The translations under genes and the position numbers were made by a program. DNA of 64,000 nt from Sphingobacterium endophyticum (GTDB lineage Bacteria; Bacteroidota; Bacteroidia; Sphingobacteriales; Sphingobacteriaceae). Below the pieces are notes generated by a model. The model did no database searches. It was not told the DNA's origin and saw only the letters and a program-made list of their open reading frames with translations. Shown here piece by piece: positions 1-64,000 of this stretch; the first letter of the stretch is position 1, and every line of letters starts with the position of its first letter. The stretch lies in the NCBI RefSeq assembly GCF_009733535.1, contig NZ_SMMI01000003.1, forward strand, positions 62,001-126,000, read 5' to 3'.

Positions 1-53
1 GTTGAATCCAATATTCAATAAACTGAAAATAGTCTCGTTTAACATGGTAGGTG

Positions 54-680
54 TTAACTATATTTTCGTAAATAATTAATTGCCTCTACTTTATTACTTA
101 CTCCAAGCTTTCTGTAAATATTACTGATATGTTTTTTGATGGTTTCTATCGAAACCTTTTTTCTGTAAGCTATTTCTTTATATTGCTGTCCTTTAGCCAA
201 CAAGTCTAATACCTGTAGTTCGGTAACAGATAACTCAGGAATATTTATTTCCTTTTCAGATTGACTCCTAAAGAATTTTAGTACCTTTTGAGCGATGGAA
301 TTACTCATTGGTACACCACCATTATAAGCGTCGTGAATAGCTTTCACGATGTTATCCAGACTTTCCCCCTTCATCAAATAACCCACAGCCCCTACACGAA
401 GTGATTCAAAGACATTCTCATCGTCCTCAAAGCTGGTAATAACCACAAAACTACTCTGAGGCATTTGACCTTTCAATACTTTTATCACATCGCTACCCTG
501 AGAATCTTTTAAATGTAGATCCATTAACACAATGTCTGGGCGTACTATTGGCAATTGCTTCAATGCTTCAGCACCCGAATACAACTGAGCGACACAAGTA
601 AACTCCTCATGTATATCCAGCACCCTTTTTAGGCTGTTGTTATAAAATTTCTCATCTTCTACGATACCAACAGAAATCAT
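54..680 (-). CDS. LuxR/NarL-family response regulator
   Basis: Cytoplasmic two-component response regulator of 208 residues. The N-terminal receiver domain (about 1-120) has the acidic pair E8-D9 and the phosphoacceptor D54 in an LMDLHL motif; the conserved lysine lies in GYLMKG near residue 104. The C-terminal LuxR HTH (about 145-205) has the usual ELQVLDLLAKG and ETIKKHISNIYRKLGV pattern. An in-frame ATG 45 bases upstream exists, but the start at 680 puts the receiver at the very N-terminus, as in the family. No intact histidine kinase is next to it; the only gene upstream on the same strand is a tiny secreted ORF (750-923), so the partner kinase is elsewhere or was lost. Confidence 0.9.
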   Translation of the reverse strand: MISVGIVEDEKFYNNSLKRVLDIHEEFTCVAQLYSGAEALKQLPIVRPDIVLMDLHLKDSQGSDVIKVLKGQMPQSSFVVITSFEDDENVFESLRVGAVGYLMKGESLDNIVKAIHDAYNGGVPMSNSIAQKVLKFFRSQSEKEINIPELSVTELQVLDLLAKGQQYKEIAYRKKVSIETIKKHISNIYRKLGVSNKVEAINYLRKYS

Positions 681-749
681 GATAGCATTTTTTACAAAGA
701 TTAGTAACCCGATACTTTTTGTCAATAACGATTTAGTGTAATGCGATAT

Positions 750-923
750 TTATATCTTTTTCCCGCACACAAATTGAATGTTTCCAATAACGTCGGATTC
801 TTGAAGACTGGAAAATCGTTGTAGGTTGAAAACCTTTACTTCCTTTTCCTTTGCAAAGCTGCTGGTTGGCAAACAAGTAGATAAAACCAATAGGAAAGTG
901 ATAAATTGGATAATTTGCTTCAT
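750..923 (-). CDS. small secreted peptide or remnant of a sensor gene
   Basis: Open frame of 57 residues. It begins with a good signal peptide (MKQ, hydrophobic core FITFLLVLSTCL, likely cut after TSSFA near residue 24) followed by about 33 mostly polar residues. It lies on the same strand as the response regulator, 69 bases upstream. I do not recognise the mature part. It could be a genuine small exported peptide or the 5' stub of a deleted periplasmic-sensor kinase that once paired with the regulator. The signal peptide makes a chance ORF less likely, but the length keeps confidence low. Confidence 0.4.
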   Translation of the reverse strand: MKQIIQFITFLLVLSTCLPTSSFAKEKEVKVFNLQRFSSLQESDVIGNIQFVCGKKI

Positions 924-1286
924 AAGATTAGTAATCTGGTTTGTAGCAACAATTTACAAATCTTTCCAGCTTAATCCTAAAGACTTTTTACAAGTGCGGG
1001 TAATAAGCAATTACTTTTTGATGGAACAAAAGGAAATTTTCGGAATAAATCCTTTGCCTTACTTTTTTCGATTCAAAGTTAAAAACAAAGCATTACAACT
1101 AATCACAATCTGTTCGAACGTGAATTTAAAGATAGTAAGGAGTGGCTATGAGATTGCGACAAAGCATTCAACGCCATAGGCATGACGAATTACCAAACCT
1201 GGTAGGATAAGAATATCACGCCAACAGAGATTTGTTAGGGTTGTCACTTATCACTAAAACCAGCAAGAATATCTGATAATAGTTCT
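924..1286. other. gene-free stretch
   Basis: No convincing gene is seen on either strand. A plus-strand open frame across 826-1179 has no family resemblance and overlaps the opposite-strand signal-peptide ORF, so it was not called. No strong hairpin or repeat was noticed. Confidence 0.5.
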
Positions 1287-1829
1287 TTATAGATTGATGT
1301 TATAAGGCGCAGAAAATTTACCTTCAGTCACTTCAATGATTTTATCGTCAACATCACGTAAACGGCCAGAAAAAGTACCTTTTACTCCCCAATCGTCAAG
1401 ACTTGTAATGTTTAGTGAAAAATGGGTATCACTTAATCTTCCTCCACTATAACATTTAGTTTCTACAAAGTTTTCACCTTCATAAATTTGTAAACAATAA
1501 TCTGCATCAAGTTCAGGTGAAGAACCACCTTCTACATGATAGATCCCTTCTGTGATATTTTCCTCAGAGACCAGCGTTATTCCAAAAGAAGGTGCTTTGA
1601 CTACGTCATCATTTTCAAACCCAGCAACAACTACGAAATGAACCGTCTCTTCAGCTGGTGGATCATTGGCATTGGTTACACTATTAAATTTGTGTAGTTT
1701 CCCATTAAGTTTACATTCAAGATATGCTTCCCCTTTTATAGGATCTTCACTTTTGCCACAGGAGTTCATTAATACACCAGTTAGCATTATAACTATAAAA
1801 AATAGCAGTAAATTTCCAAACTTTCTCAT
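1287..1829 (-). CDS. hypothetical lipoprotein (180 aa)
   Basis: Predicted lipoprotein: a basic start (MRK), a hydrophobic stretch to about residue 21 and a lipobox ending at C24 (LMNSCGKS). The mature part has an early ECKLNGKLHKF segment followed by a beta-rich region with alternating hydrophobics and ends in GTFSGRLRDVDDKIIEVTEGKF. This resembles the many Bacteroidota lipoproteins of DUF6252/DUF5025 type, in which a beta sandwich follows a short linker. That assignment is from pattern memory only. The gene stands alone between stretches without genes; function unknown. Confidence 0.7.
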   Translation of the reverse strand: MRKFGNLLLFFIVIMLTGVLMNSCGKSEDPIKGEAYLECKLNGKLHKFNSVTNANDPPAEETVHFVVVAGFENDDVVKAPSFGITLVSEENITEGIYHVEGGSSPELDADYCLQIYEGENFVETKCYSGGRLSDTHFSLNITSLDDWGVKGTFSGRLRDVDDKIIEVTEGKFSAPYNINL

Positions 1830-2075
1830 ACTAACTGTTTTAAAGGTTTACAATCAATATTGAATTTATCAAATTTACCTTTGGTAAAAAATACCTGTTT
1901 TTAGGTAATTTATAAATCAAAGCTTTCATTTTTATATAAATAGAAATGTTCGATTTATAATAGAAAATGTTTTTATAATAATCCTTTTACTTTGTTTTAT
2001 CTCCTTTCATGACCAAGAAAGAACAGCAGAGAGTAGACAACTTCGTTGCCTGAGTGAATAGAAGGTGATCTACTC

Positions 2076-2501
2076 TTATTTCTTTTCCAAGATTAACGTT
2101 GGACCATCTACGTAAGCTTTACTCAAAGTTATTTGAGAATCTGAAAAATTAAAAACCCATTTTGAATCATTAATAATTACAAGGTTAATTTTAGTTTCTT
2201 CAGCCGAAGGAGAACCACTTAAATAATCTTTTTTGAATTCATACGGGTATTCTCCATTACTATATCCAAAATTTTCACCGCCGCTAACTTTTAACAAATT
2301 GTTTTTTTGAAAATTATAAATCACATTTTTTGAACTGTAATCAGTTGTAGATTTTTTAATTCCTGAGGGATTCATAACGTCTTGTTCAATTCGAACTAAT
2401 TTCCATTCTCCAACAATCCTCGTATTGTTAATATCAATTTCATTACGCTCACAGGAACATAATGTTATAATGATTGAAATCAAAAAAATAAATCTTTTCA
2501 T
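2076..2501 (-). CDS. lipocalin-like hypothetical lipoprotein (141 aa)
   Basis: Short lipoprotein with signal peptide MKRFIFLISIIITLCSC; lipidation is likely at C17 (C15 is possible). The mature protein starts with the IVGEWKLVRIEQD pattern typical of the lipocalin-like domains found in Bacteroidota lipoproteins (W followed by a beta strand). It ends with a strand containing WVFNFSDSQITLSK. Nothing indicates a ligand or enzymatic function. It is monocistronic as far as can be seen. Confidence 0.65.
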   Translation of the reverse strand: MKRFIFLISIIITLCSCERNEIDINNTRIVGEWKLVRIEQDVMNPSGIKKSTTDYSSKNVIYNFQKNNLLKVSGGENFGYSNGEYPYEFKKDYLSGSPSAEETKINLVIINDSKWVFNFSDSQITLSKAYVDGPTLILEKK

Positions 2502-2880
2502 AGCTCATCAGTTTAAAATTACTTTTAATCATTTTCCTATAATCATGTGCTGCCGTTGTCATCACCTATGTCAGCATTCCCGTTAAAGGCATTCCTTTAT
2601 TTCTTTTTACTGTTAGTCTCTTTTGCTTTTTGGAAAAATTATAATTTTAGGTATCAATAAACTGATCAACATCCTGTTAATCATACACTAATATATGAAT
2701 TCATGTCTATTATTCGAAGGCTTTATTAAAATGGAATGCAGGATTGGCAATAAGGCATTAAATCGGCTTGTCCAAAGATATCTAAACGATTGCTAATATT
2801 GGAAAGAAATTCTTCACAACTAGTTTATAACCTTCGTTTCATACAATGACTACATTCTCTATTGAATATAAAAAACAATT
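2502..2880. other. gene-free stretch upstream of the hicAB-like locus
   Basis: A/T-rich, with no open frame of convincing size and no strong hairpin. I looked here for the missing N-terminal half of hicA in all three plus-strand frames and saw nothing resembling it. Confidence 0.5.
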
Positions 2881-2911
2881 TTTGTAAACAGTAGTAAATA
2901 TACTACCTTTA
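2881..2911 (+). promoter_or_regulatory. hicAB promoter with embedded operator palindrome
   Basis: A Bacteroidota-type promoter is readable: TTTG at 2881-2884, a 19-base spacer, then TACCTTTA at 2904-2911 (consensus TAnnTTTG). Between and overlapping these boxes lies the perfect inverted repeat GTAGTA-AATA-TACTAC (2891-2906), in the right place for autorepression by the HTH-bearing HicB. The ATG of the hicA stub follows at 2916, so the leader would be almost absent. Confidence 0.6.
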
Positions 2912-2915
2912 TATT

Positions 2916-3011
2916 ATGGAGTTAGAGATATGTCTCATTCCCTATCATGGTAGTAAGGAAATTGGAGAAGGCCTTCGCAAAAAAATAATGAAAGATTTGG
3001 GGCTTAAATAA
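2916..3011 (+). pseudogene. hicA: truncated HicA-like toxin stub (31 aa)
   Basis: The 31-residue frame matches the C-terminal half of HicA mRNA interferases, with the signature PYHGSKEIGEGLRKKIMKDLGL. Full HicA proteins are about 60-80 residues with a dsRBD-like fold; the catalytic histidine sits in the N-terminal half (a G-S-H segment), which is absent here. A promoter with an operator sits immediately upstream, so the deletion has joined the control region directly to the toxin's second half. The stub ends 37 bases before the conserved HicB start. It is probably non-toxic; whether it is translated or still binds HicB is open. Confidence 0.65.
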
Positions 3012-3048
3012 GCTTCAAGTTCTCAAGAAAACTAAAATGGACAACATT

Positions 3049-3450
3049 ATGAAAACCTTGAAAATCATCATCGAGCGCAGTGACGATATGTTCAGTGCTT
3101 ATGCAGAGAATGCCGAAGGCATCTATGGCGGAGGAGATACGGTGGAAGAAGCAAAACAATCCATTTTAGATGCTATTAGCATTATTAAAGCAGAGTTTAC
3201 GCCAGAAAATATCCCAACTATATTAAAAGATGATTATGAAATTATATATCATTTTGATGTGGAAAGCCTATTAAACTACTACAAAGGGATCTTTACCAAC
3301 TCGGCTTTGGAGAAGATTACTGGTATCAACCAACGACAGATACAGCATTACTCTTCTGGACTAAAGAGGCCTCGACAACCCCAATTGAAAAAAATAGAGG
3401 AAGGGCTTCATCGACTTGCTGCTGAATTACAGGCACTGAAGTTAGTTTAG
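3049..3450 (+). CDS. hicB: HicB-family antitoxin with HTH domain
   Basis: HicB-like protein of 133 residues. The N-terminal half has the partially degraded RNase H-like fold of HicB (KIIIERSDDMFSAYAENAEGIYGGGDTVEEAKQSILDAI). The C-terminal half contains a helix-turn-helix (SALEKITGINQRQIQHYSSGLKRPR) that would bind the operator palindrome at 2891-2906. The start at 3049 puts the conserved first strand at the N-terminus; an ATG at 3037 adds four residues. HicB neutralises HicA and represses the operon. Because the toxin here is a stub, this is best seen as an orphan antitoxin or autoregulator. A GC hairpin (3512-3527) follows. Confidence 0.85.
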   Translation: MKTLKIIIERSDDMFSAYAENAEGIYGGGDTVEEAKQSILDAISIIKAEFTPENIPTILKDDYEIIYHFDVESLLNYYKGIFTNSALEKITGINQRQIQHYSSGLKRPRQPQLKKIEEGLHRLAAELQALKLV

Positions 3451-3511
3451 GTCATTTTTTGCGATTTCACCTAATATTTTAAATTATCTATATTCTAACT
3501 ACCCCCCATCC

Positions 3512-3527
3512 CCGGCACAGCTGCCGG
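3512..3527. terminator. GC-rich hairpin after hicB
   Basis: CCGGCA-CAGC-TGCCGG forms a perfect 6-bp stem 61 bases after the hicB stop. No T tract follows directly, so it may be a weak terminator or a spacer hairpin. Confidence 0.4.
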
Positions 3528-3528
3528 C

Positions 3529-3560
3529 GTCTAACTACTAAATACTCCCTACTAAATACT
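3529..3560. repeat. TACTAAATACT-type low-complexity spacer repeat
   Basis: A stretch built from ACTACTAAATACTC-like units starting with GTCTAAC. A similar stretch in reverse orientation is at 49151-49184, where it also abuts a terminator hairpin. Related GTCTAAT / AGACA-based spacers occur at 41230-41285 and 52100-52167. Confidence 0.5.
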
Positions 3561-3590
3561 AAAAAAGCTCGACTTTCGTCGAGCTTTTTT
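3561..3590 (-). terminator. ancestral tRNA-Met terminator, now at the island's left end
   Basis: AAAAAAGCTCGAC-TTTC-GTCGAGCTTTTTT is a strong bidirectional intrinsic terminator. It abuts the tRNA 3' fragment just as another hairpin abuts the intact tRNA-Met at 14701-14728. It was probably the terminator of the tRNA gene before the island inserted. Confidence 0.75.
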
Positions 3591-3591
3591 C

Positions 3592-3639
3592 CAGTAGCGG
3601 GGAGCAGGATCGAACTGCCGACCTCAGGGTTATGAATCC
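3592..3639. repeat. left attachment site (48-bp direct repeat, tRNA-Met 3' fragment)
   Basis: Identical over 48 bases to 14731-14778, where the sequence is the 3' part (anticodon loop to discriminator base) of the intact minus-strand tRNA-Met. Here the match stops inside the anticodon stem and the 5' half is missing, so this is not a functional tRNA. It is the expected scar of site-specific integration into a tRNA gene and marks the island's left boundary. Confidence 0.92.
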
Positions 3640-3709
3640 CTCTAATTAGCCTTTAAACCCACATCTGACTAGAAAAAAGCCTTTTCAAATTGCACAAAAA
3701 CAAACGAAT

Positions 3710-3731
3710 TGTCTCGCGTGTGTCTCACTAA
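3710..3731. promoter_or_regulatory. candidate integrase arm-type sites, left end
   Basis: Two copies of TGTCTCRC in tandem with an 11-base period, 70 bases inside the left repeat. The same tandem pair in the same orientation occurs at 14590-14610 at the right end (18 of 20 bases identical). Placement near both ends of an integrase-bearing island fits arm-type recombinase or excisionase binding sites; this is inference. Confidence 0.5.
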
Positions 3732-3763
3732 ATTATATAAAAAGTGTGAAAATAGCAACAGGT

Positions 3764-3815
3764 TTTGGACTCCATTCTTTGCATCTATAACCCCATGTAA
3801 ATTTTCGTGTCCAAA
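3764..3815. repeat. 52-bp island palindrome, copy A
   Basis: TTTGGAC (3764-3770) and GTCCAAA (3809-3815) bound an element of exactly 52 bases. Same-length copies are at 6607-6658 and 13412-13463. The interior holds TTTG (3778-3781) and TAAATTTT (3798-3805), resembling a promoter with a slightly short 16-base spacer. It ends 32 bases before the lipoprotein start at 3848. Confidence 0.65.
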
Positions 3816-3847
3816 TTATTTATATATTTATTATAAATAACATAATT

Positions 3848-4222
3848 ATGATTAGATATACTTGTTTAGCTGTTATAAGCTTTATTTTTCTATTAAATTC
3901 ATGTGCGACTTCCATGTCTCCCTCTCAAGTTAATAGTTTATTACCACGAATGACAAAAGCAAAATTTTACAGCCAAATTCAAGCAGAAGAATCAATTAAA
4001 AGTGGAGGATGTAAATTGTTGGTTTCAGAACGTAAGTATAGAGCGCCTATAGGAATTTCAACATCTTCCGACTTAAAAAATGGCGCACGAGGTATAGATG
4101 AATGGGTGAATATTGATGGTGGAAATGCATATTTTTTAAAAAATTATCAATGGATACCTTTAGATGGTGCAGAGAGTAAAACACAATTAACTATTGAATT
4201 TGGAACTATGCTTTGCAATTGA
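3848..4222 (+). CDS. island hypothetical lipoprotein (124 aa)
   Basis: Signal peptide MIRYTCLAVISFIFLLNSC with lipidation likely at C19. The mature part has about 105 residues, including GGCKLLVSERKYRAPIGI, a DEWVNIDGGNAYFLKNYQWIPLDGA segment and a terminal cysteine pair partner (MLCN). I do not recognise the family. It is the first gene inside the island's left end, preceded by palindrome copy A, which may supply its promoter, and followed five bases after the stop by the structured region at 4227. Confidence 0.65.
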   Translation: MIRYTCLAVISFIFLLNSCATSMSPSQVNSLLPRMTKAKFYSQIQAEESIKSGGCKLLVSERKYRAPIGISTSSDLKNGARGIDEWVNIDGGNAYFLKNYQWIPLDGAESKTQLTIEFGTMLCN

Positions 4223-4226
4223 TACA

Positions 4227-4377
4227 GCTCGCCGTCCTGCGAGTTGAGCGAGGTGTCGTTGAAGAGAAATGCGCAAGCATGATTCAACGATATGTACGAA
4301 GTACACGTAGACTGTTGGCGGTATTTTTGTTTCAAAAATAGTGACAACATCGAAGCCTGAGCGATCAGCAGGCGAGC
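4227..4377. ncRNA. candidate structured RNA with four or five helices
   Basis: A dense set of complementary arms folds this 151-nt intergenic segment. An outer stem joins GCTCG/CCTGC (4227-4231 and 4236-4240, with a CCGT bulge) to GCAGGCGAGC (4368-4377). Inside it, TCGTTGAA (4256-4263) pairs with TTCAACGA (4283-4290) and encloses ATGC-GCAA-GCAT (4269-4280), a stem capped by a GNRA tetraloop. Next come TGTAC-GAA-GTACA (4293-4305) and TATTTTTG-TTT-CAAAAATA (4322-4340). The strand is not determined, although the GNRA loop favours the plus strand. More hairpins follow (4399-4417, 4509-4521) before the DUF262 gene. It could be a non-coding RNA, a cis-regulatory leader or a transfer/replication origin. 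Confidence 0.5.
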
Positions 4378-4398
4378 CAAACTCTAAAAGCAGGAAGA

Positions 4399-4521
4399 TT
4401 TTTAATGAAATTAAAAAGATTTAGGAGCTTTTATGAAGCCGATCCAATGTAAAGAAATTAGCATGACATAATATTTTATTATGGCGTGATAATTTTCTAT
4501 ATTGGCTGAGGCGGAATGCCT
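4399..4521. other. leader region with further small hairpins upstream of the DUF262 gene
   Basis: Two more compact stems lie between the structured RNA candidate and the next gene: TTTTTAAT-GAA-ATTAAAAA (4399-4417) and AGGC-GGAAT-GCCT (4509-4521). No open frame of note is present, so the 327 bases between 4223 and 4549 look structural or regulatory rather than coding. Confidence 0.4.
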
Positions 4522-4549
4522 TATTTCCAATTAATAATGATGTAAAAAT

Positions 4550-6343
4550 ATGACAATTAAAAAGGACTCATCAGATCTTTCAATTAAAGGTGAAAGCATA
4601 CAAACCTTATATGGTTATTATCTAAAGAAACAATTCTTAGTAAACAGAAGGTATCAGAGAAAACTTGTCTGGTCAATTGAAGAGAAGAAGAGCTTTATTA
4701 ACTCAATAATCAACGGTTATCCAGTGCCATTAATTTTACTCGCTGAGGTAACTATTCATGAAGAAAAAACGTTGGAAATTATCGATGGAATGCAACGTAT
4801 GAATGCTATAATGTCCTTTATAAATCAAGAATTTGATATAGAAGGCAAATATTTTGATTTAGATACAATGGCAGATTCCAAACTTCTTAAAGATGATGGT
4901 AAACTTGTTCAGAAGACTGAGATATTAGATAGATTTTTATGCGTGGAAATAGCAAGATATCAGATTCCACTGTCAATTTACCAAGAATCAGAGGAGAAGA
5001 ATGTTGACGAAATTTTCAGAAGATTAAATTCAGGAGGAAAGCATCTATCCAAGCAAGAGCTTCGACAAGCAGGTGTATTAACAGATTTTGCAATATTAGT
5101 TCGACAACTTTCATCAAATATTCGTGGAGATTCTAGTGCAAGCCAGATATTAGATCTAAATTCTATGAAGAATATTAGTATTACTAATAAAAATTTAGAA
5201 TACGGGATTAATATAGAGGATATATTTTGGGTGAGGAATAACATTATTTCTAAAGAAGATCTTAGACAGTCTAAAGATGAAGAAATTATTGCTGATATAC
5301 TGGCTTGGGTAATTTCAGATAAGAGCATTAGGTCAAGTTATGAAATTTTGGATGAACTGTATGGTTATAATTATGACAAAGAAGAGTCGGCTATATACCA
5401 AAATGTTGAGACTAATATTAAGAAAATCAATACGGAGGTTATCTCTAGCAATATCCAGTTTGTATTCGATTCGCTTATAGAATTATTAAAAGTCTCTGGT
5501 AAAAATTTTAATAATTTAATCTTTGAGAGTCAACAACCTAGAATTTCTAGATACTTTCAAATTGTTTTTTATTCTTTATATGAATTACTTATTTCTCAAA
5601 ACAAACAGATATCCGACAAGAAGGCTCTCATAGCCGCACTAGATAAAGCAGGAGATAAAGTAATCAAACTTTCTGCAGGTGGCGGCCGTTGGTCTGCTAA
5701 GGAAAAACAAACTCAAACTGATGCTCTTGTAGGCGTTATATCACGTAATTTTATTGATTCTGACAATAATGATCCGGCTAGAAGTCAATGGATAACAAAA
5801 TTCGAAAATATTCTTATGCAGTCATCAACTGAACAGACCTTGTATGATTTTAAAGTCGGGTTGCATAACTTAGATGAAGCTAGAGAGTTTAATAATGAAT
5901 TATTCAACAAAGTTATATGTACCTTAACCGCAATGGCAAATACTCATAAAAATGCTGTAGGATATTGTTTAATTGGTGTGTCAGATACTCCAGATACAAC
6001 AAGAAGATATAAGGAAATTTATGGTACTGAAGCTATAAGATATTCTAACTTTGATATAACTGGTGCTAATGGCGATGCTAGTAACTATAAAAAGCTAAGC
6101 GATGAATACTTCACTAAATTAGTCAACCTTATAAAAACTCAACCAATTACTGAAAGAGATAAAGATAATCTGCTGAGAAACATATCTCTCATAAAATACT
6201 TTGAAAAGGAAGTTATACTCCTAAAGATAGAATCTGATTCAAAGCCATCAATTTATAATGGAAAATATTTTGTTCGTCATGGAAGTAATTTGAGTGAGGT
6301 TTCGGCCGAAAATTTTGCGGATTTGTTTAAACGATTTCAATAA
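4550..6343 (+). CDS. DUF262 and Schlafen/AlbA_2 fusion protein
   Basis: Protein of 597 residues with two recognisable ends. The N-terminus is a DUF262 (ParB/GmrS-like) domain: YQR at 35-37, the SIINGYPVPLILL segment, the hallmark D79-G-M-Q-R83, and a downstream FRRLNSGGKHLSKQELRQA motif. DUF262 domains occur in GmrSD-type restriction enzymes and act as NTP-dependent nuclease or sensor modules. The last 175 residues or so resemble the Schlafen AlbA_2 fold: YDFKVG in place of the usual EFK, TAMANTHKNAVGYCLIGVSD, and KPSIYNGKYFVRHGSNL. The GmrSD partner domain DUF1524 (HNH) is not seen. A role in defence is inferred from family and island context. Single-gene unit on the plus strand. Confidence 0.75.
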   Translation: MTIKKDSSDLSIKGESIQTLYGYYLKKQFLVNRRYQRKLVWSIEEKKSFINSIINGYPVPLILLAEVTIHEEKTLEIIDGMQRMNAIMSFINQEFDIEGKYFDLDTMADSKLLKDDGKLVQKTEILDRFLCVEIARYQIPLSIYQESEEKNVDEIFRRLNSGGKHLSKQELRQAGVLTDFAILVRQLSSNIRGDSSASQILDLNSMKNISITNKNLEYGINIEDIFWVRNNIISKEDLRQSKDEEIIADILAWVISDKSIRSSYEILDELYGYNYDKEESAIYQNVETNIKKINTEVISSNIQFVFDSLIELLKVSGKNFNNLIFESQQPRISRYFQIVFYSLYELLISQNKQISDKKALIAALDKAGDKVIKLSAGGGRWSAKEKQTQTDALVGVISRNFIDSDNNDPARSQWITKFENILMQSSTEQTLYDFKVGLHNLDEAREFNNELFNKVICTLTAMANTHKNAVGYCLIGVSDTPDTTRRYKEIYGTEAIRYSNFDITGANGDASNYKKLSDEYFTKLVNLIKTQPITERDKDNLLRNISLIKYFEKEVILLKIESDSKPSIYNGKYFVRHGSNLSEVSAENFADLFKRFQ

Positions 6344-6805
6344 TATTTGTTTATCTTATCTTATACACGAAACCCTCCAAATTTTAAGTGAGTGTAATGA
6401 TTTTAAGTGAGGCACTAAAAATTATTCAGGTGTTAATAAAAGTATATAGTTGTAGCTTACAAGACTTTATTATCCTTAAACCATATAAACTAGCATATAC
6501 ATCCCTAATACTCATGGAAACTCTCAAAAGTTTCATATGATGTGTTAAGGATTGTTTTCAAAAGAATGATAAAGAAGAGAATGGAGTCTGTATCATCACA
6601 TAAAAATTTGGACACCATATTTGGTTTTTAAAACCCTGAGTAAATTTCTATGTCCAAACTCAAACTATCATAAGAAATCCATAAATAGCTAAAAGTCGAC
6701 AAACTTTAACAAATTACAAGTTTAGGTTTAACGACAAAATAGTATTAATTAAATTCGAAAACTAAATTTTGAATCACATTTCTTAATAAAACTTAAAAGA
6801 AAAAT
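6344..6805. other. intergenic stretch with palindrome copy B
   Basis: No gene is visible in these 462 bases. They contain a short direct repeat of TTTTAAGTGAG (about 6379 and 6402) and the 52-bp palindrome at 6607-6658. The remainder is A/T-rich leader for the small gene at 6806. Confidence 0.5.
6607..6658. repeat. 52-bp island palindrome, copy B
   Basis: TTTGGAC (6607-6613) and GTCCAAA (6652-6658) again span exactly 52 bases. The interior has TTTG (6620-6623) and TAAATTTC (6641-6648), laid out as in copy A. It lies 147 bases upstream of the plus-strand gene at 6806. Confidence 0.65.
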
Positions 6806-7012
6806 ATGAATTGGGTAAAAACAAGTGAAAGGCTTCCAGAAGCAAATAATGATTTTTATGTGGTTTCGGTTACAAAAGGAAATTTCACATTTCTAGCAGT
6901 AGGACTTTACATGAGACTTGAAAATAAATGGTACTATATGGATAAGGAGAGACCAAGTGGTGAAGTCATTGAAAATGTAAATGCTTGGGTAGAACATATT
7001 GGCGTTTATTAG
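6806..7012 (+). CDS. DUF551-like small protein (68 aa)
   Basis: Begins NWVKTSERLPEANNDFYVVSV and ends NVNAWVEHIGVY, the W...(R)LPE... and ...V-W- pattern of DUF551 proteins, which are common in phages and islands and have no assigned function. The length fits the family. It is preceded by palindrome copy B and followed 20 bases later by a strong bidirectional terminator. Confidence 0.7.
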   Translation: MNWVKTSERLPEANNDFYVVSVTKGNFTFLAVGLYMRLENKWYYMDKERPSGEVIENVNAWVEHIGVY

Positions 7013-7032
7013 AAAATAAATATCTAATAAAA

Positions 7033-7064
7033 AATAAAGCCTCTTCTAATGGAGAGGCTTTATT
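7033..7064. terminator. bidirectional intrinsic terminator
   Basis: AATAAAGCCTCT (7033-7044) pairs perfectly with AGAGGCTTTATT (7053-7064). It lies between the convergent genes ending at 7012 (plus) and 7082 (minus). Confidence 0.85.
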
Positions 7065-7081
7065 TGTATTTAAGAATTTTA

Positions 7082-7564
7082 TTACTCTAATCCATCAATA
7101 AAGTCTGTTGTAGTAACATTATGGTAAGAATTATTTTCCGCTAAATCAATCATTTGAGAAATTGTAGAAAAGCAATCACTATTCAAAGAACCAATGTGTA
7201 TTTTCCCTTCTAAATCACCACTTGTAAATTCGTAGATTCTCCTTAAGAGAGTATTAGTAAAATAATCACCTATAAGATCTTTTATCCGATGATCTAGACT
7301 ATAAACTATACTAAATATACCTTCAGGGGAACAGCCCAAAGAAACTATTGCAAATGGAGTTGTAATTTGTTTAATTAATGATTGCGATTGCTTTGAATTC
7401 AGGAAATCACTCTTAACACTAAATCTAAGCTCTTCATGTTTAAGCCAAGATTGGACCCTCAATAAAGTTTCTTCAATGTTTATAAAAGCCTGTTTTAAAG
7501 CGTTATTGCGATTTTGTATTTCATTAGTTTGAGTACAAGATGCATCAATATAATGTGTTGACAT
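7082..7564 (-). CDS. hypothetical island protein (160 aa)
   Basis: Soluble protein of 160 residues without signal peptide or membrane segment. An N-terminal helical region (NRNNALKQAFINIEETLLRVQSWLKHEELRF) is followed by a mixed alpha/beta part with PFAIVSLGCSPEGIFSIVYSLDHRIKDLIGDYF. I do not recognise the family. It is the last gene of a three-gene minus-strand cassette (8329 to 7082), separated from the membrane protein by 23 bases. It is probably co-transcribed with the lipoprotein and the membrane protein. Confidence 0.65.
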   Translation of the reverse strand: MSTHYIDASCTQTNEIQNRNNALKQAFINIEETLLRVQSWLKHEELRFSVKSDFLNSKQSQSLIKQITTPFAIVSLGCSPEGIFSIVYSLDHRIKDLIGDYFTNTLLRRIYEFTSGDLEGKIHIGSLNSDCFSTISQMIDLAENNSYHNVTTTDFIDGLE

Positions 7565-7587
7565 ATTATGAAAAGATTAATACTTGC

Positions 7588-8043
7588 TTATAATAACTTT
7601 CTGTATTTATTATTGGTTTTGTCAATTAACTCTGCCAATTCAATTCCGTAAAAATCATTATACTTTTTAAGCTCCATTCTAAGTTGATAAACCTTGTCGC
7701 TTAATTCATCTTCTCTTGTATATTCATTAAATTTAATCAATCTGACATCAAAATAATATTCAATAGAACAATTTGAAGGATTCTCTGTGGTCATAGTTAA
7801 TTCAATAAGATTATAATTCTCTTTCCATAAGTAATCCATAGCTGTTTTATAGGCTAAATCATACTTACAGGATTTTGAAAGTTGTTCATTCATTCTTTCT
7901 TCCTCTCTTACCTTTAACTCTTGTTTTTTCTCGGCTTCCAACTCCTGTTGATGGATTTCTTTTTGTTTTTTATTGTAAAAAAAATACGCTGGCAATCCTA
8001 TTCCAATAAGAATTGCTAAAACATTCATAAAAAAATTTTTCAT
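7588..8043 (-). CDS. hypothetical membrane-anchored coiled-coil protein
   Basis: Start taken at 8043 (MKNFFMNVLAILIG), giving 151 residues and a 4-base gap after the upstream lipoprotein; a longer frame begins at 8106 inside that gene. One N-terminal membrane helix (VLAILIGIGLPAYFFY) is followed by a charged stretch rich in E, K and Q (residues about 26-55) that should form a coiled coil. A globular tail contains C-K-Y-D-L-A-Y-K-T-A-M-D-Y-L and a second helix-rich region. The topology suggests a periplasmic or cytoplasmic domain tethered to the inner membrane. Function unknown. Confidence 0.7.
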   Translation of the reverse strand: MKNFFMNVLAILIGIGLPAYFFYNKKQKEIHQQELEAEKKQELKVREEERMNEQLSKSCKYDLAYKTAMDYLWKENYNLIELTMTTENPSNCSIEYYFDVRLIKFNEYTREDELSDKVYQLRMELKKYNDFYGIELAELIDKTNNKYRKLL

Positions 8044-8047
8044 AATC

Positions 8048-8329
8048 CTATCTATTTCTATTTTCCAAAATAAAATCAGACTGTCTCTGTCCTTGATTTT
8101 GTTCAACCAAAATTTTGTCTTGGAAATAATAGAAGAAATTAAAATCGTTGGCTTTGTAAACTGTCTTAGTCAAAGTCTGCTGTACAAGGTGAATACGCTT
8201 ACGATTTTTCTTAGTTTCTAAAAATTCTTGCTCAGTCATTCCAATTCTGCTCCAAACCTTTCCAGATCCACAAGAACTCAAGAATAATGCTCCTAAGATT
8301 AGGGCAAATAAAAAAGTTTTAAAATTCAT
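8048..8329 (-). CDS. small island lipoprotein (93 aa)
   Basis: Signal peptide MNFKTFLFALILGALFLSSC with lipidation at C20, then a short mature domain containing GMTEQEFLETKKNRKR, a pattern like the SmpA/OmlA-type or DUF3192-like 'G-x-T-x-x-E/Q' starts of small lipoproteins. It heads the minus-strand cassette 8329-7082 and is followed four bases later by the membrane protein. Surface lipoproteins in islands can act in exclusion or stress; nothing here proves that. Confidence 0.7.
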   Translation of the reverse strand: MNFKTFLFALILGALFLSSCGSGKVWSRIGMTEQEFLETKKNRKRIHLVQQTLTKTVYKANDFNFFYYFQDKILVEQNQGQRQSDFILENRNR

Positions 8330-8383
8330 AAAAATTAAAATTAAATGGTTCGAATGCCCCTGTTCGAAAGGTTAATAAATAAA

Positions 8384-8473
8384 AAGCGTGGGACGTAACC
8401 TAGAGCTGAATTGCTGAGAGAGGTACCTAGGAGAACCCTGCACAAACAAAACAGATAGGCACGTCCCACGCTT
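8384..8473. ncRNA. candidate structured RNA closed by a 13-bp helix
   Basis: AAGCGTGGGACGT (8384-8396) is perfectly complementary to ACGTCCCACGCTT (8461-8473), closing a 90-nt unit. Inside, CCTAG (8399-8403) pairs with CTAGG (8427-8431) next to a GAGAACCC segment and an A-rich single-stranded region. There is no T tract or coding potential. The long closing helix and internal conserved-looking loops suggest an RNA element. From memory it could be a Flavo-1-type motif, which I could not test. It lies between radC and the lipoprotein cassette. Confidence 0.5.
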
Positions 8474-8617
8474 ATATATAGCGTAGAACGTTACCATATC
8501 CATCCTTGTTGCGCAAATTGAAAATTTCCTAGGTTTTCTCTGTCACAAGAACTTCAAGCTAACGCTTAATTTCTTAAATATTTTAATGATACAAATATAG
8601 CAAATAATGAATTGCAG

Positions 8618-9058
8618 TTAAAACATTCCTTCATCACGTAAACTAATGTAGCTGTCATTCGATAAAATCAAGTGATCGCACACCTCAATATCCAATAGTT
8701 TGCCACAATCAACAGCTTTCTTTGTAAGTGCAATATCATGGGAACTGGCAATCAGTTTTTCGGATGGATGGTTATGTGCAAGTATAATCTTGGATGCAGA
8801 TGCTTTCAATGCTATAGAAAATATAACCTTCATATCAACTGGTACAAAGTCTTTACCACCCATTGCAATGTCAACAACTCCTAAAACTCTATTTGCATTG
8901 TTCAAAAGGATTACCTTGAACTCTTCCAAGAATGTCATTAATCCTTCATCCCAGACATTTTTAAATATCTGAAAGGCTTCCTTAGAAGATGAAACTTGGG
9001 GACATTCAGAAAGCTTGAATTTAGGTTTAAATTCAACTTTTATTTCAGATACGTTCAT
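8618..9058 (-). CDS. RadC-like JAMM-domain protein
   Basis: Start chosen at 9058 (MNVSEIKVEFKPKFKLSE), the usual beginning of short island-borne RadC proteins; an ATG at 9094 adds 12 residues. The 146-residue protein is the MPN/JAMM core alone, without the N-terminal HhH of chromosomal RadC. The metal motif is visible as HNHP followed by S-H-D (AHNHPSEKLIASSHDIAL), with an upstream glutamate in FLEEFKVILL. RadC-like proteins are typical passengers of Bacteroidota mobile elements and are thought to act in DNA processing, though the activity is unproven. A minus-strand terminator (9095-9125) lies just upstream, so it has its own promoter downstream of that hairpin or is read at low level. Confidence 0.85.
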   Translation of the reverse strand: MNVSEIKVEFKPKFKLSECPQVSSSKEAFQIFKNVWDEGLMTFLEEFKVILLNNANRVLGVVDIAMGGKDFVPVDMKVIFSIALKASASKIILAHNHPSEKLIASSHDIALTKKAVDCGKLLDIEVCDHLILSNDSYISLRDEGMF

Positions 9059-9094
9059 TAGATTTTTCATAATCGATTGTGAAAATTTGTACAT

Positions 9095-9125
9095 AAAAAA
9101 AGCCTATCGGTTTTTCCGATAGGCT
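9095..9125 (-). terminator. intrinsic terminator on the minus strand
   Basis: AGCCTATCGG (9101-9110) and CCGATAGGCT (9116-9125) form a 10-bp stem; an A run at 9095-9100 gives a T tract on the minus strand. It must end a minus-strand transcript coming from 9126-9592 or further upstream, although no gene is evident there. Confidence 0.8.
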
Positions 9126-9592
9126 GTGTTATTGGTTTTGATGTTGAAAGAATGGCTTCCAACTCGAAGCGTTGTGGGGGGATGTTGATATCTAGGATTG
9201 ATGCGGGGGGAATAGAAAAAAAGTTTGATAGTGGTAATATGTTGACAATAAGGATATCTGAGGTCAAATAGATTTTTGATTGATTTTAAATGGATGATAA
9301 TTAAACAGTTTTATCAAAATTAAACCCTCTTGTTTATTGTATAATTAGGTGCAAGATTAAAAATGAAAATATTGATTCTTTATCTTTTAGGATTCGAACT
9401 TTCTGGCTCGAATCGTGAAGAATGAAACATTTCATCAGATTTGGTATTTTTTAGTTTAATTGGGTTGAACTTTTTCATAATTCGTTTTGGAAAGCAAATT
9501 GAAGTAGAATTAACTCTAAAAATGGGACAGTATTTTTCTTGAAATACCTCTTATAGGGGTAAATAATTTACTGTCCCAAAAAATTGAGTTCA
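9126..9592. other. gene-free stretch between radC and the helicase-like gene
   Basis: No convincing protein gene. Visible items are two GGGGGG runs (about 9175-9180 and 9206-9211), an inverted repeat GATTCGA/TCGAATC (9391-9397, 9408-9414), and a 56-bp palindrome (9523-9578). A minus-strand frame over 9067-9267 runs through the terminator and was not called. A small RNA ending at the 9101-9125 terminator is possible. Confidence 0.4.
9523..9578. repeat. 56-bp palindromic element, divergent relative of the 52-bp family
   Basis: TGGGACAGTA (9523-9532) and TACTGTCCCA (9569-9578) are perfect 10-bp arms around a 36-base core containing TTATAGGGGTA. That core resembles the GGGGTTATAG found in reverse orientation in copy A of the 52-bp family. 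It follows the stop of the helicase-like gene by 14 bases. Confidence 0.5.
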
Positions 9593-11422
9593 TTATTTAT
9601 GATCTAATATTTTATAAAACCAAATGTTACGATTTTCCCCTCTTCCTTTGTAGCGATCACTAATTTCTAAGTATCGTTTTGCATTAACAATAGTATGTTT
9701 CATCGGAAGGGAATATTTGTCAATTATATCTCCAAATTGTTGCTTTAGATCATCTCCTTGCCATTCAGAATTGATTGGAAATTCATTTCTCAAATCTTCT
9801 ATAAAGGGGATGCAATCGGCTGAGTCGTTAATCAATTTTGACTTAATTGCTTTTTCAACATCAGTTTTACAATGTGCTTTATATATTTCTTCTAATAGGT
9901 TCAACTTTATAGCCAGGAATATCTCTGGAAAATACATTTGAGTTTCAGCCACTTGCTGTTGTAAATCATTGTATTCATCAGAGGTTGGTTCGAAATGATT
10001 ATACCCATCTAAAAGATCAAAAATTCTTGTTATGTTTTGTTTGTAAGATCTGAATATTCTTCTTGAAATATCTGACTGTGAATCGTAGAAAAAATTTCTG
10101 AAATAAGTTTCAACGTTAAAATAATTAATATCAGTATTAAAAATTGAAGAAGTATTATAAGAGTCTATTAATTCGACTTGGGAGGTATACTGAAATAAAC
10201 ATTTTTGCTTTAAAAAATAATTATCAATAAGGAAATAAGATTTTTTACGAGTGATGGGATCGAGAAATTTATTATAAACATGACCTTCGAATGAAATTTT
10301 AAAAGCTTCTCTTTGAGATGGTTTTGTAGAAGCATCATGAAGTGCTAATAGGTGGCTATAAACACAATCAAGGGTATGGATAAATATCTCTGCGTCTTCA
10401 ATTTTCTTGCAATTTAGTTTATCATCAACGTTCGAAATAGCTATTATTTTCTTCCTAAAACTATCATTTCTAAATCTTCCTATAATTTGTATTGCTTCCG
10501 AATTAGCATCGATTATAGAATGTTCTGCCATATGAGTGTCTGTGATAAGAAATATATTACAATCATAATCTATATCAATATCAACGGCCGAGAAGAATCT
10601 AGATGTGAAAAAATTATACTTCACAAAACATTCTTCTTCAATTGAAGAGGAGGCATATTGCACCTTTCCTTCTATGTCACCTAAACTTTTATCTGATACA
10701 AATACTGCACTTTCATTAGAAATATTAAGTTTTGAAATGATTTTTTCAATTCCTCTTGTTGAATTGAAGAAAATGAAATTTTTACGACCTTCATTTTGCT
10801 TTATAAGTAACTGAAATAATGCATATTGATTATTTGTAATATGCAAATCGATATTCATAGTGATATCATAGTTTGGAATTATTGAAAGATATTCAAAGTT
10901 TTGACTTTTAAATCTCGGATCGGTTGGGACTAGTGCAGTTGCAGAAATGAATGCTTTGTTATCAAACATGAAGAAATGTATTAGTGGATCTGTTATTGAT
11001 TCTCGAAATTCAATATCCTTAGTGATTTTGTCGCACTCATCAAATAAAAGGAAAAAATCTTTATATAGGTTAAAACGACTTTGGTTATCAATACATGCCA
11101 ATACTATCTTTTGAAATGATTCAGGAGTGGTTAGAATTTTCTTCTTTTTAATGTTTTCATTTAGTAAATATTCTAAAACATGTCTCTCGGACACTCCTCT
11201 ATAAACACCTAGGATTTCAGGATGTTTTTTCTCCTTACCTATTATAACTGGAACATTTGGTTCAATAATGATTGAATGCCTTGTTAAATCTAGAATTTCC
11301 ATTGTTGTTGCACCAATACCTGTGATGTTTTTAAAAATAATATGGTTAGATGGAATGTGAGGAAATATTGATTTAGGTAAATCCATTAATTTTTGTCCTT
11401 TATTGATTGTAATAGTTTTCAT
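9593..11422 (-). CDS. SF2 helicase-like protein with lysine-less Walker A
   Basis: Protein of 609 residues. The first half follows superfamily 2 helicase order: G35-I-G-A-T-T40 in the Walker A place (the GKT lysine is replaced by alanine), TTPESF at 98-103 (motif Ib-like), DECD at 128-131 (Walker B/DEAD), SAT at 160-162 (motif III), FFTSRFFSAVDI near 271-282 (motif V-like) and QIIGRFR at 312-318 (motif VI). The C-terminal 290 residues are unassigned and helix-rich. Because the other motifs are intact, the Walker A change may be a family trait. It could serve island replication or be a defence effector. It is preceded by the 159-aa gene and an intergenic terminator. Confidence 0.65.
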   Translation of the reverse strand: MKTITINKGQKLMDLPKSIFPHIPSNHIIFKNITGIGATTMEILDLTRHSIIIEPNVPVIIGKEKKHPEILGVYRGVSERHVLEYLLNENIKKKKILTTPESFQKIVLACIDNQSRFNLYKDFFLLFDECDKITKDIEFRESITDPLIHFFMFDNKAFISATALVPTDPRFKSQNFEYLSIIPNYDITMNIDLHITNNQYALFQLLIKQNEGRKNFIFFNSTRGIEKIISKLNISNESAVFVSDKSLGDIEGKVQYASSSIEEECFVKYNFFTSRFFSAVDIDIDYDCNIFLITDTHMAEHSIIDANSEAIQIIGRFRNDSFRKKIIAISNVDDKLNCKKIEDAEIFIHTLDCVYSHLLALHDASTKPSQREAFKISFEGHVYNKFLDPITRKKSYFLIDNYFLKQKCLFQYTSQVELIDSYNTSSIFNTDINYFNVETYFRNFFYDSQSDISRRIFRSYKQNITRIFDLLDGYNHFEPTSDEYNDLQQQVAETQMYFPEIFLAIKLNLLEEIYKAHCKTDVEKAIKSKLINDSADCIPFIEDLRNEFPINSEWQGDDLKQQFGDIIDKYSLPMKHTIVNAKRYLEISDRYKGRGENRNIWFYKILDHK

Positions 11423-11441
11423 GATTTTAATATTTGTAGGT

Positions 11442-11471
11442 TAAAAAATAGGCTGTCCAAATAGGACAGCC
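11442..11471 (-). terminator. intrinsic terminator between the unknown gene and the helicase-like gene
   Basis: GGCTGTCC-AAATA-GGACAGCC (11451-11471) is followed on the minus strand by a T-rich tract (11450-11442). It lies 13 bases after the stop of the gene at 11485 and 20 bases before the helicase-like start, so it would attenuate read-through. Confidence 0.75.
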
Positions 11472-11484
11472 TTGACTTATTTAA

Positions 11485-11946
11485 TTATGCGGCAAAATCC
11501 GCATCCTCAGAAGTATCACCTTCATCAGGAATTTCAATTTTAATGTTTAGGTAATCAATCAACTCTTGAAAGCTAATATAAACTCCTTTGGTTTTTAATG
11601 CCATTCTAAAATTTTCAAAACCAGGGAAGCAGATCACTTTAAATTTTTCTCCACCGCCAGAAATATAATTTATGTTTACATATACATAATCAACATCAAA
11701 ACGATCAGTGTATACTTTTGACGAAACATTTACTCTGGCTTTTATGAATAAATTTTCTAGTAGAAATCTAAAGGAAGTAAATTCATTTTCGTCTAGATTA
11801 GAAATATAATTTATCATTTCTTCTTTTGTACAGATACCAGATTCACTATTATCATCTTTAAAGAATGATAAAACAGTAATTGGTTGGTTTTTAGTTTGGA
11901 AGCCTGCAACCTTGTTGCTTACTTTCCTTAATGTAATTTTTTTCAT
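11485..11946 (-). CDS. hypothetical island protein (153 aa)
   Basis: Start set at 11946 (MKKITLRKVSNKVAGFQ); an ATG 18 bases upstream is possible. Soluble, with a beta-rich N-terminal part, a central KARVNVSSKVYTDRFDVDYVYVNINYISGGGEKFKVICFPGF segment and an acidic C-terminus (EIPDEGDTSEDADFA). I do not recognise it. It precedes the helicase-like gene on the same strand, separated only by an attenuator hairpin, so the two may form a functional pair. The acidic tail suggests a partner-binding or DNA-mimic-like end, which is speculation. Confidence 0.65.
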   Translation of the reverse strand: MKKITLRKVSNKVAGFQTKNQPITVLSFFKDDNSESGICTKEEMINYISNLDENEFTSFRFLLENLFIKARVNVSSKVYTDRFDVDYVYVNINYISGGGEKFKVICFPGFENFRMALKTKGVYISFQELIDYLNIKIEIPDEGDTSEDADFAA

Positions 11947-11964
11947 TTTAAAAATTGTGTGCAT

Positions 11965-12235
11965 TATTTATAATTTCCAACTAACCAACTGCACATTTAT
12001 TGGCTAGATGTCATGAGCAAAGCTCTTTGTTTAATTTGAGGGGCAACTATTAAATTAATATTTCCTTGCCCCCATTTTTTCTTGTATTGTTATCGCATTT
12101 CAAAGAACACTCAACAGTTTATTCGCATATTTTCTGAGGCGTTATCCGCTGTTGACAATACAAAGGTGCATCAACGAAAAAGGGGGATAAAAACAACTTA
12201 ATGTTTCTATCCCCCCTTTTTGGAATTGAGTTAAT
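11965..12235. other. intergenic region with inverted repeats and a terminator
   Basis: No gene. GGGGCAA (12040-12046) pairs with TTGCCCC (12066-12072), and GAGC-AAA-GCTC occurs near 12014-12025. The strong inverted repeat AAAAAGGGGGATA / TATCCCCCCTTTTT (about 12178-12222, one bulge) lies just downstream of the 12236-13333 gene and should terminate it. Confidence 0.5.
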
Positions 12236-13333
12236 TTATCTTAGAAGCTGTTTGACAAAGTCTTCCTTAACATCCTCATTACCATTTAATTCCAAACCTT
12301 TCTTGTCAGGAATAAATGAAAAAGATCTGAGCAAAGAAAAAATAAGCATGTGCTTGTGTTTTTTCTTGAAACCTTTAATAGCATGATCCTCTAAGAAACT
12401 ATTGAGTGCTGGAACAACAACTTTTAAGAATTCATATGTTGGTGTTAGTCTGGTTTCAAAATGAGTATTATTATGAACCATGGTATAAAGTGAATCAAAA
12501 TATTCAAAACTCATTGAGGGTTTAATGCCTTCAAAATTCAGAATGGCAATTGCTTCAGATATGAAGCTTGTGAGAGTGAATTTAGAGGTTACTTCATTTG
12601 AATAAAGTTTGGACTCCAGTTTCTCCTCGTTAGAAATTTCACCTTCAAGCTTATAAGAATTAATAAAGTCGTAATATTTACGTTTAATGAAAGGTTCTAA
12701 CATCAATTTTAAAATATCATCTTTAACCTTTTGGGTTTCAGAAATTATTACAGAGCCATATTCATCCTTTTTGCGGAGAGATATTTCAACGTTTGATATA
12801 TTCTCCCATTTATCCAAGAGCTGTCTTAAATAGGTTATTTCTTCAATGTCTTCATTGAATCCAGACTTTGATAATGATTCATGATATTGAGAATAATAAG
12901 AATTCCAGTAATCAACTTTAAAAAGAATAAACAGATCTATCAATTGATTGAAAAACTCATTTAACCTTTCTTTCTCCTCAGCATTTATAACGTTTAAATC
13001 TTTTTTAAAAAGTAAAAGAGAAATGAATTCATAAATTCTAGAATCATCATGGTAAAACCTTCCATCTTCGGTTTCCTCAAAAACCATATAAAATGTTTCA
13101 TTTACGATTCTGAAATTTTGGTGTTGCTCTTCAAGCGTGTTTGTTAGATTAGATTTATTCCCAATTGATTTAAAAGTAATATCAAGTGGATTGAAATACC
13201 TTTTATATAGATCGGTAATTTCAATCGTACAATTTAGATTGAATTCTTCTTTTAGCAGTTGAGTATTCGCAGGTTCTTGGAAATTTGAAGGGTCAAATAG
13301 TTCATCTTCATCCCCATAATTGTATTTAGACAT
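12236..13333 (-). CDS. hypothetical island protein (365 aa)
   Basis: Acidic, soluble protein without signal peptide or membrane segment. It opens with YNYGDEDELFDPSNF and is mostly helical, with a KKHKHMLIFSLLRSFSFIPDKKGL stretch near the C-terminus. No catalytic motif or known domain is apparent to me. It sits between the integrase (terminator 13361-13394 in between) and the unknown 153-aa gene, with palindrome copy C upstream. Position and orientation match the replication/regulation module of many integrative elements, but the sequence alone does not show such a role. Confidence 0.65.
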   Translation of the reverse strand: MSKYNYGDEDELFDPSNFQEPANTQLLKEEFNLNCTIEITDLYKRYFNPLDITFKSIGNKSNLTNTLEEQHQNFRIVNETFYMVFEETEDGRFYHDDSRIYEFISLLLFKKDLNVINAEEKERLNEFFNQLIDLFILFKVDYWNSYYSQYHESLSKSGFNEDIEEITYLRQLLDKWENISNVEISLRKKDEYGSVIISETQKVKDDILKLMLEPFIKRKYYDFINSYKLEGEISNEEKLESKLYSNEVTSKFTLTSFISEAIAILNFEGIKPSMSFEYFDSLYTMVHNNTHFETRLTPTYEFLKVVVPALNSFLEDHAIKGFKKKHKHMLIFSLLRSFSFIPDKKGLELNGNEDVKEDFVKQLLR

Positions 13334-13360
13334 ATAATGTGAATTGATGGCTAATAATAA

Positions 13361-13394
13361 ACAAAAAAGCCCAACCCCACAAAGGGAATTGGGC
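13361..13394 (-). terminator. integrase terminator
   Basis: GCCCAA (13369-13374) pairs with TTGGGC (13389-13394) around a CCCC/GGG inner pair; the A run 13363-13368 gives a T tract on the minus strand. It ends the integrase transcript about 70 bases after the stop codon. Confidence 0.8.
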
Positions 13395-13411
13395 GAATTT
13401 AGTTTTTATGA

Positions 13412-13463
13412 TTTGGACTTCGTTTTTTGCATGGGGATATAAATGTATATTTTCGAGTCCAAA
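13412..13463. repeat. 52-bp island palindrome, copy C
   Basis: TTTGGAC (13412-13418) to GTCCAAA (13457-13463) again measures 52 bases and abuts the integrase stop codon. Its arms match copy A in plus orientation (TTTTTTGCAT, TATTTTCG), but its central 16 bases match copy A only when reversed: CATGGGGATATAAATG here against CATCTATAACCCCATG in A. Confidence 0.65.
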
Positions 13464-14576
13464 TTAAAGTTCAGGCATTACACTTCTAAGCTCTTCTGTA
13501 TTGTGAACACCTAATCCACGAAGGTATTTTAATGTTACTATCATGTCTGAATGACCTAAAAGCTGTTGAAGGATATGGAGGTCTTTAGTTTTCTTGTAAA
13601 CGTTAATAGCTGCTGTATGACGGAAAGAATATATTGTTTGTTCCTTCCTAATAATTCCCTTTTCTAACATAACCTTTTTTGAACGTGTCCATAGTGTTCT
13701 AAAATAATCATCATTAAAAGGCAGATTAGATAATGAGAAAATGTTATCATCACGCTTAATCTGATCAAGAATAGGTTTTAATTCCTTTTGTACAAATAAT
13801 GGAACATTCACAGTTCTGATTACTCGACTTTTGTTCTCAACTCCACTTAATGTAATAATGGAATAATCACCATTAAAATGCTTTTTATTTAACACCCTTA
13901 CTTCATTGTGAGGTCTTAAAAATGTTCCATAAACTAACAAACAACATAAATACAAATATTGATTAGTCTCTTTAAGATAATCTAAAACTGTTTTTAACTC
14001 CTCTTTTGAATAAATTTCATGAAGTTTTGCAATTGATTTTTTGGGTTTTACTTTTCTAACAACATCGATATCCCTATCCAAAATTCGACTGGCTTCTGAA
14101 AAGATTGCCATTAAATTTATTCTTTTATTTGAAAATGTAGTATTAGAAGTTCGATATAAATTCAGAAACTTTTCAATATGAATAACCTTTAATTCTAATA
14201 TTGAAACCGTATGAAAGTGTTTTGGTAATACATTTAAAAAAGCTTTCAAAGTTAATTTTAAATCGCTCTTATAAGATTTGCTAAGATTTTCAGACAATTT
14301 TCTATTTAAAGCTTCGATAAGGATTTCCTTTACTTGGAAGTTTTCAACTTTAGAATTAGGATTTAGAACACCATTTTTTAACGCTGATAAAAATTCAAAC
14401 TGAAGTTGATCTAAAAGCTTTCTTTGCTCTTTTAAGGTCTTTGCTGAATTCGGAAAAATATGCAAGCCTAGTTTTTTTCCTGTGTATTCTTTATAACGTT
14501 TGCCGTTAAAATAATAATAGATATAAGACCTTGTCTTAATATCTTTTCCTTGAACAATGATTGGATCTGTGTACAT
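13464..14576 (-). CDS. tyrosine recombinase (island integrase)
   Basis: Site-specific recombinase of 370 residues. The N-terminal part (about 1-60) looks like an arm-binding domain (RSYIYYYFNGKRYKEYTGKKLG), then a core-binding helical domain to about residue 180. Catalytic residues are visible: arginine in YGTFLRPHNE, lysine in the VENKSRVIRTV hairpin, YSFRH for the H-x-x-R box (tyrosine in the histidine position, common in this phylum), histidine in LLGHSD and the nucleophile in TLKYLRG. It is adjacent to the intact tRNA-Met, reads away from it, and the TGTCTCGC repeats lie 14 bases upstream of its start, suggesting autoregulation. It should catalyse integration at the 48-bp repeat. Confidence 0.92.
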   Translation of the reverse strand: MYTDPIIVQGKDIKTRSYIYYYFNGKRYKEYTGKKLGLHIFPNSAKTLKEQRKLLDQLQFEFLSALKNGVLNPNSKVENFQVKEILIEALNRKLSENLSKSYKSDLKLTLKAFLNVLPKHFHTVSILELKVIHIEKFLNLYRTSNTTFSNKRINLMAIFSEASRILDRDIDVVRKVKPKKSIAKLHEIYSKEELKTVLDYLKETNQYLYLCCLLVYGTFLRPHNEVRVLNKKHFNGDYSIITLSGVENKSRVIRTVNVPLFVQKELKPILDQIKRDDNIFSLSNLPFNDDYFRTLWTRSKKVMLEKGIIRKEQTIYSFRHTAAINVYKKTKDLHILQQLLGHSDMIVTLKYLRGLGVHNTEELRSVMPEL

Positions 14577-14589
14577 CTTATTAAAATTC

Positions 14590-14611
14590 TGTCTCGCTTG
14601 TGTCTCGCTTA
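14590..14611. promoter_or_regulatory. candidate integrase arm-type sites, right end
   Basis: Tandem TGTCTCGC with an 11-base period, matching 3710-3729 at 18 of 20 positions in the same orientation. It overlaps the presumed promoter of the integrase gene. Confidence 0.5.
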
Positions 14612-14698
14612 GAATTTCTGTACAATCTGGAAAAGCAATTGCTAGTTAAAATATTTAGTACCCAAACGTCAAAATATGAGTTTAACGTGGATATATAC

Positions 14699-14728
14699 TA
14701 AAAAAGCTCAGCGAATGCTGAGCTTTTT
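14699..14728 (-). terminator. tRNA-Met terminator (island copy)
   Basis: AAAAAGCTCAGC-GAAT-GCTGAGCTTTTT, a 12-bp stem with a T tract on the minus strand, starts six bases after the tRNA 3' end. It differs in sequence from the ancestral terminator at 3561-3590, so the island supplies a replacement terminator to the tRNA it rebuilds. Confidence 0.85.
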
Positions 14729-14730
14729 TT

Positions 14731-14778
14731 CAGTAGCGGGGAGCAGGATCGAACTGCCGACCTCAGGGTTATGAATCC
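14731..14778. repeat. right attachment site (48-bp direct repeat)
   Basis: Identical to 3592-3639. It covers the 3' 45 bases of the intact tRNA-Met plus three bases beyond. The next base toward the tRNA 5' end differs from the left copy, which sets the limit of the shared core. Confidence 0.92.
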
Positions 14779-14807
14779 TGCGCTCTAACCATCTGAGCTA
14801 CCCCGCC
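14734..14807 (-). tRNA. tRNA-Met (CAT)
   Basis: A 74-nt cloverleaf reads on the minus strand. The acceptor stem is GGCGGGG paired with CCCCGCT (a G-U at the first pair), the D arm GCTC...GAGC, the anticodon arm CAGGA-TTCATAA-CCCTG with anticodon CAT, and the T arm GGCAG-TTCGATC-CTGCT. The discriminator base is A and CCA is not encoded. The elongator form is most likely; an Ile2 tRNA with a modified CAT anticodon cannot be excluded. It is the integration target of the island, and its 3' half is duplicated at 3595-3639. Confidence 0.95.
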
Positions 14808-15135
14808 GTTTTTCGGTATGCAAAGATAGCAATAAGGAATAATTATCAAAGAATAATTTATACAATTTTAGGATTTAAATCATCAATTCCTAGCCTATAA
14901 TTCACAATCAATTTATAGTCAAAAAGATAGCTTAACAGCAATTAAATGGAAATTATCGGTAAATACAGGCTCAGTCCTGCCTTTAGACTGTTAATAATGC
15001 GCTTTTTGTGAATAAAAGATTTAATTAGATTTTTTTGAATAACGGATTAATTCATTATACTTACAAAAAGTAGCATGTATTACATGTGAACAGATTACTA
15101 ACAAAAATTTATATAGATCTACTTATAAGTATCAA
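14808..15135. other. intergenic region holding the tRNA-Met promoter
   Basis: No gene seen in these 328 bases. The tRNA promoter occupies 14821-14850; the rest is A/T-rich with no strong repeat. Confidence 0.5.
14821..14850 (-). promoter_or_regulatory. tRNA-Met promoter
   Basis: On the minus strand TTTG (14850-14847), an 18-base spacer and TATCTTTG (14828-14821) match the Bacteroidota sigma-70-type consensus. The -7 box ends 13 bases before the tRNA 5' end. Confidence 0.8.
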
Positions 15136-15513
15136 ATGGCAGAAAAGATTAAATTAAACCTAGAATATGTACTAAATTCTTCACCTAGAATTCTCTTTCC
15201 TTACCTACAGGAGCCTAATGAGCTTGCTCAGTGGTTTGCAGATGATGTGAATTATCATGATGGTATTTATGAATTTATTTGGGATAATGAGTCCCACAGA
15301 GCACGATTGGTCGCTACCAAAGAAAACAAGAGCGTAAAATTCAAGTGGTTGGATGATGAGCCTTATTTCTTTGAAATTGAAATTATTCAAGATGAACTGA
15401 CCAATGATGTTGCATTAAGTGTCACAGACTATGTCAAAGAAGACAACATTGATGACCGAAAACTTATTTGGAACAATTCGATCGGTTACTTGCAAAGAGT
15501 AATCGGAGCATAA
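15136..15513 (+). CDS. START-like / AHSA1-type domain protein
   Basis: Soluble 125-residue protein with the SRPBCC-type pattern found across Bacteroidota: an opening strand KIKLNLEYVLNSSPRILFPYLQEPNELAQWFADDVN, then a hairpin series (YEFIWDNESHRARLVATKENKSVKFKWL) and a closing helix (RKLIWNNSIGYLQRVIGA). Such domains bind hydrophobic ligands or act as Hsp90 cochaperone-like modules; the ligand is unknown. It is usually a single conserved gene, as here, followed by its own terminator at 15531. Confidence 0.8.
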   Translation: MAEKIKLNLEYVLNSSPRILFPYLQEPNELAQWFADDVNYHDGIYEFIWDNESHRARLVATKENKSVKFKWLDDEPYFFEIEIIQDELTNDVALSVTDYVKEDNIDDRKLIWNNSIGYLQRVIGA

Positions 15514-15530
15514 AAATTTTTCTTAACTAG

Positions 15531-15559
15531 AGCCTCTAATGCAAATTAGGGGCTTTTTT
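15531..15559 (+). terminator. terminator after the START-like gene
   Basis: AGCCTCTAAT-GCAA-ATTAGGGGCT (one G-T pair) followed by a T tract. Confidence 0.85.
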
Positions 15560-15603
15560 CATTTTGTCCAAGCTTTTTTTTGATTTCAGCCATGTCTGCT
15601 TTT

Positions 15604-15743
15604 GGTTTTGCTCGTGTTTTGCTAGTGTCTCATCCACAGCTTGTCCAAAACTTATCCGGAGCTCGTCCGCTCACAAGCGGACGAGCTGTGGACCATGTCA
15701 TAACAAGGTGCGGACCATTCACGAGCAAAACACGAGCGAAACC
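15604..15743. repeat. large nested palindrome, probable dispersed intergenic repeat
   Basis: Outer arms of about 24 bases (15604-15627 and 15720-15743, core motif GCTCGTGTTTTGCT and its complement) match with two mismatches. At the centre, AGCTCGTCCGCT-CACA-AGCGGACGAGCT (15660-15687) is a perfect 12-bp hairpin. CCACAGCT (15634-15641) and AGCTGTGG (15684-15691) allow an alternative pairing. It is followed by two tandem AATGCAGAGC units (15755-15776). The frames through it are low complexity and not genes. The region is clearly more GC-rich than its surroundings. Confidence 0.65.
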
Positions 15744-15983
15744 CGACTGGAACCAATGCAGAGCCAATGCAGAGCACTGATTTACACAGAATTTCAACTG
15801 AACGAAAAATATAATTTTTGCTAATAGCATAAAGTCAAAAAAATTAGTCCAGTAAAAACAACCTTCAATATTGAATTTCAGATTAACTTTTTCTAACATT
15901 TTTTGAATAATCAAAATTGTATCTTTGCATTTGGAACCTCGTATTTCAAGGAGAAAGCCGAGGCATTCCGATTAAGGAATCAA

Positions 15984-17447
15984 ATGAAAAAAGTTAACTT
16001 ACTCATATTACAAGCATTCATAAAGCCATTTTTGGTGACATTCTTTATTGTCATGTTTGTTCTCGTGATGTTATTTTTATTCAAATACATTGATGACTTA
16101 ATCGGCAAGGGATTCCAATGGTATGTTATCTTGGAGCTGTTGAGCTATCAATGTGCTGTTCAGCTTTCCATGGCGCTGCCACTCTCGATGTTGCTATCGT
16201 CGATTATGACTTTTGGGAACTTAGGTGAAAGCTATGAGCTAGTTGCCATTAAGGCTGCTGGGGTATCTTTACGTAAAGCTATGACCCCATTATTTGTGGT
16301 GGTGGGACTATTCAGTGCAGGATCTTTTTTCTTTTCCGACTATATCTTACCGGTGGTGAATCTGAAAATGGGTTCACTATTGTATGATGTCCGGAAGAAA
16401 AAAGCCGATTTCTTTATCAAACCGGGAGTATTTAACAATACCATCCCTGGATATTCGATTCGTGCGAAAGGGAAAAGTGAAGACGGGACGACCTTGCATG
16501 ATTTAATGATCTATGAGCACCCATCAGGTGGTACAGCTACGAACGTTACTTTTGCGAAGGAAGGATTTATACAGAATTCACCCGATAATAATTTTATGGT
16601 GCTGGAATTGAAGGATGGGGTTCGCTATGAGGATTCACGATCGGAAAACGCGAAGCGTTATGATCCCAGACAGCAGTTCACCAGATTTAGATTCAAGGAG
16701 ACAACGACTAAATTTGATATGGGAAGTTTCCAGATGAATAGAACGGATCAGGACCTCTTCAAATCCCATCATCAGATGTTGAACTTGAAGCAGCTAAAAC
16801 TTTATTCAGATTCTAATCGGATTTATATTGACAGCTTGGAGCGGACAAATTCTTTTGAAGCAAAACGTTATATTAACTATTATTCGCCCTACTTTAGGGA
16901 AAATAGTCCCGGAAGGACGAAGGCTAAGGTATCTCTACCTGACTTTGATACAAATGGTCAGATGAGGATGTCCATTAATAATGGCTTGAGCCAGGCACGT
17001 CAGATTAAAGATATGGCGGTCAATCGAGAAGCAGAATTTGCTCCGTATGCGGAGAAGGATGTTCGATATGATATCGAATGGCACCGTAAGTTTACCTTGG
17101 CTTTTTCCTGTTTATTGCTCTTTGGTATCGGAGCGCCATTGGGAGCCATTATCCGCAAGGGCGGATTAGGACTTCCTGTTGTGATGGCGATCATATTCTT
17201 CTTAATCTATCACGTCATTGCTACGGTTTCGGAAAAAGCAGCTAAAGATGCCAGCCTGACTCCTATGTGGGGAATGTGGATGGCAATTATAGTACTGACA
17301 CCACTTGCGATATTCCTGACCTACAAATCGACTTCCGACTCGGCTTTATTTGATGCCGATCAGTATAAGATGAAGGCACAGGCAATCTGGAATAAGATCA
17401 TTGGATTTTTCAATAAAAAGAAAGAGAATAAGGGTACGCCCGCATAA
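15984..17447 (+). CDS. LptF/LptG-family permease (YjgP/YjgQ)
   Basis: Inner-membrane protein of the LPS export ABC transporter family, 487 residues from the ATG at 15984 (the longer frame has no membrane-type start). Three N-terminal membrane helices (residues about 10-35, 45-75 and 95-120) precede a large periplasmic beta-jellyroll region, with three more helices at the C-terminus (about 375-470, including FSCLLLFGIGAPLGAIIRKGGLG). LptFG extract lipopolysaccharide and pass it to LptC/LptA with the ATPase LptB. The periplasmic part looks longer than in E. coli, as usual in Bacteroidota. A TATCTTTG -7 box lies at 15920-15927. Whether it is LptF or LptG cannot be told. Confidence 0.9.
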   Translation: MKKVNLLILQAFIKPFLVTFFIVMFVLVMLFLFKYIDDLIGKGFQWYVILELLSYQCAVQLSMALPLSMLLSSIMTFGNLGESYELVAIKAAGVSLRKAMTPLFVVVGLFSAGSFFFSDYILPVVNLKMGSLLYDVRKKKADFFIKPGVFNNTIPGYSIRAKGKSEDGTTLHDLMIYEHPSGGTATNVTFAKEGFIQNSPDNNFMVLELKDGVRYEDSRSENAKRYDPRQQFTRFRFKETTTKFDMGSFQMNRTDQDLFKSHHQMLNLKQLKLYSDSNRIYIDSLERTNSFEAKRYINYYSPYFRENSPGRTKAKVSLPDFDTNGQMRMSINNGLSQARQIKDMAVNREAEFAPYAEKDVRYDIEWHRKFTLAFSCLLLFGIGAPLGAIIRKGGLGLPVVMAIIFFLIYHVIATVSEKAAKDASLTPMWGMWMAIIVLTPLAIFLTYKSTSDSALFDADQYKMKAQAIWNKIIGFFNKKKENKGTPA

Positions 17448-17467
17448 TAATTAACAGTTAAAAGGAA

Positions 17468-17495
17468 AGGGCTTCGATATTTGAAGCCCTTTTTT
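17468..17495 (+). terminator. terminator after the LptF/G gene
   Basis: AGGGCTTC-GATATTT-GAAGCCCT plus T tract between convergent genes. Confidence 0.88.
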
Positions 17496-17519
17496 GATTA
17501 ACGATATATTTGAATTGGA

Positions 17520-19937
17520 TTAATTTCCTCCTCTGACTCTACTTTGTTCATCCTGTTCGCTAGGATTTCTTTTTTTCTTACTTAATTCTTTTCCTAACTT
17601 GAGGGATGCTGAAAAAATAAGGGTTCTTGTATCCAGGTTGAAATGCTGATTCATACGTACTGATCCTGAATGGGAGTCTGCATGATAGTTCATGGTTTTA
17701 AAGATATCATTAGCCGCTAGCTTCAGGGAAAGCCTGTCTTTCCAGACGCTTTTCATCAGCCCAGCAGAAACAAATCCAAATCCTTTTCTTACAAAAACAC
17801 CGCTGGATTGGTCTGAATTATATTGTCCGTTGATTTCAAATGCCCAACTTTTAGGTAGCTTAAAGATATTGTTGCTCTGAATCTCATAAGACCAGGATCT
17901 GTTTTTAATGCGTTCAGCATTAAAGTTTCCGAAATAATTATTTTCAAATACATTGGCATTGTTGATACTTGTCCAGAATTGAAGTGGTTTATAAGTATGA
18001 TTTAGATTCATACCGATATTTCTAAAGCCTTCAATATTGGCAATGGATCGGATGGTCACATTCTGTTCTGGAATTTGAGTCAAAACACTGGTCATGACAT
18101 CTTTTACATCTGTAAAATAGAAGGAAGCATGCAGGTTCTTTCCTAAGCTATAGTTTAATTCAAAGGAGTTTGCTAATTCGGGCTGCAATAGAGGATTTCC
18201 TTGATAAAACACGAAGGCATCAACATAGAAACGAAAAGGATTTAAATCCTCGTAATCTGGTCTGTTGATCCTGCGGCTATAAGAAAATTGGATACTATGG
18301 CGATCATTTAATTTTTTGCTGACCGAAGCGCTGGGAAATAGATTGGTATAGTTTCTTTTGTTCACGACCTTACTCGTCAACTGATTGCCTAGTGAATAGG
18401 TATTTTCAACACGTAAACCGGCTGTAAAATTCCAATTATTGTACTCCAGATGATAGTTGGCATATCCAGCGTGGATATTTTCTGAATACAGAAAATGATT
18501 GCTTGTACTCAAATCGCTGACCCATTGACCCGCTTTTAAGGTGTCGTTTATTGCATTATTGTCTGTTTCAATAAAACTACTCTTCCATCCTAGCTCCAAT
18601 CGTTGGTTTGTCGAGATATGATGTAGATAATCTAACTTACCGACATATAATTCAGAGATCGAAGGGGTTTTATTTTTCCTTTTGGACAGATAAGGGTTTT
18701 GATGGCCTGTTTTTTGAAAATCGGACGTTAATTGTTGGTCGGATTTATAGTCGGCTACTAAATATTCAAAATCCGCCGATAGTAAATTTCCATGTTCTCC
18801 AATTGCTTGCTGTACATTGGCCATCAAGGTGTTGGTATTCCATTTACTTATATTGCTATTATCGGTCAGGGAATTGGATATCATTTCATCGTTGCTGAAC
18901 AAAATATTATTGAATCCTTTATTGAAGTTATTGTAGGTTCCGAAGCTCCCGGTCCATGCTATTCCTAAATTCAGTTTTTCATTTGCCTGAAAATCGATTC
19001 CGACTTTCGCATTGTTTGTTTCCAAGGGTTCATCGGTATCGGAATATTGGACTGATTTCCTAGCTAAGGTTTCATCAGGATTCTTTTCAAAAAAGCGGTT
19101 GAAGGTTCTGTACTCCCTTTCACCCCTGTAGCCGCGATCATAACCTAAGATAAAATTCCATTTGTTGACCTGTCCATTAAAGTTTATTCCTGCGCCATAT
19201 CTTTCTTTTCGACCTGCTCCGCCGTAGGAATTAACCGTAAGGTTGTAGCCAGCTTTCTTATCATTCTTCATAACAATATTTATCATTCCTCCCATCCCTT
19301 GAGCATCAAATTTTGCAGAAGGGTTGGTAATGAGCTCTATGCTCTTTAAGGAAGAAGAAGCTGTTCCTTTTAGTAAGGTTGCAAGATCCTTGGGAGATAA
19401 GTAAGATAATTTTCCGTTGATCATAACCGCAACATCCGATTTTCCACGCATGCTGATGTTACCATCATCATCGACTTTAACAGCCGGAGCCCGTTGAAGA
19501 ATTTCTAAGGCAGTCATTCCATCGGCGAGAATGCTGCTTTCAATATTCAGCACCATCCGGTCAGATTTACGTTCAATAAGATTACGTTCGCCTTTGATGC
19601 TGATTTCATCCAAAGCTAAGGACGAAGGGATGAGGTTGATTTTTCCTAAATCCAGAGTCTCCTTTGCGACATTCAAATTAGTTTTCACATAATTCGAGTA
19701 GCCTTGGTAGGAAATTTCAAGATTGTAGTTTCCTTCAGGAATTTGAATGGAAAACTCACCCATTTCATTGGTCAGTCCAGTTTTAAGGGGTTGGAGCTGA
19801 CTTCCTTTTAAAGAGATGGTAACCTGGCTTAATGGTTCATCATTTTCATTAAGGACAATACCCTGAATTCCAGATTGTGAATAGGCAAATGATGAAAACA
19901 AGAGTAGTAACAAACACAATTGAGTAGATAATAGCAT
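17520..19937 (-). CDS. TonB-dependent outer-membrane receptor (OMP_b-brl_3 type)
   Basis: Outer-membrane protein of 805 residues with a signal peptide ending near SFAYSQ. Domain order: a carboxypeptidase-regulatory-like domain (GIQGIVLNENDEPLSQVTI to about residue 105), a plug (ERNLIERKSDRMVLNIESSIL, INGKLSYLSPKDLATLL, SIELITNPSAKFDAQGMGGMINIVMK) and a beta barrel ending in SASLKLGKEL. The plug is of the shorter type seen in outer membrane beta-barrel family proteins. It is the last gene of a minus-strand group with the PepSY protein and the siderophore-type receptor, so a role in iron or haem-type uptake is likely. It ends with a short charged extension (KKRNPSEQDEQSRVRGGN). Confidence 0.88.
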   Translation of the reverse strand: MLLSTQLCLLLLLFSSFAYSQSGIQGIVLNENDEPLSQVTISLKGSQLQPLKTGLTNEMGEFSIQIPEGNYNLEISYQGYSNYVKTNLNVAKETLDLGKINLIPSSLALDEISIKGERNLIERKSDRMVLNIESSILADGMTALEILQRAPAVKVDDDGNISMRGKSDVAVMINGKLSYLSPKDLATLLKGTASSSLKSIELITNPSAKFDAQGMGGMINIVMKNDKKAGYNLTVNSYGGAGRKERYGAGINFNGQVNKWNFILGYDRGYRGEREYRTFNRFFEKNPDETLARKSVQYSDTDEPLETNNAKVGIDFQANEKLNLGIAWTGSFGTYNNFNKGFNNILFSNDEMISNSLTDNSNISKWNTNTLMANVQQAIGEHGNLLSADFEYLVADYKSDQQLTSDFQKTGHQNPYLSKRKNKTPSISELYVGKLDYLHHISTNQRLELGWKSSFIETDNNAINDTLKAGQWVSDLSTSNHFLYSENIHAGYANYHLEYNNWNFTAGLRVENTYSLGNQLTSKVVNKRNYTNLFPSASVSKKLNDRHSIQFSYSRRINRPDYEDLNPFRFYVDAFVFYQGNPLLQPELANSFELNYSLGKNLHASFYFTDVKDVMTSVLTQIPEQNVTIRSIANIEGFRNIGMNLNHTYKPLQFWTSINNANVFENNYFGNFNAERIKNRSWSYEIQSNNIFKLPKSWAFEINGQYNSDQSSGVFVRKGFGFVSAGLMKSVWKDRLSLKLAANDIFKTMNYHADSHSGSVRMNQHFNLDTRTLIFSASLKLGKELSKKKRNPSEQDEQSRVRGGN

Positions 19938-19992
19938 ATAGAAAGATTAAAATGAATAGAATGGTTTGTCGTTTTCATAGATCGATAGATTA

Positions 19993-21171
19993 TTAGCCTG
20001 CAATTTTCTTTTTCTTTTTCCTTCTTCCCCACCAGATTAGGAAACCAGTAATAGGCAATGAAGTAGCAATAATACCGGCAAGAAAAGTTGAGAGTTTTCC
20101 AAATTGTCCCCACCACTGGCCCATGTGCAGTTGCCACACATAGTTTTCAACTTTCTCATGAACGATGTAAGGAGTCTCGACCGTTAGTTTTTCTCCGGTG
20201 TAGCGATCAAATATTTCCATGTCGAGATTTTCAGTACTTTTTAACCCTGACACTCCCATTTGAAAGACATAAGCCCCCAATTCGTTAAGGTTGTAAACCC
20301 AAATGGAAGCATTCTTTTTATGTGGGTTTTCAGCTAATGCTTGATAAGCATATTGGGCATAATCCAATGAAGATTTATGTTCGTCATAAGCTGGTAAAAC
20401 AACGTCAATATGTTCATCAGAACCACCAAAGGATTTGATAAGCACATCACCTAAAGAATGGAAGAAAATAATGATGCCTGTTGCACTTAGAATAAAACAT
20501 AGTAATAAGGAATAAAATCCGTAGACATTATGAAGGTCATAGTTTAGTCTTTTGAATTTTGCTTTCCATTTCACGGTGAAGCTATCCTGCCTTGTTTTTT
20601 TTGTCCATCTTTTTGGCCACCACAAAATCAATCCCGTGATACAGCTTAACAGAAAAATAACTGTTGATACCAATACAATCCAACCTCCAAATTGTCTGTT
20701 CAGCAAATTGGAATGCAGGTGTGCGGTGACATAAAAGAAATGCCCTGTATAATCGACTTTTAAAACCTCTGCGGTATAGGGGTTGATATAGATAAAGTTC
20801 AACCGTTTTGAATCATCATGGAAGGCTCTGACCCGGACAGATCTTTTTGGATCGTTAAAGAATACGACTTGAGACAGGCGTAATTTAGGATCTTTTTTAT
20901 GGATAGCTTCCACAATTTGAGATGCGGTTGCACGTTTTTCACCAACCTCCACAAATTTAGACTCAGCGGCTGTAAAATCTAAAATTTCATCACAATAAAC
21001 GATGATTGTCCCTGTCAGACATACAAAAACAACGATTAATCCTGAGACAATAGATGGCCACAGATGCAACCAAGCATTCAATCTACTGAACCAGTTTTTT
21101 CCTTTCTTTTTTACCGGGGCAGTATTCAAAGCTGGCTTGGGTCTTGTTTTTAATTCAAAATTCTTTATCAT
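19993..21171 (-). CDS. PepSY-associated transmembrane protein
   Basis: Inner-membrane protein of 392 residues with four membrane helices: about 38-60 (PSIVSGLIVVFVCLTGTIIVY), 165-190 (GGWIVLVSTVIFLLSCITGLILWWPKRW), 220-245 and 360-385. PepSY-like periplasmic segments lie between them (KKDPKLRLSQVVFFNDPKRSVRVRAF). Histidines at helix ends (AWLHLWPSIVSG, TAHLHSNLL, LHNVYGFYS, LHMGQWWGQFGKL) fit haem binding. Proteins of this family sit beside siderophore receptors and probably reduce ferric siderophores. The gene is between two TonB receptors in the same orientation, so co-transcription is likely. Confidence 0.88.
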   Translation of the reverse strand: MIKNFELKTRPKPALNTAPVKKKGKNWFSRLNAWLHLWPSIVSGLIVVFVCLTGTIIVYCDEILDFTAAESKFVEVGEKRATASQIVEAIHKKDPKLRLSQVVFFNDPKRSVRVRAFHDDSKRLNFIYINPYTAEVLKVDYTGHFFYVTAHLHSNLLNRQFGGWIVLVSTVIFLLSCITGLILWWPKRWTKKTRQDSFTVKWKAKFKRLNYDLHNVYGFYSLLLCFILSATGIIIFFHSLGDVLIKSFGGSDEHIDVVLPAYDEHKSSLDYAQYAYQALAENPHKKNASIWVYNLNELGAYVFQMGVSGLKSTENLDMEIFDRYTGEKLTVETPYIVHEKVENYVWQLHMGQWWGQFGKLSTFLAGIIATSLPITGFLIWWGRRKKKKKIAG

Positions 21172-21248
21172 TCTATTTTAAGGTTGCTTTTGAAAATAAA
21201 CTACCGCAGGAAAGATACCTGCAGTAGTTTGGCATTAGAAAAATCAAA

Positions 21249-23720
21249 TTAGAATTTGAAAGATAAGTTCGCTAAGAATTCAAATGGACGTTGTGGTTTT
21301 CCATATACATCCCAGTATTTAACATTAGCGATATTATTTAATTTTAGTCCGACACGATACTTTGGTTGGTCGTAAAATATTGTTCCATTCAAAAGAGTAT
21401 AGGCGGGTACATAGAAATCATCTTGCATATTTAGCAAGACATCACCTACGTAGTTAATACCTGCTCCAAATCCTAATCCTTTAACCCCATTATCCAAGAA
21501 TTTATATGAAGTCCAGAAGTTGGCCACATGTTTAGGGCTCCAAGCATCACGTTTTCCGACTTGATTTTCAGCCGCAACAATGTATTTGCTGTCGTTATAA
21601 CCATATCCTGCAATGATGTTCCAGCCTCTGCTCGGACTTGCTATCAGATCAACTTCCAAACCTTTACTTTCAAGTTTCCCATCTTGTACACTGATTCCTG
21701 GGATCACCGTTCTCAACTTGTCTTTAACACGGATGTCATAATAGCTTAGCGTTGCATTTAACAAACCATCAAATAACTCCAGTTTTGAACCTACTTCAAT
21801 TTGATTGGCCTGTTCCGGTTTCCATTTTGTCAAGACAGGATCGGATTCAGGATCTGAAGGATTGGAAAGTCCCTGAGAAGCCCCGATATTCGAAAAACTA
21901 TTCATGTAATTTGCAAAGACAGATACCCTATCTTTTAGGGGTTGATAAACAACGCCAATTTTAGGGGAGACATTTATTTGAGAATACCCTTTTTCGACCT
22001 CATAAAACGGATCGGTAGCTTTCTGTTCCACTTTACCTTGTTCATTAACAACCTGAGGTTGTCCAGGGTTATAGGTTGTTAAATCGTTTTGATGAAAGGC
22101 ATTTATACGCGCGCTTAACATGACAAATAAGCGGTCAGAAATATTAGTCACATTGGATAGATAACCGCTAATTACGCGATAGTTACTTTCATCAATTCCA
22201 TCGCCATAACTTCGTTTGGGTCTTGATGCTTCCACTTCAGATCTTGTCAAGGGTTTCCAATATGGATCCTTCACACTTACCGTGTCATATATGGCGAAGT
22301 AAGGAAACATATATAGATTTTTATCCTTGAAGAAAGTTGCATCAGCACCGATTAAGATTTTGTTCTTCACTTCCCCAAGCTGATATGATCCATTGAAATT
22401 TTGCTGCACAGCTGTAAAGTTCATGCTGTAATCATCAAAGATTCTATATCGACGTTCTACCCTATTGTCATCTACGACCATGGGAACCATGAAAATAGAA
22501 CCTTTGTCGCCAGTATTATTATATAAGAAGGAAGTTTTTGAGCTCCAGTTCTCAGAAATCTGATATTCCAATTCAGCACCGATATTGATATTAGTACGGT
22601 TTGTAGCAATATCGTCAGAAGTAAAGGAGCGATCATAAGGAAGGTTATATTCTTTCAAATTAGAAGAAGACAGCTTATTTGTATTTCTTAGGAAAGCAAC
22701 CAAGGGTTTAGTTGTATTATAAACATCAGCATCCAACCTGACCGTTGTTTTATTATTAGCTTTGAACAGGAGGCTAGTAGCAAATCCCATTGCTGTAACT
22801 TTACCTTCATTCTGAAAACCGTTGTTCGTCATTCCAAGTACATTAAATCGTCCCATAGCAGTTCGATCTTTATTAAGAGGGGTATTGATATCAGCCGTCA
22901 ACCGATTCATTCCAAAGCTTCCAGTAGTGTAGCTTACTTCACCTCGAAAAGATTCAAATGGTCTTTTAGTCACATTATTTATGATACCACCATAGCTTGA
23001 GGATTGAGCACCGAACAAAGTTGCGGAAGGACCTTTAATTACTTCTACCTTTTCTAAATTGAAGATTTCAGATACTGCTCTTGATTCGACCGGCATACCA
23101 TTTCTGACCATATTGGATCCTCCTTGATTGGTATTGGAAAAACCACGCATGGTAACTCCATTTCCACTATCGTTAACTCCATTGGTAATAATTGCACCTG
23201 GCACTTGAGCCATGGCAGAAATATAATCTGTAGCTGCAGTTTCCATCATTAACTCTTTAGTTATCACGGAATAGGCCTGCGGATTTTCAAGATTTGCCAA
23301 AGGCATCCTTGCAATGTCCTGCGTTTCTTTTCTAGCGAATTTGTTTCGTTGAATGTCCGAGACAATAATTTCTCTCAGTTGCGTTGATTTGGATTGTACA
23401 GTAATCCGATCCACTTGGGTCGTTTCACCTGGTTCTATATTAATTGAGATGGAAGAAATAGTATAATTAGCATAGGAAACCTCTAGCGTATAATTTCCCT
23501 TTGGGGCATGTAAGGAAAATGATCCAGATTCATCAACAGATGTGTTGAATTTGGTGTCTTTTAAGCGAATAGTAGCATATGAAAGTGGTTTACCATCTAT
23601 AGTAAACACCTCCCCTTCAACAATACCTGTTTGTTGAGCAAATATGAGTGCTGGAATAGTAAATAAAAATGTTAGTGTAATAGCAGCCTTAAATAATTGC
23701 TGCGAAAACCAGTTTTTCAT
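21249..23720 (-). CDS. TonB-dependent siderophore receptor
   Basis: Outer-membrane receptor of 823 residues. After the signal peptide (cut near IFAQQ) comes a carboxypeptidase-regulatory-like domain (VEGEVFTIDGKPLSYATI), then a FhuA/FpvA-type plug: PLANLENPQAYSVITKELMMETAATDYISAMAQVPGA, GVTMRGFSNTNQGG and FNLEKVEVIKGPSATLFG. The 22-strand barrel ends in the canonical FLANLSFKF. It imports ferric siderophores with TonB-ExbBD. It is the first gene of the cluster and is divergent from an AraC regulator, 105 bases away, with a shared palindrome between them. Confidence 0.92.
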   Translation of the reverse strand: MKNWFSQQLFKAAITLTFLFTIPALIFAQQTGIVEGEVFTIDGKPLSYATIRLKDTKFNTSVDESGSFSLHAPKGNYTLEVSYANYTISSISINIEPGETTQVDRITVQSKSTQLREIIVSDIQRNKFARKETQDIARMPLANLENPQAYSVITKELMMETAATDYISAMAQVPGAIITNGVNDSGNGVTMRGFSNTNQGGSNMVRNGMPVESRAVSEIFNLEKVEVIKGPSATLFGAQSSSYGGIINNVTKRPFESFRGEVSYTTGSFGMNRLTADINTPLNKDRTAMGRFNVLGMTNNGFQNEGKVTAMGFATSLLFKANNKTTVRLDADVYNTTKPLVAFLRNTNKLSSSNLKEYNLPYDRSFTSDDIATNRTNINIGAELEYQISENWSSKTSFLYNNTGDKGSIFMVPMVVDDNRVERRYRIFDDYSMNFTAVQQNFNGSYQLGEVKNKILIGADATFFKDKNLYMFPYFAIYDTVSVKDPYWKPLTRSEVEASRPKRSYGDGIDESNYRVISGYLSNVTNISDRLFVMLSARINAFHQNDLTTYNPGQPQVVNEQGKVEQKATDPFYEVEKGYSQINVSPKIGVVYQPLKDRVSVFANYMNSFSNIGASQGLSNPSDPESDPVLTKWKPEQANQIEVGSKLELFDGLLNATLSYYDIRVKDKLRTVIPGISVQDGKLESKGLEVDLIASPSRGWNIIAGYGYNDSKYIVAAENQVGKRDAWSPKHVANFWTSYKFLDNGVKGLGFGAGINYVGDVLLNMQDDFYVPAYTLLNGTIFYDQPKYRVGLKLNNIANVKYWDVYGKPQRPFEFLANLSFKF

Positions 23721-23757
23721 GTATTAATTTTATTTAGATTAATTATAAATAATGAGG

Positions 23758-23823
23758 CAAAAGTATTACTTTTGGTTACGCATCGATAACATTTAAGGGA
23801 TATTCAACAACAAATAAGGGATA
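23758..23823. promoter_or_regulatory. divergent control region of the iron-uptake cluster
   Basis: CAAAAGTA-T-TACTTTTG (23758-23774) is a perfect 8-bp palindrome; each arm read outward gives TACTTTTG, a -7-like box for each direction. On the AraC side, TAAGGGATA occurs twice (23794-23802 and 23815-23823), 21 bases apart, which is two helical turns. This is the spacing expected for tandem AraC-family sites. Confidence 0.5.
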
Positions 23824-23825
23824 AA

Positions 23826-24803
23826 ATGAAAACAGTTACCCTAAAAGAACTGTATGGGAAAGAAGAATTAAACACATTATTGGCCTCATCAGAGAGTCAT
23901 AACTATGCAAATGGTTTTTCAATAAAGACTATAAATAATGAGCTCATTGAAGGCAGATTATATAAATTTCATGATGGATGCATTACGGTAAGCTTTCAGG
24001 AATGGAAATTATTGCAACCATTTCGGTTAAAAGTAAACCATAAAGAACCCATGATAAAGGTTCAATTTGAGATTGAGGGAGATTCTTTTTTTGAAAGTCT
24101 GACAAACGAATTTATACATATTCCCTCCAACCATTTTCAATTTATTAATATCCCAAATACGAACGGTCATCTTACTTATAATTGTTCGCGGAAGGTATTG
24201 GACATTCATATTGATCAGCAATACCTATATGACTTATTAAGGACACAGGGTTACTCTGAAAAGCATCTATTGGAACATTTCCTATTAAAGAATTATACGT
24301 TTTACCGTCATGCCTCGATAATCTCTGAAGTCCAAAAAAAGTTGATTCATGAATTATTGGAGCATACTTATCAATCAGAATTTGCGAAGCAATTTATCAG
24401 GACCAAGGCCATCGAGCTTATGATAACTGTTTTTTCAGGTTCGAAGAATTCTGTCGAAAAAAGTAAATGGAGTCAGACTGATATTGGCATTATGATTACA
24501 TTGAAGAGTTATCTTGACGAGAATTTCCATCAAGATCTTCATCTCAAAACTTTAACACGACAATTCGGGATTAATGAATTTAAATTGAAAAATGGTTTCA
24601 AAGATTTATTCGGTGATACCGTATTTGGATATATCCGCAAGCAGAAATTAAAGAAAGCACAGGAACTGTTAATCCATACAGATTTGGAGATTAAGGAAAT
24701 AGCTTACCTAACAGGTTTTAAGTATTCCCATCATTTCTCAAAAGTGTACTTTGAATGTTTTAAAATTTTGCCAAGTGTATATAGAAATCAGAAGGTAAGT
24801 TAG
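23826..24803 (+). CDS. AraC-family transcriptional regulator
   Basis: Protein of 325 residues. The N-terminal 210 residues are an unassigned sensing domain of the kind found in PchR-like regulators. The last 100 residues hold the double HTH: LKTLTRQFGINEFKLKNGFKDLFGDTVFGYIRKQKLKKAQELL and IKEIAYLTGFKYSHHFSKVYFECFKILPSVYR. PchR-type regulators sense ferric siderophore and activate the adjacent receptor; here the receptor is divergent and 105 bases away, which supports such a role by inference. It starts three bases after the second TAAGGGATA repeat, hinting at autoregulation. Confidence 0.9.
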   Translation: MKTVTLKELYGKEELNTLLASSESHNYANGFSIKTINNELIEGRLYKFHDGCITVSFQEWKLLQPFRLKVNHKEPMIKVQFEIEGDSFFESLTNEFIHIPSNHFQFINIPNTNGHLTYNCSRKVLDIHIDQQYLYDLLRTQGYSEKHLLEHFLLKNYTFYRHASIISEVQKKLIHELLEHTYQSEFAKQFIRTKAIELMITVFSGSKNSVEKSKWSQTDIGIMITLKSYLDENFHQDLHLKTLTRQFGINEFKLKNGFKDLFGDTVFGYIRKQKLKKAQELLIHTDLEIKEIAYLTGFKYSHHFSKVYFECFKILPSVYRNQKVS

Positions 24804-24942
24804 AGATAGCATGCCAATGAAAATAAAGGAATTTAGAATGGTCGGTCAAGCCACATAGTTGTTTAAACAATATAAATTCGAACAATAAGTTGAGCTCATC
24901 GATTTATGACAACTTACTTATAAAATAATGGTTAAATAGCCC

Positions 24943-24950
24943 TACCTTTG
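24943..24950 (+). promoter_or_regulatory. ribBA -7 box
   Basis: TACCTTTG matches TAnnTTTG 17 bases before the ATG; a clear -33 box is not seen. No FMN-riboswitch-like structure is recognisable in the 164-base leader. Confidence 0.5.
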
Positions 24951-24967
24951 TATCATATTTAAAGCAA

Positions 24968-26179
24968 ATGAAAATCCAATTAAATACGATTGAAGAAGCG
25001 ATCGAGGACATTAGAGCAGGCAAGGTTATCATTGTAGTTGACGATGAAGACCGTGAGAATGAGGGTGATTTTGTTACTGCTGCTCGCAATGCTACACCTG
25101 AAATCATCAATTTCATGGCTACGCATGGTAGAGGATTGGTATGTGCCCCATTAACCGAAGAACGTTGTAGAGAACTTAATCTTGGTTTAATGGTCAGCGA
25201 TAATACAGCGGTTTATGAAACGAACTTCACAGTTTCAGTAGACTTGCAGGGATATGGCTGTACGACTGGTATTTCAGCTTCGGATCGTTCCAAAACAATC
25301 AAAGCATTAATTGACCCGAACATAAGACCTGAGGAATTGGGTCGTCCAGGACATATTTTCCCATTAATTGCTAAAGATGGGGGTGTTTTACGTAGAACAG
25401 GACACACGGAGGCTTCTGTGGATCTAGCTCGCCTTGCTGGTTTTGAACCTGCAGGAGTATTGGTAGAAATCTTGAAGGATGATGGTGAGATGGCTCGTCT
25501 TCCAGACCTAATCAAGGTGGCCGAGCGTTTTGACCTTAAAATTATTTCAATTGAAGATTTGATTGAATACCGTTTAAAACACGATACCTTAATCCAGGAA
25601 GAGGTTACCGTTGAAATGCCTACAGAATGGGGAGACTTCAAAATGAAAGCCTTTACCCAAAAGAATACAGGTGAGCAACATTTAGCGTTGTATAAAGGTG
25701 AATGGAAAGAGGATGAGCCTATTTTAGTTAGAGTTCATAGCTCTTGTGTTACCGGAGATATCTTTGGATCATGTCGTTGCGATTGTGGGCCACAGCTTCA
25801 TAAATCGATGGAGATGATTCAGAAAGAGGGAAAAGGGATTATCGTATATATGAATCAAGAAGGAAGAGGCATTGGCCTTGTTAACAAGCTTCATGCATAT
25901 AAGCTTCAGGAAAGTGGAATCGACACTGTGGATGCCAACCTGCAGTTAGGTTTTAAGCCTGACTTGCGTGACTATGGTGTTGGTGCACAGATTTTGAGAT
26001 TCATGGGCGTTACAAAAATGAAGTTGATGTCTAACAACCCTACAAAACGTGCTGGATTAATTGGATATGGCCTAGAGGTTGTAGACAACGTTCCGATTGA
26101 GATCGTTCCAAATAAATTCAACGAAGGATATCTTAAAACTAAAAGAGATAAAATGGGTCATACCCTTAACAATCTTTAA
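24968..26179 (+). CDS. ribBA: bifunctional DHBP synthase / GTP cyclohydrolase II
   Basis: Riboflavin biosynthesis enzyme of 403 residues with both entry activities. Residues about 1-200 are 3,4-dihydroxy-2-butanone-4-phosphate synthase ([31 protein letters not shown]). Residues about 208-400 are GTP cyclohydrolase II with the zinc cysteines in [19 protein letters not shown] and [11 protein letters not shown]. It converts ribulose-5-phosphate and GTP to the two precursors of lumazine. The length and motifs are complete for both halves. It stands alone, with a terminator directly downstream. Confidence 0.96.
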
Positions 26180-26189
26180 TAAAGCATAG

Positions 26190-26215
26190 AAATGGAGGTT
26201 TAAAACCTCCATTTT
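26190..26215 (+). terminator. ribBA terminator
   Basis: AAATGGAGGTT-TAA-AACCTCCATTT, an 11-bp perfect stem followed by T residues. Confidence 0.85.
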
Positions 26216-26285
26216 GCATTCTATAAGGTGCAAATTACTGAAATAAACATTTCTCATTTCCAATTGTTCGATTAAAAAGTTTACT

Positions 26286-27719
26286 ATGAAGAATTCCCTA
26301 ATAATTGAAAAAGCATATTTAAACGGTTCATTCATCAGTTCCGATAAAACATTTGAAGTGATCAATCCATCGACTCTAAAGCCGGTAGGGAAATTACCGG
26401 ATTTGACAGTAAAGGATTGTCAGAAATTTATCAATACGGCATACAAGTCATGGGATTCATGGAAGTCCACACCTGTCGGTGAACGATCCAGGATCCTTAG
26501 AAACTTATACAATCTAATTAATGAACATAAACAGGAGTTGGCTGAGATTATGACTTTGGAGAGTGGAAAACCCATTAAGGAATCCCTGACAGAAGTTGAT
26601 TATGCGAATTCATTTATAGACTGGTTTGCGGAGGAAGGAAAGCGGGCATACGGCGAGACGATTCCCTCCATGGCAGGAAATACGAGAATGCAGACCATTA
26701 AGCAGGGAGTTGGGGTAGTCGCGGCCATTACGCCTTGGAATTTTCCATTGGCCATGATCACGCGCAAGGTTGGCCCGGCATTGGCAGCAGGCTGCACGGT
26801 AATCTTGAAGCCGGCATCACAGACTCCATTTTCTGCGATTGCATTAGCAAAATTAGCCGATCAGGCCGGGGTTCCAAAGGGTGTATTTAATGTGATTACC
26901 TCGAAGGACAGTAAAGGCATAGGTAAGGAATTGGCAAGCAATGAAAAAATCAGAAAGATATCATTTACGGGTTCAACCTCAGTTGGGAAAACGTTGATGG
27001 AACAGGCTGCCAGCAGCATCAAGAGAATTTCATTGGAATTAGGAGGCAATGCACCGTTCTTGGTTTTTAAAAATGCAGATATCGATAAAGCAGTAGCTGG
27101 AGCTGTTACTGGTAAATTCAGAAATACGGGTCAGACCTGTGTTTCGATCAATCGCTTTTATGTACAGGAAGAGGTTTATGAGGAATTTACCAAAAAATTG
27201 ACCAAGGCTGTAAGAGAATTGGTTGTTGGAGACGGCTTGAAGAAAACATCGCAGGTTGGTCCGTTAATCAATGCGGATGGACTTAAAAAGGTTGAAGAGC
27301 ATGTTCAGGATGCCATTTCTAAAGGTGCGAAGGTGGAAACAGGAGGCAAGCCTATGAAAGGCCTCTTTTATGAACCGACGGTTCTTTCCAATATGCCTAA
27401 GGACAGTATTATAGCGACAGAAGAGACTTTTGGGCCTATCTGTGCCTTATTTAAATTCAGTTCCGAAGAGGAAGCCATACAACTAGCAAATGATACGCCA
27501 TTTGGATTGGCATCCTATTTCTTCAGCCAAGATGTTAACCAGTGTTTTCGAGTTTCAGAGCAATTAGAAGCAGGGATGGTCGGAGTGAATACCGGTTTGA
27601 TATCGAATGCTTCTGCGCCTTTTGGTGGCGTTAAACAATCCGGTTTGGGCCGCGAAGGATCCAAATACGGTCTAGACGAATATATTGAAGTAAAATATGT
27701 ATGTTTTGGAGGATTTTAA
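26286..27719 (+). CDS. gabD: NAD(P)-dependent succinate-semialdehyde dehydrogenase-like
   Basis: Aldehyde dehydrogenase superfamily enzyme, 477 residues, full length. The general-base glutamate is in SLELGGNAPF, the catalytic cysteine in FRNTGQTCVSINRF, and the cofactor-binding segment in ITPWNFPLAMITRKVGPALAAGC and FTGSTSVGKTL. The C-terminal GGVKQSGLGREGSKYGLDEYIEVKY is typical of GabD-type succinate-semialdehyde dehydrogenases, which close the GABA shunt by making succinate. Substrate assignment is by resemblance only. No gabT or other shunt gene is adjacent. The stop codon lies in a 12-bp terminator hairpin. Confidence 0.88.
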   Translation: MKNSLIIEKAYLNGSFISSDKTFEVINPSTLKPVGKLPDLTVKDCQKFINTAYKSWDSWKSTPVGERSRILRNLYNLINEHKQELAEIMTLESGKPIKESLTEVDYANSFIDWFAEEGKRAYGETIPSMAGNTRMQTIKQGVGVVAAITPWNFPLAMITRKVGPALAAGCTVILKPASQTPFSAIALAKLADQAGVPKGVFNVITSKDSKGIGKELASNEKIRKISFTGSTSVGKTLMEQAASSIKRISLELGGNAPFLVFKNADIDKAVAGAVTGKFRNTGQTCVSINRFYVQEEVYEEFTKKLTKAVRELVVGDGLKKTSQVGPLINADGLKKVEEHVQDAISKGAKVETGGKPMKGLFYEPTVLSNMPKDSIIATEETFGPICALFKFSSEEEAIQLANDTPFGLASYFFSQDVNQCFRVSEQLEAGMVGVNTGLISNASAPFGGVKQSGLGREGSKYGLDEYIEVKYVCFGGF

Positions 27720-27731
27720 CCTCCAAAACAT
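27701..27731. terminator. bidirectional terminator spanning the gabD stop
   Basis: ATGTTTTGGAGG-ATTTTAA-CCTCCAAAACAT is a perfect 12-bp stem that covers the last codons and stop of gabD and the stop of the convergent gene. Confidence 0.8.
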
Positions 27732-28237
27732 TACCAAATATGATATCTCAAACCTAACATAACGTAATTAGGTTCGGCAACTTCATTCTTAAATTGATAC
27801 TTGACTTTATATCCCGTATATAAGGACAAATCCACAGCAGGAAAATAATAACTTAAGCCAAGTTGTCCATTTGCTTTGGTAAAGTTTTCCGTGCGACGCA
27901 TGGGTTGGTCCTCCGTACCTTCAACAGAATAGTCATAAGTAAAGAACTCCTGGCCCAATCCAAGCCCCATAAAGACGTTAAAGTTTGATTTCTCCTTGTT
28001 CAAAAAGCTAACCAAGTAATCAGCGCCAACCGCTAATAAATCGCCCCGACCATGGAATTGTGCCTGAATGGATTGACGGTTAGTAAAGTCATATTTACCC
28101 TGAACACCGAAGCTGGCATCATAGCCCACATCGTCTAATTTCAGATCGCTATAAAGACCAAATGCCCAATCATGTTCCTGCGCATTTAAAGTTATTGGCA
28201 AGATAAAAGCACAAACAATCCAAAGTAATTTCTTCAT
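27731..28237 (-). CDS. hypothetical outer-membrane beta-barrel-like protein
   Basis: Start set at 28237 (MKKLLWIVCAFILPITLNAQ), which gives a proper signal peptide and 168 residues; longer frames overlap hemJ. The mature part alternates aromatic and polar residues in strand-like blocks (DWAFGLYSDLKLDDVGYDASFGVQGKYDF, NFNVFMGLGLGQEF, DLSLYTGYKVKYQF) and ends NYVMLGLRYHIW, a beta-signal-like terminus. It is therefore probably a small eight-strand outer-membrane barrel. Downstream of hemJ by 10 bases on the same strand; function unknown. Confidence 0.75.
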   Translation of the reverse strand: MKKLLWIVCAFILPITLNAQEHDWAFGLYSDLKLDDVGYDASFGVQGKYDFTNRQSIQAQFHGRGDLLAVGADYLVSFLNKEKSNFNVFMGLGLGQEFFTYDYSVEGTEDQPMRRTENFTKANGQLGLSYYFPAVDLSLYTGYKVKYQFKNEVAEPNYVMLGLRYHIW

Positions 28238-28247
28238 AATATACATA

Positions 28248-28799
28248 TTAGTCAACCTGCTCGCCTTTATTTTTTCTATATTTTTTATAAAGCTTAACAA
28301 GTATCATGAGTAGAATTCCCAATCCAAAAATGCCCAATACGCCAAACACCCAGCCTAACGCTGATTTCAGGATAACTAGGAAAACGATGGCAAACAGAAT
28401 CAGAGTAGATACCTCATTCCACAGCCTAAACTGGGAAGAAGTCCAATTACACTGCTCATCTCTCAGCTGATGCATGAGCCTTTGAGAAATAAAATGATAA
28501 ACAATCAGGGCAGCAACAAAACATAGCTTGATCTGCATCCAGCCTGTACTTAATAATGCAGGATTAATGTAGAGCATGGTCAATGCTGAGAAGACAGCAA
28601 TATACATGGCCGGAGTTGTAATTACCCACCACAGCCGATTCTCCATAATCACAAATTGCTTATGTAAGACTTGATATTCAACATCGGATTTTTGTTTCGC
28701 TTCGGTATGGTAGACAAACAATCGGGGCATGTAGAAAAGCCCCGCCATCCAGCAAATAACAAAAATAACATGAATTGCTTTCGCGTATAGATAAAGCAT
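28248..28799 (-). CDS. hemJ: HemJ-type protoporphyrinogen IX oxidase
   Basis: Membrane protein of 183 residues with four or five helices. The HemJ signature is clear: YAKAIHVIFVICWMAGLFYMPRLFVYHTEA, with the haem-ligand histidine near residue 10 and the R-L-F-V-Y-H box, then the later WMQIKLCFVAALIVYHF segment. HemJ oxidises protoporphyrinogen IX to protoporphyrin IX in bacteria lacking HemG and HemY. The C-terminus is extended by an extra hydrophobic helix and a basic tail (KLYKKYRKNKGEQVD). It lies beside hemE, as expected for a haem cluster, though a hairpin (28886-28910) separates them. Confidence 0.92.
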   Translation of the reverse strand: MLYLYAKAIHVIFVICWMAGLFYMPRLFVYHTEAKQKSDVEYQVLHKQFVIMENRLWWVITTPAMYIAVFSALTMLYINPALLSTGWMQIKLCFVAALIVYHFISQRLMHQLRDEQCNWTSSQFRLWNEVSTLILFAIVFLVILKSALGWVFGVLGIFGLGILLMILVKLYKKYRKNKGEQVD

Positions 28800-28885
28800 A
28801 ATTTGAATTAATATTCAAAAATAAAAATTATATCCTCAAATAATGACATTGGTACGTAAGGAAATGATTTGCATTCAAAACGAAA

Positions 28886-28910
28886 GGAGCTGCCACAATG
28901 TGACAGCTCC
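28886..28910 (-). terminator. hairpin downstream of hemE
   Basis: GGAGCTGCCAC-AAT-GTGACAGCTCC (one mismatch) lies between hemE and hemJ, with a short T run on the minus strand; probably a partial terminator. Confidence 0.65.
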
Positions 28911-28931
28911 CCTATTCAAAGTTGAAAATTC

Positions 28932-29969
28932 TTAATATCTGAATTCCTTGATTACCTCAATTGCATATTTTACGTTGTCAAAAGGCATATCAGGCATGAT
29001 TCCGTGTCCTAAATTGAAGATGAAACCTTTTTCACCGCGCATACGTTCGAATAATTCTAATATTTTCTTTTTAATCACCGGTTTATCAGCGTACAGAACA
29101 AATGGATCCAAGTTTCCTTGAACGGCCATATTGCTTGGCAATGCTTTTTTGATATTCAATAGATCAGCATTCCAATCTAATGAAACCACATCAGGCTGTG
29201 CTTCAGCCATCACTGGGGCAAATACCGAACTACCTTTGGCAAATGAAATAATCGGAACATCTTTTCTATTTAATTTTGAAATGATGTATTTATTGTATTG
29301 GTGGGAAAATTCATGATAATCATTCCAAGATAAAGCCAAAGCCCAGCTATCGAACAATTGTAAAGCGTTCACACCGGCAGCAATTTGCATGTTTAGGTAT
29401 TCAACGGTAACATCAGCAATTTTCTGAAGAATGCTATGAGCCAATTCAGGTTGGTTGTTCATGAAAGTCTTGGTTAATTTAAAGTCTTTCGAAGAACCAC
29501 CCTCTACTAAATAACTAAGAATGGTGAAGGGTGCACCTGCAAATCCAATCAAGGGAACATTTCCGTCCAAACGTTGTTGGATGACGCGAATGGCATCAGC
29601 TACATACTGCAATTTATCCAAACAATCTACATTCAGGTATTCGGCATCTTTGGCATTTCTGATTGGATTTGAGAATCGAGGACCTACCCCTTGTTCGAAG
29701 GAAAGGTCTCCGCCCATTGCTTCGGCGGTAACTAGAATATCGGAGAATAAAATAGCTGCATCCACACCTAATAGGTCTATTGGCAGCATGGTAACATCTG
29801 CGGCAATTTCAGGGGTTTTGCACATTTCCAAGAAAGAATACTTGTTTTTAATTTCCCAATATTCTTTCATAAACCTTCCTGCTTGACGCATCATCCATAC
29901 TGGAGGTCTTTCCGTAGGCTGCGACATCGCAGCGCGAATCAATAGATCGTTTTTCAAATTTTTGTCCAC
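28932..29969 (-). CDS. hemE: uroporphyrinogen decarboxylase
   Basis: Full-length HemE of 345 residues. It carries the N-terminal signature PVWMMRQAGRFMKEYW, the aspartate-containing PIDLLGVDAAILFSDILV and the later GFAGAPFTILSYL and VQGNLDPFVLYA segments. It decarboxylates the four acetate side chains of uroporphyrinogen III to give coproporphyrinogen III. The start codon is GTG, not ATG: the sequence reads TAGTGGAC, so the upstream TPR gene's TAG stop and this GTG share one base. This implies translational coupling with the TPR gene. Confidence 0.95.
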   Translation of the reverse strand: MDKNLKNDLLIRAAMSQPTERPPVWMMRQAGRFMKEYWEIKNKYSFLEMCKTPEIAADVTMLPIDLLGVDAAILFSDILVTAEAMGGDLSFEQGVGPRFSNPIRNAKDAEYLNVDCLDKLQYVADAIRVIQQRLDGNVPLIGFAGAPFTILSYLVEGGSSKDFKLTKTFMNNQPELAHSILQKIADVTVEYLNMQIAAGVNALQLFDSWALALSWNDYHEFSHQYNKYIISKLNRKDVPIISFAKGSSVFAPVMAEAQPDVVSLDWNADLLNIKKALPSNMAVQGNLDPFVLYADKPVIKKKILELFERMRGEKGFIFNLGHGIMPDMPFDNVKYAIEVIKEFRY

Positions 29970-30484
29970 TACTTATGCTTATTAACTTCGTTTTGTATTT
30001 TCTCAATAATTGACACTTGGCGTGCCGTAAGCTTTAATTTATTGGTGACGTCCAAGTAAGCTTGAACGCGCTCATAATCATGCTTTCTCAGGTTGATATT
30101 TGCAAGATTAATTAACACCATCCCTTTCTCATTATCTTTTCTCCAAGGGAGCCTAGAAGCTAATTGAAAGTGATATTCCGCTTCTTCTATCTTTTCCTCT
30201 TTCAAGGCGATATTGCCCATCATAAATTCATAGAAATTACGTCTTCCCTTTCTTAATTTATCTGGATTCTTGATTTCGGCTAACAGTCTTTTCGTTTTTT
30301 CGTAGTCCTGTTTATGAAATGCCTGAGTTGCCAGATAAACGGTTCCTTCTTTAAAATAACTCCAAACCAGGTAGGCTATCCCACCAAAAATATAGACGGC
30401 GATATTGTAATGCTTTGCATAGATCGCATACAATAGAAAGGCGATCGCAATTGCGATTACTATTTTTCGTGCTTGATTCGTCAT
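29969..30484 (-). CDS. TPR-repeat membrane protein
   Basis: Protein of 171 residues. Two short N-terminal hydrophobic segments (IVIAIAIAFLLYAIYA and IAVYIFGGIAYLVW) form a hairpin anchor. They are followed by three TPR-like helix pairs (LATQAFHKQDYEKTKRLLAEI, YEFMMGNIALKEEKIEEAEYHFQLA, VLINLANINLRKHDYERVQAYLD). It is probably a scaffold for protein interaction at the inner membrane. Its TAG stop overlaps the GTG start of hemE by one base, so the two are co-expressed, but the sequence does not tie it to haem synthesis. Confidence 0.82.
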   Translation of the reverse strand: MTNQARKIVIAIAIAFLLYAIYAKHYNIAVYIFGGIAYLVWSYFKEGTVYLATQAFHKQDYEKTKRLLAEIKNPDKLRKGRRNFYEFMMGNIALKEEKIEEAEYHFQLASRLPWRKDNEKGMVLINLANINLRKHDYERVQAYLDVTNKLKLTARQVSIIEKIQNEVNKHK

Positions 30485-30492
30485 CGATTTAC

Positions 30493-31200
30493 TTAGTTCG
30501 AGTTGTCTGTAAATTTATATCCAACGCCACGGATGGAGTGGAAATAAATTGGATGTTTTTGATCAGGCTCAAAGTACTTCCTAAAGGTCAAGATAAAGTT
30601 GTCAATTGTTCGGGTAGATGGGTAAACATCGTAATTCCAAACGGTTTCCAGAATCTGTTCACGTGAAACAGCCTCATTTCTACGCTCAATTAACAATTTT
30701 AGAAGCATAGTTTCTTTTTTTGTTAATGATGTAATCGTACCATCTGCCTGATGCAATTCAAAAGAGTTGAAGTAGATAGTTTTATCACCGATTGTATAGG
30801 AGTTCAATTCCTTAAGGTCATCTCCCTTCATTCCTCTGCGGATAAGGTTACTGACACGAAGAATTAATTCTTCAAGATTGAACGGTTTTACCAAGTAATC
30901 ATCGGCACCTTTTTTCAGACCCGTAATACGGTCTTCTGAGCTGTTTTTAGCAGTCAAGAACATGATTGGTACTTCAGAGTTCTGTAATCTGATTGTTTCC
31001 GCAACTTGGAAACCATCGATTTCTGGAATCATAACGTCCAAGATAATCAGGTTAAAACGCTCTTCCTTAAAAATCTTTAATGCTTTTTTACCATCAGTAG
31101 CAGTAGTAACACGGTACCCTTCAAGTTCTAGGTTTAACTTGATTGCTTCTAATAGATGTTCTTCATCTTCAACTAATAGTATACGTTGTTTAGTTTGCAT
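30493..31200 (-). CDS. OmpR/PhoB-family response regulator
   Basis: Cytoplasmic regulator of 235 residues from the ATG at 31200. The receiver domain (1-120) has E-D-E near residue 12, phosphoacceptor D in LIILDVMIPEIDG and K in DDYLVKPFNLEEL. The winged-helix output domain (about 135-233) has LTKKETMLLKLLIERRNEAVSREQILE and TRTIDNFILTFRKYFEPDQKHPIYFHSIRGVGYKF. It overlaps the 3' end of its histidine kinase gene by 11 bases, so kinase and regulator are translationally linked. This gene order (kinase first) is common for this pair in Sphingobacteriales. Confidence 0.93.
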   Translation of the reverse strand: MQTKQRILLVEDEEHLLEAIKLNLELEGYRVTTATDGKKALKIFKEERFNLIILDVMIPEIDGFQVAETIRLQNSEVPIMFLTAKNSSEDRITGLKKGADDYLVKPFNLEELILRVSNLIRRGMKGDDLKELNSYTIGDKTIYFNSFELHQADGTITSLTKKETMLLKLLIERRNEAVSREQILETVWNYDVYPSTRTIDNFILTFRKYFEPDQKHPIYFHSIRGVGYKFTDNSN

Positions 31201-32065
31201 AATTTTCAAAAATAACTTCAAAAATGCTTCCTGTAGGAGTATTATTTTTCACCCTAATGGTTGCATTGTGTTTTAGTAATACTGTTTTAACAATATATAA
31301 CCCCAAACCAGTTCCTTTGGTTTTACGGGTTGCCTCACTACCCACTCGATAAAACTTATTAAATATAAGTTTTTTTTCCTCATCAGGGATTCCTTCGCCG
31401 TGATCTGTTACTGAAAACAACAAGTTTGAACCTTGTTTGTTCAGTTTTACGAAGATGGTTGCACATGGAGGGGAATATTTTACGGCATTTTCGATTAAGT
31501 TGGTAATGACATTTGTGATTGCGAACTTATCTGCCTTGATTTCGATATCGGGATCCAGGTCAAATTTGATAACTTGGGATTTACATGCATTTTTCTGCAA
31601 TCTATCGATAATCTGTTCCACTAATTCGGTGATATTGAAAGCCTCTTTAGGTAGTTGATAGGCTCTGTTTTCAAGTTTTGTAGTCAAAAGGACATTCTCC
31701 ACTAAATCATCCAATCGCTCAATATCCTTGAGTGAGTTTGCCAAAAAGACTTTCTGCTGTTCACGGTCAAGGTCACGCTTTAAGATGGTTTGGATATACA
31801 GCTTGACAGATGCCAAGGGAGATTTTAACTCATGTGTAATGGCCAGTAAGAAATTCTGCTGCTGCTGGTTAATCTCATGTTCACGCTTTACCTGCTTCTT
31901 TAATTTCAAGGCACCCCAAATAAAGATCAATAAGAAAATCAATCCTTCTCCGATAATCATTCCCTTTCTATCTGGTTCGAATTTCACCAAGATAAAGCCC
32001 CACCACAACAATTGGGTGATTGCGTAAAAAATCAAGAAATAAAACAGAAATAATGCTTTTTTCAT
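31190..32065 (-). CDS. membrane sensor histidine kinase
   Basis: Kinase of 291 residues with two membrane helices near the N-terminus (about 5-28 and 38-52) and almost no periplasmic domain between them. The H box is FLLAITHELKSPLASVKLY, the N box VITNLIENAVKYS, G1 DHGEGIP and G2 GTGLGLYIV. The very short extracytoplasmic loop (KFEPDRKG) suggests that it senses the membrane or a partner rather than a soluble ligand. It forms an operon with the overlapping OmpR-type regulator. Confidence 0.92.
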   Translation of the reverse strand: MKKALFLFYFLIFYAITQLLWWGFILVKFEPDRKGMIIGEGLIFLLIFIWGALKLKKQVKREHEINQQQQNFLLAITHELKSPLASVKLYIQTILKRDLDREQQKVFLANSLKDIERLDDLVENVLLTTKLENRAYQLPKEAFNITELVEQIIDRLQKNACKSQVIKFDLDPDIEIKADKFAITNVITNLIENAVKYSPPCATIFVKLNKQGSNLLFSVTDHGEGIPDEEKKLIFNKFYRVGSEATRKTKGTGLGLYIVKTVLLKHNATIRVKNNTPTGSIFEVIFENYAN

Positions 32066-32151
32066 ATCCTATAAATCCTGCGCAAATGTACTTAAATACG
32101 TCCTCATTAGGAAGTAAGCGCAACTTTATGACAGTAAACTTAGATTACAGG

Positions 32152-32182
32152 TTGATACAGCAAGGTATAGCCCTTATATTTG
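32152..32182 (+). promoter_or_regulatory. yjjG promoter
   Basis: TTG (32152-32154), a 20-base spacer and TATATTTG (32175-32182). The ATG follows only three bases later, so the transcript is probably leaderless or nearly so. Confidence 0.6.
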
Positions 32183-32185
32183 CAC

Positions 32186-32887
32186 ATGTTCAACGATAAA
32201 AAGCATCTATTTTTTGATTTAGACCATACCATTTGGGATTTTGACAGGAATGCTGAGGAAACGCTTAAGGAACTTTACTTCCGATATTCCTTTGATGAAA
32301 TATTTAATTCACCAACCTCTGATGGGTTTATAAGCACCTATACAGCCAATAACCATAGGTTATGGAATCTTTATCATCATGGGGAAATTGACAAGGCTAC
32401 ACTAAGGAAATTGAGGTTTGCGGATACATTTACCCAATTAGGTGTGAACCCTGAATTATTCCCGGTTGAATTTGAAGAAGAATACTTGGAGATCTGTCCG
32501 ACCAAGACAAATCTATTCCCAAATGCCCACGAAACATTAACTTATCTTAAAGATCGCTATACGCTTCACCTCATATCCAATGGATTTAAGGAGGCCTGTG
32601 AGAAAAAATTAAAGCATAGCAATCTGTCAGTTTACTTTGAAACGATTGTAATTTCTGAGATCATTGGGATTAACAAACCAGACCGAAGGATATTCGAGCA
32701 TGCCCTGAATAACGGCAAAGCAATAAAGGATGAGGCTGTGATGATTGGAGACAATATCGATGCTGATGTTCGAGGGGCGCAGAATGCTGGTCTAGAAGCA
32801 ATTTTCTTTAATCCATTGGAGGTTGAAAAACCTCAGGATGTAAACTATATGATCAAGGACTTAAAAGAATTACAAGAGCTTTTTTAA
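32186..32887 (+). CDS. yjjG: YjjG-type HAD pyrimidine nucleotidase
   Basis: HAD-superfamily phosphatase of 233 residues, start at the ATG 32186. The nucleophile motif is HLFFDLDHTIWDFD, motif II S in LHLISNGF, motif III K in KPDRRIFEHAL and motif IV MIGDNIDADVRGAQNAG. The cap is helical and of C1 type. Enzymes with this DHT-x-W-D-F pattern are the YjjG family, which dephosphorylate non-canonical pyrimidine and other nucleoside monophosphates. The last 12 codons are part of a convergent terminator hairpin. Confidence 0.9.
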   Translation: MFNDKKHLFFDLDHTIWDFDRNAEETLKELYFRYSFDEIFNSPTSDGFISTYTANNHRLWNLYHHGEIDKATLRKLRFADTFTQLGVNPELFPVEFEEEYLEICPTKTNLFPNAHETLTYLKDRYTLHLISNGFKEACEKKLKHSNLSVYFETIVISEIIGINKPDRRIFEHALNNGKAIKDEAVMIGDNIDADVRGAQNAGLEAIFFNPLEVEKPQDVNYMIKDLKELQELF

Positions 32888-32901
32888 TAAGCTCTTGTAA
32901 T
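32869..32901. terminator. bidirectional terminator between yjjG and the SGNH gene
   Basis: ATTACAAGAGCTT (32869-32881) and AAGCTCTTGTAAT (32889-32901) form a perfect 13-bp stem; the left arm encodes the last residues of yjjG. Confidence 0.85.
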
Positions 32902-32905
32902 CTGT

Positions 32906-34015
32906 TTATTTTAGGATTCTCTTCAGCAATTTGCTATAGGCAGTTGCAATTTTCTCCATTCCGAAATCATTGGGATGAGCATAATCTACAGTTGAGTTAT
33001 TGTCTAAGCCAATTTCCTTTTCAGTAAGCCAATATAAATTTTGATCTCCTTTTTGCTGCAGGCTTTTTACAGCCTTCTCCGCCACCTTGGAACGGCTTTG
33101 GTAATCCGCATTGGTTTTGAGGTTATAGACGGCAGGAACTTCGCTAGAGCTGTGTGCGGCGATGATTATTGGGGTATTTGGATGTACAGTTCGAATGGTC
33201 TTGACTGCATTATCAATCAGGTCAATTAATTTCTGTTCACCATTTTCACCTGCTATGGATAAATTTGGGATACAGTCAAGAATAAAAACTGATGCGTCTT
33301 GCTTATTGATCAAATCTAGGATAGGTTGCTCCAGACGGCCATTTCCACTAAAGGCAAGATTTATAACCTCTTGATTAAAATTTCTACCCATCCAATTGGT
33401 CCATCCTAATCCAGGTCTTGATGCACAGGCACCTTGTGCAATGGAAGTACCATAGATGACAATGGGCTTGGTTTTTTGATGGATGAATTCGATTTTCTCA
33501 CCTTTATCTGTTCCAATTTCCATCCATTGCACAGAATTGTAAAGCGGAAGATATAGACGGTAAATGAAATCCGGGTTTGAACCAAAATCTTCAAACACAT
33601 AAGATATGGTATCCTTAAAGCTATATTTACCATGCATCCAATTCCAGGTCTGAGAATTAGATTCCTTAGCATAGAGGTCAAGACCACTAACACCTGTTGT
33701 TGGCATATGGGGCATATTCAAGCTTCCTGAAACTTTATATCTGACGGTAAATGATTTGGACGGCGTTTTAAATTCTACATAGACACCAGCGCCATTTTGT
33801 CCAAGATCCCATACAGGTTTCCGGACTTGATCTTTTAGTTTTAAAGGCAGCCTAGCATATCCATCATCGGCATTCACTTCGCTTACACGACCTTCTAATG
33901 CTCCTTCTTGAAGAACATTCCTCCAGTCCAGTTCCTGGGCAGAAAGGAATAAGGTCGAGATACAAAAAAGAGAGCCCAAAAGGCTCTCTTTCCAATATTT
34001 AATTTTCTTAAACAT
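32906..34015 (-). CDS. secreted SGNH/GDSL-family hydrolase
   Basis: Exported protein of 369 residues with a signal peptide ending near FLSAQE. The N-terminal region (about 30-170) is a beta-sandwich of the SGNH_hydro_N type found in Bacteroidota esterases. The catalytic domain begins at VIYGTSIAQGACASRPGLGWTN (serine in GTS instead of GDS) and ends with the D-x-x-H pair in VDYAHPNDFGMEKIA. It is probably an acetyl- or acyl-esterase acting on polysaccharide in the periplasm. Its ATG overlaps the stop of the DUF1080 gene (TAATG). A complete intrinsic terminator lies within its first 17 codons. Confidence 0.85.
   Translation of the reverse strand: MFKKIKYWKESLLGSLFCISTLFLSAQELDWRNVLQEGALEGRVSEVNADDGYARLPLKLKDQVRKPVWDLGQNGAGVYVEFKTPSKSFTVRYKVSGSLNMPHMPTTGVSGLDLYAKESNSQTWNWMHGKYSFKDTISYVFEDFGSNPDFIYRLYLPLYNSVQWMEIGTDKGEKIEFIHQKTKPIVIYGTSIAQGACASRPGLGWTNWMGRNFNQEVINLAFSGNGRLEQPILDLINKQDASVFILDCIPNLSIAGENGEQKLIDLIDNAVKTIRTVHPNTPIIIAAHSSSEVPAVYNLKTNADYQSRSKVAEKAVKSLQQKGDQNLYWLTEKEIGLDNNSTVDYAHPNDFGMEKIATAYSKLLKRILK
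33965..33990 (-). terminator. terminator hairpin inside the start of the SGNH gene
   Basis: On the minus strand AAAGAGAGCC-TTTTG-GGCTCTCTTT forms a 10-bp stem with a T tract, encoded by codons about 9-17 of the SGNH reading frame. Its form is that of a factor-independent terminator, so transcription of the downstream part may depend on ribosome position. Confidence 0.7.
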
Positions 34016-34833
34016 TATAATTCTTTAACAGTGATATTTCTTAACCAAACATCATCTCCGTGATCTTGGAAGCCAATTACACCTGATTTTGATTTTCCAC
34101 CAACATTGTTTAACAATTCGAAAGCTAAAGGCCATTTTTCTTTGCTGAATTTACTAGCCTCTAATAATTGAGTCCATTCTGGAGTCCATAATTCGTATTC
34201 CACTACTTTTTCATCATTTTGGTAATGGGTTACTTTTCCTTTGTTCACCACGATTTTAGCTCTGTTCCACTCGCCTGCTGGGAAAGCATTTTGAGGTTTT
34301 GCAGGGATCATATCGTATAAAGAAGATGATTTACGGTTTCCATCGACGCCTTGTTTTGCATCAGGGTGGTTTTCATTATCCAGGAGCTGGAATTCCGGAC
34401 TTGAAATATAGATCGGTTGATCTTTAATTTCTTTAGCCAAGAAGAATACACCTGAGTTTCCAGCCTGAGAAATCTTCCATTCGAATTCTAATTCGAAGTT
34501 TTTGAAATCATGAGCAAAAATCAAGTCGCCACCTTCAGGGTTTTGAACACCTGCAGGAGCCTTGGAGAATTTCAATGTTCCATTATCAATAGCCCATTTA
34601 CTCGGTAAATGGTCTTTTGCATATCCTCTCCATCCATTTAATGAAGATCCATCAAATAATACGTAGGCACCAGCCGAATTCTTTTTAAAGTCTTTAAGGG
34701 ATACTTTAGGCAGTTCAAGTACTTCATAGGCAGGAACATCAGCTCCTTTAGGCGACGCTGCATTTTTTGTTGCACATGAAGCAACTGTCAGTCCGATTGC
34801 ACCTACTAATACATACATAAAGTTTCTTTTCAT
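34015..34833 (-). CDS. DUF1080 (3-keto-disaccharide hydrolase-like) lipoprotein
   Basis: Lipoprotein of 272 residues, lipidated at C20 (GLTVASCATK). The DUF1080 concanavalin-like fold is clear: VLFDGSSLNGWRG, WAIDNGTLKFSKA, GDLIFAHDFKNFELEFEWKISQAGNSGVFFLAKE, YISSPEFQLLDNENHPDA and NRAKIVVNKGKVTHYQND. Members hydrolyse 3-keto sugars or bind glycans at the cell surface. It is the first gene of a pair with the SGNH hydrolase (overlapping TAATG), and a TonB receptor lies upstream. The group may handle an acylated sugar polymer; this is inference. Confidence 0.9.
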   Translation of the reverse strand: MKRNFMYVLVGAIGLTVASCATKNAASPKGADVPAYEVLELPKVSLKDFKKNSAGAYVLFDGSSLNGWRGYAKDHLPSKWAIDNGTLKFSKAPAGVQNPEGGDLIFAHDFKNFELEFEWKISQAGNSGVFFLAKEIKDQPIYISSPEFQLLDNENHPDAKQGVDGNRKSSSLYDMIPAKPQNAFPAGEWNRAKIVVNKGKVTHYQNDEKVVEYELWTPEWTQLLEASKFSKEKWPLAFELLNNVGGKSKSGVIGFQDHGDDVWLRNITVKEL

Positions 34834-34891
34834 AGTATAAAGTTGATTAAGTGAAAGTCTAATTTAAATATTCTTATCGTAATATCAAGTA

Positions 34892-37384
34892 TTAAAATTG
34901 TTGTCCGCCCATATCTTCCATCTCAGGCCCTTGCTCTTCGCGTTTATTTTTACCTAAGTTCTGGATTCCGAAACGGTAAGTAAATGATAAAGTAACCATC
35001 CTACGCATCCATCTATGCGAAAACTGCATTTCCCTATTTGGTAAATAATTATGCATCTGGAATTTACGGGTATTAAATGCATCACGCACATTCAGCATAA
35101 AACTACCTCTATTCTTTAAAACATCTTTTTTCAACGCCACATCAACACCCTGCATAGGTTTCATTTCTCCCTGCATGGTCTTCATTCCACTTCTATAATC
35201 ACCTCTAACCTGTGCAGAAAATGTCGGTGTAAATTTTACATTCGTGGTTAGATTTGCATTCCAGTTGAAGGACTCTCTTCCTACCAATCCCAATCCATCT
35301 TTTGGATGGAAGGTGATATGTGATAGATTGGCATTACCTGTAACATCCCACCATTTGGTCAGATTAACTTTGGTAATTAATTCGAATCCCATTGCATCTA
35401 AGTCGGACGCATTCTCCCACTTCATGTAAGTGACATTTGTTCTGTCACCTACGATATCGGCAATTAGGCTTTCATCGTAAATGACAGGCTGTGTCTGATC
35501 GTTTACGCGACGATAAAATACCGAAGATATAAAGTTCCATTTATCATAGAATTTTGAAAAGCTCAATTCCGTGGCATGTATATCCTCAGGCAACAGATTT
35601 GGATTACCCTGACGGTAATTCTGCACGTCTGACACATCAATAAATGGATTTACCTGCCATCCACGAGGACGTTGAACACGTCTTGAATAGCTTAGCTGAA
35701 CCTTATCGCCTTGTCCTTTGCCAACAGCATAGCTTAAAAATACGCTTGGATAAAGTCTAAAATAATCTAATTTACCTTGATCATTTTTGATTATCGATGG
35801 ATTTTCTAAATCATGTGACAATATGTTTGTATTAAGATTAGCTTGTTCAGCACGTAAACCTAATTGAACACCTAACTTTTCTGTCAACTGTCTTTGATAA
35901 TTCGTATAAAGTGCATGGACCGTGCTTTTCATATCAAAATCGTTTGTGATTCGATAATCTGGCAAAAACTGTTGTGTCAAAGAATCCAATTCTTCTGAAT
36001 ATTGGCTTTCATCAGAATACCTTAGAATGCTGCGGTAACCAGCTTCGAATTTATGGTTTTCGCCTAATGGCAATACATAATCCAATTGCATGTTCCAGTT
36101 CTTTCCTGATTCTGATGTGTTGTTCACACGTTTTAAGTCTGCATTTCCATTGGCGAATGTTTGGTGGAAATCGTTCACACCATCTTCAGTATCATAACCA
36201 AAAGATACATTGGCTGTTAATTCTTCACCTTCGCGTTTTAATGTTCTTTTAAAGTCCAATTGTGCATCGACACCAAAGTCATCTTCATTTTGCAATGAAT
36301 TACGGAAACTTGACGTTCCTAATCCGGGGACATTCCAGTATTCATAGTTGATATCGTTTCCACGTTCGTTATCACGTAAGCTAAAATTCGTTGTAAGACT
36401 TAGCGAGGTCTTGTCATTCATGTAATAATCCGTACCGAATCGAATCGTATGATTATATCCTAATCGTTTACTTTCTTCGATACTTTTGGTTCTAGGACTT
36501 AGGTCAGTAATAACACCATTGATATAATCGGTATTATCAGAGAATCCATTTCCTAGGCTATTTCTTCTGCTGAAGTTATAGTTACCAAAGTAGTTCATTT
36601 TACCATCTCTATAATTTAAGGTCACTCCGGCATTGGCATTTTCATAAGATCCGCCCGAAGCGTTTACTGAGCCATTCAATCCTAGTCGGGCATTCTTTTT
36701 AAGGATAATATTGATAATACCGGACTGTCCTTCTGCATCGTATTTTGCAGAGGGATTGGTAATGATCTCTACTTTTGCAATTGCATCTGCAGGCAATGAT
36801 TGCAGAAATGAATTGATATCTGACCCAGCCATAGCAGATTCCTTGCCGTCTACTAAGAATCTGACGTTACTCGACCCCCTCAAGCTGATGCTACCATCAG
36901 ATTCGAGTTGTAAAGTGGGAACATTGCCAAGAAGGTCTTGAGCGGATCCTCCTACACTGACCATACTTTGGGAAACATCGAAAACTTTTTTATCGATACC
37001 TATTTGTAGGTCAGGCAATTTTCCTTGCACAACGACCTCAGAGATCAGTTCTCCAGCTTCTTCAAGTGGGATGGTGCCTAGGTCAATATTCTTGCCAGGA
37101 GAAACCACGAAGTTGTTTCGTGTATATGTTTTAAATCCGATATAGGTAACTTGAAGATTATAGGTTCCTGGATCAACACTTTCAATTACAAAATTTCCGT
37201 TTGATCCTGTTTGGTTACCTCTGATATAGGCATTATTAACAGTTGATAAAAGACTTACGCTAGCACCTATTGCTGATTTTGAGCTGTCTTGTTCAATAAT
37301 CCGACCTTTAATATTTACGGATTGGGCTAATAAAATAAATGGGAATAATAAAAATAAACTACTGAGGGTTTTCTTAAATAGCAT
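34892..37384 (-). CDS. TonB-dependent outer-membrane receptor (OMP_b-brl_3 type)
   Basis: Outer-membrane protein of 830 residues: signal peptide (cut near LLAQS), carboxypeptidase-regulatory-like domain (NIKGRIIEQDSSKSAIGASVSLL to about residue 110), and a plug with VSVGGSAQDLLGNVPTLQLESDGSISLRGSSNVRFLVDGKES and KVEIITNPSAKYDAEGQSGIINIILKKNA. The barrel ends in TLSFTYRFGIQNLG with an acidic tail (EEQGPEMEDMGGQQF). The substrate is unknown. It is of the same architecture as the receptor at 17520 but clearly a different paralogue. It precedes the DUF1080/SGNH pair by about 60 bases and may be co-transcribed with it. Confidence 0.88.
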   Translation of the reverse strand: MLFKKTLSSLFLLFPFILLAQSVNIKGRIIEQDSSKSAIGASVSLLSTVNNAYIRGNQTGSNGNFVIESVDPGTYNLQVTYIGFKTYTRNNFVVSPGKNIDLGTIPLEEAGELISEVVVQGKLPDLQIGIDKKVFDVSQSMVSVGGSAQDLLGNVPTLQLESDGSISLRGSSNVRFLVDGKESAMAGSDINSFLQSLPADAIAKVEIITNPSAKYDAEGQSGIINIILKKNARLGLNGSVNASGGSYENANAGVTLNYRDGKMNYFGNYNFSRRNSLGNGFSDNTDYINGVITDLSPRTKSIEESKRLGYNHTIRFGTDYYMNDKTSLSLTTNFSLRDNERGNDINYEYWNVPGLGTSSFRNSLQNEDDFGVDAQLDFKRTLKREGEELTANVSFGYDTEDGVNDFHQTFANGNADLKRVNNTSESGKNWNMQLDYVLPLGENHKFEAGYRSILRYSDESQYSEELDSLTQQFLPDYRITNDFDMKSTVHALYTNYQRQLTEKLGVQLGLRAEQANLNTNILSHDLENPSIIKNDQGKLDYFRLYPSVFLSYAVGKGQGDKVQLSYSRRVQRPRGWQVNPFIDVSDVQNYRQGNPNLLPEDIHATELSFSKFYDKWNFISSVFYRRVNDQTQPVIYDESLIADIVGDRTNVTYMKWENASDLDAMGFELITKVNLTKWWDVTGNANLSHITFHPKDGLGLVGRESFNWNANLTTNVKFTPTFSAQVRGDYRSGMKTMQGEMKPMQGVDVALKKDVLKNRGSFMLNVRDAFNTRKFQMHNYLPNREMQFSHRWMRRMVTLSFTYRFGIQNLGKNKREEQGPEMEDMGGQQF

Positions 37385-37470
37385 TGTGGTCTTCCATTAG
37401 TGATTCAAGGCACAAATTTGCATATAAAAACATACAATAAAATCATCGTAACTGCATTATTACGAGGTTT

Positions 37471-37752
37471 TTACTCTACGGAGACAGTCAATCCCTCAGT
37501 TTTTAGGATTTTTCTATACACTTCCACTTCAGTGAAAGAGCCTTCTAAAATTGTACATTTCCCTTTGGTATGAACGGTCCAAGCAATTCTGGCGGCTTCT
37601 GTTTCGGAGTATTGTAGGTAGTGCATGAGGCAATGAATGACATGATCAAAGGTATTGAAATCATCGTTCCACAAAATCAACTTGTTAGAATCCTTGGTTA
37701 CAGCAAGGATTTCTTCCAGGGTAAATGTTTCTTGTTCAACTTCAACGCTCAT
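37471..37752 (-). CDS. clpS: ATP-dependent Clp protease adaptor ClpS
   Basis: Adaptor of 93 residues with the ClpS core LILWNDDFNTFDHVIHCLMHYLQYSETEAARIAWTVHTKGKCTILEGSFTEVEVYRKILKTEGLTV. The N-D-D (substrate pocket) and H-x-x-G-K-C elements are present. ClpS delivers N-degron substrates to ClpAP/ClpCP. The N-terminal 20 residues are the flexible extension. It is divergent from the FabH-like gene and not part of an operon here. The C113-like cysteine in GKC is common in this phylum. Confidence 0.93.
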   Translation of the reverse strand: MSVEVEQETFTLEEILAVTKDSNKLILWNDDFNTFDHVIHCLMHYLQYSETEAARIAWTVHTKGKCTILEGSFTEVEVYRKILKTEGLTVSVE

Positions 37753-37820
37753 AGAGCAAAAATAGCTTATTTTTCAAATAAATCAGTATTTTAGCTGAAT
37801 TGTTTATTAAAGTTAGACCT

Positions 37821-38870
37821 ATGTTTCAATCAAAAATTGCTGGTTTGGGATACTATGTTCCAAAGAACGTATATACGAATAATGACCTTACACGATTTAT
37901 GGACACGAGTGATGAGTGGATTCAAGAGCGTACAGGGATCAAGGAGCGCAGATATGCCAATAGGATTGGAGAAACAACAACAAGTATGGCTGTTGAGGCC
38001 TCCAAAATAGCGATAGAAAGAGCAAATACGACAGCTGAGGAGATAGATTTTGTCATTTTCGCAACCTTATCTCCGGATTATTATTTTCCAGGCTGTGGAG
38101 TTTTATTGCAACGAGAGATGGGGATGAAAGAAATTGGGGCATTGGATGTAAGAAATCAATGTTCGGGGTTTGTTTATGCCTTATCCATTGCAGATCAATT
38201 CATCAAAACCGGGATGTATAAGAACATTTTAGTTGTAGGATCTGAGAAGCATTCATTTGCTTTGGACTTTTCCACAAGAGGTCGTGCGGTTTCCGTAATT
38301 TTTGGGGATGGTGCCGGAGCGGTTGTTCTACAGCCTACATCAGAAGAAGGCAAAGGAATCTTAAGTACACATTTACATTCTGATGGTTCTGAAGCAGAGA
38401 AATTAGCCATGTATTATCCCGGTGCTTCTGCAGGCTATTATTTAGGGGAGAACATGCCCGAATGGCCGAATGTAGAGTTAGGAGAAATGTTGATGACCAA
38501 GGAAATGTTAGAGGACGGATCTGCATTTCCGTATATGGACGGACAGGCAGTATTTAAAAAAGCCGTTGTAAAATTCCCTGAAGTTATTGGGGAGGCATTA
38601 GCAAAGAATAATCTGAAGACGACAGATATCGACATGTTGATTCCACATCAAGCGAATCTTAGAATTTCACAATTTGTGCAGAAAACACTGGGATTATCCG
38701 ATGACAAGGTATTCAACAATATCCAAAAATATGGAAACACCACAGCTGCATCCGTACCTATTGCACTATGTGAAGCCTGGGAAGAAGGACGTATAAAGGA
38801 TGGAGAGTTGGTTTGTCTTGCTGCATTTGGAGCAGGGTTTACCTGGGGATCAGCTTTAATACGTTGGTAA
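37821..38870 (+). CDS. fabH: 3-oxoacyl-ACP synthase III family protein
   Basis: Thiolase-fold enzyme of 349 residues, start at the ATG 37821. The catalytic triad is visible: C114 in DVRNQCSGFVYAL, histidine in IPHQANLRISQF and asparagine in KYGNTTAASVPIAL. The opening SKIAGLGYYVPKNVYTNNDL and W-I-Q-E-R-T-G-I motif are FabH-like. The enzyme starts fatty-acid or related chains by condensing an acyl-CoA with malonyl-ACP. An insertion around residues 205-245 (ASAGYYLGENMPEWPNVELGEM) is longer than in E. coli FabH, so it may be a specialised paralogue. The gene stands alone before a terminator. Confidence 0.82.
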   Translation: MFQSKIAGLGYYVPKNVYTNNDLTRFMDTSDEWIQERTGIKERRYANRIGETTTSMAVEASKIAIERANTTAEEIDFVIFATLSPDYYFPGCGVLLQREMGMKEIGALDVRNQCSGFVYALSIADQFIKTGMYKNILVVGSEKHSFALDFSTRGRAVSVIFGDGAGAVVLQPTSEEGKGILSTHLHSDGSEAEKLAMYYPGASAGYYLGENMPEWPNVELGEMLMTKEMLEDGSAFPYMDGQAVFKKAVVKFPEVIGEALAKNNLKTTDIDMLIPHQANLRISQFVQKTLGLSDDKVFNNIQKYGNTTAASVPIALCEAWEEGRIKDGELVCLAAFGAGFTWGSALIRW

Positions 38871-38882
38871 AAATAAAGAAAG

Positions 38883-38912
38883 AACGGGTTCAGAAATTCT
38901 GAACCCGTTTTT
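38883..38912 (+). terminator. fabH terminator
   Basis: AACGGGTTCAGAA and TTCTGAACCCGTT form a long perfect stem followed by TTTT. Confidence 0.88.
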
Positions 38913-38921
38913 ATATAGTCG

Positions 38922-39623
38922 TTAATTTAATTGTTCCTCTTTAAGTTTTTCGGAATCCTTAAAAGAATTCACTTGCAATTTTTCAGAAGATTTAACCCCT
39001 TTCTTTTTAGTGAACCCGGAGCCGAATATGACATCCCAAATTGCTGAACTGACTCCGAATCCTCTTTCAGGTTCAGAATAATGGTGCAGCATGTGGTGAT
39101 CTTTTATCCTTTTAAATAGGCCAGATTTAAAGTTAGCATGATGCATAGCATAATGACATTCATCGTAGATTAGGTAGCCCAATAGGAATCCTGAGAAAAA
39201 TGCCGCTAAAGTATATTGTGAAAAGAATATACTAAAGATAAAATAAATGATGGTTGCCATTGGAATACTTGCAGATAGAGGCATAACTAAACGAAGTCTA
39301 TCTTTAGGATAATCATGATGAACACCATGGAAGATAAAGTGAATCCGTTGCCCGAATTTTGAGGTTGGTTCATAATGAAAAACCCAACGATGCAGGATAT
39401 ACTCTGCTAAGGTCCAAAACAATAAACCAAAGAAATAATACATCAGTACTGTAGCAACTGACAGTTCACCAGGTACAAGAGCTTTCCAGATAAAATAGAT
39501 CTTAACGGGGATCCAAAATATGATGGGAACCGAATAATGAACCTTCGTTAATGATTCCAGGAAATCATTCTTAAACATCCTTGAAGATTCGGTCGAATTA
39601 GAAACATATAACTTCTTTGCCAT
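38922..39623 (-). CDS. fatty acid hydroxylase / sterol desaturase family protein
   Basis: Membrane di-iron hydroxylase of 233 residues. The histidine clusters are in order: HRWVFHYEP, HFIFHGVHHDYP, HYAMHHANF and HHMLHHYSEPERGFGVSS. Four hydrophobic helices lie between them. The closest functional pattern is the FA2H/Scs7-type fatty acid alpha-hydroxylase without the cytochrome b5 domain. In Sphingobacterium-like bacteria this would 2-hydroxylate the acyl chains of sphingolipids; this is inference from the phylum. The C-terminus is a charged, non-conserved tail (KKKGVKSSEKLQVNSFKDSEKLKEEQLN). Confidence 0.85.
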   Translation of the reverse strand: MAKKLYVSNSTESSRMFKNDFLESLTKVHYSVPIIFWIPVKIYFIWKALVPGELSVATVLMYYFFGLLFWTLAEYILHRWVFHYEPTSKFGQRIHFIFHGVHHDYPKDRLRLVMPLSASIPMATIIYFIFSIFFSQYTLAAFFSGFLLGYLIYDECHYAMHHANFKSGLFKRIKDHHMLHHYSEPERGFGVSSAIWDVIFGSGFTKKKGVKSSEKLQVNSFKDSEKLKEEQLN

Positions 39624-39979
39624 ATCCTACAAAATTTCATATACACTCTGAGTTAACAATCTTAACCCATAAACATCCACATTGGTCGTTATTGAACAGT
39701 ACAAATTTAAAAATTTGCTAATCAGAGCAAATAAAAAACTAATATTTTGACAATAATACGATAATAGTCAAAAATACAGCTCTAAAATCTTGGCTTTCAG
39801 CCCCTGATATTTAAGATTACTTTATATACGTATGAACAATAGTGATATGGAATGGTTTTTTTAAGACTGGTTTATACCCTTTTCGAACGACAATCAAAAA
39901 ATAAAATTTTATCTATATTTATATTGCGCTAGTTTTAAGATTTAACTGAATAAAATTTACCATAAATCACACTAAAAAT
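39624..39979. other. intergenic region with the hydroxylase promoter
   Basis: No gene in these 356 bases. The minus-strand promoter is at 39702-39731. The remainder is A/T-rich; no strong repeat was noticed. Confidence 0.5.
39702..39731 (-). promoter_or_regulatory. promoter of the fatty acid hydroxylase gene
   Basis: On the minus strand TTTG (39731-39728), an 18-base spacer and TAAATTTG (39709-39702) match the Bacteroidota consensus, about 80 bases upstream of the ATG. Confidence 0.7.
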
Positions 39980-40279
39980 ATGTCGGAGGATCTTCAATTA
40001 ATTGTTATATATGGATCAGCTTTATTTCTTATTTATGGATTAATCATTTGGATATCGATTAGGAAAAAGCAAGGAATAGCACCCTATATAGTTTGTTTAG
40101 CATTAAACATCATTACTTTTCTAATCTTTTTGAATATAATTTCTCAGCCGGTCAATGATCCACAGGGAGGAATGGGCTTAGGGCTGTTATTAATAGTATT
40201 TGGGATATGTTATGTTAGCTTTCCCATAATAGCATTGATAATCTTTATAGTTAGGCAGTTAAGAAGAAAAAAAGCATAA
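39980..40279 (+). CDS. hypothetical small membrane protein (99 aa)
   Basis: Small inner-membrane protein with three hydrophobic helices (about 8-27, 35-53 and 66-91) and a basic C-terminus (RQLRRKKA). The loop after helix two contains SQPVNDPQGGMGLG. I do not recognise a family. The protein is flanked by unrelated genes; a perfect palindromic terminator begins at its stop codon. Confidence 0.6.
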   Translation: MSEDLQLIVIYGSALFLIYGLIIWISIRKKQGIAPYIVCLALNIITFLIFLNIISQPVNDPQGGMGLGLLLIVFGICYVSFPIIALIIFIVRQLRRKKA

Positions 40280-40280
40280 A

Positions 40281-40306
40281 AAAGCCATCACAATTGTGAT
40301 GGCTTT
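40281..40306. terminator. bidirectional terminator (atp operon end)
   Basis: AAAGCCATCACAA and TTGTGATGGCTTT form a perfect 26-base palindrome between the small membrane protein gene and atpG. Confidence 0.85.
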
Positions 40307-40330
40307 CCCTATACAAATTATAATTTTTTC

Positions 40331-41212
40331 TTAGCTATTTGAAAGTGCAGCAGCACCAGAAACAATTTCTGTTAACTCGGTAGTGATAGCTGCTTGACGC
40401 GCTTGGTTGTACGACAATTTCAATTGACGTAACAGGTCGCCTGCATTTTCTGTTGCTTTATCCATCGCTGTCATACGAGCTCCATGCTCGGAAGCATGCG
40501 AGTCTAATACCGCTTTGTATAACTGAATCTTGATTGCTTTAGGAATAAGCTCTTCGATGATTTTTTCTTTTGAAGGCTCGATGATGTAGTCCAATTCAGC
40601 AACATCCTTATCTTCTTTATTATCTGGCAAAAGAGGTAAAATCTGCTCAGAAGTTAAGATTTGAACTGCTGCATTACGGAATTGGTTATAAACTACTTCA
40701 ACACGGTCGATGTTACCTTCTTTAAACTGATCCATTACATATTGGGTAATTTTAGAAACGTTCTCAAAATCTAAATTATTGAACAATTCGTTGTTATTAC
40801 CGATTACGTTGAATTCGCGTTTACTGAAGAAATCCTGACCTCTTTTACCGATAGCAATAATGCTTACATCACCTCTTGCGAATTGATCAGCATATTTTGT
40901 TGCAATCAAGTTATTTGCAGTTTTAATGGCATTAGCATTGAAGGCACCCGCCAATCCTCTGTTTGAGGTAACCACAATGATCAATACCTTTGTAGGGATA
41001 CGATCCTGTGTGTACGGCGAATCATTACCTTCTACAGAAGCTGAAACTTGAGCGAGGATCTCTCTCAACTTAGTCGCATAAGGACGCAATTGAATGATAG
41101 CATTGGTCGCACGCTTCAACTTCGCTGCAGAAACCATCTTCATTGCTTTGGTAATCTGTTGCGTAGAGCTAACGGAGGTAATACGATTTCTAACTTCTTT
41201 TAAGTTTGCCAT
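40331..41212 (-). CDS. atpG: ATP synthase F1 subunit gamma
   Basis: Central rotor stalk subunit of 293 residues. The N-terminal helix MANLKEVRNRITSVSSTQQITKAMKMVSAAKLKRA and the C-terminal helix ASEHGARMTAMDKATENAGDLLRQLKLSYNQARQAAITTELTEIVSGAAAL are the conserved coiled-coil ends that enter the alpha-beta hexamer; the central domain is Rossmann-like. It is the last gene of the atp operon. The gap to atpA (72 bases) contains an inverted AGACA/TGTCT spacer repeat. Confidence 0.97.
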   Translation of the reverse strand: MANLKEVRNRITSVSSTQQITKAMKMVSAAKLKRATNAIIQLRPYATKLREILAQVSASVEGNDSPYTQDRIPTKVLIIVVTSNRGLAGAFNANAIKTANNLIATKYADQFARGDVSIIAIGKRGQDFFSKREFNVIGNNNELFNNLDFENVSKITQYVMDQFKEGNIDRVEVVYNQFRNAAVQILTSEQILPLLPDNKEDKDVAELDYIIEPSKEKIIEELIPKAIKIQLYKAVLDSHASEHGARMTAMDKATENAGDLLRQLKLSYNQARQAAITTELTEIVSGAAALSNS

Positions 41213-41229
41213 AATTTCTTTCTAGAAAA

Positions 41230-41285
41230 GAGACATTAGACAACAGTATTTGAGAAAATCTGTTGTCCAACATCTATTGTCTAAT
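41230..41285. repeat. AGACA/TGTCT spacer repeat between atpA and atpG
   Basis: ATTAGACAA (41235-41243) pairs with TTGTCTAAT (41277-41285) and GACAACAG (41239-41246) with CTGTTGTC (41260-41267), giving alternative hairpins from related units. Similar units occur at 52100-52167. In the middle of an operon this could modulate atpG or mRNA processing. Confidence 0.55.
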
Positions 41286-42859
41286 TAATATTTTGATGCT
41301 AATTCTTTAGCTACTTTTTCTAATACATCAGTTAATTCATCTGAGAACTTACCAGCTTTAAGCGCTGACAATACTTCAGGATGACGTTGCTCAAGTTGAG
41401 TCAAAAATTCTTCTTCGAACTCTCTAACTTTATTTACAGGGACATTACGTAATAAACCTTTTGTACCTGCATAGATAATTGCAACTTGTTTTTCAACAGA
41501 AACTGGAGCATATTGACCTTGTTTCAAGATTTGCACGTTACGGATACCTTTGTCCAATACTGCTTTTGTAGCAGCATCAAGGTCAGAACCGAATTTAGCG
41601 AAAGCTTCTAGCTCACGGTATTGAGCTTGGTCAAGTTTCAATGTACCAGCCACTTTCTTCATTGATTTAATCTGCGCGTTACCACCAACACGTGATACAG
41701 AGATACCTACGTTTATCGCTGGACGAATACCTGCGTTAAACAAGTTAGACTCCAAGAAGATCTGACCGTCGGTAATTGAAATTACGTTGGTAGGGATATA
41801 TGCAGATACGTCACCCGCTTGAGTTTCAATGATAGGAAGAGCTGTTAATGAACCACCACCTTTAACTTTACCTTTTAAAGATTCAGGAAGGTCATTCATG
41901 TTTTGCGCGATTTCATCAGAAGTGTTGATTTTAGCAGCACGCTCTAATAAACGAGAGTGAAGGTAGAACACGTCTCCTGGGTAAGCTTCACGGCCTGGAG
42001 GACGTTTCAATAATAAAGACACCTCACGGTAAGCCACCGCTTGTTTAGATAAATCATCATAAACGATTAATGCAGGACGACCTGTATCGCGGAAGTACTC
42101 ACCGATTGCTGCTCCAGCCATTGGGGCATAGAACTGCATTGGTGCAGGATCTGCAGCAGAAGCAGAAACGATTACTGTATAAGGCATAGCACCTTTTTCC
42201 TCAAGGGTACGAACGATGTTCGCAACAGTAGAGTTTTTCTGACCAACAGCCACATATATACAGAATACTGGTTGACCAGCTTCATAGAATTCTTTTTGAT
42301 TGATAATAGTATCAATACAAACTGCAGTTTTACCAGTTTGACGGTCACCAATCACAAGCTCACGTTGACCACGTCCGATAGGAATCATGGCATCGATAGC
42401 TTTGATACCAGTCTGTAAAGGTTCAGTTACTGGTTGACGATAGATAACTCCAGGAGCTTTACGCTCAATTGGCATTTCGAAAGTCTCTCCAGCAATTGGT
42501 CCTTTACCATCGATAGGCTGACCTAATGTATTTACCACACGACCTAACATACCTTCACCTACTTTAATAGATGCGATACGGTTAGTACGTTTGATAGTAT
42601 CACCTTCTTTAATTTCATCCGATGCACCTAAAAGTACAACACCTACGTTGTCTTCTTCTAAGTTCATCACAATACCTTGTAGTCCACTCGCAAACTCAAC
42701 CAATTCACCTGATTGAACTTTTGTTAAGCCGTAAATACGTGCAATACCGTCACCTACTTGCAATACGGTACCCACTTCTTCTAACTCGGCTGCTGACTTA
42801 AAGCCTGACAATTGCTCTCTTAGAATTGCCGAAACTTCATCTGGTCTTACCTCTATCAT
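41285..42859 (-). CDS. atpA: ATP synthase F1 subunit alpha
   Basis: Alpha subunit of 524 residues, complete. The Walker A (P-loop) is GDRQTGKTA and the B motif is in [10 protein letters not shown]; the noncatalytic-site arginine is in VGLSVSRVGG-type context ([26 protein letters not shown]). The N-terminal beta barrel starts at residue 25. It binds nucleotide at non-catalytic sites and forms the F1 hexamer with beta, whose gene (atpD) is not in this window. It sits between atpH and atpG. Confidence 0.98.
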
Positions 42860-42917
42860 TGTTGTAATTCGTATAAGGGGTTTTTGATTCTATTATATCT
42901 TATTCTCAACCGAAGGG

Positions 42918-43463
42918 TTATACACCTTGGTTTTCGAAATGTCTTTCTAATTTGTTTAATTTTCCTTGGATACTAGCATCGATCTGCATATCACCAACTT
43001 TAACGACAAATCCACCAATTAATGATTTGTCCACTTTGTTTGATAAAATAACTTCAGCATTGATCTGAGAAGCTATCTCTTGTTTCAAAGCTTGAAGATT
43101 GGCTTCAGATAAAGGAGATGCAGAAGTCACTTCAGCATAAACGATTCCTTTGACCTCGTTGTATTCACGGATAAATTCTAAAGCAGTGGCATAAACTAAA
43201 TCAGCACGGCCTTTTCTAACCATGATATTGAAGAATTCCAATATCTCTGGTTTTACTTTATCTTGAAATAAAGCCTTCAAAATTGCAAGTTTCTTGTCTG
43301 TCTTGATGATTGGATTGTTTAAAACTGCTTGTAATTCAGTATTAGACTTAATTACAGCAATAACACCATCCATATCAGCTTTGACACCATCTAAATTTTG
43401 GTGTTCTTTAGACAAGTCGATTAAAGACTTGGCATATCTTGAAGCTACTTTGAAAACTGACAT
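42918..43463 (-). CDS. atpH: ATP synthase F1 subunit delta
   Basis: Peripheral-stalk subunit of 181 residues with the OSCP-like fold: helical N-terminal domain (SRYAKSLIDLSKEHQNLDGVKADMDGVIAVI) and C-terminal strand pair ending DKSLIGGFVVKVGDMQIDASIQGKLNKLERHF. It connects F1 alpha with the b subunit stalk. It follows atpF by 27 bases and precedes atpA by 58. Confidence 0.96.
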   Translation of the reverse strand: MSVFKVASRYAKSLIDLSKEHQNLDGVKADMDGVIAVIKSNTELQAVLNNPIIKTDKKLAILKALFQDKVKPEILEFFNIMVRKGRADLVYATALEFIREYNEVKGIVYAEVTSASPLSEANLQALKQEIASQINAEVILSNKVDKSLIGGFVVKVGDMQIDASIQGKLNKLERHFENQGV

Positions 43464-43490
43464 ACGTTAATTTTTAAATTCGTTAACCAA

Positions 43491-43991
43491 TTAGTTTAAT
43501 TTAACATCTTTCATCAAGTCAGCTACTAAAGCTTCTTGCTTACCTTGATCTTCGAATTCTTTCGTTAATACTTTACGTGCAATATCTAAAGATAAGGTAG
43601 AAACTTGGTTTTTAACCTCTGCCAAAGCTTTTAATTTTTGATCTTCGATTTCGCGTTTAGCTTGTTCGATCAATTTACCTCCTTCAGTTTGAGCAGCATC
43701 TTTAGCTTCAGCAATGATTTTATCTTTCAATTGCTTAGCTTCTTTCAAGATAACATCGCGTTCTTCACGAGCTTGTTTCAACAAGTTTTCGTTTTCATTA
43801 GTCAAACGTGCCATTTCCAATTTTGCTTTTTCAGCAGAAGCTAAAGCATCAGTGATGCCTTTTTCGCGTTCTTCTAAAGCATTTACAATCGGTTTCCAAG
43901 CAAATTTTCCCAACAAAAAGATAACGATCAAAAGAATGATCAATTGCCAGAAAACTAACCCGAATGAAAAATCATGAATTAAAGCGTCCAT
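43491..43991 (-). CDS. atpF: ATP synthase F0 subunit b
   Basis: Subunit b, 166 residues. One N-terminal membrane helix (LVFWQLIILLIVIFLLGKFAWKPIVNAL) is followed by a long charged coiled coil (about 35-150, EKAKLEMARLTNENENLLKQ etc.). It forms the peripheral stalk as a homodimer. It is located between atpE and atpH with short spacers. Confidence 0.96.
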   Translation of the reverse strand: MDALIHDFSFGLVFWQLIILLIVIFLLGKFAWKPIVNALEEREKGITDALASAEKAKLEMARLTNENENLLKQAREERDVILKEAKQLKDKIIAEAKDAAQTEGGKLIEQAKREIEDQKLKALAEVKNQVSTLSLDIARKVLTKEFEDQGKQEALVADLMKDVKLN

Positions 43992-44098
43992 TTATTTACG
44001 TTATTATTATTTGTAAAAATTAATTTTTTGTTTTGATAAACACAACTTGCAACCAACCGTTGCAAGTTATGTCTATTGTTTTTTTGATAAGCCTGGGC

Positions 44099-44290
44099 TT
44101 ATGCACCTAAGATTAAAGCACCGAATGCTAAACCTTCTACTAGGGCACCGATGATGATCATCGCTGTTTGAATTTTAGATGCTGCTTCTGGTTGACGAGC
44201 GATAGCTTCCATTGCTGAACCACCGATTTTACCTAGACCAATACCAGCTCCGATAACGATCAAACCTGCTCCTACTAAATTTGGAATCAT
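44099..44290 (-). CDS. atpE: ATP synthase F0 subunit c
   Basis: Ring subunit c of 63 residues. It is a helical hairpin with the polar loop EAIARQPEAASK and the ion-carrying carboxylate E52 in GALVEGLAFGAL. No glutamine in helix one and no hydroxyl pattern after the glutamate suggest proton rather than sodium coupling. It is shorter than the 70-80 residues common elsewhere because it begins almost at the first helix, as in several Bacteroidota. Confidence 0.96.
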   Translation of the reverse strand: MIPNLVGAGLIVIGAGIGLGKIGGSAMEAIARQPEAASKIQTAMIIIGALVEGLAFGALILGA

Positions 44291-44328
44291 AACAATTTTA
44301 TATTTAAAAATTTAACAAAAAATTCGAA

Positions 44329-45414
44329 TTAATGATGTGCATGTTCTTCTACTGCCATACCGATAAATAAGGACGACAACATGGTGAAGATAAATGCTTG
44401 CAAAAATGCAACTAAAAGCTCCAAGAAAAACAACACTAATGTCAATAGCATCGATACCCCGATACTACCACCTAAAGTAAGTTGATGTTGGAATAAATAA
44501 ATGATGGCGATCAAACCCATAACAACGGAGTGACCAGCCGTGATGTTTGCGAACAAACGTAGCATCAATGAGAATGGTTTCGTGAACATTCCTAAAACCT
44601 CGATTGGTGCTAAAATAAATTTGAAAGGAACTGGAACACCTGGCATCCAGAAAATATGTTTCCAGTAATCCTTGTTTGCTTTGAAGTTTGTAATAAAGAA
44701 AGTAAATAAAGCCAGACAAAGAGTTATGGAAATATTACCAGTTACGTTTAGTCCAAGAGGAGTTAAACCTAATAAGTTCAATAAGAAAATCAAGAAAAAT
44801 ACCGATAATAAATAAGGCATGAATTCTTTGTAACGGTGGCCAATGTTAGGCACAGCCATTTCATCTCTCACATAAAGAACTAAAGGCTCAAGAACACGAC
44901 CTACACCAGTAGGGATATTGTTTGGTCCTTTTTTGTAAGTTTTTGCTAAGCTTAAGAAAGCTAAGAATAACAATAATGCTGCAAGCAATAAACCTACTAC
45001 GTTTTTAGTGATTGAGAAATCTAAGGGTTTAGCGTTAGTTGGGTGGTGTTTTTCATCATAAGTGATGGTACCAGCAGCATCAGTTTTATAGATTTTGCTG
45101 TGGTATAATTTGTAATAATTACCGTCTTTTTCTACTACTTTTTTACCGTGATCAAATTCGCTTGAAGAAAAAATATGAAGTCCATTGTCGATTAAAATTA
45201 CTGGTAATGGAAAACCATAGCTTTGACCTGTTTTTGAATTTGTAGCAAAATTAAAGAAATAATCATCCTTTAAGTGGTGTTGGATGTGCGCATTGATTTC
45301 TTCCTTGCTGGATGTTTTACCTGCTGTAGGAACTGTCTCGGCTGCTAATCTAAATGGATTTACAGTGAATAAAATCACTGCCAATAATAAAAGTAGTTTC
45401 TTAAGACTCACCAT
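44329..45414 (-). CDS. atpB: ATP synthase F0 subunit a
   Basis: Subunit a of 361 residues from the ATG at 45414 (MVSLKKLLLLLAVILFTVNPF). It has the long N-terminal extension with a signal-like helix and a soluble segment (about 25-130) typical of Bacteroidota. The membrane core follows, with the essential arginine in MLRLFANITAGH and the conserved FIFTMLSSLFIGMAVEEHAHH end. It forms the proton half-channels against the c-ring. A longer frame to 45483 lacks a sensible start. Confidence 0.95.
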   Translation of the reverse strand: MVSLKKLLLLLAVILFTVNPFRLAAETVPTAGKTSSKEEINAHIQHHLKDDYFFNFATNSKTGQSYGFPLPVILIDNGLHIFSSSEFDHGKKVVEKDGNYYKLYHSKIYKTDAAGTITYDEKHHPTNAKPLDFSITKNVVGLLLAALLLFLAFLSLAKTYKKGPNNIPTGVGRVLEPLVLYVRDEMAVPNIGHRYKEFMPYLLSVFFLIFLLNLLGLTPLGLNVTGNISITLCLALFTFFITNFKANKDYWKHIFWMPGVPVPFKFILAPIEVLGMFTKPFSLMLRLFANITAGHSVVMGLIAIIYLFQHQLTLGGSIGVSMLLTLVLFFLELLVAFLQAFIFTMLSSLFIGMAVEEHAHH

Positions 45415-45503
45415 TTTAAATAATGTTGAATTATGACAAATTTTGCGCAAAATTACAATTTTATTTCGCATTAGTCTACACAATGCAAAAACTTTTTAAA
45501 AAT

Positions 45504-45908
45504 TTACTTTTTAAGCTCTAAATCTTGTTGATTTACAAGGAAATACGCAACGAATGCGTCAAACAATAAATAAACGAAAAATACAATTAGGAAATTTAAT
45601 TCGATAAAGTCATTCTCCAACAAATTGACCCCATCTTTAATATAGAAATAACTGGCTCCGGCTTTGATGGTCATTCCGACCAAAAAACCAAATCCAGTTT
45701 GCTGTGGCATGGAGTAATCCAGACCAAGATATACCATCATCATGACTAAGGATGACACTGCACCAAAAATGTACATTCCTGAAAGACTATATCCCGAACC
45801 AATCCACCAATGATCTAGGTCGTTAAATTTCAATATAGCATAGTGAATACCAAAACATATCCCGGTAACGGCAAGTAATACTAGTACTAATAATAGGAAT
45901 TTATTCAT
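45504..45908 (-). CDS. ATP synthase-associated four-helix membrane protein
   Basis: Membrane protein of 134 residues with four hydrophobic segments (about 5-24, 40-62, 71-90 and 104-128). Position between atpZ and atpB and small size match the ATP synthase I-like assembly helper of Bacteroidota, but I see no strict AtpI signature. The first codons overlap the end of atpZ by eight bases, so both are translated together. It probably assists c-ring assembly or Mg2+/Ca2+ transport as proposed for AtpI/AtpZ. Confidence 0.75.
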   Translation of the reverse strand: MNKFLLLVLVLLAVTGICFGIHYAILKFNDLDHWWIGSGYSLSGMYIFGAVSSLVMMMVYLGLDYSMPQQTGFGFLVGMTIKAGASYFYIKDGVNLLENDFIELNFLIVFFVYLLFDAFVAYFLVNQQDLELKK

Positions 45909-46128
45909 TTTTATTTATATAATTTACTTGTCTAATAAATTGGTAAAGAGACACTACTACGCCTAACATAGTAAGACCTTTCATCCACCATTCACCTTCA
46001 ACTGCATATCTTTCGTCTAACCAAGCACCTACCCAATGGAATAAATAGATGGTCGCTCCCATTTGAAATGGCATGGAGGTAAAAACCAACCATTTGTTGA
46101 CCTTCTTATTTGGTTTGTTTTCTTTCAA
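45901..46128 (-). CDS. atpZ: AtpZ/AtpI family protein
   Basis: Protein of 75 residues with two membrane helices (WLVFTSMPFQMGATIYLFHWVGAWLDERY and GLTMLGVVVSLYQFIRQVNYI), the pattern of AtpZ/AtpI proteins with the short W-L-D motif between the helices. It is the first gene of the atp operon. These proteins assist assembly of the c ring. A -7 box (TATCTTTG, 46158-46151) lies 23 bases upstream. Confidence 0.85.
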   Translation of the reverse strand: MKENKPNKKVNKWLVFTSMPFQMGATIYLFHWVGAWLDERYAVEGEWWMKGLTMLGVVVSLYQFIRQVNYINKNE

Positions 46129-46150
46129 GTAAAGTAGATGTGTTTAGAAA

Positions 46151-46158
46151 CAAAGATA
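46151..46158 (-). promoter_or_regulatory. atp operon -7 box
   Basis: TATCTTTG on the minus strand matches TAnnTTTG; a good -33 box was not found. Confidence 0.5.
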
Positions 46159-46266
46159 ATTAAATATGAATATGCTGTTAATTTTAGTGTCATTTTTTCA
46201 ATAATTACCTATAAAACATAGATTATCTACAAAGTAATGGCTTGAAAGGATAAGCAAACGTAACAT

Positions 46267-48465
46267 TTACTTAATTTCAAGGTATTTTTGAGCAATCCTA
46301 ATCTGAGGGTAGTCCACCTTCATGTCCATTAAGGTCCTGATTTCAGTAGCGGAGGCTTCAGGATGTTTTTGTAAAACCAAAACGATATTTTGGAGTTCAT
46401 CTTCCGATATTAAATCAGATGCCTCAATATCAGAACCAATAAAGTTAATTAAGTGACCATAAATTGTCCCAATCACCATATCTCTCTTGGCTGCGATTTC
46501 TTCAATCTCCATTCCATCCATAAACATATCCAAGGAGACCTGTTTTGTATCCTTTTCTTTTTCATCGACTTCCTTTACCAGATCATCTTTCGGTTTATTC
46601 CACTGCACTAATTCCTCAGTCAATTCGTCTGAAGATTTATTTAGGGCATCGGCGATTGTTTGGCTATGTTTTAATTGCTCATGCTTTCTTTTAAAATCCA
46701 AAAGAATACTCTTTAGCGTCGAAATGTATTTCTTGGTTCTTTTTTTGACTTTCCACTCATCAATATGCTTTTCCAAAGGTTCTAAACATTCTTTATTGAA
46801 AGTTGGAATAAACCAACTAACCGCAGCATTAGAACGTTCGCAGATTTTTTCATAATCAATATCGACCTGTCCTAACATCTTATAAAGTTGCGTTACGAAT
46901 TTATTAGCGACAACTTCTTGTGCCTTGAGCTTAGATAATAGGTCTTTTAGAAAATCAACTGCCTCTTCTTTTCCTTCGATTTTCTTTCCATCTTGCTCAG
47001 CAATCAATGATTCTAATTCGTCACACATATTAGTCCATCGGAAACTTTGTAGGAGAATCTGTCCTAAATATCGTCTTTGAGCTTCTTGAAGAATAGGCTC
47101 CAGATCGCTTGATGCTGCCATCTGTTTCATGAAATTGACAACTTGAAAATCCGTCCTGATGGCATAAGATGGAACTCTGGACCTAAGCACTAAGCCTTCC
47201 AATCCTGTTAACCTACTTAAAGCGACATAAACTTGGCCAGCTGCAAATGAAGTTCCGGCATCAATAATAGCTTTATCGAAGGTCAATCCTTGACTTTTAT
47301 GAATCGTAATTGCCCAAGCTAAGCGCAACGGAAACTGTGAAAATGTCCCTAGTACCTCTTCCTCGATTTTATCATCACCTTTGTTGTAGGAATATCGGAT
47401 GTTCTCCCAAGTCTCCCTTTTTACTTCGACATCTTCCTCCCCATTTGGAAAGGAAACGATAATTTTATGTTTATCGATCTGAATGTCTTTTACCGTTCCT
47501 ATTTTACCATTAAAATATCGTCGTTCCTCTCCTACATCATTTTTGATGAACATAACTTGCGCTCCTTCGCGAAGGCTCAGAGTATCTTCAGCAGGAAACA
47601 ATCCATTTTGAAATTCATCTTTGATAATGGATTTTATACGGTGCAGTTTGCTGTCCAGGCTTTCAAGTTTTTCCTGGTTAATTTGATCTGCAAGGCGGTT
47701 ATGTGAAGTCAGGGTAATGTACTGTTCTCCAGTTGGAGGCACAAAATCTGGCTTATAATGAGCATTTAGAGCTTCCAAATCATCGTTGGAAGTTTCATTG
47801 TTTCTGATTTTATTCAAGATATCGATGAAAGTACTGTCCTGCTGCCTATATATTTTTTGCAGTTCGATTAAAACTGGGGTTTGTTGTTTGAATACTTTTG
47901 CATCAAAGAAAAAGGGACTGGTATAATAATCTCTTAATACCTGCCACTCTCGGTCTTGGACAACAGGAGGCAACTGATAGAGGTCGCCAATAAAGAGCAC
48001 CTGAACACCTCCAAATGGACGCATATCACGACGAACACTTTTCAAGATGACATCTATGGCATCCAATGTATCGGACCTTACCATAGAGACCTCATCAATG
48101 ACCAACAATTCAAGTTCCTGAAGGATTGCTCTTCGATTCTTGGTTAATTTAATGGTACTAAAAAGTCGATGCTTGTTATAGATAAATTGATCTTTATCTT
48201 CCCATTGCAAAGGATAATCTTCGATAAACACACCGAAAGGAAGCCAAAAAAGAGCATGCAAAGTAGTTCCACCAGCATTCATTGCCGCCACACCAGTTGG
48301 GGCAGTGATTGCCATTTTCTTATAGCTATTCTCCCGAATAAACTTTAGAAAGGTAGTTTTTCCAGTCCCTGCTTTTCCGGTAAGGAAAATAGGTTGCTGG
48401 GTTTGATTTACAAATGCAACGGCTTTGGCAAAAATATCGTTTTGAGTATCGAATGCTTGTGACAT
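46267..48465 (-). CDS. PIF1/RecD2-like SF1 helicase with C-terminal HTH
   Basis: Start at 48465 (MSQAFDTQNDIFAKAVAFV), 732 residues. SF1B helicase motifs: Walker A FLTGKAGTGKTTFLKF, Walker B LLVIDEVSMVRSD, motif III FIGDLYQLPPVV, and the UvrD_C_2-type YVALSRLTGLEGLVL near residue 440. The C-terminal 250 residues contain charged helices and end in an HTH_40-like domain (EIEEIAAKRDMVIGTIYGHLINFIG). Such helicases, common in Bacteroidota, are DNA-repair or G-quadruplex-resolving motors. A -7 box TATATTTG (48492-48485) is upstream. Confidence 0.88.
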   Translation of the reverse strand: MSQAFDTQNDIFAKAVAFVNQTQQPIFLTGKAGTGKTTFLKFIRENSYKKMAITAPTGVAAMNAGGTTLHALFWLPFGVFIEDYPLQWEDKDQFIYNKHRLFSTIKLTKNRRAILQELELLVIDEVSMVRSDTLDAIDVILKSVRRDMRPFGGVQVLFIGDLYQLPPVVQDREWQVLRDYYTSPFFFDAKVFKQQTPVLIELQKIYRQQDSTFIDILNKIRNNETSNDDLEALNAHYKPDFVPPTGEQYITLTSHNRLADQINQEKLESLDSKLHRIKSIIKDEFQNGLFPAEDTLSLREGAQVMFIKNDVGEERRYFNGKIGTVKDIQIDKHKIIVSFPNGEEDVEVKRETWENIRYSYNKGDDKIEEEVLGTFSQFPLRLAWAITIHKSQGLTFDKAIIDAGTSFAAGQVYVALSRLTGLEGLVLRSRVPSYAIRTDFQVVNFMKQMAASSDLEPILQEAQRRYLGQILLQSFRWTNMCDELESLIAEQDGKKIEGKEEAVDFLKDLLSKLKAQEVVANKFVTQLYKMLGQVDIDYEKICERSNAAVSWFIPTFNKECLEPLEKHIDEWKVKKRTKKYISTLKSILLDFKRKHEQLKHSQTIADALNKSSDELTEELVQWNKPKDDLVKEVDEKEKDTKQVSLDMFMDGMEIEEIAAKRDMVIGTIYGHLINFIGSDIEASDLISEDELQNIVLVLQKHPEASATEIRTLMDMKVDYPQIRIAQKYLEIK

Positions 48466-48576
48466 GAGGAAAAAATCTATTTTGCAAATATAAGGTAAAA
48501 ACAACCGATAGACTTTTTTAACGGTTTGTTTTAATACAAAAGTTATATTATCTTCACATAAGTAAACATAGTAACC

Positions 48577-49083
48577 ATGACATATATAGATAAAAGCGAA
48601 TTATTTCAAGAGATAGCAGGTAAACTTACAGACAAGGGCTTCAAGATCGAGAGTGAAGATCAGAATAGACCATGGGGAGGTTTCTTTGTTATCAATGAAG
48701 ATCAAGCACAGGAGTTTGCCAACGCATATTTTGAGGGTATGGACGTTCAAGACCTAAAAATCTCTGGAAAACTAAGTCCAAAAGTATTAATTGTTGGTCC
48801 AAATAAGCGTTTATCATGGCAGTATCACCACCGTAGAGCTGAAATATGGAGAGTTATCCGTGGTGAAGTGGGTGTTGTAACTAGTCCTACAGATGAGGAA
48901 CACGAATTAAAAATTCTAAAGGAAGGAGAATCCATCCGCTTAAGTCAAGGTGAAAGACATCGTTTGGTGGGTTTAGGCTCATACGGAGTGATTGCTGAAA
49001 TCTGGCAGCATACGGATTCTGCAAATCCTTCAGATGAAGAAGATATCGTAAGGGTTCAAGATGACTTCGGAAGAGGCATTTAG
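48577..49083 (+). CDS. cupin-domain protein, mannose-6-phosphate isomerase type II-like
   Basis: Soluble cupin of 168 residues. Metal-binding motifs are seen in NKRLSWQYHHRRAEIWRVIRGEVGVV (cupin motif 1, H-H...E) and GERHRLVGLG (motif 2 histidine). The segment NRPWGGFFVIN at about residue 30 and the fold resemble the C-terminal domain of type II phosphomannose isomerase / GDP-mannose pyrophosphorylase enzymes, without the nucleotidyltransferase domain. The substrate is not clear. The stop is followed one base later by the 31-bp perfect inverted repeat. Confidence 0.82.
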   Translation: MTYIDKSELFQEIAGKLTDKGFKIESEDQNRPWGGFFVINEDQAQEFANAYFEGMDVQDLKISGKLSPKVLIVGPNKRLSWQYHHRRAEIWRVIRGEVGVVTSPTDEEHELKILKEGESIRLSQGERHRLVGLGSYGVIAEIWQHTDSANPSDEEDIVRVQDDFGRGI

Positions 49084-49150
49084 GACCAACCAGTATAAAA
49101 AAAGAGAGGCTTTTTGATTAAAAGCCTCTCTTTTTTTATACTGGTTGGTC
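49084..49150. terminator. 31-bp perfect inverted-repeat terminator
   Basis: The left arm (49084-49114, starting GACCAACCAGTATA) and right arm (49120-49150, ending TATACTGGTTGGTC) are perfectly complementary over 31 bases around a TGATT loop. The central GAGAGGC/GCCTCTC stem with A and T runs is a strong bidirectional terminator. The outer 14 bases are additional and unusual. Confidence 0.85.
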
Positions 49151-49184
49151 TAGTATTTAGTATTAAGTAGTTAGTAATTAGACA
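49151..49184. repeat. TAGTATTTAGTA-type spacer repeat
   Basis: Reverse complement of the unit type seen at 3529-3560 (GTCTAA.TACTAA...), again adjacent to a terminator. Confidence 0.5.
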
Positions 49185-49312
49185 AATGTCCAACGTTAAA
49201 TAGAGTCTAAAATATATTGAATCTGGGGTTTAAAGGAATATTTTAGGGAATTGAGCGGGATAAATGGGTTAATTGTGCAAAAGTGTTGTGCAAAAGTCGA
49301 TTAACTTTTTTA

Positions 49313-49320
49313 TATTTTTG
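49313..49320 (+). promoter_or_regulatory. parE -7 box
   Basis: TATTTTTG matches TAnnTTTG, 27 bases before the ATG; a TTG at 49286-49288 is a weak -33 candidate with a long spacer. Confidence 0.45.
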
Positions 49321-49347
49321 CGATGGTTCAATATTATCAAAATTTTT

Positions 49348-51249
49348 ATGACAACATATAACGAAGATAGCATACGATCCCTCGATTGGAAGGAACACAT
49401 CCGATTGAGACCGGGGATGTATATTGGTAAGTTGGGCGATGGATCTGCCTATGATGACGGGATATATGTATTATTAAAGGAGGTCGTTGACAACTCGATC
49501 GATGAGTTTGTCATGGGAGCTGGAAAGATTATTGATATCACAGTTAACGAAAATAAAGTAACGGTAAGAGATTATGGTCGCGGTATTCCTATCGGCTCGG
49601 TGGTCGATGTGGTTTCCAAAATCAATACCGGCGGTAAATATGACAGCAAGGCTTTCCAAAAATCAGTTGGATTAAATGGTGTTGGTACAAAAGCTGTAAA
49701 TGCATTATCTAATCAATTTACTGTTCAATCGTATAGACAGAACGTAACTCGTATTGCATCTTTTAGCAAAGGCGAATTAGTTTCAGACGAGCAGAAAGAT
49801 ACAACCCAGAGAAACGGAACGTCGGTGACATTCTATCCTGATGATAGTATTTTCAAGAACTATAAATACAGGTTAGAGTTTGTTGAGAACATGATCTGGA
49901 ATTATGTTTTCTTAAATTCAGGATTAACGATCAACTTCAATGGTCAAAAATTCATTTCTGAGAATGGATTAAAAGACCTTTTGGAACGCAATGTAGATAC
50001 TGAAGGAATGCGCTATCCGATTATTCACCTTAGAGGAGATGATATTGAAATTGCGATGACCCATGGTCAGCAGTACGGAGAGGAATATTATTCTTTCGTT
50101 AATGGTCAGCATACCACGCAAGGAGGTACCCATCAGGCGGCATTTCGTGAGGCATTGGTGAAGACCATCCGTGAATTCTACAAAAAAGAATTTGATGCTT
50201 CAGACGTAAGGTCTTCCATTATTGGGGCAATAGCTATCAAAGTTCAAGAGCCGGTATTCGAATCCCAAACAAAAACTAAGTTAGGATCACAAAGTGTAGG
50301 TCCGGAAGGCCCAACAGTCCGTACATTCATCAATGACTTTGTCAAGAAGGCATTGGATGATTACCTTCATAAAAATCCAGCTACTGCAGATGCCCTTCAG
50401 AAACGTATTTTACAATCTGAGCGTGAACGTAAGGACATTGCAGGAATCAAGAAATTAGCTAACGAAAGAGCAAAAAAAGCATCTTTACATAACCGAAAAC
50501 TAAGAGATTGTAAAGTTCATTTTAGCGATAAGCACGAACGCAACCTAGAAACTACCCTTTTTATTACCGAGGGTGATTCAGCTTCAGGATCTATCACAAA
50601 ATCCAGAGATGTTTACACACAAGCAGTATTTAGTCTTAAAGGTAAGCCATTGAACTCATATGGTTTAACGAAAAAGATTGTCTACGAAAATGAAGAATTC
50701 AATCTGTTGCAACATGCCTTAAATATTGAAGATGGAATTGAAGGATTGCGATATAACAACATTGTCATTGCTACGGATGCTGATGTGGACGGAATGCACA
50801 TCCGATTATTAATGATGACTTTCTTTCTACAATTTTTCCCTGATCTTGTCAAAGCTGGACATGTATCGATCTTGCAGACTCCATTGTTTCGGGTAAGAAA
50901 TAAAAAGGAAACTTTTTACTGTTACTCCGATGAAGAACGTATAACTGCCATTAATAAATTAGGCGGCAAACCAGAAATCACTCGATTCAAAGGACTTGGA
51001 GAGATTTCCCCTTCAGAATTTGGAATGTTTATCGGTGAAAACATCCGTTTAGAACCTGTAATCTTATCCAAAGACAATAAGCTTCCGCAGTTATTGGAAT
51101 ATTATATGGGTAAGAATACTCCAGACCGTCAGGTCCATATCGTTAACAACCTTCGTGTTGAATTAGACACGGAAGACGACATGGTAAAAACAAAAGAACA
51201 ACAATCTGAGGAATCAGAAATGGAAACGGTTCAAGAAGCTGTAAGTTAA
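49348..51249 (+). CDS. parE: DNA topoisomerase IV subunit B
   Basis: Type IIA topoisomerase ATPase subunit, 633 residues from the ATG at 49348. GHKL motifs: [14 protein letters not shown] (N box), VRDYGRGIP (G1) and [16 protein letters not shown] (ATP lid). The transducer follows, then the TOPRIM domain with ITEGDSASG and [12 protein letters not shown]. The opening [23 protein letters not shown] is the form seen in Bacteroidota ParE rather than GyrB, so topoisomerase IV (decatenation) is the likely role. A parC gene is not adjacent in this window. The last 20 residues are acidic and variable. Confidence 0.9.
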
Positions 51250-51250
51250 C

Positions 51251-52093
51251 ATGAACAATCAAACCTTAATTCTCATCCAATGTCAGGATGCTGTCGGACT
51301 GGTGGCCATAATTTCCAATGTTCTAGCAGAACAGGAACTTAATATTGTCACTATGCGTGAGTTTGTTGACGAAGTGAATAATAAGTTCTTCGTCCGAGTG
51401 GTCTGTGCAGGAGAATTATATAATAAAGATATCCTCCATCAGGCTCTAATTGCCCGGTTACCGGCAAACAGTCAGGTCATGGTGAATCCTGAAGGAAAAA
51501 AACGATTAGTAGTTTTAGTAACTAAAGAGCACCATTGTTTGGCAGACATCTTGGTTAGGCATTTCTTCCAAACCATGCAAGCTGAAGTTGTTGCTGTAAT
51601 CGGCAATTACGATAATCTTCAGGAATTTACGGAGAAATTCGGACTGCCTTTTCACTATATCAGTCATGAGCATAAAAGCAAAGAACAATTTGAGGAAGAA
51701 CTGGCAGAAACCATTGCCTCCTACCCTTCAGATTACATTATCCTTGCTAAATTCATGCGAATCTTATCCCCATCTTTTGTATCCAAATTCAAGGGAAAAC
51801 TCATCAATATCCACCATTCCTTTTTACCGGCCTTTATAGGGGCGAACCCTTATAAACAAGCCCATGACCGAGGAGTTAAAATCATAGGTGCAACGGCACA
51901 CTTTGTAACCAATGACCTGGATGAAGGACCAATAATTGTCCAAAACACAAAATCCATCGACCACAGCTACGATGTCACAAAAATGCGAAACGCAGGAACC
52001 GAAATCGAAAAAGCTGTTCTCAGCAAAGCCATCCAACTACTTTCAGAAGACCGAGTAATGCTCCATGGAAATAGGACGATTGTTTTTAAGTAG
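51251..52093 (+). CDS. purU: formyltetrahydrofolate deformylase
   Basis: Protein of 280 residues. The N-terminal ACT domain (about 1-80, LILIQCQDAVGLVAIISNVLAEQELNI) is followed by a formyltransferase-like catalytic domain with INIHHSFLPAFIGANPYKQAHDRGVKIIGATAHFVTNDLDEGPIIVQ, including the conserved histidine and aspartate. PurU hydrolyses 10-formyl-THF to THF and formate, keeping one-carbon pools balanced. It begins two bases after the parE stop, so the two are probably co-transcribed, an arrangement without obvious functional logic. Confidence 0.93.
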   Translation: MNNQTLILIQCQDAVGLVAIISNVLAEQELNIVTMREFVDEVNNKFFVRVVCAGELYNKDILHQALIARLPANSQVMVNPEGKKRLVVLVTKEHHCLADILVRHFFQTMQAEVVAVIGNYDNLQEFTEKFGLPFHYISHEHKSKEQFEEELAETIASYPSDYIILAKFMRILSPSFVSKFKGKLINIHHSFLPAFIGANPYKQAHDRGVKIIGATAHFVTNDLDEGPIIVQNTKSIDHSYDVTKMRNAGTEIEKAVLSKAIQLLSEDRVMLHGNRTIVFK

Positions 52094-52099
52094 ATTTAA

Positions 52100-52167
52100 G
52101 ACAGTAGACATAAGACACAAGACATAAGACTGGTGTATCTCGGCTCTTATGTCTTTTGTCTACTGTC
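52100..52167. repeat. AGACATAAGACA-unit inverted repeat, terminator-like
   Basis: GACAGTAGACA (52100-52110) pairs with TGTCTACTGTC (52157-52167) and AAGACATAAGA (52119-52129) with TCTTATGTCTT (52145-52155). The arms are themselves made of reiterated AGACA(TA) units. It follows purU and probably ends transcription. Confidence 0.65.
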
Positions 52168-52267
52168 TAATGTCTCTCCACAGTGACCAACATCACATTT
52201 TAATTGCGCCTACTGTTACTTTTTAGTTGCTGAATGTTTTGTTATTTGCGTTCAGTAAATCACATAC

Positions 52268-54040
52268 ATGACGCATTCATTCCATATCCCTGTTTTAGGC
52301 CTCGCATTTTCGATAGATACCCCAATTAAGGTAGCTCAATTTGGTATTTCATCAGTTATTTCAATTGTTGATGATGAGTTGATTGAAAGGATGCGGGAAT
52401 ACTATGCTAAAGAAAACGGGTTAGAATATGAAGCAGTCAATAAAAAGAATGCAGATTATAGAGCAGAAAGGATCACTCGTTATTTGGATTTAGTTCATGA
52501 TTTGGTTCATGGACAGATAGAGAGATTAAAACGAGTAGACTGGAATGAGGATGAGGATGCACAGCGTTATTTCGAGCTATTGCCAGAAGATCACCCAAGC
52601 AAGAAGAATTTTGAGATTTGGAAGAGCCTTAAGCATGGATATGAAAACCATCTGGTAGCAAAAGAGATCCGCGCGGCGATGGTTGCTGGAGAAATTGATG
52701 TAAACATTATGTCGAAGGTTGATAAGGTGAATAAAGATGCAGAGGGGAATGATCTTCCTGACCTATATTCAGATGCTTCGGCGGCAGTAAGAGGATTTGC
52801 CAAAAGTAAGTTGAATTCATCGTTAGTTCTTTCCGCAGGAATGAACCCCCGATTATACGCGTACCTGTCAGAGTTGGGTACCTTCTTTCCAGATGCCGAT
52901 GGAAATTTCAAGAAGAAAATTACTCTGAAAGTTTCCGACTATAGGTCGGCTCTTATCCAAGCCAAGTATTTGGCAAAAAGAGGTATTTGGATTTCTGAAT
53001 ACCGCATCGAATCGGGCTTAAACTGTGGCGGTCATGCGTTTGCCACCGACGGGTATTTATTAGGCCCGATTCTCGAAGAGTTTAAAAACAACAAGGAAGC
53101 ATTGGTAAAGGATATCTATCCGCTGTACCAAAGTGCCCTTCAAGATTTAGGTCTAAATAGTGAAAACGCTCCTGCAATAAAGTTTACCGTCCAAGGAGGT
53201 GTGGGAACTTCGCAGGAGCATTCTTTTCTGTTAGATTATTATGGTATGGATGCTGTAGGATGGGGTTCACCATTCTTGTTGGTTCCGGAGGCTACTACGG
53301 TAGATGATGAAACCCTTAATAATTTAGCCAATGCTACAGCAGAGGACTTTTATATCTCGCCAGCCTCTCCACTTGGTGTACCGTTCAACAACTTTAGAAA
53401 AAGTACCGCTGAGCAAAGTAGACTTAGAAGAATTGAACAGGGAAAACCTGGATTCCCTTGCACCAAGAAATATTTAATTTCTGATAACAGTACATCAGAA
53501 GAACTACTATGTACTGCCTCCAGAGCATATCAAGTAAATAAATTAAAGGAATTGGAAAGTCAAAATCTAGATCAAGAAAGCTATAAACTTGCTTTTGAAA
53601 AGATTGTTGAGAAGCAATGTCTTTGTGAAGGATTATCGACTCCAGCCTATATTAAATATGGCATTTTAAAGCCTAAGGAACGTAATGCAGTTGCGATCTG
53701 TCCAGGACCAAACACCGCTTACTTCAACAAGGTATATAGTTTAAAAGAAATGGTTGATCATATCTATGGACGCATCAATGTACTGAAAGACGTTCAAAGA
53801 CCATCATTTTTTATTAATGAATTAGATCTTTATGTGAAGCACCTGACTGGCTTTATTAAAGAAAATTTGCCAGACCTGGATGTCAAAAAGAAAAAATACA
53901 TTCAGAAATTTCAAACTCAACTCCTAGAAGGAATTTCCTATTACCGATCATTGCAAGCCAAGGTAAATTTTGCCTTCGGTGAATCGAAGAATTCGTTTAA
54001 TGATCAGCTAAATAGGCTTGAGTCCCAAATTGCCCCTTAG
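52268..54040 (+). CDS. uncharacterised conserved-looking 590-aa protein with cysteine cluster
   Basis: Large soluble protein that I cannot name. The start PVLGLAFSIDTPIKVAQFGISSVISIVDDELIERM and the segments TVQGGVGTSQEHSFLLDYYGMDAVGWGSPFLLVPEATTVDDETL (about 310-355) look like a TIM-barrel flavoenzyme of the nitronate monooxygenase, IMPDH or glutamate-synthase FMN type. SGLNCGGHAFATDG surrounds C253. The second half has cysteines C398, C415, C451, C453 and C478 (PCTKK, LLCTAS, CLCEG, AICPGPN), which could bind a metal or Fe-S cluster. No signal peptide or membrane helix. The stand-alone gene sits between purU and an RNA methyltransferase-like gene. A flavin/Fe-S enzyme is inference. Confidence 0.75.
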   Translation: MTHSFHIPVLGLAFSIDTPIKVAQFGISSVISIVDDELIERMREYYAKENGLEYEAVNKKNADYRAERITRYLDLVHDLVHGQIERLKRVDWNEDEDAQRYFELLPEDHPSKKNFEIWKSLKHGYENHLVAKEIRAAMVAGEIDVNIMSKVDKVNKDAEGNDLPDLYSDASAAVRGFAKSKLNSSLVLSAGMNPRLYAYLSELGTFFPDADGNFKKKITLKVSDYRSALIQAKYLAKRGIWISEYRIESGLNCGGHAFATDGYLLGPILEEFKNNKEALVKDIYPLYQSALQDLGLNSENAPAIKFTVQGGVGTSQEHSFLLDYYGMDAVGWGSPFLLVPEATTVDDETLNNLANATAEDFYISPASPLGVPFNNFRKSTAEQSRLRRIEQGKPGFPCTKKYLISDNSTSEELLCTASRAYQVNKLKELESQNLDQESYKLAFEKIVEKQCLCEGLSTPAYIKYGILKPKERNAVAICPGPNTAYFNKVYSLKEMVDHIYGRINVLKDVQRPSFFINELDLYVKHLTGFIKENLPDLDVKKKKYIQKFQTQLLEGISYYRSLQAKVNFAFGESKNSFNDQLNRLESQIAP

Positions 54041-54078
54041 ATGTGTAATACTTAATATTAACCTACCTATGAAAAACA

Positions 54079-54107
54079 AAAATAGCCATCACGTTGATGG
54101 CTATTTT
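54079..54107. terminator. bidirectional terminator
   Basis: AAAATAGCCATCA-CGT-TGATGGCTATTTT, a perfect 13-bp stem between convergent genes. Confidence 0.88.
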
Positions 54108-54126
54108 CCTTTATGTTCGTTGTTTA

Positions 54127-55029
54127 TTACTTTGTAATCTTTCTAAATTTTCCAAACACCCCCAATGGTAATTTAGGCCCAGCAGTTGCTTGGAGATAAA
54201 GCTCTCCTATTTCCAGGTTTTCAACTGTTGGGAATGAAGTTTTAATTAAGTTTTCTACAATAACAGAAGAGAAACCTAATGAATAGGTATTTAGAATCAA
54301 GAAGTGCTCTTTAGGGTCCAATAATTGAACAACATCGCGCATCATTTCCATGATGTGATCTTCCAATTTCCATTTTTCCCCTTTAGGTCCATGTCCATAA
54401 GCTGGAGGATCTAGGATGATGCCATTATAAGTATTCCCTCTTTTTAATTCGCGTTTTACAAATTTTAAAGCATCTTCGACCACCCAACGTATATCGGTTA
54501 AGTGTGAAAGTTCTTGATTTTCATTCGCCCAAGTTACAACTTGTTTAATTGAGTCAACATGAGTTGTATCCGCGCCTGCAGCTTTTGCAATTAAAGAAGC
54601 TCCACCCGTATAGGCAAATAGATTAAGAACTTTGGGTTTTGGAGTTTTAAATGATTTAACAGAATCAGAAATATAATCCCAATTCACGGCTTGTTCGGGA
54701 AAAATTCCGACATGCTTAAATGAAGTGAGACCAAGTCTGAACTTGATTTCAGCATCTTTATTTTTGTATTGAATATGCCAACGGTCAGGAGTTTTAGGAT
54801 TTTTTTTCATCCAATCTCCGGAAGTTGCCGAGCGGCCTTTAAATTTAATATGATATCGCTTATTCCACTCTGCATCTCCAAGAGCTTTTGGCCAAACCGC
54901 CTGTGGCTCTGGACGAATTAGGATCAATTCTCCGAAGCGTTCTAACTTTTCGAAATCACCACAGTCGATTAGCTCGTAATCTTTCCAATGTTGTGGCGTC
55001 AGTAATTGTATTTGGGAATTATTATTCAA
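54127..55029 (-). CDS. class I SAM-dependent methyltransferase (RlmI/K-like)
   Basis: Protein of 300 residues. The SAM-binding motif is VLNLFAYTGGASLIAKAAGADTTHVDSIKQVVTWANEN and the catalytic-type motif is GIILDPPAYGHGPKGEKWKLEDHI, as in RlmI/RlmK 23S rRNA methyltransferases and related enzymes. The N-terminal 90 residues are not a PUA domain but a short RNA-binding-type region (HWKDYELIDCGDFEKLERFGELILIRPEPQAVWPKAL). The substrate (rRNA cytosine or guanine) cannot be told. Upstream of it on the same strand are mlaFE, with 47 bases between. Confidence 0.85.
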   Translation of the reverse strand: MNNNSQIQLLTPQHWKDYELIDCGDFEKLERFGELILIRPEPQAVWPKALGDAEWNKRYHIKFKGRSATSGDWMKKNPKTPDRWHIQYKNKDAEIKFRLGLTSFKHVGIFPEQAVNWDYISDSVKSFKTPKPKVLNLFAYTGGASLIAKAAGADTTHVDSIKQVVTWANENQELSHLTDIRWVVEDALKFVKRELKRGNTYNGIILDPPAYGHGPKGEKWKLEDHIMEMMRDVVQLLDPKEHFLILNTYSLGFSSVIVENLIKTSFPTVENLEIGELYLQATAGPKLPLGVFGKFRKITK

Positions 55030-55076
55030 GATGCTTATTTTTCTGCAAAGATAAAAAATTCATAGGAACTAGGAAC

Positions 55077-55841
55077 TTAGTCCTCTATTTTCAAGGTTTC
55101 CCGCGCTGCTTTCATTAATGGACTAGCAAATACAAAATCATTCAGTTCCTTATTGTCCGATTTCAACATATCCTGATTTGACCCTTCCCAATATTTTTTA
55201 CCTTGATAGAGGAATAAAATATAATCGCCAATTCCCATTACGGAGTTCATATCATGGGTTACCACGACGGTAGTACATTTGTATTCTTCGGTTAGATCTT
55301 GAATAAGTTCGTCAATCAATATGGAGGTTGCAGGATCTAAACCTGAGTTTGGCTCATCACAGAAGAGGTACTTAGGGTTCATACTGATTGCACGCGCAAT
55401 TCCTACCCTCTTTTTCATCCCACCAGAAAGTTCAGAAGGGAATAATTTATTTTTACCAGCAAGATTTACCCTTTCCAGGCAAAAATTAGCTTGTTCAATT
55501 TTTTCAGCTTTACTCATATCCGTGAACATATCGAGTGTGAAGACGATATTTTGTTCAACAGTCATTGAATCAAAAAGTGCTGAATTTTGAAAGAGCATTC
55601 CAATTTCTTTACGAATGGGCACCTTTTCTTCAAAATTCATTTTTGTAAACTCTTTTTTATCGAAGAATACTTTTCCTTCGTTTGGCTGATGCAAACCTAC
55701 AATACATTTTAACAAGGTACTTTTACCGGAGCCAGAGCCACCGATAATCAAGCTTACTTTTCCGGGTTCAAAAATAGCATCGATTCCATCAAGGACGAGG
55801 TTATCTCCAAAAGACTTATGTATATTCGTTACTTCAATCAT
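55077..55841 (-). CDS. mlaF: ABC transporter ATP-binding protein, MlaF-type
   Basis: ATPase of 254 residues: Walker A GGSGSGKSTLLKCI, signature LSGGMKKRVGIARAI, Walker B YLFCDEPNSGLDP and switch histidine VVVTHDM. The LSGGM(K/R)KR signature and the neighbouring MlaE permease identify the Mla/Mce phospholipid transport family, which moves lipids between inner and outer membranes. It follows mlaE by six bases; an MCE-domain (mlaD) gene is not in this window. Confidence 0.92.
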   Translation of the reverse strand: MIEVTNIHKSFGDNLVLDGIDAIFEPGKVSLIIGGSGSGKSTLLKCIVGLHQPNEGKVFFDKKEFTKMNFEEKVPIRKEIGMLFQNSALFDSMTVEQNIVFTLDMFTDMSKAEKIEQANFCLERVNLAGKNKLFPSELSGGMKKRVGIARAISMNPKYLFCDEPNSGLDPATSILIDELIQDLTEEYKCTTVVVTHDMNSVMGIGDYILFLYQGKKYWEGSNQDMLKSDNKELNDFVFASPLMKAARETLKIED

Positions 55842-55847
55842 ATATTA

Positions 55848-56582
55848 TTACAGCATTAATGCAGTGATCAAATAGTCACATGCTAATATGGAGATACAAC
55901 CTATAACCACGGCCCTTGTACCAGCTTGACCAACCTCTAAAGCACCACCGCGAACATGAAAACCTTTATAAGCAGGAACAGAAGTAATGATAAACCCGAA
56001 TACAGTAGCTTTTACCATGGCTACCACCATAGTAAAACCGTTAAATCCACCTCGAATACCTTCAATGTAATCATCGGGAGTTACGGCACCAGAAAGCGCG
56101 CCACCTAAAAGACCTCCGACTAACGCGCATGCAATAGCAACGATCACCAAGACCGGAACCATAATCACTCCAGCGATAATTTTAGGGAGAATAAGGTAAC
56201 CTGCAGCATTGATACCCATGATTTCCAAGGCATCAATCTGTTCTGTTACACGCATGGAACCAATTTGAGAGGAAATGGATGATCCTACTTTTCCCATCAA
56301 TACCAAGGCTGAAATGGTAGGACCTAATTCTAAGATGTTGGAGTCACGGTTAATTTGACCAATTACCGATGTAGGAATCAAATCGGACACCAATTGGAAT
56401 GCGATCTGCATGGTCATTACAGCACCAATAAAAGTAGAAATGATAACAATTAAGCCCAACGACCCAACACCTATCTCTGTCATTTCATGAAAGACTTCCT
56501 TTAAATAAATCTTCATTTTTTCAGGTTTTCGAAAAACCTTCTTTAATAACAGGATATATTCACCAAAATAATAAAATATCAT
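55848..56582 (-). CDS. mlaE: MlaE-type ABC transporter permease
   Basis: Inner-membrane permease of 244 residues with about five helices and the MlaE family signature: VFHEMTEIGVGSLGLIVIISTFIGAVMTMQIAFQL, the ELGPTISALVLMGKVGSSISSQIGSMRVTEQIDALEIMGIN coupling region and the FNGFTMVVAMVKATVFGFIITSVPAYKGFHVRGGALEVGQAGTRAVV end. It works with MlaF in phospholipid or glycerolipid trafficking for the outer membrane. Confidence 0.93.
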   Translation of the reverse strand: MIFYYFGEYILLLKKVFRKPEKMKIYLKEVFHEMTEIGVGSLGLIVIISTFIGAVMTMQIAFQLVSDLIPTSVIGQINRDSNILELGPTISALVLMGKVGSSISSQIGSMRVTEQIDALEIMGINAAGYLILPKIIAGVIMVPVLVIVAIACALVGGLLGGALSGAVTPDDYIEGIRGGFNGFTMVVAMVKATVFGFIITSVPAYKGFHVRGGALEVGQAGTRAVVIGCISILACDYLITALML

Positions 56583-56793
56583 ACGTTGGTATTAGTATTC
56601 TTTTTGTTTTTAATCAATAATTCTAACGTATCCTTTACAAAAATGTTTCAGATGAGTTCAAGATACAAATTCTCTATGAATCTTTTCACCGACAAAACTA
56701 ATTGATTTACCGAAAAAATAAAGAGACAAGCCTATTTTCACTTAGATAATTTGTATTATCGTATTAGTTTTGGTTCAACAAAGCTAACAAACA

Positions 56794-57711
56794 ATGAACA
56801 ATAAAATCGCAACAGGTATATGGTTGGTATTTGCAGGACTCGTTTTCTTGCTACACAACTTGAAAGTCATAGATTTCAATTTCTACGCAATAATCCAATT
56901 ATGGCCATTAATTCTTGTATCAATAGGTATAAGCCTATTATTACAAGGCCGAACATTTGGCAAATATATCGTGATTGCTGCGAATATATTATTATGTGGG
57001 ATTATCTTTTTTAAAGGGGTAACTAGCCAAGACAGTGTTTATGATAAATTGGATAAGATTGATTTTTCCTCAGGCAATGAAGTTGCAGGGCCATATTCCC
57101 AAATCGTTTCTCAGCCAATCACTGCAGAAACAGAGACCGCGAAATTAATTATCAATGGCGGAGCTGCAAAATATGACTTTAAAACTGGTTCAGATTCAAG
57201 CCTAATTATCAGCGCTAAAACTGCTCAATCTACTTCATCATTAAATCTTCAGACTTCAGGGGAAAAGAATATGAAATTAGAGTTGAACAGCAGGATGAAA
57301 AACAACAAATACAACAATAGCCTAATCAATGTTGAATTAAACAACAGACCTGTTTGGGATTTGGAGTTTAATGTTGGGGCCGCTGCAATTATTGGAGATT
57401 TTAAAGCCTTACAAATAAATAAGGTTGAAGTAAATTCAGGTGCGAGCTCTTTAAATCTTCACTTACCGCAACCAAAGAATGGTATTTGTGAGATCGAAGT
57501 AAATACTGCAGCATCAAAAGTTTTACTTTACCTTCCTAAAGGTGCGGCATGCCGTGTAGAGACTGACGCATTATTCTCAAACAATAAATATGAGGATGTC
57601 GATATTGTTCAAGATGATGTCCGTAAGAGTAAAAACTTTGATCAAGAATCCAATAAGTACGACATCAAGGTTGCAGGAGCCGCAAATTCATTATCTATAT
57701 TACGCTATTAA
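56794..57711 (+). CDS. DUF5668 / LiaF-type transmembrane protein
   Basis: Protein of 305 residues with three or four short N-terminal membrane helices (IATGIWLVFAGLVFLLHNL, IIQLWPLILVSIGISLLLQ, YIVIAANILLCGIIFF) and a beta-helix-like C-terminal domain (about 110-305, with repeated TKLIINGGAAKYDFKTGSDSSLI, NVGAAAIIGDFKALQINKVEVNSGASSLNLHLP). This is the LiaI/DUF5668 plus LiaF-like (DUF2154) layout; such proteins sense or modulate cell-envelope stress responses. No LiaRS-type genes are adjacent. Confidence 0.85.
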   Translation: MNNKIATGIWLVFAGLVFLLHNLKVIDFNFYAIIQLWPLILVSIGISLLLQGRTFGKYIVIAANILLCGIIFFKGVTSQDSVYDKLDKIDFSSGNEVAGPYSQIVSQPITAETETAKLIINGGAAKYDFKTGSDSSLIISAKTAQSTSSLNLQTSGEKNMKLELNSRMKNNKYNNSLINVELNNRPVWDLEFNVGAAAIIGDFKALQINKVEVNSGASSLNLHLPQPKNGICEIEVNTAASKVLLYLPKGAACRVETDALFSNNKYEDVDIVQDDVRKSKNFDQESNKYDIKVAGAANSLSILRY

Positions 57712-57724
57712 ACTCGAAATTAGC

Positions 57725-57732
57725 TAACTTTG
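57725..57732 (+). promoter_or_regulatory. ispG -7 box candidate
   Basis: TAACTTTG matches TAnnTTTG, seven bases before the ATG of ispG; no clear -33 box. Confidence 0.4.
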
Positions 57733-57739
57733 CAGGGAT

Positions 57740-59746
57740 ATGGAAAGTAAGCAATTGACATCATTGGCCGGCGGATACTGCAACAGCAAAACTGAATATT
57801 CGAGATTTTTTACTCGAGAGGTTCAAATTGGCGATATTCCGATGGGTGGAAATAATCCCATCCGTATCCAAAGTATGACCACTGTAGATACTATGGACAC
57901 CCTTGGGTCGGTTGAACAAACCATCAAGATGGTTGACGCAGGTTGTGAATATGTACGTATTACTGCTCCTAGCATAAAAGAAGCGGAGAACTTAGCAAAC
58001 ATCAAGAAGGAGCTCCGCGCAAGAGGATATACAGTTCCCTTAGTCGCAGACATTCACTTTACCCCAAATGCTGCTGAAGTAGCTGCAAGGATAGTGGAAA
58101 AGGTGAGAGTAAATCCTGGAAACTACGCTGACAAGAAGAAATTTGACCAAATAGACTATACAGATGCCGCTTACCAAGGTGAATTGGACCGTATCTACAA
58201 AAAATTTGCGCCATTAGTCAATATCTGTAAGGAGTATGGCACGGCGATGCGAATAGGAACCAACCATGGCTCGCTATCTGATCGTATCATGAGTCGTTAT
58301 GGAGACACTCCTGAAGGGATGGTGGAATCTGCATTAGAGTTTATCCGCATCTGTGAAGATTTAAATTATTACAATCTTTGTGTTTCCATGAAGTCATCCA
58401 ACCCTCAAGTTATGGTCCAAGCCTATCGCATGTTGGTTGAGAAAATGGTATCTGAAAACATGAACTATCCACTACACCTAGGTGTTACGGAGGCTGGCGA
58501 TGGAGAAGACGGACGAATTAAATCAGCTGTTGGAATCGGAACTTTATTAGAGGATGGTTTGGGTGATACCGTTCGTGTATCATTAACAGAGGAGCCCGAA
58601 AAAGAAGCCCCAGTTGCTATTGCCCTAGTCAAAAGATATTCAAAGCGCGCTCAACAACTTTCAGAAAAACCAAAAAGAGAAATCATTCAGATTGCAACCT
58701 CTCAAGAAACTAAACGATATGAATCAAATGAAGTCAATGCCTTCATCGGTGGTTCATTAGTCCCTAGGATAATTGTTGATATTTCGAATAAAAACCTTAA
58801 AGACCCATATATTCTTACAGACGTAGGTTATAAATATGATGCCATTTTAGACAAGTATCATATGGGTGATCAGTCAGTAGACTTTGTTTTCTTAGGTGAT
58901 TCCCTACCATCTTTTACGATGCCCGGAAACCTAAAACAACTATACAACTATGCAACTTGGTTGAAATTGGAAAACAAAACGAATATCCATCCAATTTACA
59001 CCTTGCATGAATATAATGTTGCAGAGGAAAAAGACCATGCAATGAATCTTATTTATGTGAGCAATGATCAATTGGAATCAGAAGAATTTGCAAATCTTCA
59101 GATGGATAAGACCACAGTATTCATTCTTCAAACGGAGCATATTCATGGAATGGCGGATCAAAGGCAATTTTTTGCTAACCTCCAAGAAATTGGGATTGAT
59201 TGTCCTGTAATCATAAAACGTAGTTATCCGGCTGAAGATTTTTCAGGTCCAATTGGAGATATTATGAACCCTGAAGAGCCAATATCAAAGATTCAATTGT
59301 ATGGGGCCACAGATTTTGGCGCATTATTAATTGATGGATTAGGTTCTGGTATCTGGTTGGACTCCCCTGCTACTCCAACCGACAAAATAGCATCAGTGTC
59401 ATTTGGAATTTTACAGGCTACCAGGTCTAGAATATCAAAAACAGAATATATTTCATGTCCAAGCTGTGGTCGTACTTTATTTGATCTACAAGAAACTACC
59501 CAAATGATTAGGAGTAGGACAAACCATCTGAAAGGTCTTAAGATAGGAATTATGGGATGTATTGTGAATGGACCGGGCGAAATGGCAGATGCAGATTATG
59601 GTTATGTAGGAGCTGGACCAGATAAGATCACATTATATCGAGGCAAAGAAGTTGTAAAACGCAATGTATCTTCCGCAAAAGCTTTGGATGAATTGATTGA
59701 GATCATCAAATCTGACGGTCAATGGATCGATGAGAATTTGAATTAA
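57740..59746 (+). CDS. ispG: (E)-4-hydroxy-3-methylbut-2-enyl-diphosphate synthase, long form
   Basis: MEP-pathway enzyme of 668 residues, nearly twice the E. coli length. The TIM-barrel starts at VQIGDIPMGGNNPIRIQSMTTVDTMDT. The C-terminal 4Fe-4S domain has CPSCGRTLFDLQE and the third cysteine in MGCIVNGPGEMADADYGYVGAGPDKITLY. Between them (about 290-560) lies the extra domain typical of the plant/Chlamydia/Bacteroidota type. It reductively converts MEcPP to HMBPP. It follows the DUF5668 gene by 28 bases with a -7-like box in between. Confidence 0.96.
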   Translation: MESKQLTSLAGGYCNSKTEYSRFFTREVQIGDIPMGGNNPIRIQSMTTVDTMDTLGSVEQTIKMVDAGCEYVRITAPSIKEAENLANIKKELRARGYTVPLVADIHFTPNAAEVAARIVEKVRVNPGNYADKKKFDQIDYTDAAYQGELDRIYKKFAPLVNICKEYGTAMRIGTNHGSLSDRIMSRYGDTPEGMVESALEFIRICEDLNYYNLCVSMKSSNPQVMVQAYRMLVEKMVSENMNYPLHLGVTEAGDGEDGRIKSAVGIGTLLEDGLGDTVRVSLTEEPEKEAPVAIALVKRYSKRAQQLSEKPKREIIQIATSQETKRYESNEVNAFIGGSLVPRIIVDISNKNLKDPYILTDVGYKYDAILDKYHMGDQSVDFVFLGDSLPSFTMPGNLKQLYNYATWLKLENKTNIHPIYTLHEYNVAEEKDHAMNLIYVSNDQLESEEFANLQMDKTTVFILQTEHIHGMADQRQFFANLQEIGIDCPVIIKRSYPAEDFSGPIGDIMNPEEPISKIQLYGATDFGALLIDGLGSGIWLDSPATPTDKIASVSFGILQATRSRISKTEYISCPSCGRTLFDLQETTQMIRSRTNHLKGLKIGIMGCIVNGPGEMADADYGYVGAGPDKITLYRGKEVVKRNVSSAKALDELIEIIKSDGQWIDENLN

Positions 59747-59799
59747 GGATATCTCCTTCTAGTAAAAAAAAGATGTTTTTAATGATAATCAATAAAGAA

Positions 59800-59828
59800 G
59801 CCGCAATAAATTAAAGTTTATTTGCGGC
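59800..59828. terminator. terminator between ispG and the META-domain gene
   Basis: GCCGCAA (59800-59806) pairs with TTGCGGC (59822-59828), extended by an AATAAA/TTTATT stem with one bulge. Confidence 0.75.
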
Positions 59829-59868
59829 CTCTCTACACTTTATCTAGATACTCGAAATTTTTCTATTA

Positions 59869-60654
59869 TTATTTTATTTTTTTGAATCTCATTTTTGCGA
59901 TATCACCTACAATCAAAGTAAGCTGATCTCCATTCACACTCTGAACATTAATTTTTTCTAGAGTCTGAAAGAAAAGAGGTTCACCATTTCCCTGACATGC
60001 CATCCTGGTAGAAGCAATTGGACCGAACTTAATGTTTCGACCTTGAACCTCAACATTTGAATTGAAGTTATTGCAACCGCCATTTCCACTAACCTTACCT
60101 GATGTAGAATCAAATGTGATGGAAGGCTTATTATTAGGATATAATTCATTAAAAGTTACACCAGAACCATCAATGTAATCCAATTCCCAAGTTCCAGCCA
60201 AACTGTTTTGGGCATTTACTTTTTTGAATTTTGCCAATGCTGCTTTACGCCCTTTATTTAAGGAAAGTACATCATTACTTAAGGTATAGTTGTTTGCATT
60301 ACGAAATACTTCAGTAAGCAATTTATCAGTTTCCATATCATCACATGCCATCATGGTGGTCATTCCTGGCTTAAAGGAAATTTTACCATTGCCAGCAAAT
60401 AAATATTCACCTCCCAATGTATTACATCCACCCGAAGCTGAATAACGTGATCCATCATTTAAAAAAACTAGGAAAGGTTCTTTATTATTTAATTTTCCTG
60501 TAATTTCCTTGCCATTCAACTCAACCAACACCCATTTATTACCGGTTATTTCTGTTTGTTCCGAAGATTTATTAGCACTTACTTTTTTACCACCTGCACA
60601 ACTAGCAAATAAAATTGTTAACACAGCTAATCCTGCAAAAATTGATTTTTTCAT
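59869..60654 (-). CDS. lipoprotein with two META domains
   Basis: Lipoprotein of 261 residues from the ATG at 60654, lipidated at the cysteine of ILFASCAGG. Two META (HslJ-like) domains are in tandem: first about 40-145 (GNKWVLVELNGKEITGKLNNKEPFLVFLNDGSRYSASGGCNTLGGEY, ...MTTMMACDDMETDKLLTEVF), second about 150-260 (GTWELDYIDGSG, ITFDSTSGKVSGNGGCNNFNS, ASTRMACQGNGEPLFFQTL). The repeated N-G-x-x-x-G-C-N and M-A-C cysteines suggest one disulphide per domain. META proteins are linked to stress or adhesion; the actual role is unknown. Confidence 0.88.
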   Translation of the reverse strand: MKKSIFAGLAVLTILFASCAGGKKVSANKSSEQTEITGNKWVLVELNGKEITGKLNNKEPFLVFLNDGSRYSASGGCNTLGGEYLFAGNGKISFKPGMTTMMACDDMETDKLLTEVFRNANNYTLSNDVLSLNKGRKAALAKFKKVNAQNSLAGTWELDYIDGSGVTFNELYPNNKPSITFDSTSGKVSGNGGCNNFNSNVEVQGRNIKFGPIASTRMACQGNGEPLFFQTLEKINVQSVNGDQLTLIVGDIAKMRFKKIK

Positions 60655-60862
60655 ATATATCATTGTTTAAACTCTTATTATTAATACCCAAAATTTATCA
60701 AAAGGTTTAAAAAAAATTTTTTTGTCTTTCAATAAATTACCTATCAAAGGCAAATACCATGCAATGTTTTACGAATTGTTGAAACTTTGCTAAAATTTAA
60801 AAAAACAGTGAAATCCTTATTCAAATTCACATTAACTATGGCTTATTTAATACGATTTTCCT

Positions 60863-60870
60863 TATGTTTG
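60863..60870 (+). promoter_or_regulatory. -7 box of the nuoH-led operon
   Basis: TATGTTTG matches TAnnTTTG and lies 32 bases before the nuoH start; no good -33 box was recognised. Confidence 0.5.
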
Positions 60871-60901
60871 TAGCTAATTAAGAATTAATCTAAAAAGAAG
60901 A

Positions 60902-61975
60902 TTGGACAGCTTAATCTTGAATATCCTAACCCCTGTAGCAATATTTTTATTTATTGCCCTATTTACGCTATTTGCTGTTTATGCAGAGCGTAAGATTGCA
61001 GGTTTTGTTCAAGACCGACTAGGTCCAATGGAAACTGGTAAATATGGGTTACTCCAAACCTTTGCCGATATCCTTAAACTTCTTCAGAAAGAATTTATTT
61101 CACCATCAGCATCGGATAAAATCCTATTTGCGCTTGCACCAATCCTAATTTTTGTTGCTGTTTTTGTCGGTTATAGCGTAATTCCCTGGGGGCCAAACTT
61201 AATACCCTCGAATACCCATACAGGCTTATTTTTTATTATGGCAGTAGTTTCTATTGATGCGATAGGAATTTTGATGGCAGGCTGGGGATCAAACAATAAA
61301 TACTCTTTATTAGGATCAATCCGTGCGATCGCTCAAATGATTTCTTACGAATTGCCAGTAGGTTTATCGTTGATAGCAGCAGTGATGATTACCCAAACGC
61401 TGAATTTAAATGAAATAGCATTCAATCAAGGGCTATTATCAAGTAAAGAGATATATTTTTTGGGATTTTGGAAAGTAAATGAGATTGGTGGAATCTTTGG
61501 ATGGAATATCTTTCAAGCGCCCCACTTAATGGTCAGCTATGCTATATTCTTTATTGCCTCTCTCGCAGAATGTAATCGGGCACCATTTGACATTCCAGAG
61601 GCAGAATCTGAATTGATCGGGGGTTTTCATACAGAGTATGGAGGAATTCGATTTGCATTTTTATTTTTGGCGGAGTATGCTATGATGTTCCTGGTTGCCA
61701 TGTTAGGAGTTGTTATATTCTTAGGGGCCTGGAATAGCCCATTACCCAATATTGGTCCAGCAAAACTAGCAGATTGGACTACAGGTCCTGTTTGGGGTGT
61801 ATTTTGGACTTTAATAAAATCTCTTTTCATCGTTGCTGTTCAAATATGGATTCGTTGGACACTTCCTCGTTTCCGTGCAGATCAGTTGATGACTTTATGT
61901 TGGAAAATTCTTATTCCCCTTGCCTTTGTATGCATGGCCATATCAGGCTTATGGAGGATATTAATCATGATATAA
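60902..61975 (+). CDS. nuoH: NADH-quinone oxidoreductase subunit H
   Basis: Membrane subunit of 357 residues with eight helices. The quinone-site motifs are seen: AERKIAGFVQDRLGPMETGKYGLLQTFADILKLLQKE, SLAECNRAPFDIPEAESELIGGFHTEYGG and the C-terminal RWTLPRFRADQLMTLCWK. It joins the hydrophilic arm to the membrane arm of complex I. No in-frame ATG fits; the start is a TTG at 60902. It begins an operon H-I-J-K-L here; the gene upstream is an unrelated lipoprotein on the other strand, so the genes for subunits A-G are elsewhere. Confidence 0.95.
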   Translation: MDSLILNILTPVAIFLFIALFTLFAVYAERKIAGFVQDRLGPMETGKYGLLQTFADILKLLQKEFISPSASDKILFALAPILIFVAVFVGYSVIPWGPNLIPSNTHTGLFFIMAVVSIDAIGILMAGWGSNNKYSLLGSIRAIAQMISYELPVGLSLIAAVMITQTLNLNEIAFNQGLLSSKEIYFLGFWKVNEIGGIFGWNIFQAPHLMVSYAIFFIASLAECNRAPFDIPEAESELIGGFHTEYGGIRFAFLFLAEYAMMFLVAMLGVVIFLGAWNSPLPNIGPAKLADWTTGPVWGVFWTLIKSLFIVAVQIWIRWTLPRFRADQLMTLCWKILIPLAFVCMAISGLWRILIMI

Positions 61976-62539
61976 TTGATATTTAAAACGACTATACAAG
62001 GATTGGCAACGGCCATAAAAGGACTTACCCTCACGGTGAGGCATCTTTTTAGTGCCCGTAAAAAACGACAATCATTGGATATCAAGAAGGATAATTACTT
62101 TGAGGAACAGCAAGGTGTAACCACGGTTCAATATCCTAAGGTTAAAATGCCTATTCCGGAGGTAGCACGCTATCAATTGGATGTGGTGATTGATGATTGT
62201 ATTGTTTGTGACCTTTGTGCCAAAGCATGTCCGGTAGACTGTATAACCATTGAAGCGATTAAATCTCCTGAGGCAATAGGAAAGACCTCTGACGGTTCAG
62301 TAAAAAGACTTTATGCTGCCGAATTCGATATCGACATGGCAAAGTGTATGTATTGTGGTTTATGTACTGTTGTATGTCCTACAGAGTGTATTACTATGAC
62401 CGACAAATATGACCGTGTAACAACGAATTTGGCGGATCTAACCTATACTTTTTCCGATATGACTCCTGAAGAAGTTAAAAAGAGAAAAGAAGAATGGACA
62501 AAGTTTCAAGCTGAAAAGGAGGCAGCAAAGAATAAATAA
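61976..62539 (+). CDS. nuoI: NADH-quinone oxidoreductase subunit I (2x[4Fe-4S])
   Basis: Ferredoxin-like subunit of 187 residues with two clusters of cysteines: CIVCDLCAKACPVDC and CMYCGLCTVVCPTEC. It passes electrons toward the quinone site. The first in-frame ATG would remove the conserved N-terminal helix (TTIQGLATAIKGLTLTVRHLF), so the TTG directly after the nuoH stop (61976) is the likely start. The C-terminus is a charged tail. The stop overlaps the ATG of nuoJ (TAATG). Confidence 0.93.
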   Translation: MIFKTTIQGLATAIKGLTLTVRHLFSARKKRQSLDIKKDNYFEEQQGVTTVQYPKVKMPIPEVARYQLDVVIDDCIVCDLCAKACPVDCITIEAIKSPEAIGKTSDGSVKRLYAAEFDIDMAKCMYCGLCTVVCPTECITMTDKYDRVTTNLADLTYTFSDMTPEEVKKRKEEWTKFQAEKEAAKNK

Positions 62540-63081
62540 TGGAATTAGCAATTTTTTATGCTTTTGCGGCATTAGTTATTGGATCTGCATTATTGGTTGT
62601 TAGCTTAAAGAATACGGCTCGATCGCTCTTTCTTTTCTTTATTGTGTTATTTGGAATGGCAGGCTTATTTATTTTCGCTTTAGCTGATTTTGTAGCAATC
62701 ACCCAAATTATGGTCTATGTTGGTGGGGTTTTGATACTTATGATCTTTGCATTTATGCTATCCAATAAAGAATTGCTGGCGGACCTTCAAAACACCTCTT
62801 CCAAATTCCTTTCTATTCCTAATTGGCAATCATTATTGCTTTCCATAGGCTTCTTAGCAGTTATGTCTTATGGAATTATCGAATGGCATGATAATTTTCC
62901 ACAATGGATTACTGAAAATATAAGGCAAGGAAATATCATCAAATCATCTGACAACAACATCAATCAATTGGGAATAAAATTCATGACTCAATATCTGTTG
63001 CCATTTGAAGTTATATCCATTTTCTTACTCGCAGCTTTAATCGGTGCTGCACACCTTTCAAGAAAGGAGGATCCAAAATGA
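62539..63081 (+). CDS. nuoJ: NADH-quinone oxidoreductase subunit J
   Basis: Membrane subunit of 180 residues with five helices. The family pattern is ALVIGSALLVVSLKNTARSLFLFFIVLFGMAGLFIFALADFVAITQIMVYVGGVLILMIFAFML, followed by a periplasmic stretch and the last helix LLPFEVISIFLLAALIGAAHLSRKE. It starts on the last base of the nuoI stop and overlaps nuoK by four bases, so the genes are coupled in translation. Confidence 0.94.
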   Translation: MELAIFYAFAALVIGSALLVVSLKNTARSLFLFFIVLFGMAGLFIFALADFVAITQIMVYVGGVLILMIFAFMLSNKELLADLQNTSSKFLSIPNWQSLLLSIGFLAVMSYGIIEWHDNFPQWITENIRQGNIIKSSDNNINQLGIKFMTQYLLPFEVISIFLLAALIGAAHLSRKEDPK

Positions 63082-63383
63082 TCAGCCTAACTCATTTCCT
63101 ATTTGTTTCAGCATGTCTATTTTGTATCGGTTTATATGCCATTATAGCAAAAAGAAATTCCATTATGATTCTCATCGGAATAGAATTTATCATTAACGCG
63201 GCTATCCTAAATTTAGTCGCATTTGGTCGATATGATAAAATCAATTATTCCGGTCAAATCTTTGCCTTGTTTGCGATTGTTTTGGCAGCGGCTGCAGTAG
63301 CAGTTGGCTTAGCGATTATACTCAATGTTTATAGAAAGTATAAAACTATTAATCCAGAAAATATAACAGATTTGAGAGATTAA
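63078..63383 (+). CDS. nuoK: NADH-quinone oxidoreductase subunit K
   Basis: Small membrane subunit, 101 residues and three helices. The conserved glutamates of the proton channel are in MILIGIEFIINAAILNLVAFG and the last helix in FALFAIVLAAAAVAVGLAIILNVYRKYKT. It overlaps nuoJ (ATGA) and nuoL (TAATG). Confidence 0.95.
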   Translation: MISLTHFLFVSACLFCIGLYAIIAKRNSIMILIGIEFIINAAILNLVAFGRYDKINYSGQIFALFAIVLAAAAVAVGLAIILNVYRKYKTINPENITDLRD

Positions 63384-64000
63384 TGAGCGATTTATTAAAC
63401 ATATCACCAATAATTGGAAGTATGCTAGTCGTTTTGCTTCCTTTCCTAGCCTTCCTTATTCAGGCCATCTTAGGAAAGCGTAGTCAATCAGGCAATATCG
63501 CGTTGGTATCAATTATTCTAAGTACTATCTTCAGTTTGATCTTTGTATTTGCTGAAGTTTGGAAACAAGAACCCATCTCGGCAAATGTCAGTTGGTTTAC
63601 AATCGGCACCCATACTTTTACATTGGGCATCTTATTAAATAATCTGACTGTATTAATGCAGCTTATTGTCTGTATTATTGCTTTACCGGTACATATCTAT
63701 TCAAAATCCTACATGAAGGGAGATCCGGGAATTCATCGATACTGGATGTATCTCAGTTTATTCTGTTTTGCGATGCTGGGTCTGACCATTTCTAGTAACC
63801 TTTTGATGATGTACATTTTTTGGGAATTGGTTGGTTTTGCTTCTTATTTACTCATTGGGTTTTGGTTTACAAAAGAATCCGCAGTTCAGGCCAATAAAAA
63901 AGCATTTATTATCAATAGAATTGGTGATTTAGGATTTTTATTGGGAATTGCATCCGTCTATAGTATGTATGGGAGCCTTAATCTTGTTGAACTCTTCGGA
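63383..64000 (+). CDS. nuoL: NADH-quinone oxidoreductase subunit L (partial)
   Basis: The frame opens at the ATG overlapping the nuoK stop (MSDLLNISPIIGSMLVVLLPFLAFLIQAILGKR) and stays open to the window edge, 206 codons. The antiporter-like motifs YMYLSLFCFAMLGLTISSNLLMMYIFWELVGFASYLLIGFWF and KKAFIINRIGDLGFLLGI, with the channel glutamate in WELVG, identify NuoL. The gene is cut by the end of the window; nuoM and nuoN are expected to follow. Confidence 0.95.
   Translation, partial: MSDLLNISPIIGSMLVVLLPFLAFLIQAILGKRSQSGNIALVSIILSTIFSLIFVFAEVWKQEPISANVSWFTIGTHTFTLGILLNNLTVLMQLIVCIIALPVHIYSKSYMKGDPGIHRYWMYLSLFCFAMLGLTISSNLLMMYIFWELVGFASYLLIGFWFTKESAVQANKKAFIINRIGDLGFLLGIASVYSMYGSLNLVELFG

Follow-up and report, generated by a model that had tools for sequence, protein, structure and literature searches.

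Among mobile elements, the P4-like and PICI satellites are small tRNA islands in which single defence genes, variable in kind, occupy the space between an att end and the conserved core genes, and among bacterial RNAs, GOLLD and ROOL likewise reside in mobile or phage-linked DNA. The 64,000-nucleotide stretch of Sphingobacterium endophyticum DNA analysed here (the window) contains an 11-kb tRNA-Met island whose layout is like that of the P4-like and PICI defence hot spots, with the difference that a conserved structured RNA element marks the hot spot. This element also recalls the large ornate bacterial RNAs GOLLD, ROOL and OLE (PMC12286853), in that it spans hundreds of nucleotides and many helices and that the function of such RNAs is mostly unknown; unlike them, however, it has no Rfam match, is found in another host group, and sits at a junction with defence cargo. 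HEARO and the omega RNAs of IscB and TnpB offer a further parallel, being structured RNAs placed tightly 5' of a gene in mobile DNA, but membership in this class was rejected, as there is no Rfam match and a Pfam scan of cargo proteins revealed neither IscB nor TnpB. The parts of the island to which we refer are the following:

3553-3639, no strand assigned: left att repeat, a partial tRNA-Met; direct repeat of 87 nt, 89% identical to 14692-14778.
3848-4222, plus strand: upstream lipoprotein-like ORF of 124 aa.
4227-4528, plus strand: whole RNA element; the part common to homologues coincides with this interval and is sharply delimited on its 5' and 3' sides, covariation is seen, and matches to models R1 and R2 lie side by side.
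4550-6343, plus strand: window cargo, a DUF262 (GmrSD_N) protein of 597 aa, related to the NsnA and PD-T4-2_A models.
9593-11422, minus strand: 609-aa core island protein, no family match, co-occurring with the RNA.
13464-14576, minus strand: island tyrosine integrase.
14692-14778, no strand assigned: right att repeat, within an intact tRNA-Met (14733-14807).

The island also encodes RadC, and when its core genes were compared to PHROG, only the integrase and the RadC/DNA-repair family yielded matches. The 609-aa protein, which matched nothing in Pfam, NCBIfam, or PHROG, carries a helicase-like LLFDECDK motif and has relatives of 30-44% identity in 13 further Sphingobacterium genomes, where almost all of them neighbour the RNA. 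Fifteen copies of this protein are present in the genus, and 14 of them share an island with the RNA. In G199 the island is distributed over two contigs, and the one copy that does not conform (G361) is situated at the edge of its contig. When larger neighbourhoods were inspected for 18 copies of the RNA, the same core was found in about two thirds.

An earlier note on this DNA had proposed a compact, multi-helix RNA at 4227-4377. The helices then described (a bulged outer helix, internal helices, and a stem with a GCAA tetraloop) are all present, and this segment is indeed more structured than its surroundings, as its predicted RNA fold of -56.6 kcal/mol has a z of -4.1, with 0 of 200 shuffles as good, while the median z over 115 windows of 150 nt covering 3.5-15 kb is -0.22, and only three of these, including 4201-4350, reach z <= -3.8. 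As the full element, however, the segment is too short. In the alignment, conservation runs past 4377 through a second helical domain and a terminal GGAAUGCCUUAUUUCC; followed in detail, the alignment holds two further domains and then a terminal GGAATGCC(W)TATT(W)CC. Because the conserved element runs on to 4528, the interval 4227-4377 represents an element cut in half. The structured RNA element thus corresponds to 4227-4528, 302 nt on the plus strand, with its 3' end 21 nt upstream of the DUF262 start codon. Two models were used, R1 being a covariance model of the element and R2 a second model built from the 3' domain alone; R2 matches are found beside R1 matches, long forms included, as well as at 4441-4528 of the window. 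Complete Sphingobacterium copies usually measure 357-389 nt, and distant copies (G004, G046, G225, G256, G295, G265, and others) have recognisable 5' and 3' ends and extend from 360 to about 800 nt or more. The helices and parts of the window copy are these:

4227-4233 GCUCGCC with 4371-4377 GGCGAGC, plus strand: P1, outer helix; 98.3% of cells paired in the genus.
4238-4240 UGC with 4368-4370 GCA, plus strand: continuation of P1 past the bulge.
4248-4253 GCGAGG with 4357-4362, plus strand: P1c, long-range helix; tandem G-A in most genus copies.
4256-4263 with 4283-4290, plus strand: P2, enclosing P3; compensatory changes in the genus, and 8 of 8 pairs in distant copies.
4269-4272 with 4277-4280, plus strand: P3, GCAA tetraloop at 4273-4276; compensatory changes at 3 of 4 pairs in the genus and 4 of 4 in distant copies.
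4293-4297 with 4301-4305, plus strand: P4 hairpin, UGUAC-GAA-GUACA; in the genus CG, AU, GC, or GU at one pair and UA or CG at another.
4313-4349, plus strand: P5, formed by 4313-4317 with 4345-4349 and 4322-4329 with 4333-4340; UGGCR/UGACA pair present.
4383-4437, plus strand: P7/P8 domain, UCUAAAAGC ... GCUUUUA with an enclosed AT-rich hairpin; both-side changes at 11 of 24 pairs.
4440-4505, plus strand: P9 hairpin, shortened in the window; UGACA/UGGCR pair; z = -4.3; R2 match at 4441-4528.
4513-4528, plus strand: 3' terminal motif GGAATGCCTTATTTCC, conserved; the cargo follows directly, and an inter-island breakpoint falls here.

Covariation among homologues, proposed earlier as a check, proved strong in both genus and distant copies. 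Across 25 genus copies, pairing holds in 98.4% of the cells of the drawn helices, and compensatory cells number 54, compared with 16.6 upon shuffling, while controls in which the helices were slid gave 34-51%; over the whole element, both-side changes were seen in 50 of 107 pairs (236 compensatory cells against 84 shuffled), and within P9 in particular covariation affects 16 of 30 basal and 9 of 15 apical pairs. The 30 distant copies, which were aligned by the covariance model and hence lean towards it, show covariation at 31 of 37 pairs, with 222 compensatory cells against 68 shuffled and a score of 0.468 against 0.142, the slid controls being 35-45% paired. P1c was absent from the model used for aligning, so its complementarity lends independent support to the fold: in distant copies it is fully complementary with differing sequences (GCAACAGGU/GCCUGUUGC, ACGAAAAAGGU/GCCUUUUUCGU, GGUCAACGU/GCGUUGACC, GCCUUGGGU/GCCCAAGGC, and UGCAGUUCAUG/CAUGAACUGCA). 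P1 hardly varies within the genus, and distant copies begin GCGAGCC; many of these carry a tandem G-A mismatch, and the others are Watson-Crick with compensatory changes, with both strands altered in GCGUACC/GGUACGC (L183) and GCUCACC/GGUGAGC (L165). The reality of P1 is thus backed by the distant alignment, through tandem G-A or compensatory pairs. The stretch at 4227-4243 could also form an alternative local hairpin (GCUCGC/GCGAGU) competing with the outer helix, and a switch between the two is conceivable.

The excess of G-U over A-C, 198 to 53 on the plus strand (most of the 3' structure having been predicted with G-U allowed) and 14 to 6 in the hand-set 5' domain, indicates that the plus strand is the one that folds. 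No coding signal emerged when translation of the segment was considered: gap runs are not multiples of three in 269 of 297 cases (pooled, 27 sequences), and such disregard of frame in the indels argues that the element is non-coding. A conserved small ORF was likewise rejected, as the copies do not preserve ORFs of the minus strand, 4147-4380 for example. With regard to the nicking or replication origin that the earlier note also considered, the compensatory upkeep of a multi-helix structure argues for an RNA, and is compatible with folded single-stranded DNA as well.

No known family accommodates the element. At the gathering threshold, Rfam recognised only tRNA in the whole window; at E <= 10, chance-level matches only were obtained for 4100-4600, and one chance match and no family for eight distant loci. 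A literature search of open-access text retrieved no description of this RNA element. Very probably, then, the element represents a real family of structured RNAs that is located at a cargo junction and has apparently gone undescribed, and the novelty apparently lies in the family together with its genomic setting. While the identity of the element is well supported, its mechanism is something that we infer.

By BLASTN with a 186-nt query, matches were found in 55 of 401 genomes of the family Sphingobacteriaceae, where the element occurs in other genera besides Sphingobacterium; R1 matches are present in 44 of 94 Sphingobacterium genomes and in 14 of 395 genomes of the class Bacteroidia, seven of these 14 belonging to five other families. 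Genomes of the genus mostly harbour one or two copies, four at most, and such patchy presence, usually at one or two copies, suits mobile DNA. A multi-copy repeat or MITE was rejected on the ground that the element is single-copy in the host genome. The phages and plasmids searched contained no real homologue, and no element surrounded the 12 pattern matches on viral contigs. In some copies the 5' domain is lost and the 3' domain is kept along with the cargo. The 3' domain stands alone at G160:C45:8728-8860, G160:C12:154394-154494, and G205:C1:360927-361055, the first of which is flanked by a cargo block on each side within a single island, giving the impression of stacked cargo. The 3' motif persists as GAAYRCC-W-rich-CC in many distant genera and some other families.

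The apical loop of P5 is hypervariable, ranging from 3 nt in the window to more than 100 nt elsewhere. In P5 and P9 a UGGCR strand faces a UGACA strand, and in the six genus copies printed there are exactly two of each. In long forms (L049, L172, L178) the UGGCR-UAU / AUA-UGACA pairing occurs up to four times, which suggests a repeated RNA building block, and in most of L049-L051, L172, L173, L177, and L178 a further hairpin with GCAATGAGYGHMGCGGRTTGC lies just 5' of the conserved start, so that the long form of the RNA may begin earlier than the Sphingobacterium form. Retron ncRNAs (msr-msd) come to mind here, as they too combine an outer inverted repeat, short hairpins, and one long variable hairpin, and the outer helix could be equated with a1/a2, P2-P4 with the msr hairpins, and P5 with the variable msd stem, a reverse transcriptase acting in trans. 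The order of the helices and the hypervariable long hairpin agree with such an assignment, but the element has no required or linked reverse transcriptase, none is encoded in the window island, and on its 3' side the element possesses a second domain and a conserved tail. Since 26 of the 44 RNA-bearing genomes of the genus lack any reverse transcriptase match at E <= 1e-8, a retron-like RNA is excluded for practical purposes.

In Sphingobacterium the element usually lies directly upstream of one cargo gene, and this cargo varies between islands. The types encountered in the genus include DUF262, a PDC-S28-like helicase, SIR2-STAND, AAA_15/AAA_21 (AriA-/AbiLi-like), and N6 methyltransferase, and further RelA/SpoT (PDC-S33-like), Schlafen AlbA_2, NACHT, DUF4365, DUF4747, and Panacea, so that, by predicted family, the cargo is mostly defence-like. 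The window gene, earlier read as a DUF262-AlbA_2 fusion, has the DUF262 part (GmrSD_N, Pfam), whereas AlbA_2 went undetected at E <= 0.01. Placing the RNA directly behind the lipoprotein gene was correct as to adjacency, the spacer being 4 nt (the ORF ends at 4222) rather than five. The idea of an RNA partner specific to the DUF262 defence protein draws on their adjacency in the window, in Sphingobacterium sp. CZ-2, and, with another DUF262 gene, in G096. As a general rule it is refuted, as the element does not always neighbour DUF262 genes: most copies precede unrelated genes, and seven loci of DUF262 homologues outside the genus have no copy of the RNA. The two histories differ as well: from 4512 on, the DUF262 block is 93% identical in DNA between the window and CZ-2, their RNAs are 76% identical, and the break falls at the 3' end of the RNA. 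We therefore regard such a partnership as highly improbable.

Similar breaks are found elsewhere. G325 and G137 have the upstream gene and the RNA in common up to the last RNA base; between G331 and G232 the similarity covers the complete RNA, end to end, but none of the neighbouring sequence; and in G160 and G053 RNA and cargo are common from the first RNA base. Along with the window and CZ-2, these pairs identify each end of the RNA as a breakpoint, and they show that the element sits at the boundary where putative defence cargo is exchanged, whatever the process that generates the exchange.

These breakpoints could be taken to mean that the element, as single-stranded DNA or RNA, is itself a site at which new genes are captured at the 3' motif, somewhat as at an integron site. 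At both ends, in fact, unrelated neighbours meet the element at a sharp breakpoint, no other part is retained next to cargo as widely as the 3' motif, neighbours occur in either orientation within a few nucleotides, and G025 has two copies, each placed between a tyrosine recombinase gene and an RHS-tip gene. Integron attC sites are also folded elements at gene boundaries with exchangeable neighbours, and their boxes (GTTRRRY / RYYYAAC) find their nearest counterpart, aligned by eye, in GTTTGGC / GCCAAAC, one position off the consensus. The element, however, measures 300-800 nt with many helices, a fold far larger than that of attC, usually occurs as one copy per island, and was seen in no long arrays. 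Membership among attC sites was rejected, as the window island integrase scores 43.6 bits against an integron-integrase cut-off of 265 and there are no cassette arrays (four copies at most). The G025 recombinase was rejected as a general partner, not being linked to the RNA elsewhere (only one other of about 30 related loci, L093, has the RNA nearby), and ordinary homologous recombination between islands could also produce breaks near the ends. A capture site thus appears doubtful to us. The G025 locus itself (L052, G025:C1) consists of a 7-kb unit, present twice, with a CHC2/Toprim primase-like gene, the tyrosine recombinase, the RNA, an RHS-tip gene, a lipoprotein, an HTH gene, and a SymE-like toxin, and looks like a system for swapping RHS tips.

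The arrangement of cargo in Sphingobacterium is what leads us to favour, at a probability of roughly 40%, a role of the RNA mainly as a cis-acting leader of the cargo in the islands of this genus. Of the 37 downstream ORFs here, 32 run in the same direction as the RNA and 25 lie within 150 nt, the ATG of several cargo genes falls 9-37 nt past the 3' end of the element, and upstream ORFs on the same strand end <=60 nt away in 11 copies. With the cargo starting so near, there is no room for a separate promoter, which leaves the transcript no place to start except within the RNA or upstream of it. The element would then be a common 5' leader, in cis, for whichever cargo gene follows: transcription would start upstream of it or inside it and continue through the cargo gene, and the fold would control, protect, or time cargo expression regardless of the cargo sequence, so that a newly acquired defence gene would be regulated at once. 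Since the same RNA is found in all the islands, it would also provide a fixed edge for cargo swapping. Our search for promoters upstream of the element returned no conserved promoter, the 5' flanks being unconserved; a promoter-like TTG-N-TANNTTGG is found in the P9 region in part of the copies, and the cargo promoter may therefore lie inside the 3' domain.

The suggestion that the RNA is a leader of the downstream gene, then, holds as plausible within Sphingobacterium and does not carry over to distant relatives. Among 30 distant copies, the downstream gene is equally often on the same and on the opposite strand (15/15), and convergent genes can terminate 4-35 nt past the element; with the downstream gene on either strand, cis control cannot be the only role of the family. 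Copies whose cargo follows a 3' domain without the 5' domain likewise speak against the leader. That the element is an RNA of the island, another proposal of the earlier note, is borne out by covariation, by its constant place in the island family, and by the lack of coding signal. It might accordingly be asked whether it is a trans-acting non-coding RNA with its own transcription unit, serving maintenance, transfer, or packaging of the island or the exclusion of rivals, next to which cargo merely gathers. Within the island family the RNA is indeed constant, usually 72-95% identical in DNA, while the core proteins fall to 30-44% identity, and around distant copies the upstream gene is divergent in most cases (21/32) and the downstream orientation random, as expected of an independent RNA gene. 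The same RNA, however, is also met in islands whose core differs and at loci that are not recognised as islands, no conserved promoter precedes its 5' end, and the tight same-strand spacing to Sphingobacterium cargo would be left unexplained, which makes a trans-acting RNA an unlikely reading, though one that deserves attention. Somewhat speculatively, and with low confidence, the RNA could be pictured as a universal docking module for immune genes across Bacteroidia, at whose conserved 3' end mobile islands acquire defence or toxin genes and whose fold gives ready-made control or drives the exchange.

Structured RNAs so large and so conserved are rare in bacteria, and their functions are often unusual. 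An RNA linked to the site of defence-gene exchange would offer a handle on how islands gain and express immune genes without tuning each of them, and reading the genes that lie behind it could become a systematic search for undiscovered defence genes. Both questions can be put to the test with the covariance model and the sharp 3' motif.
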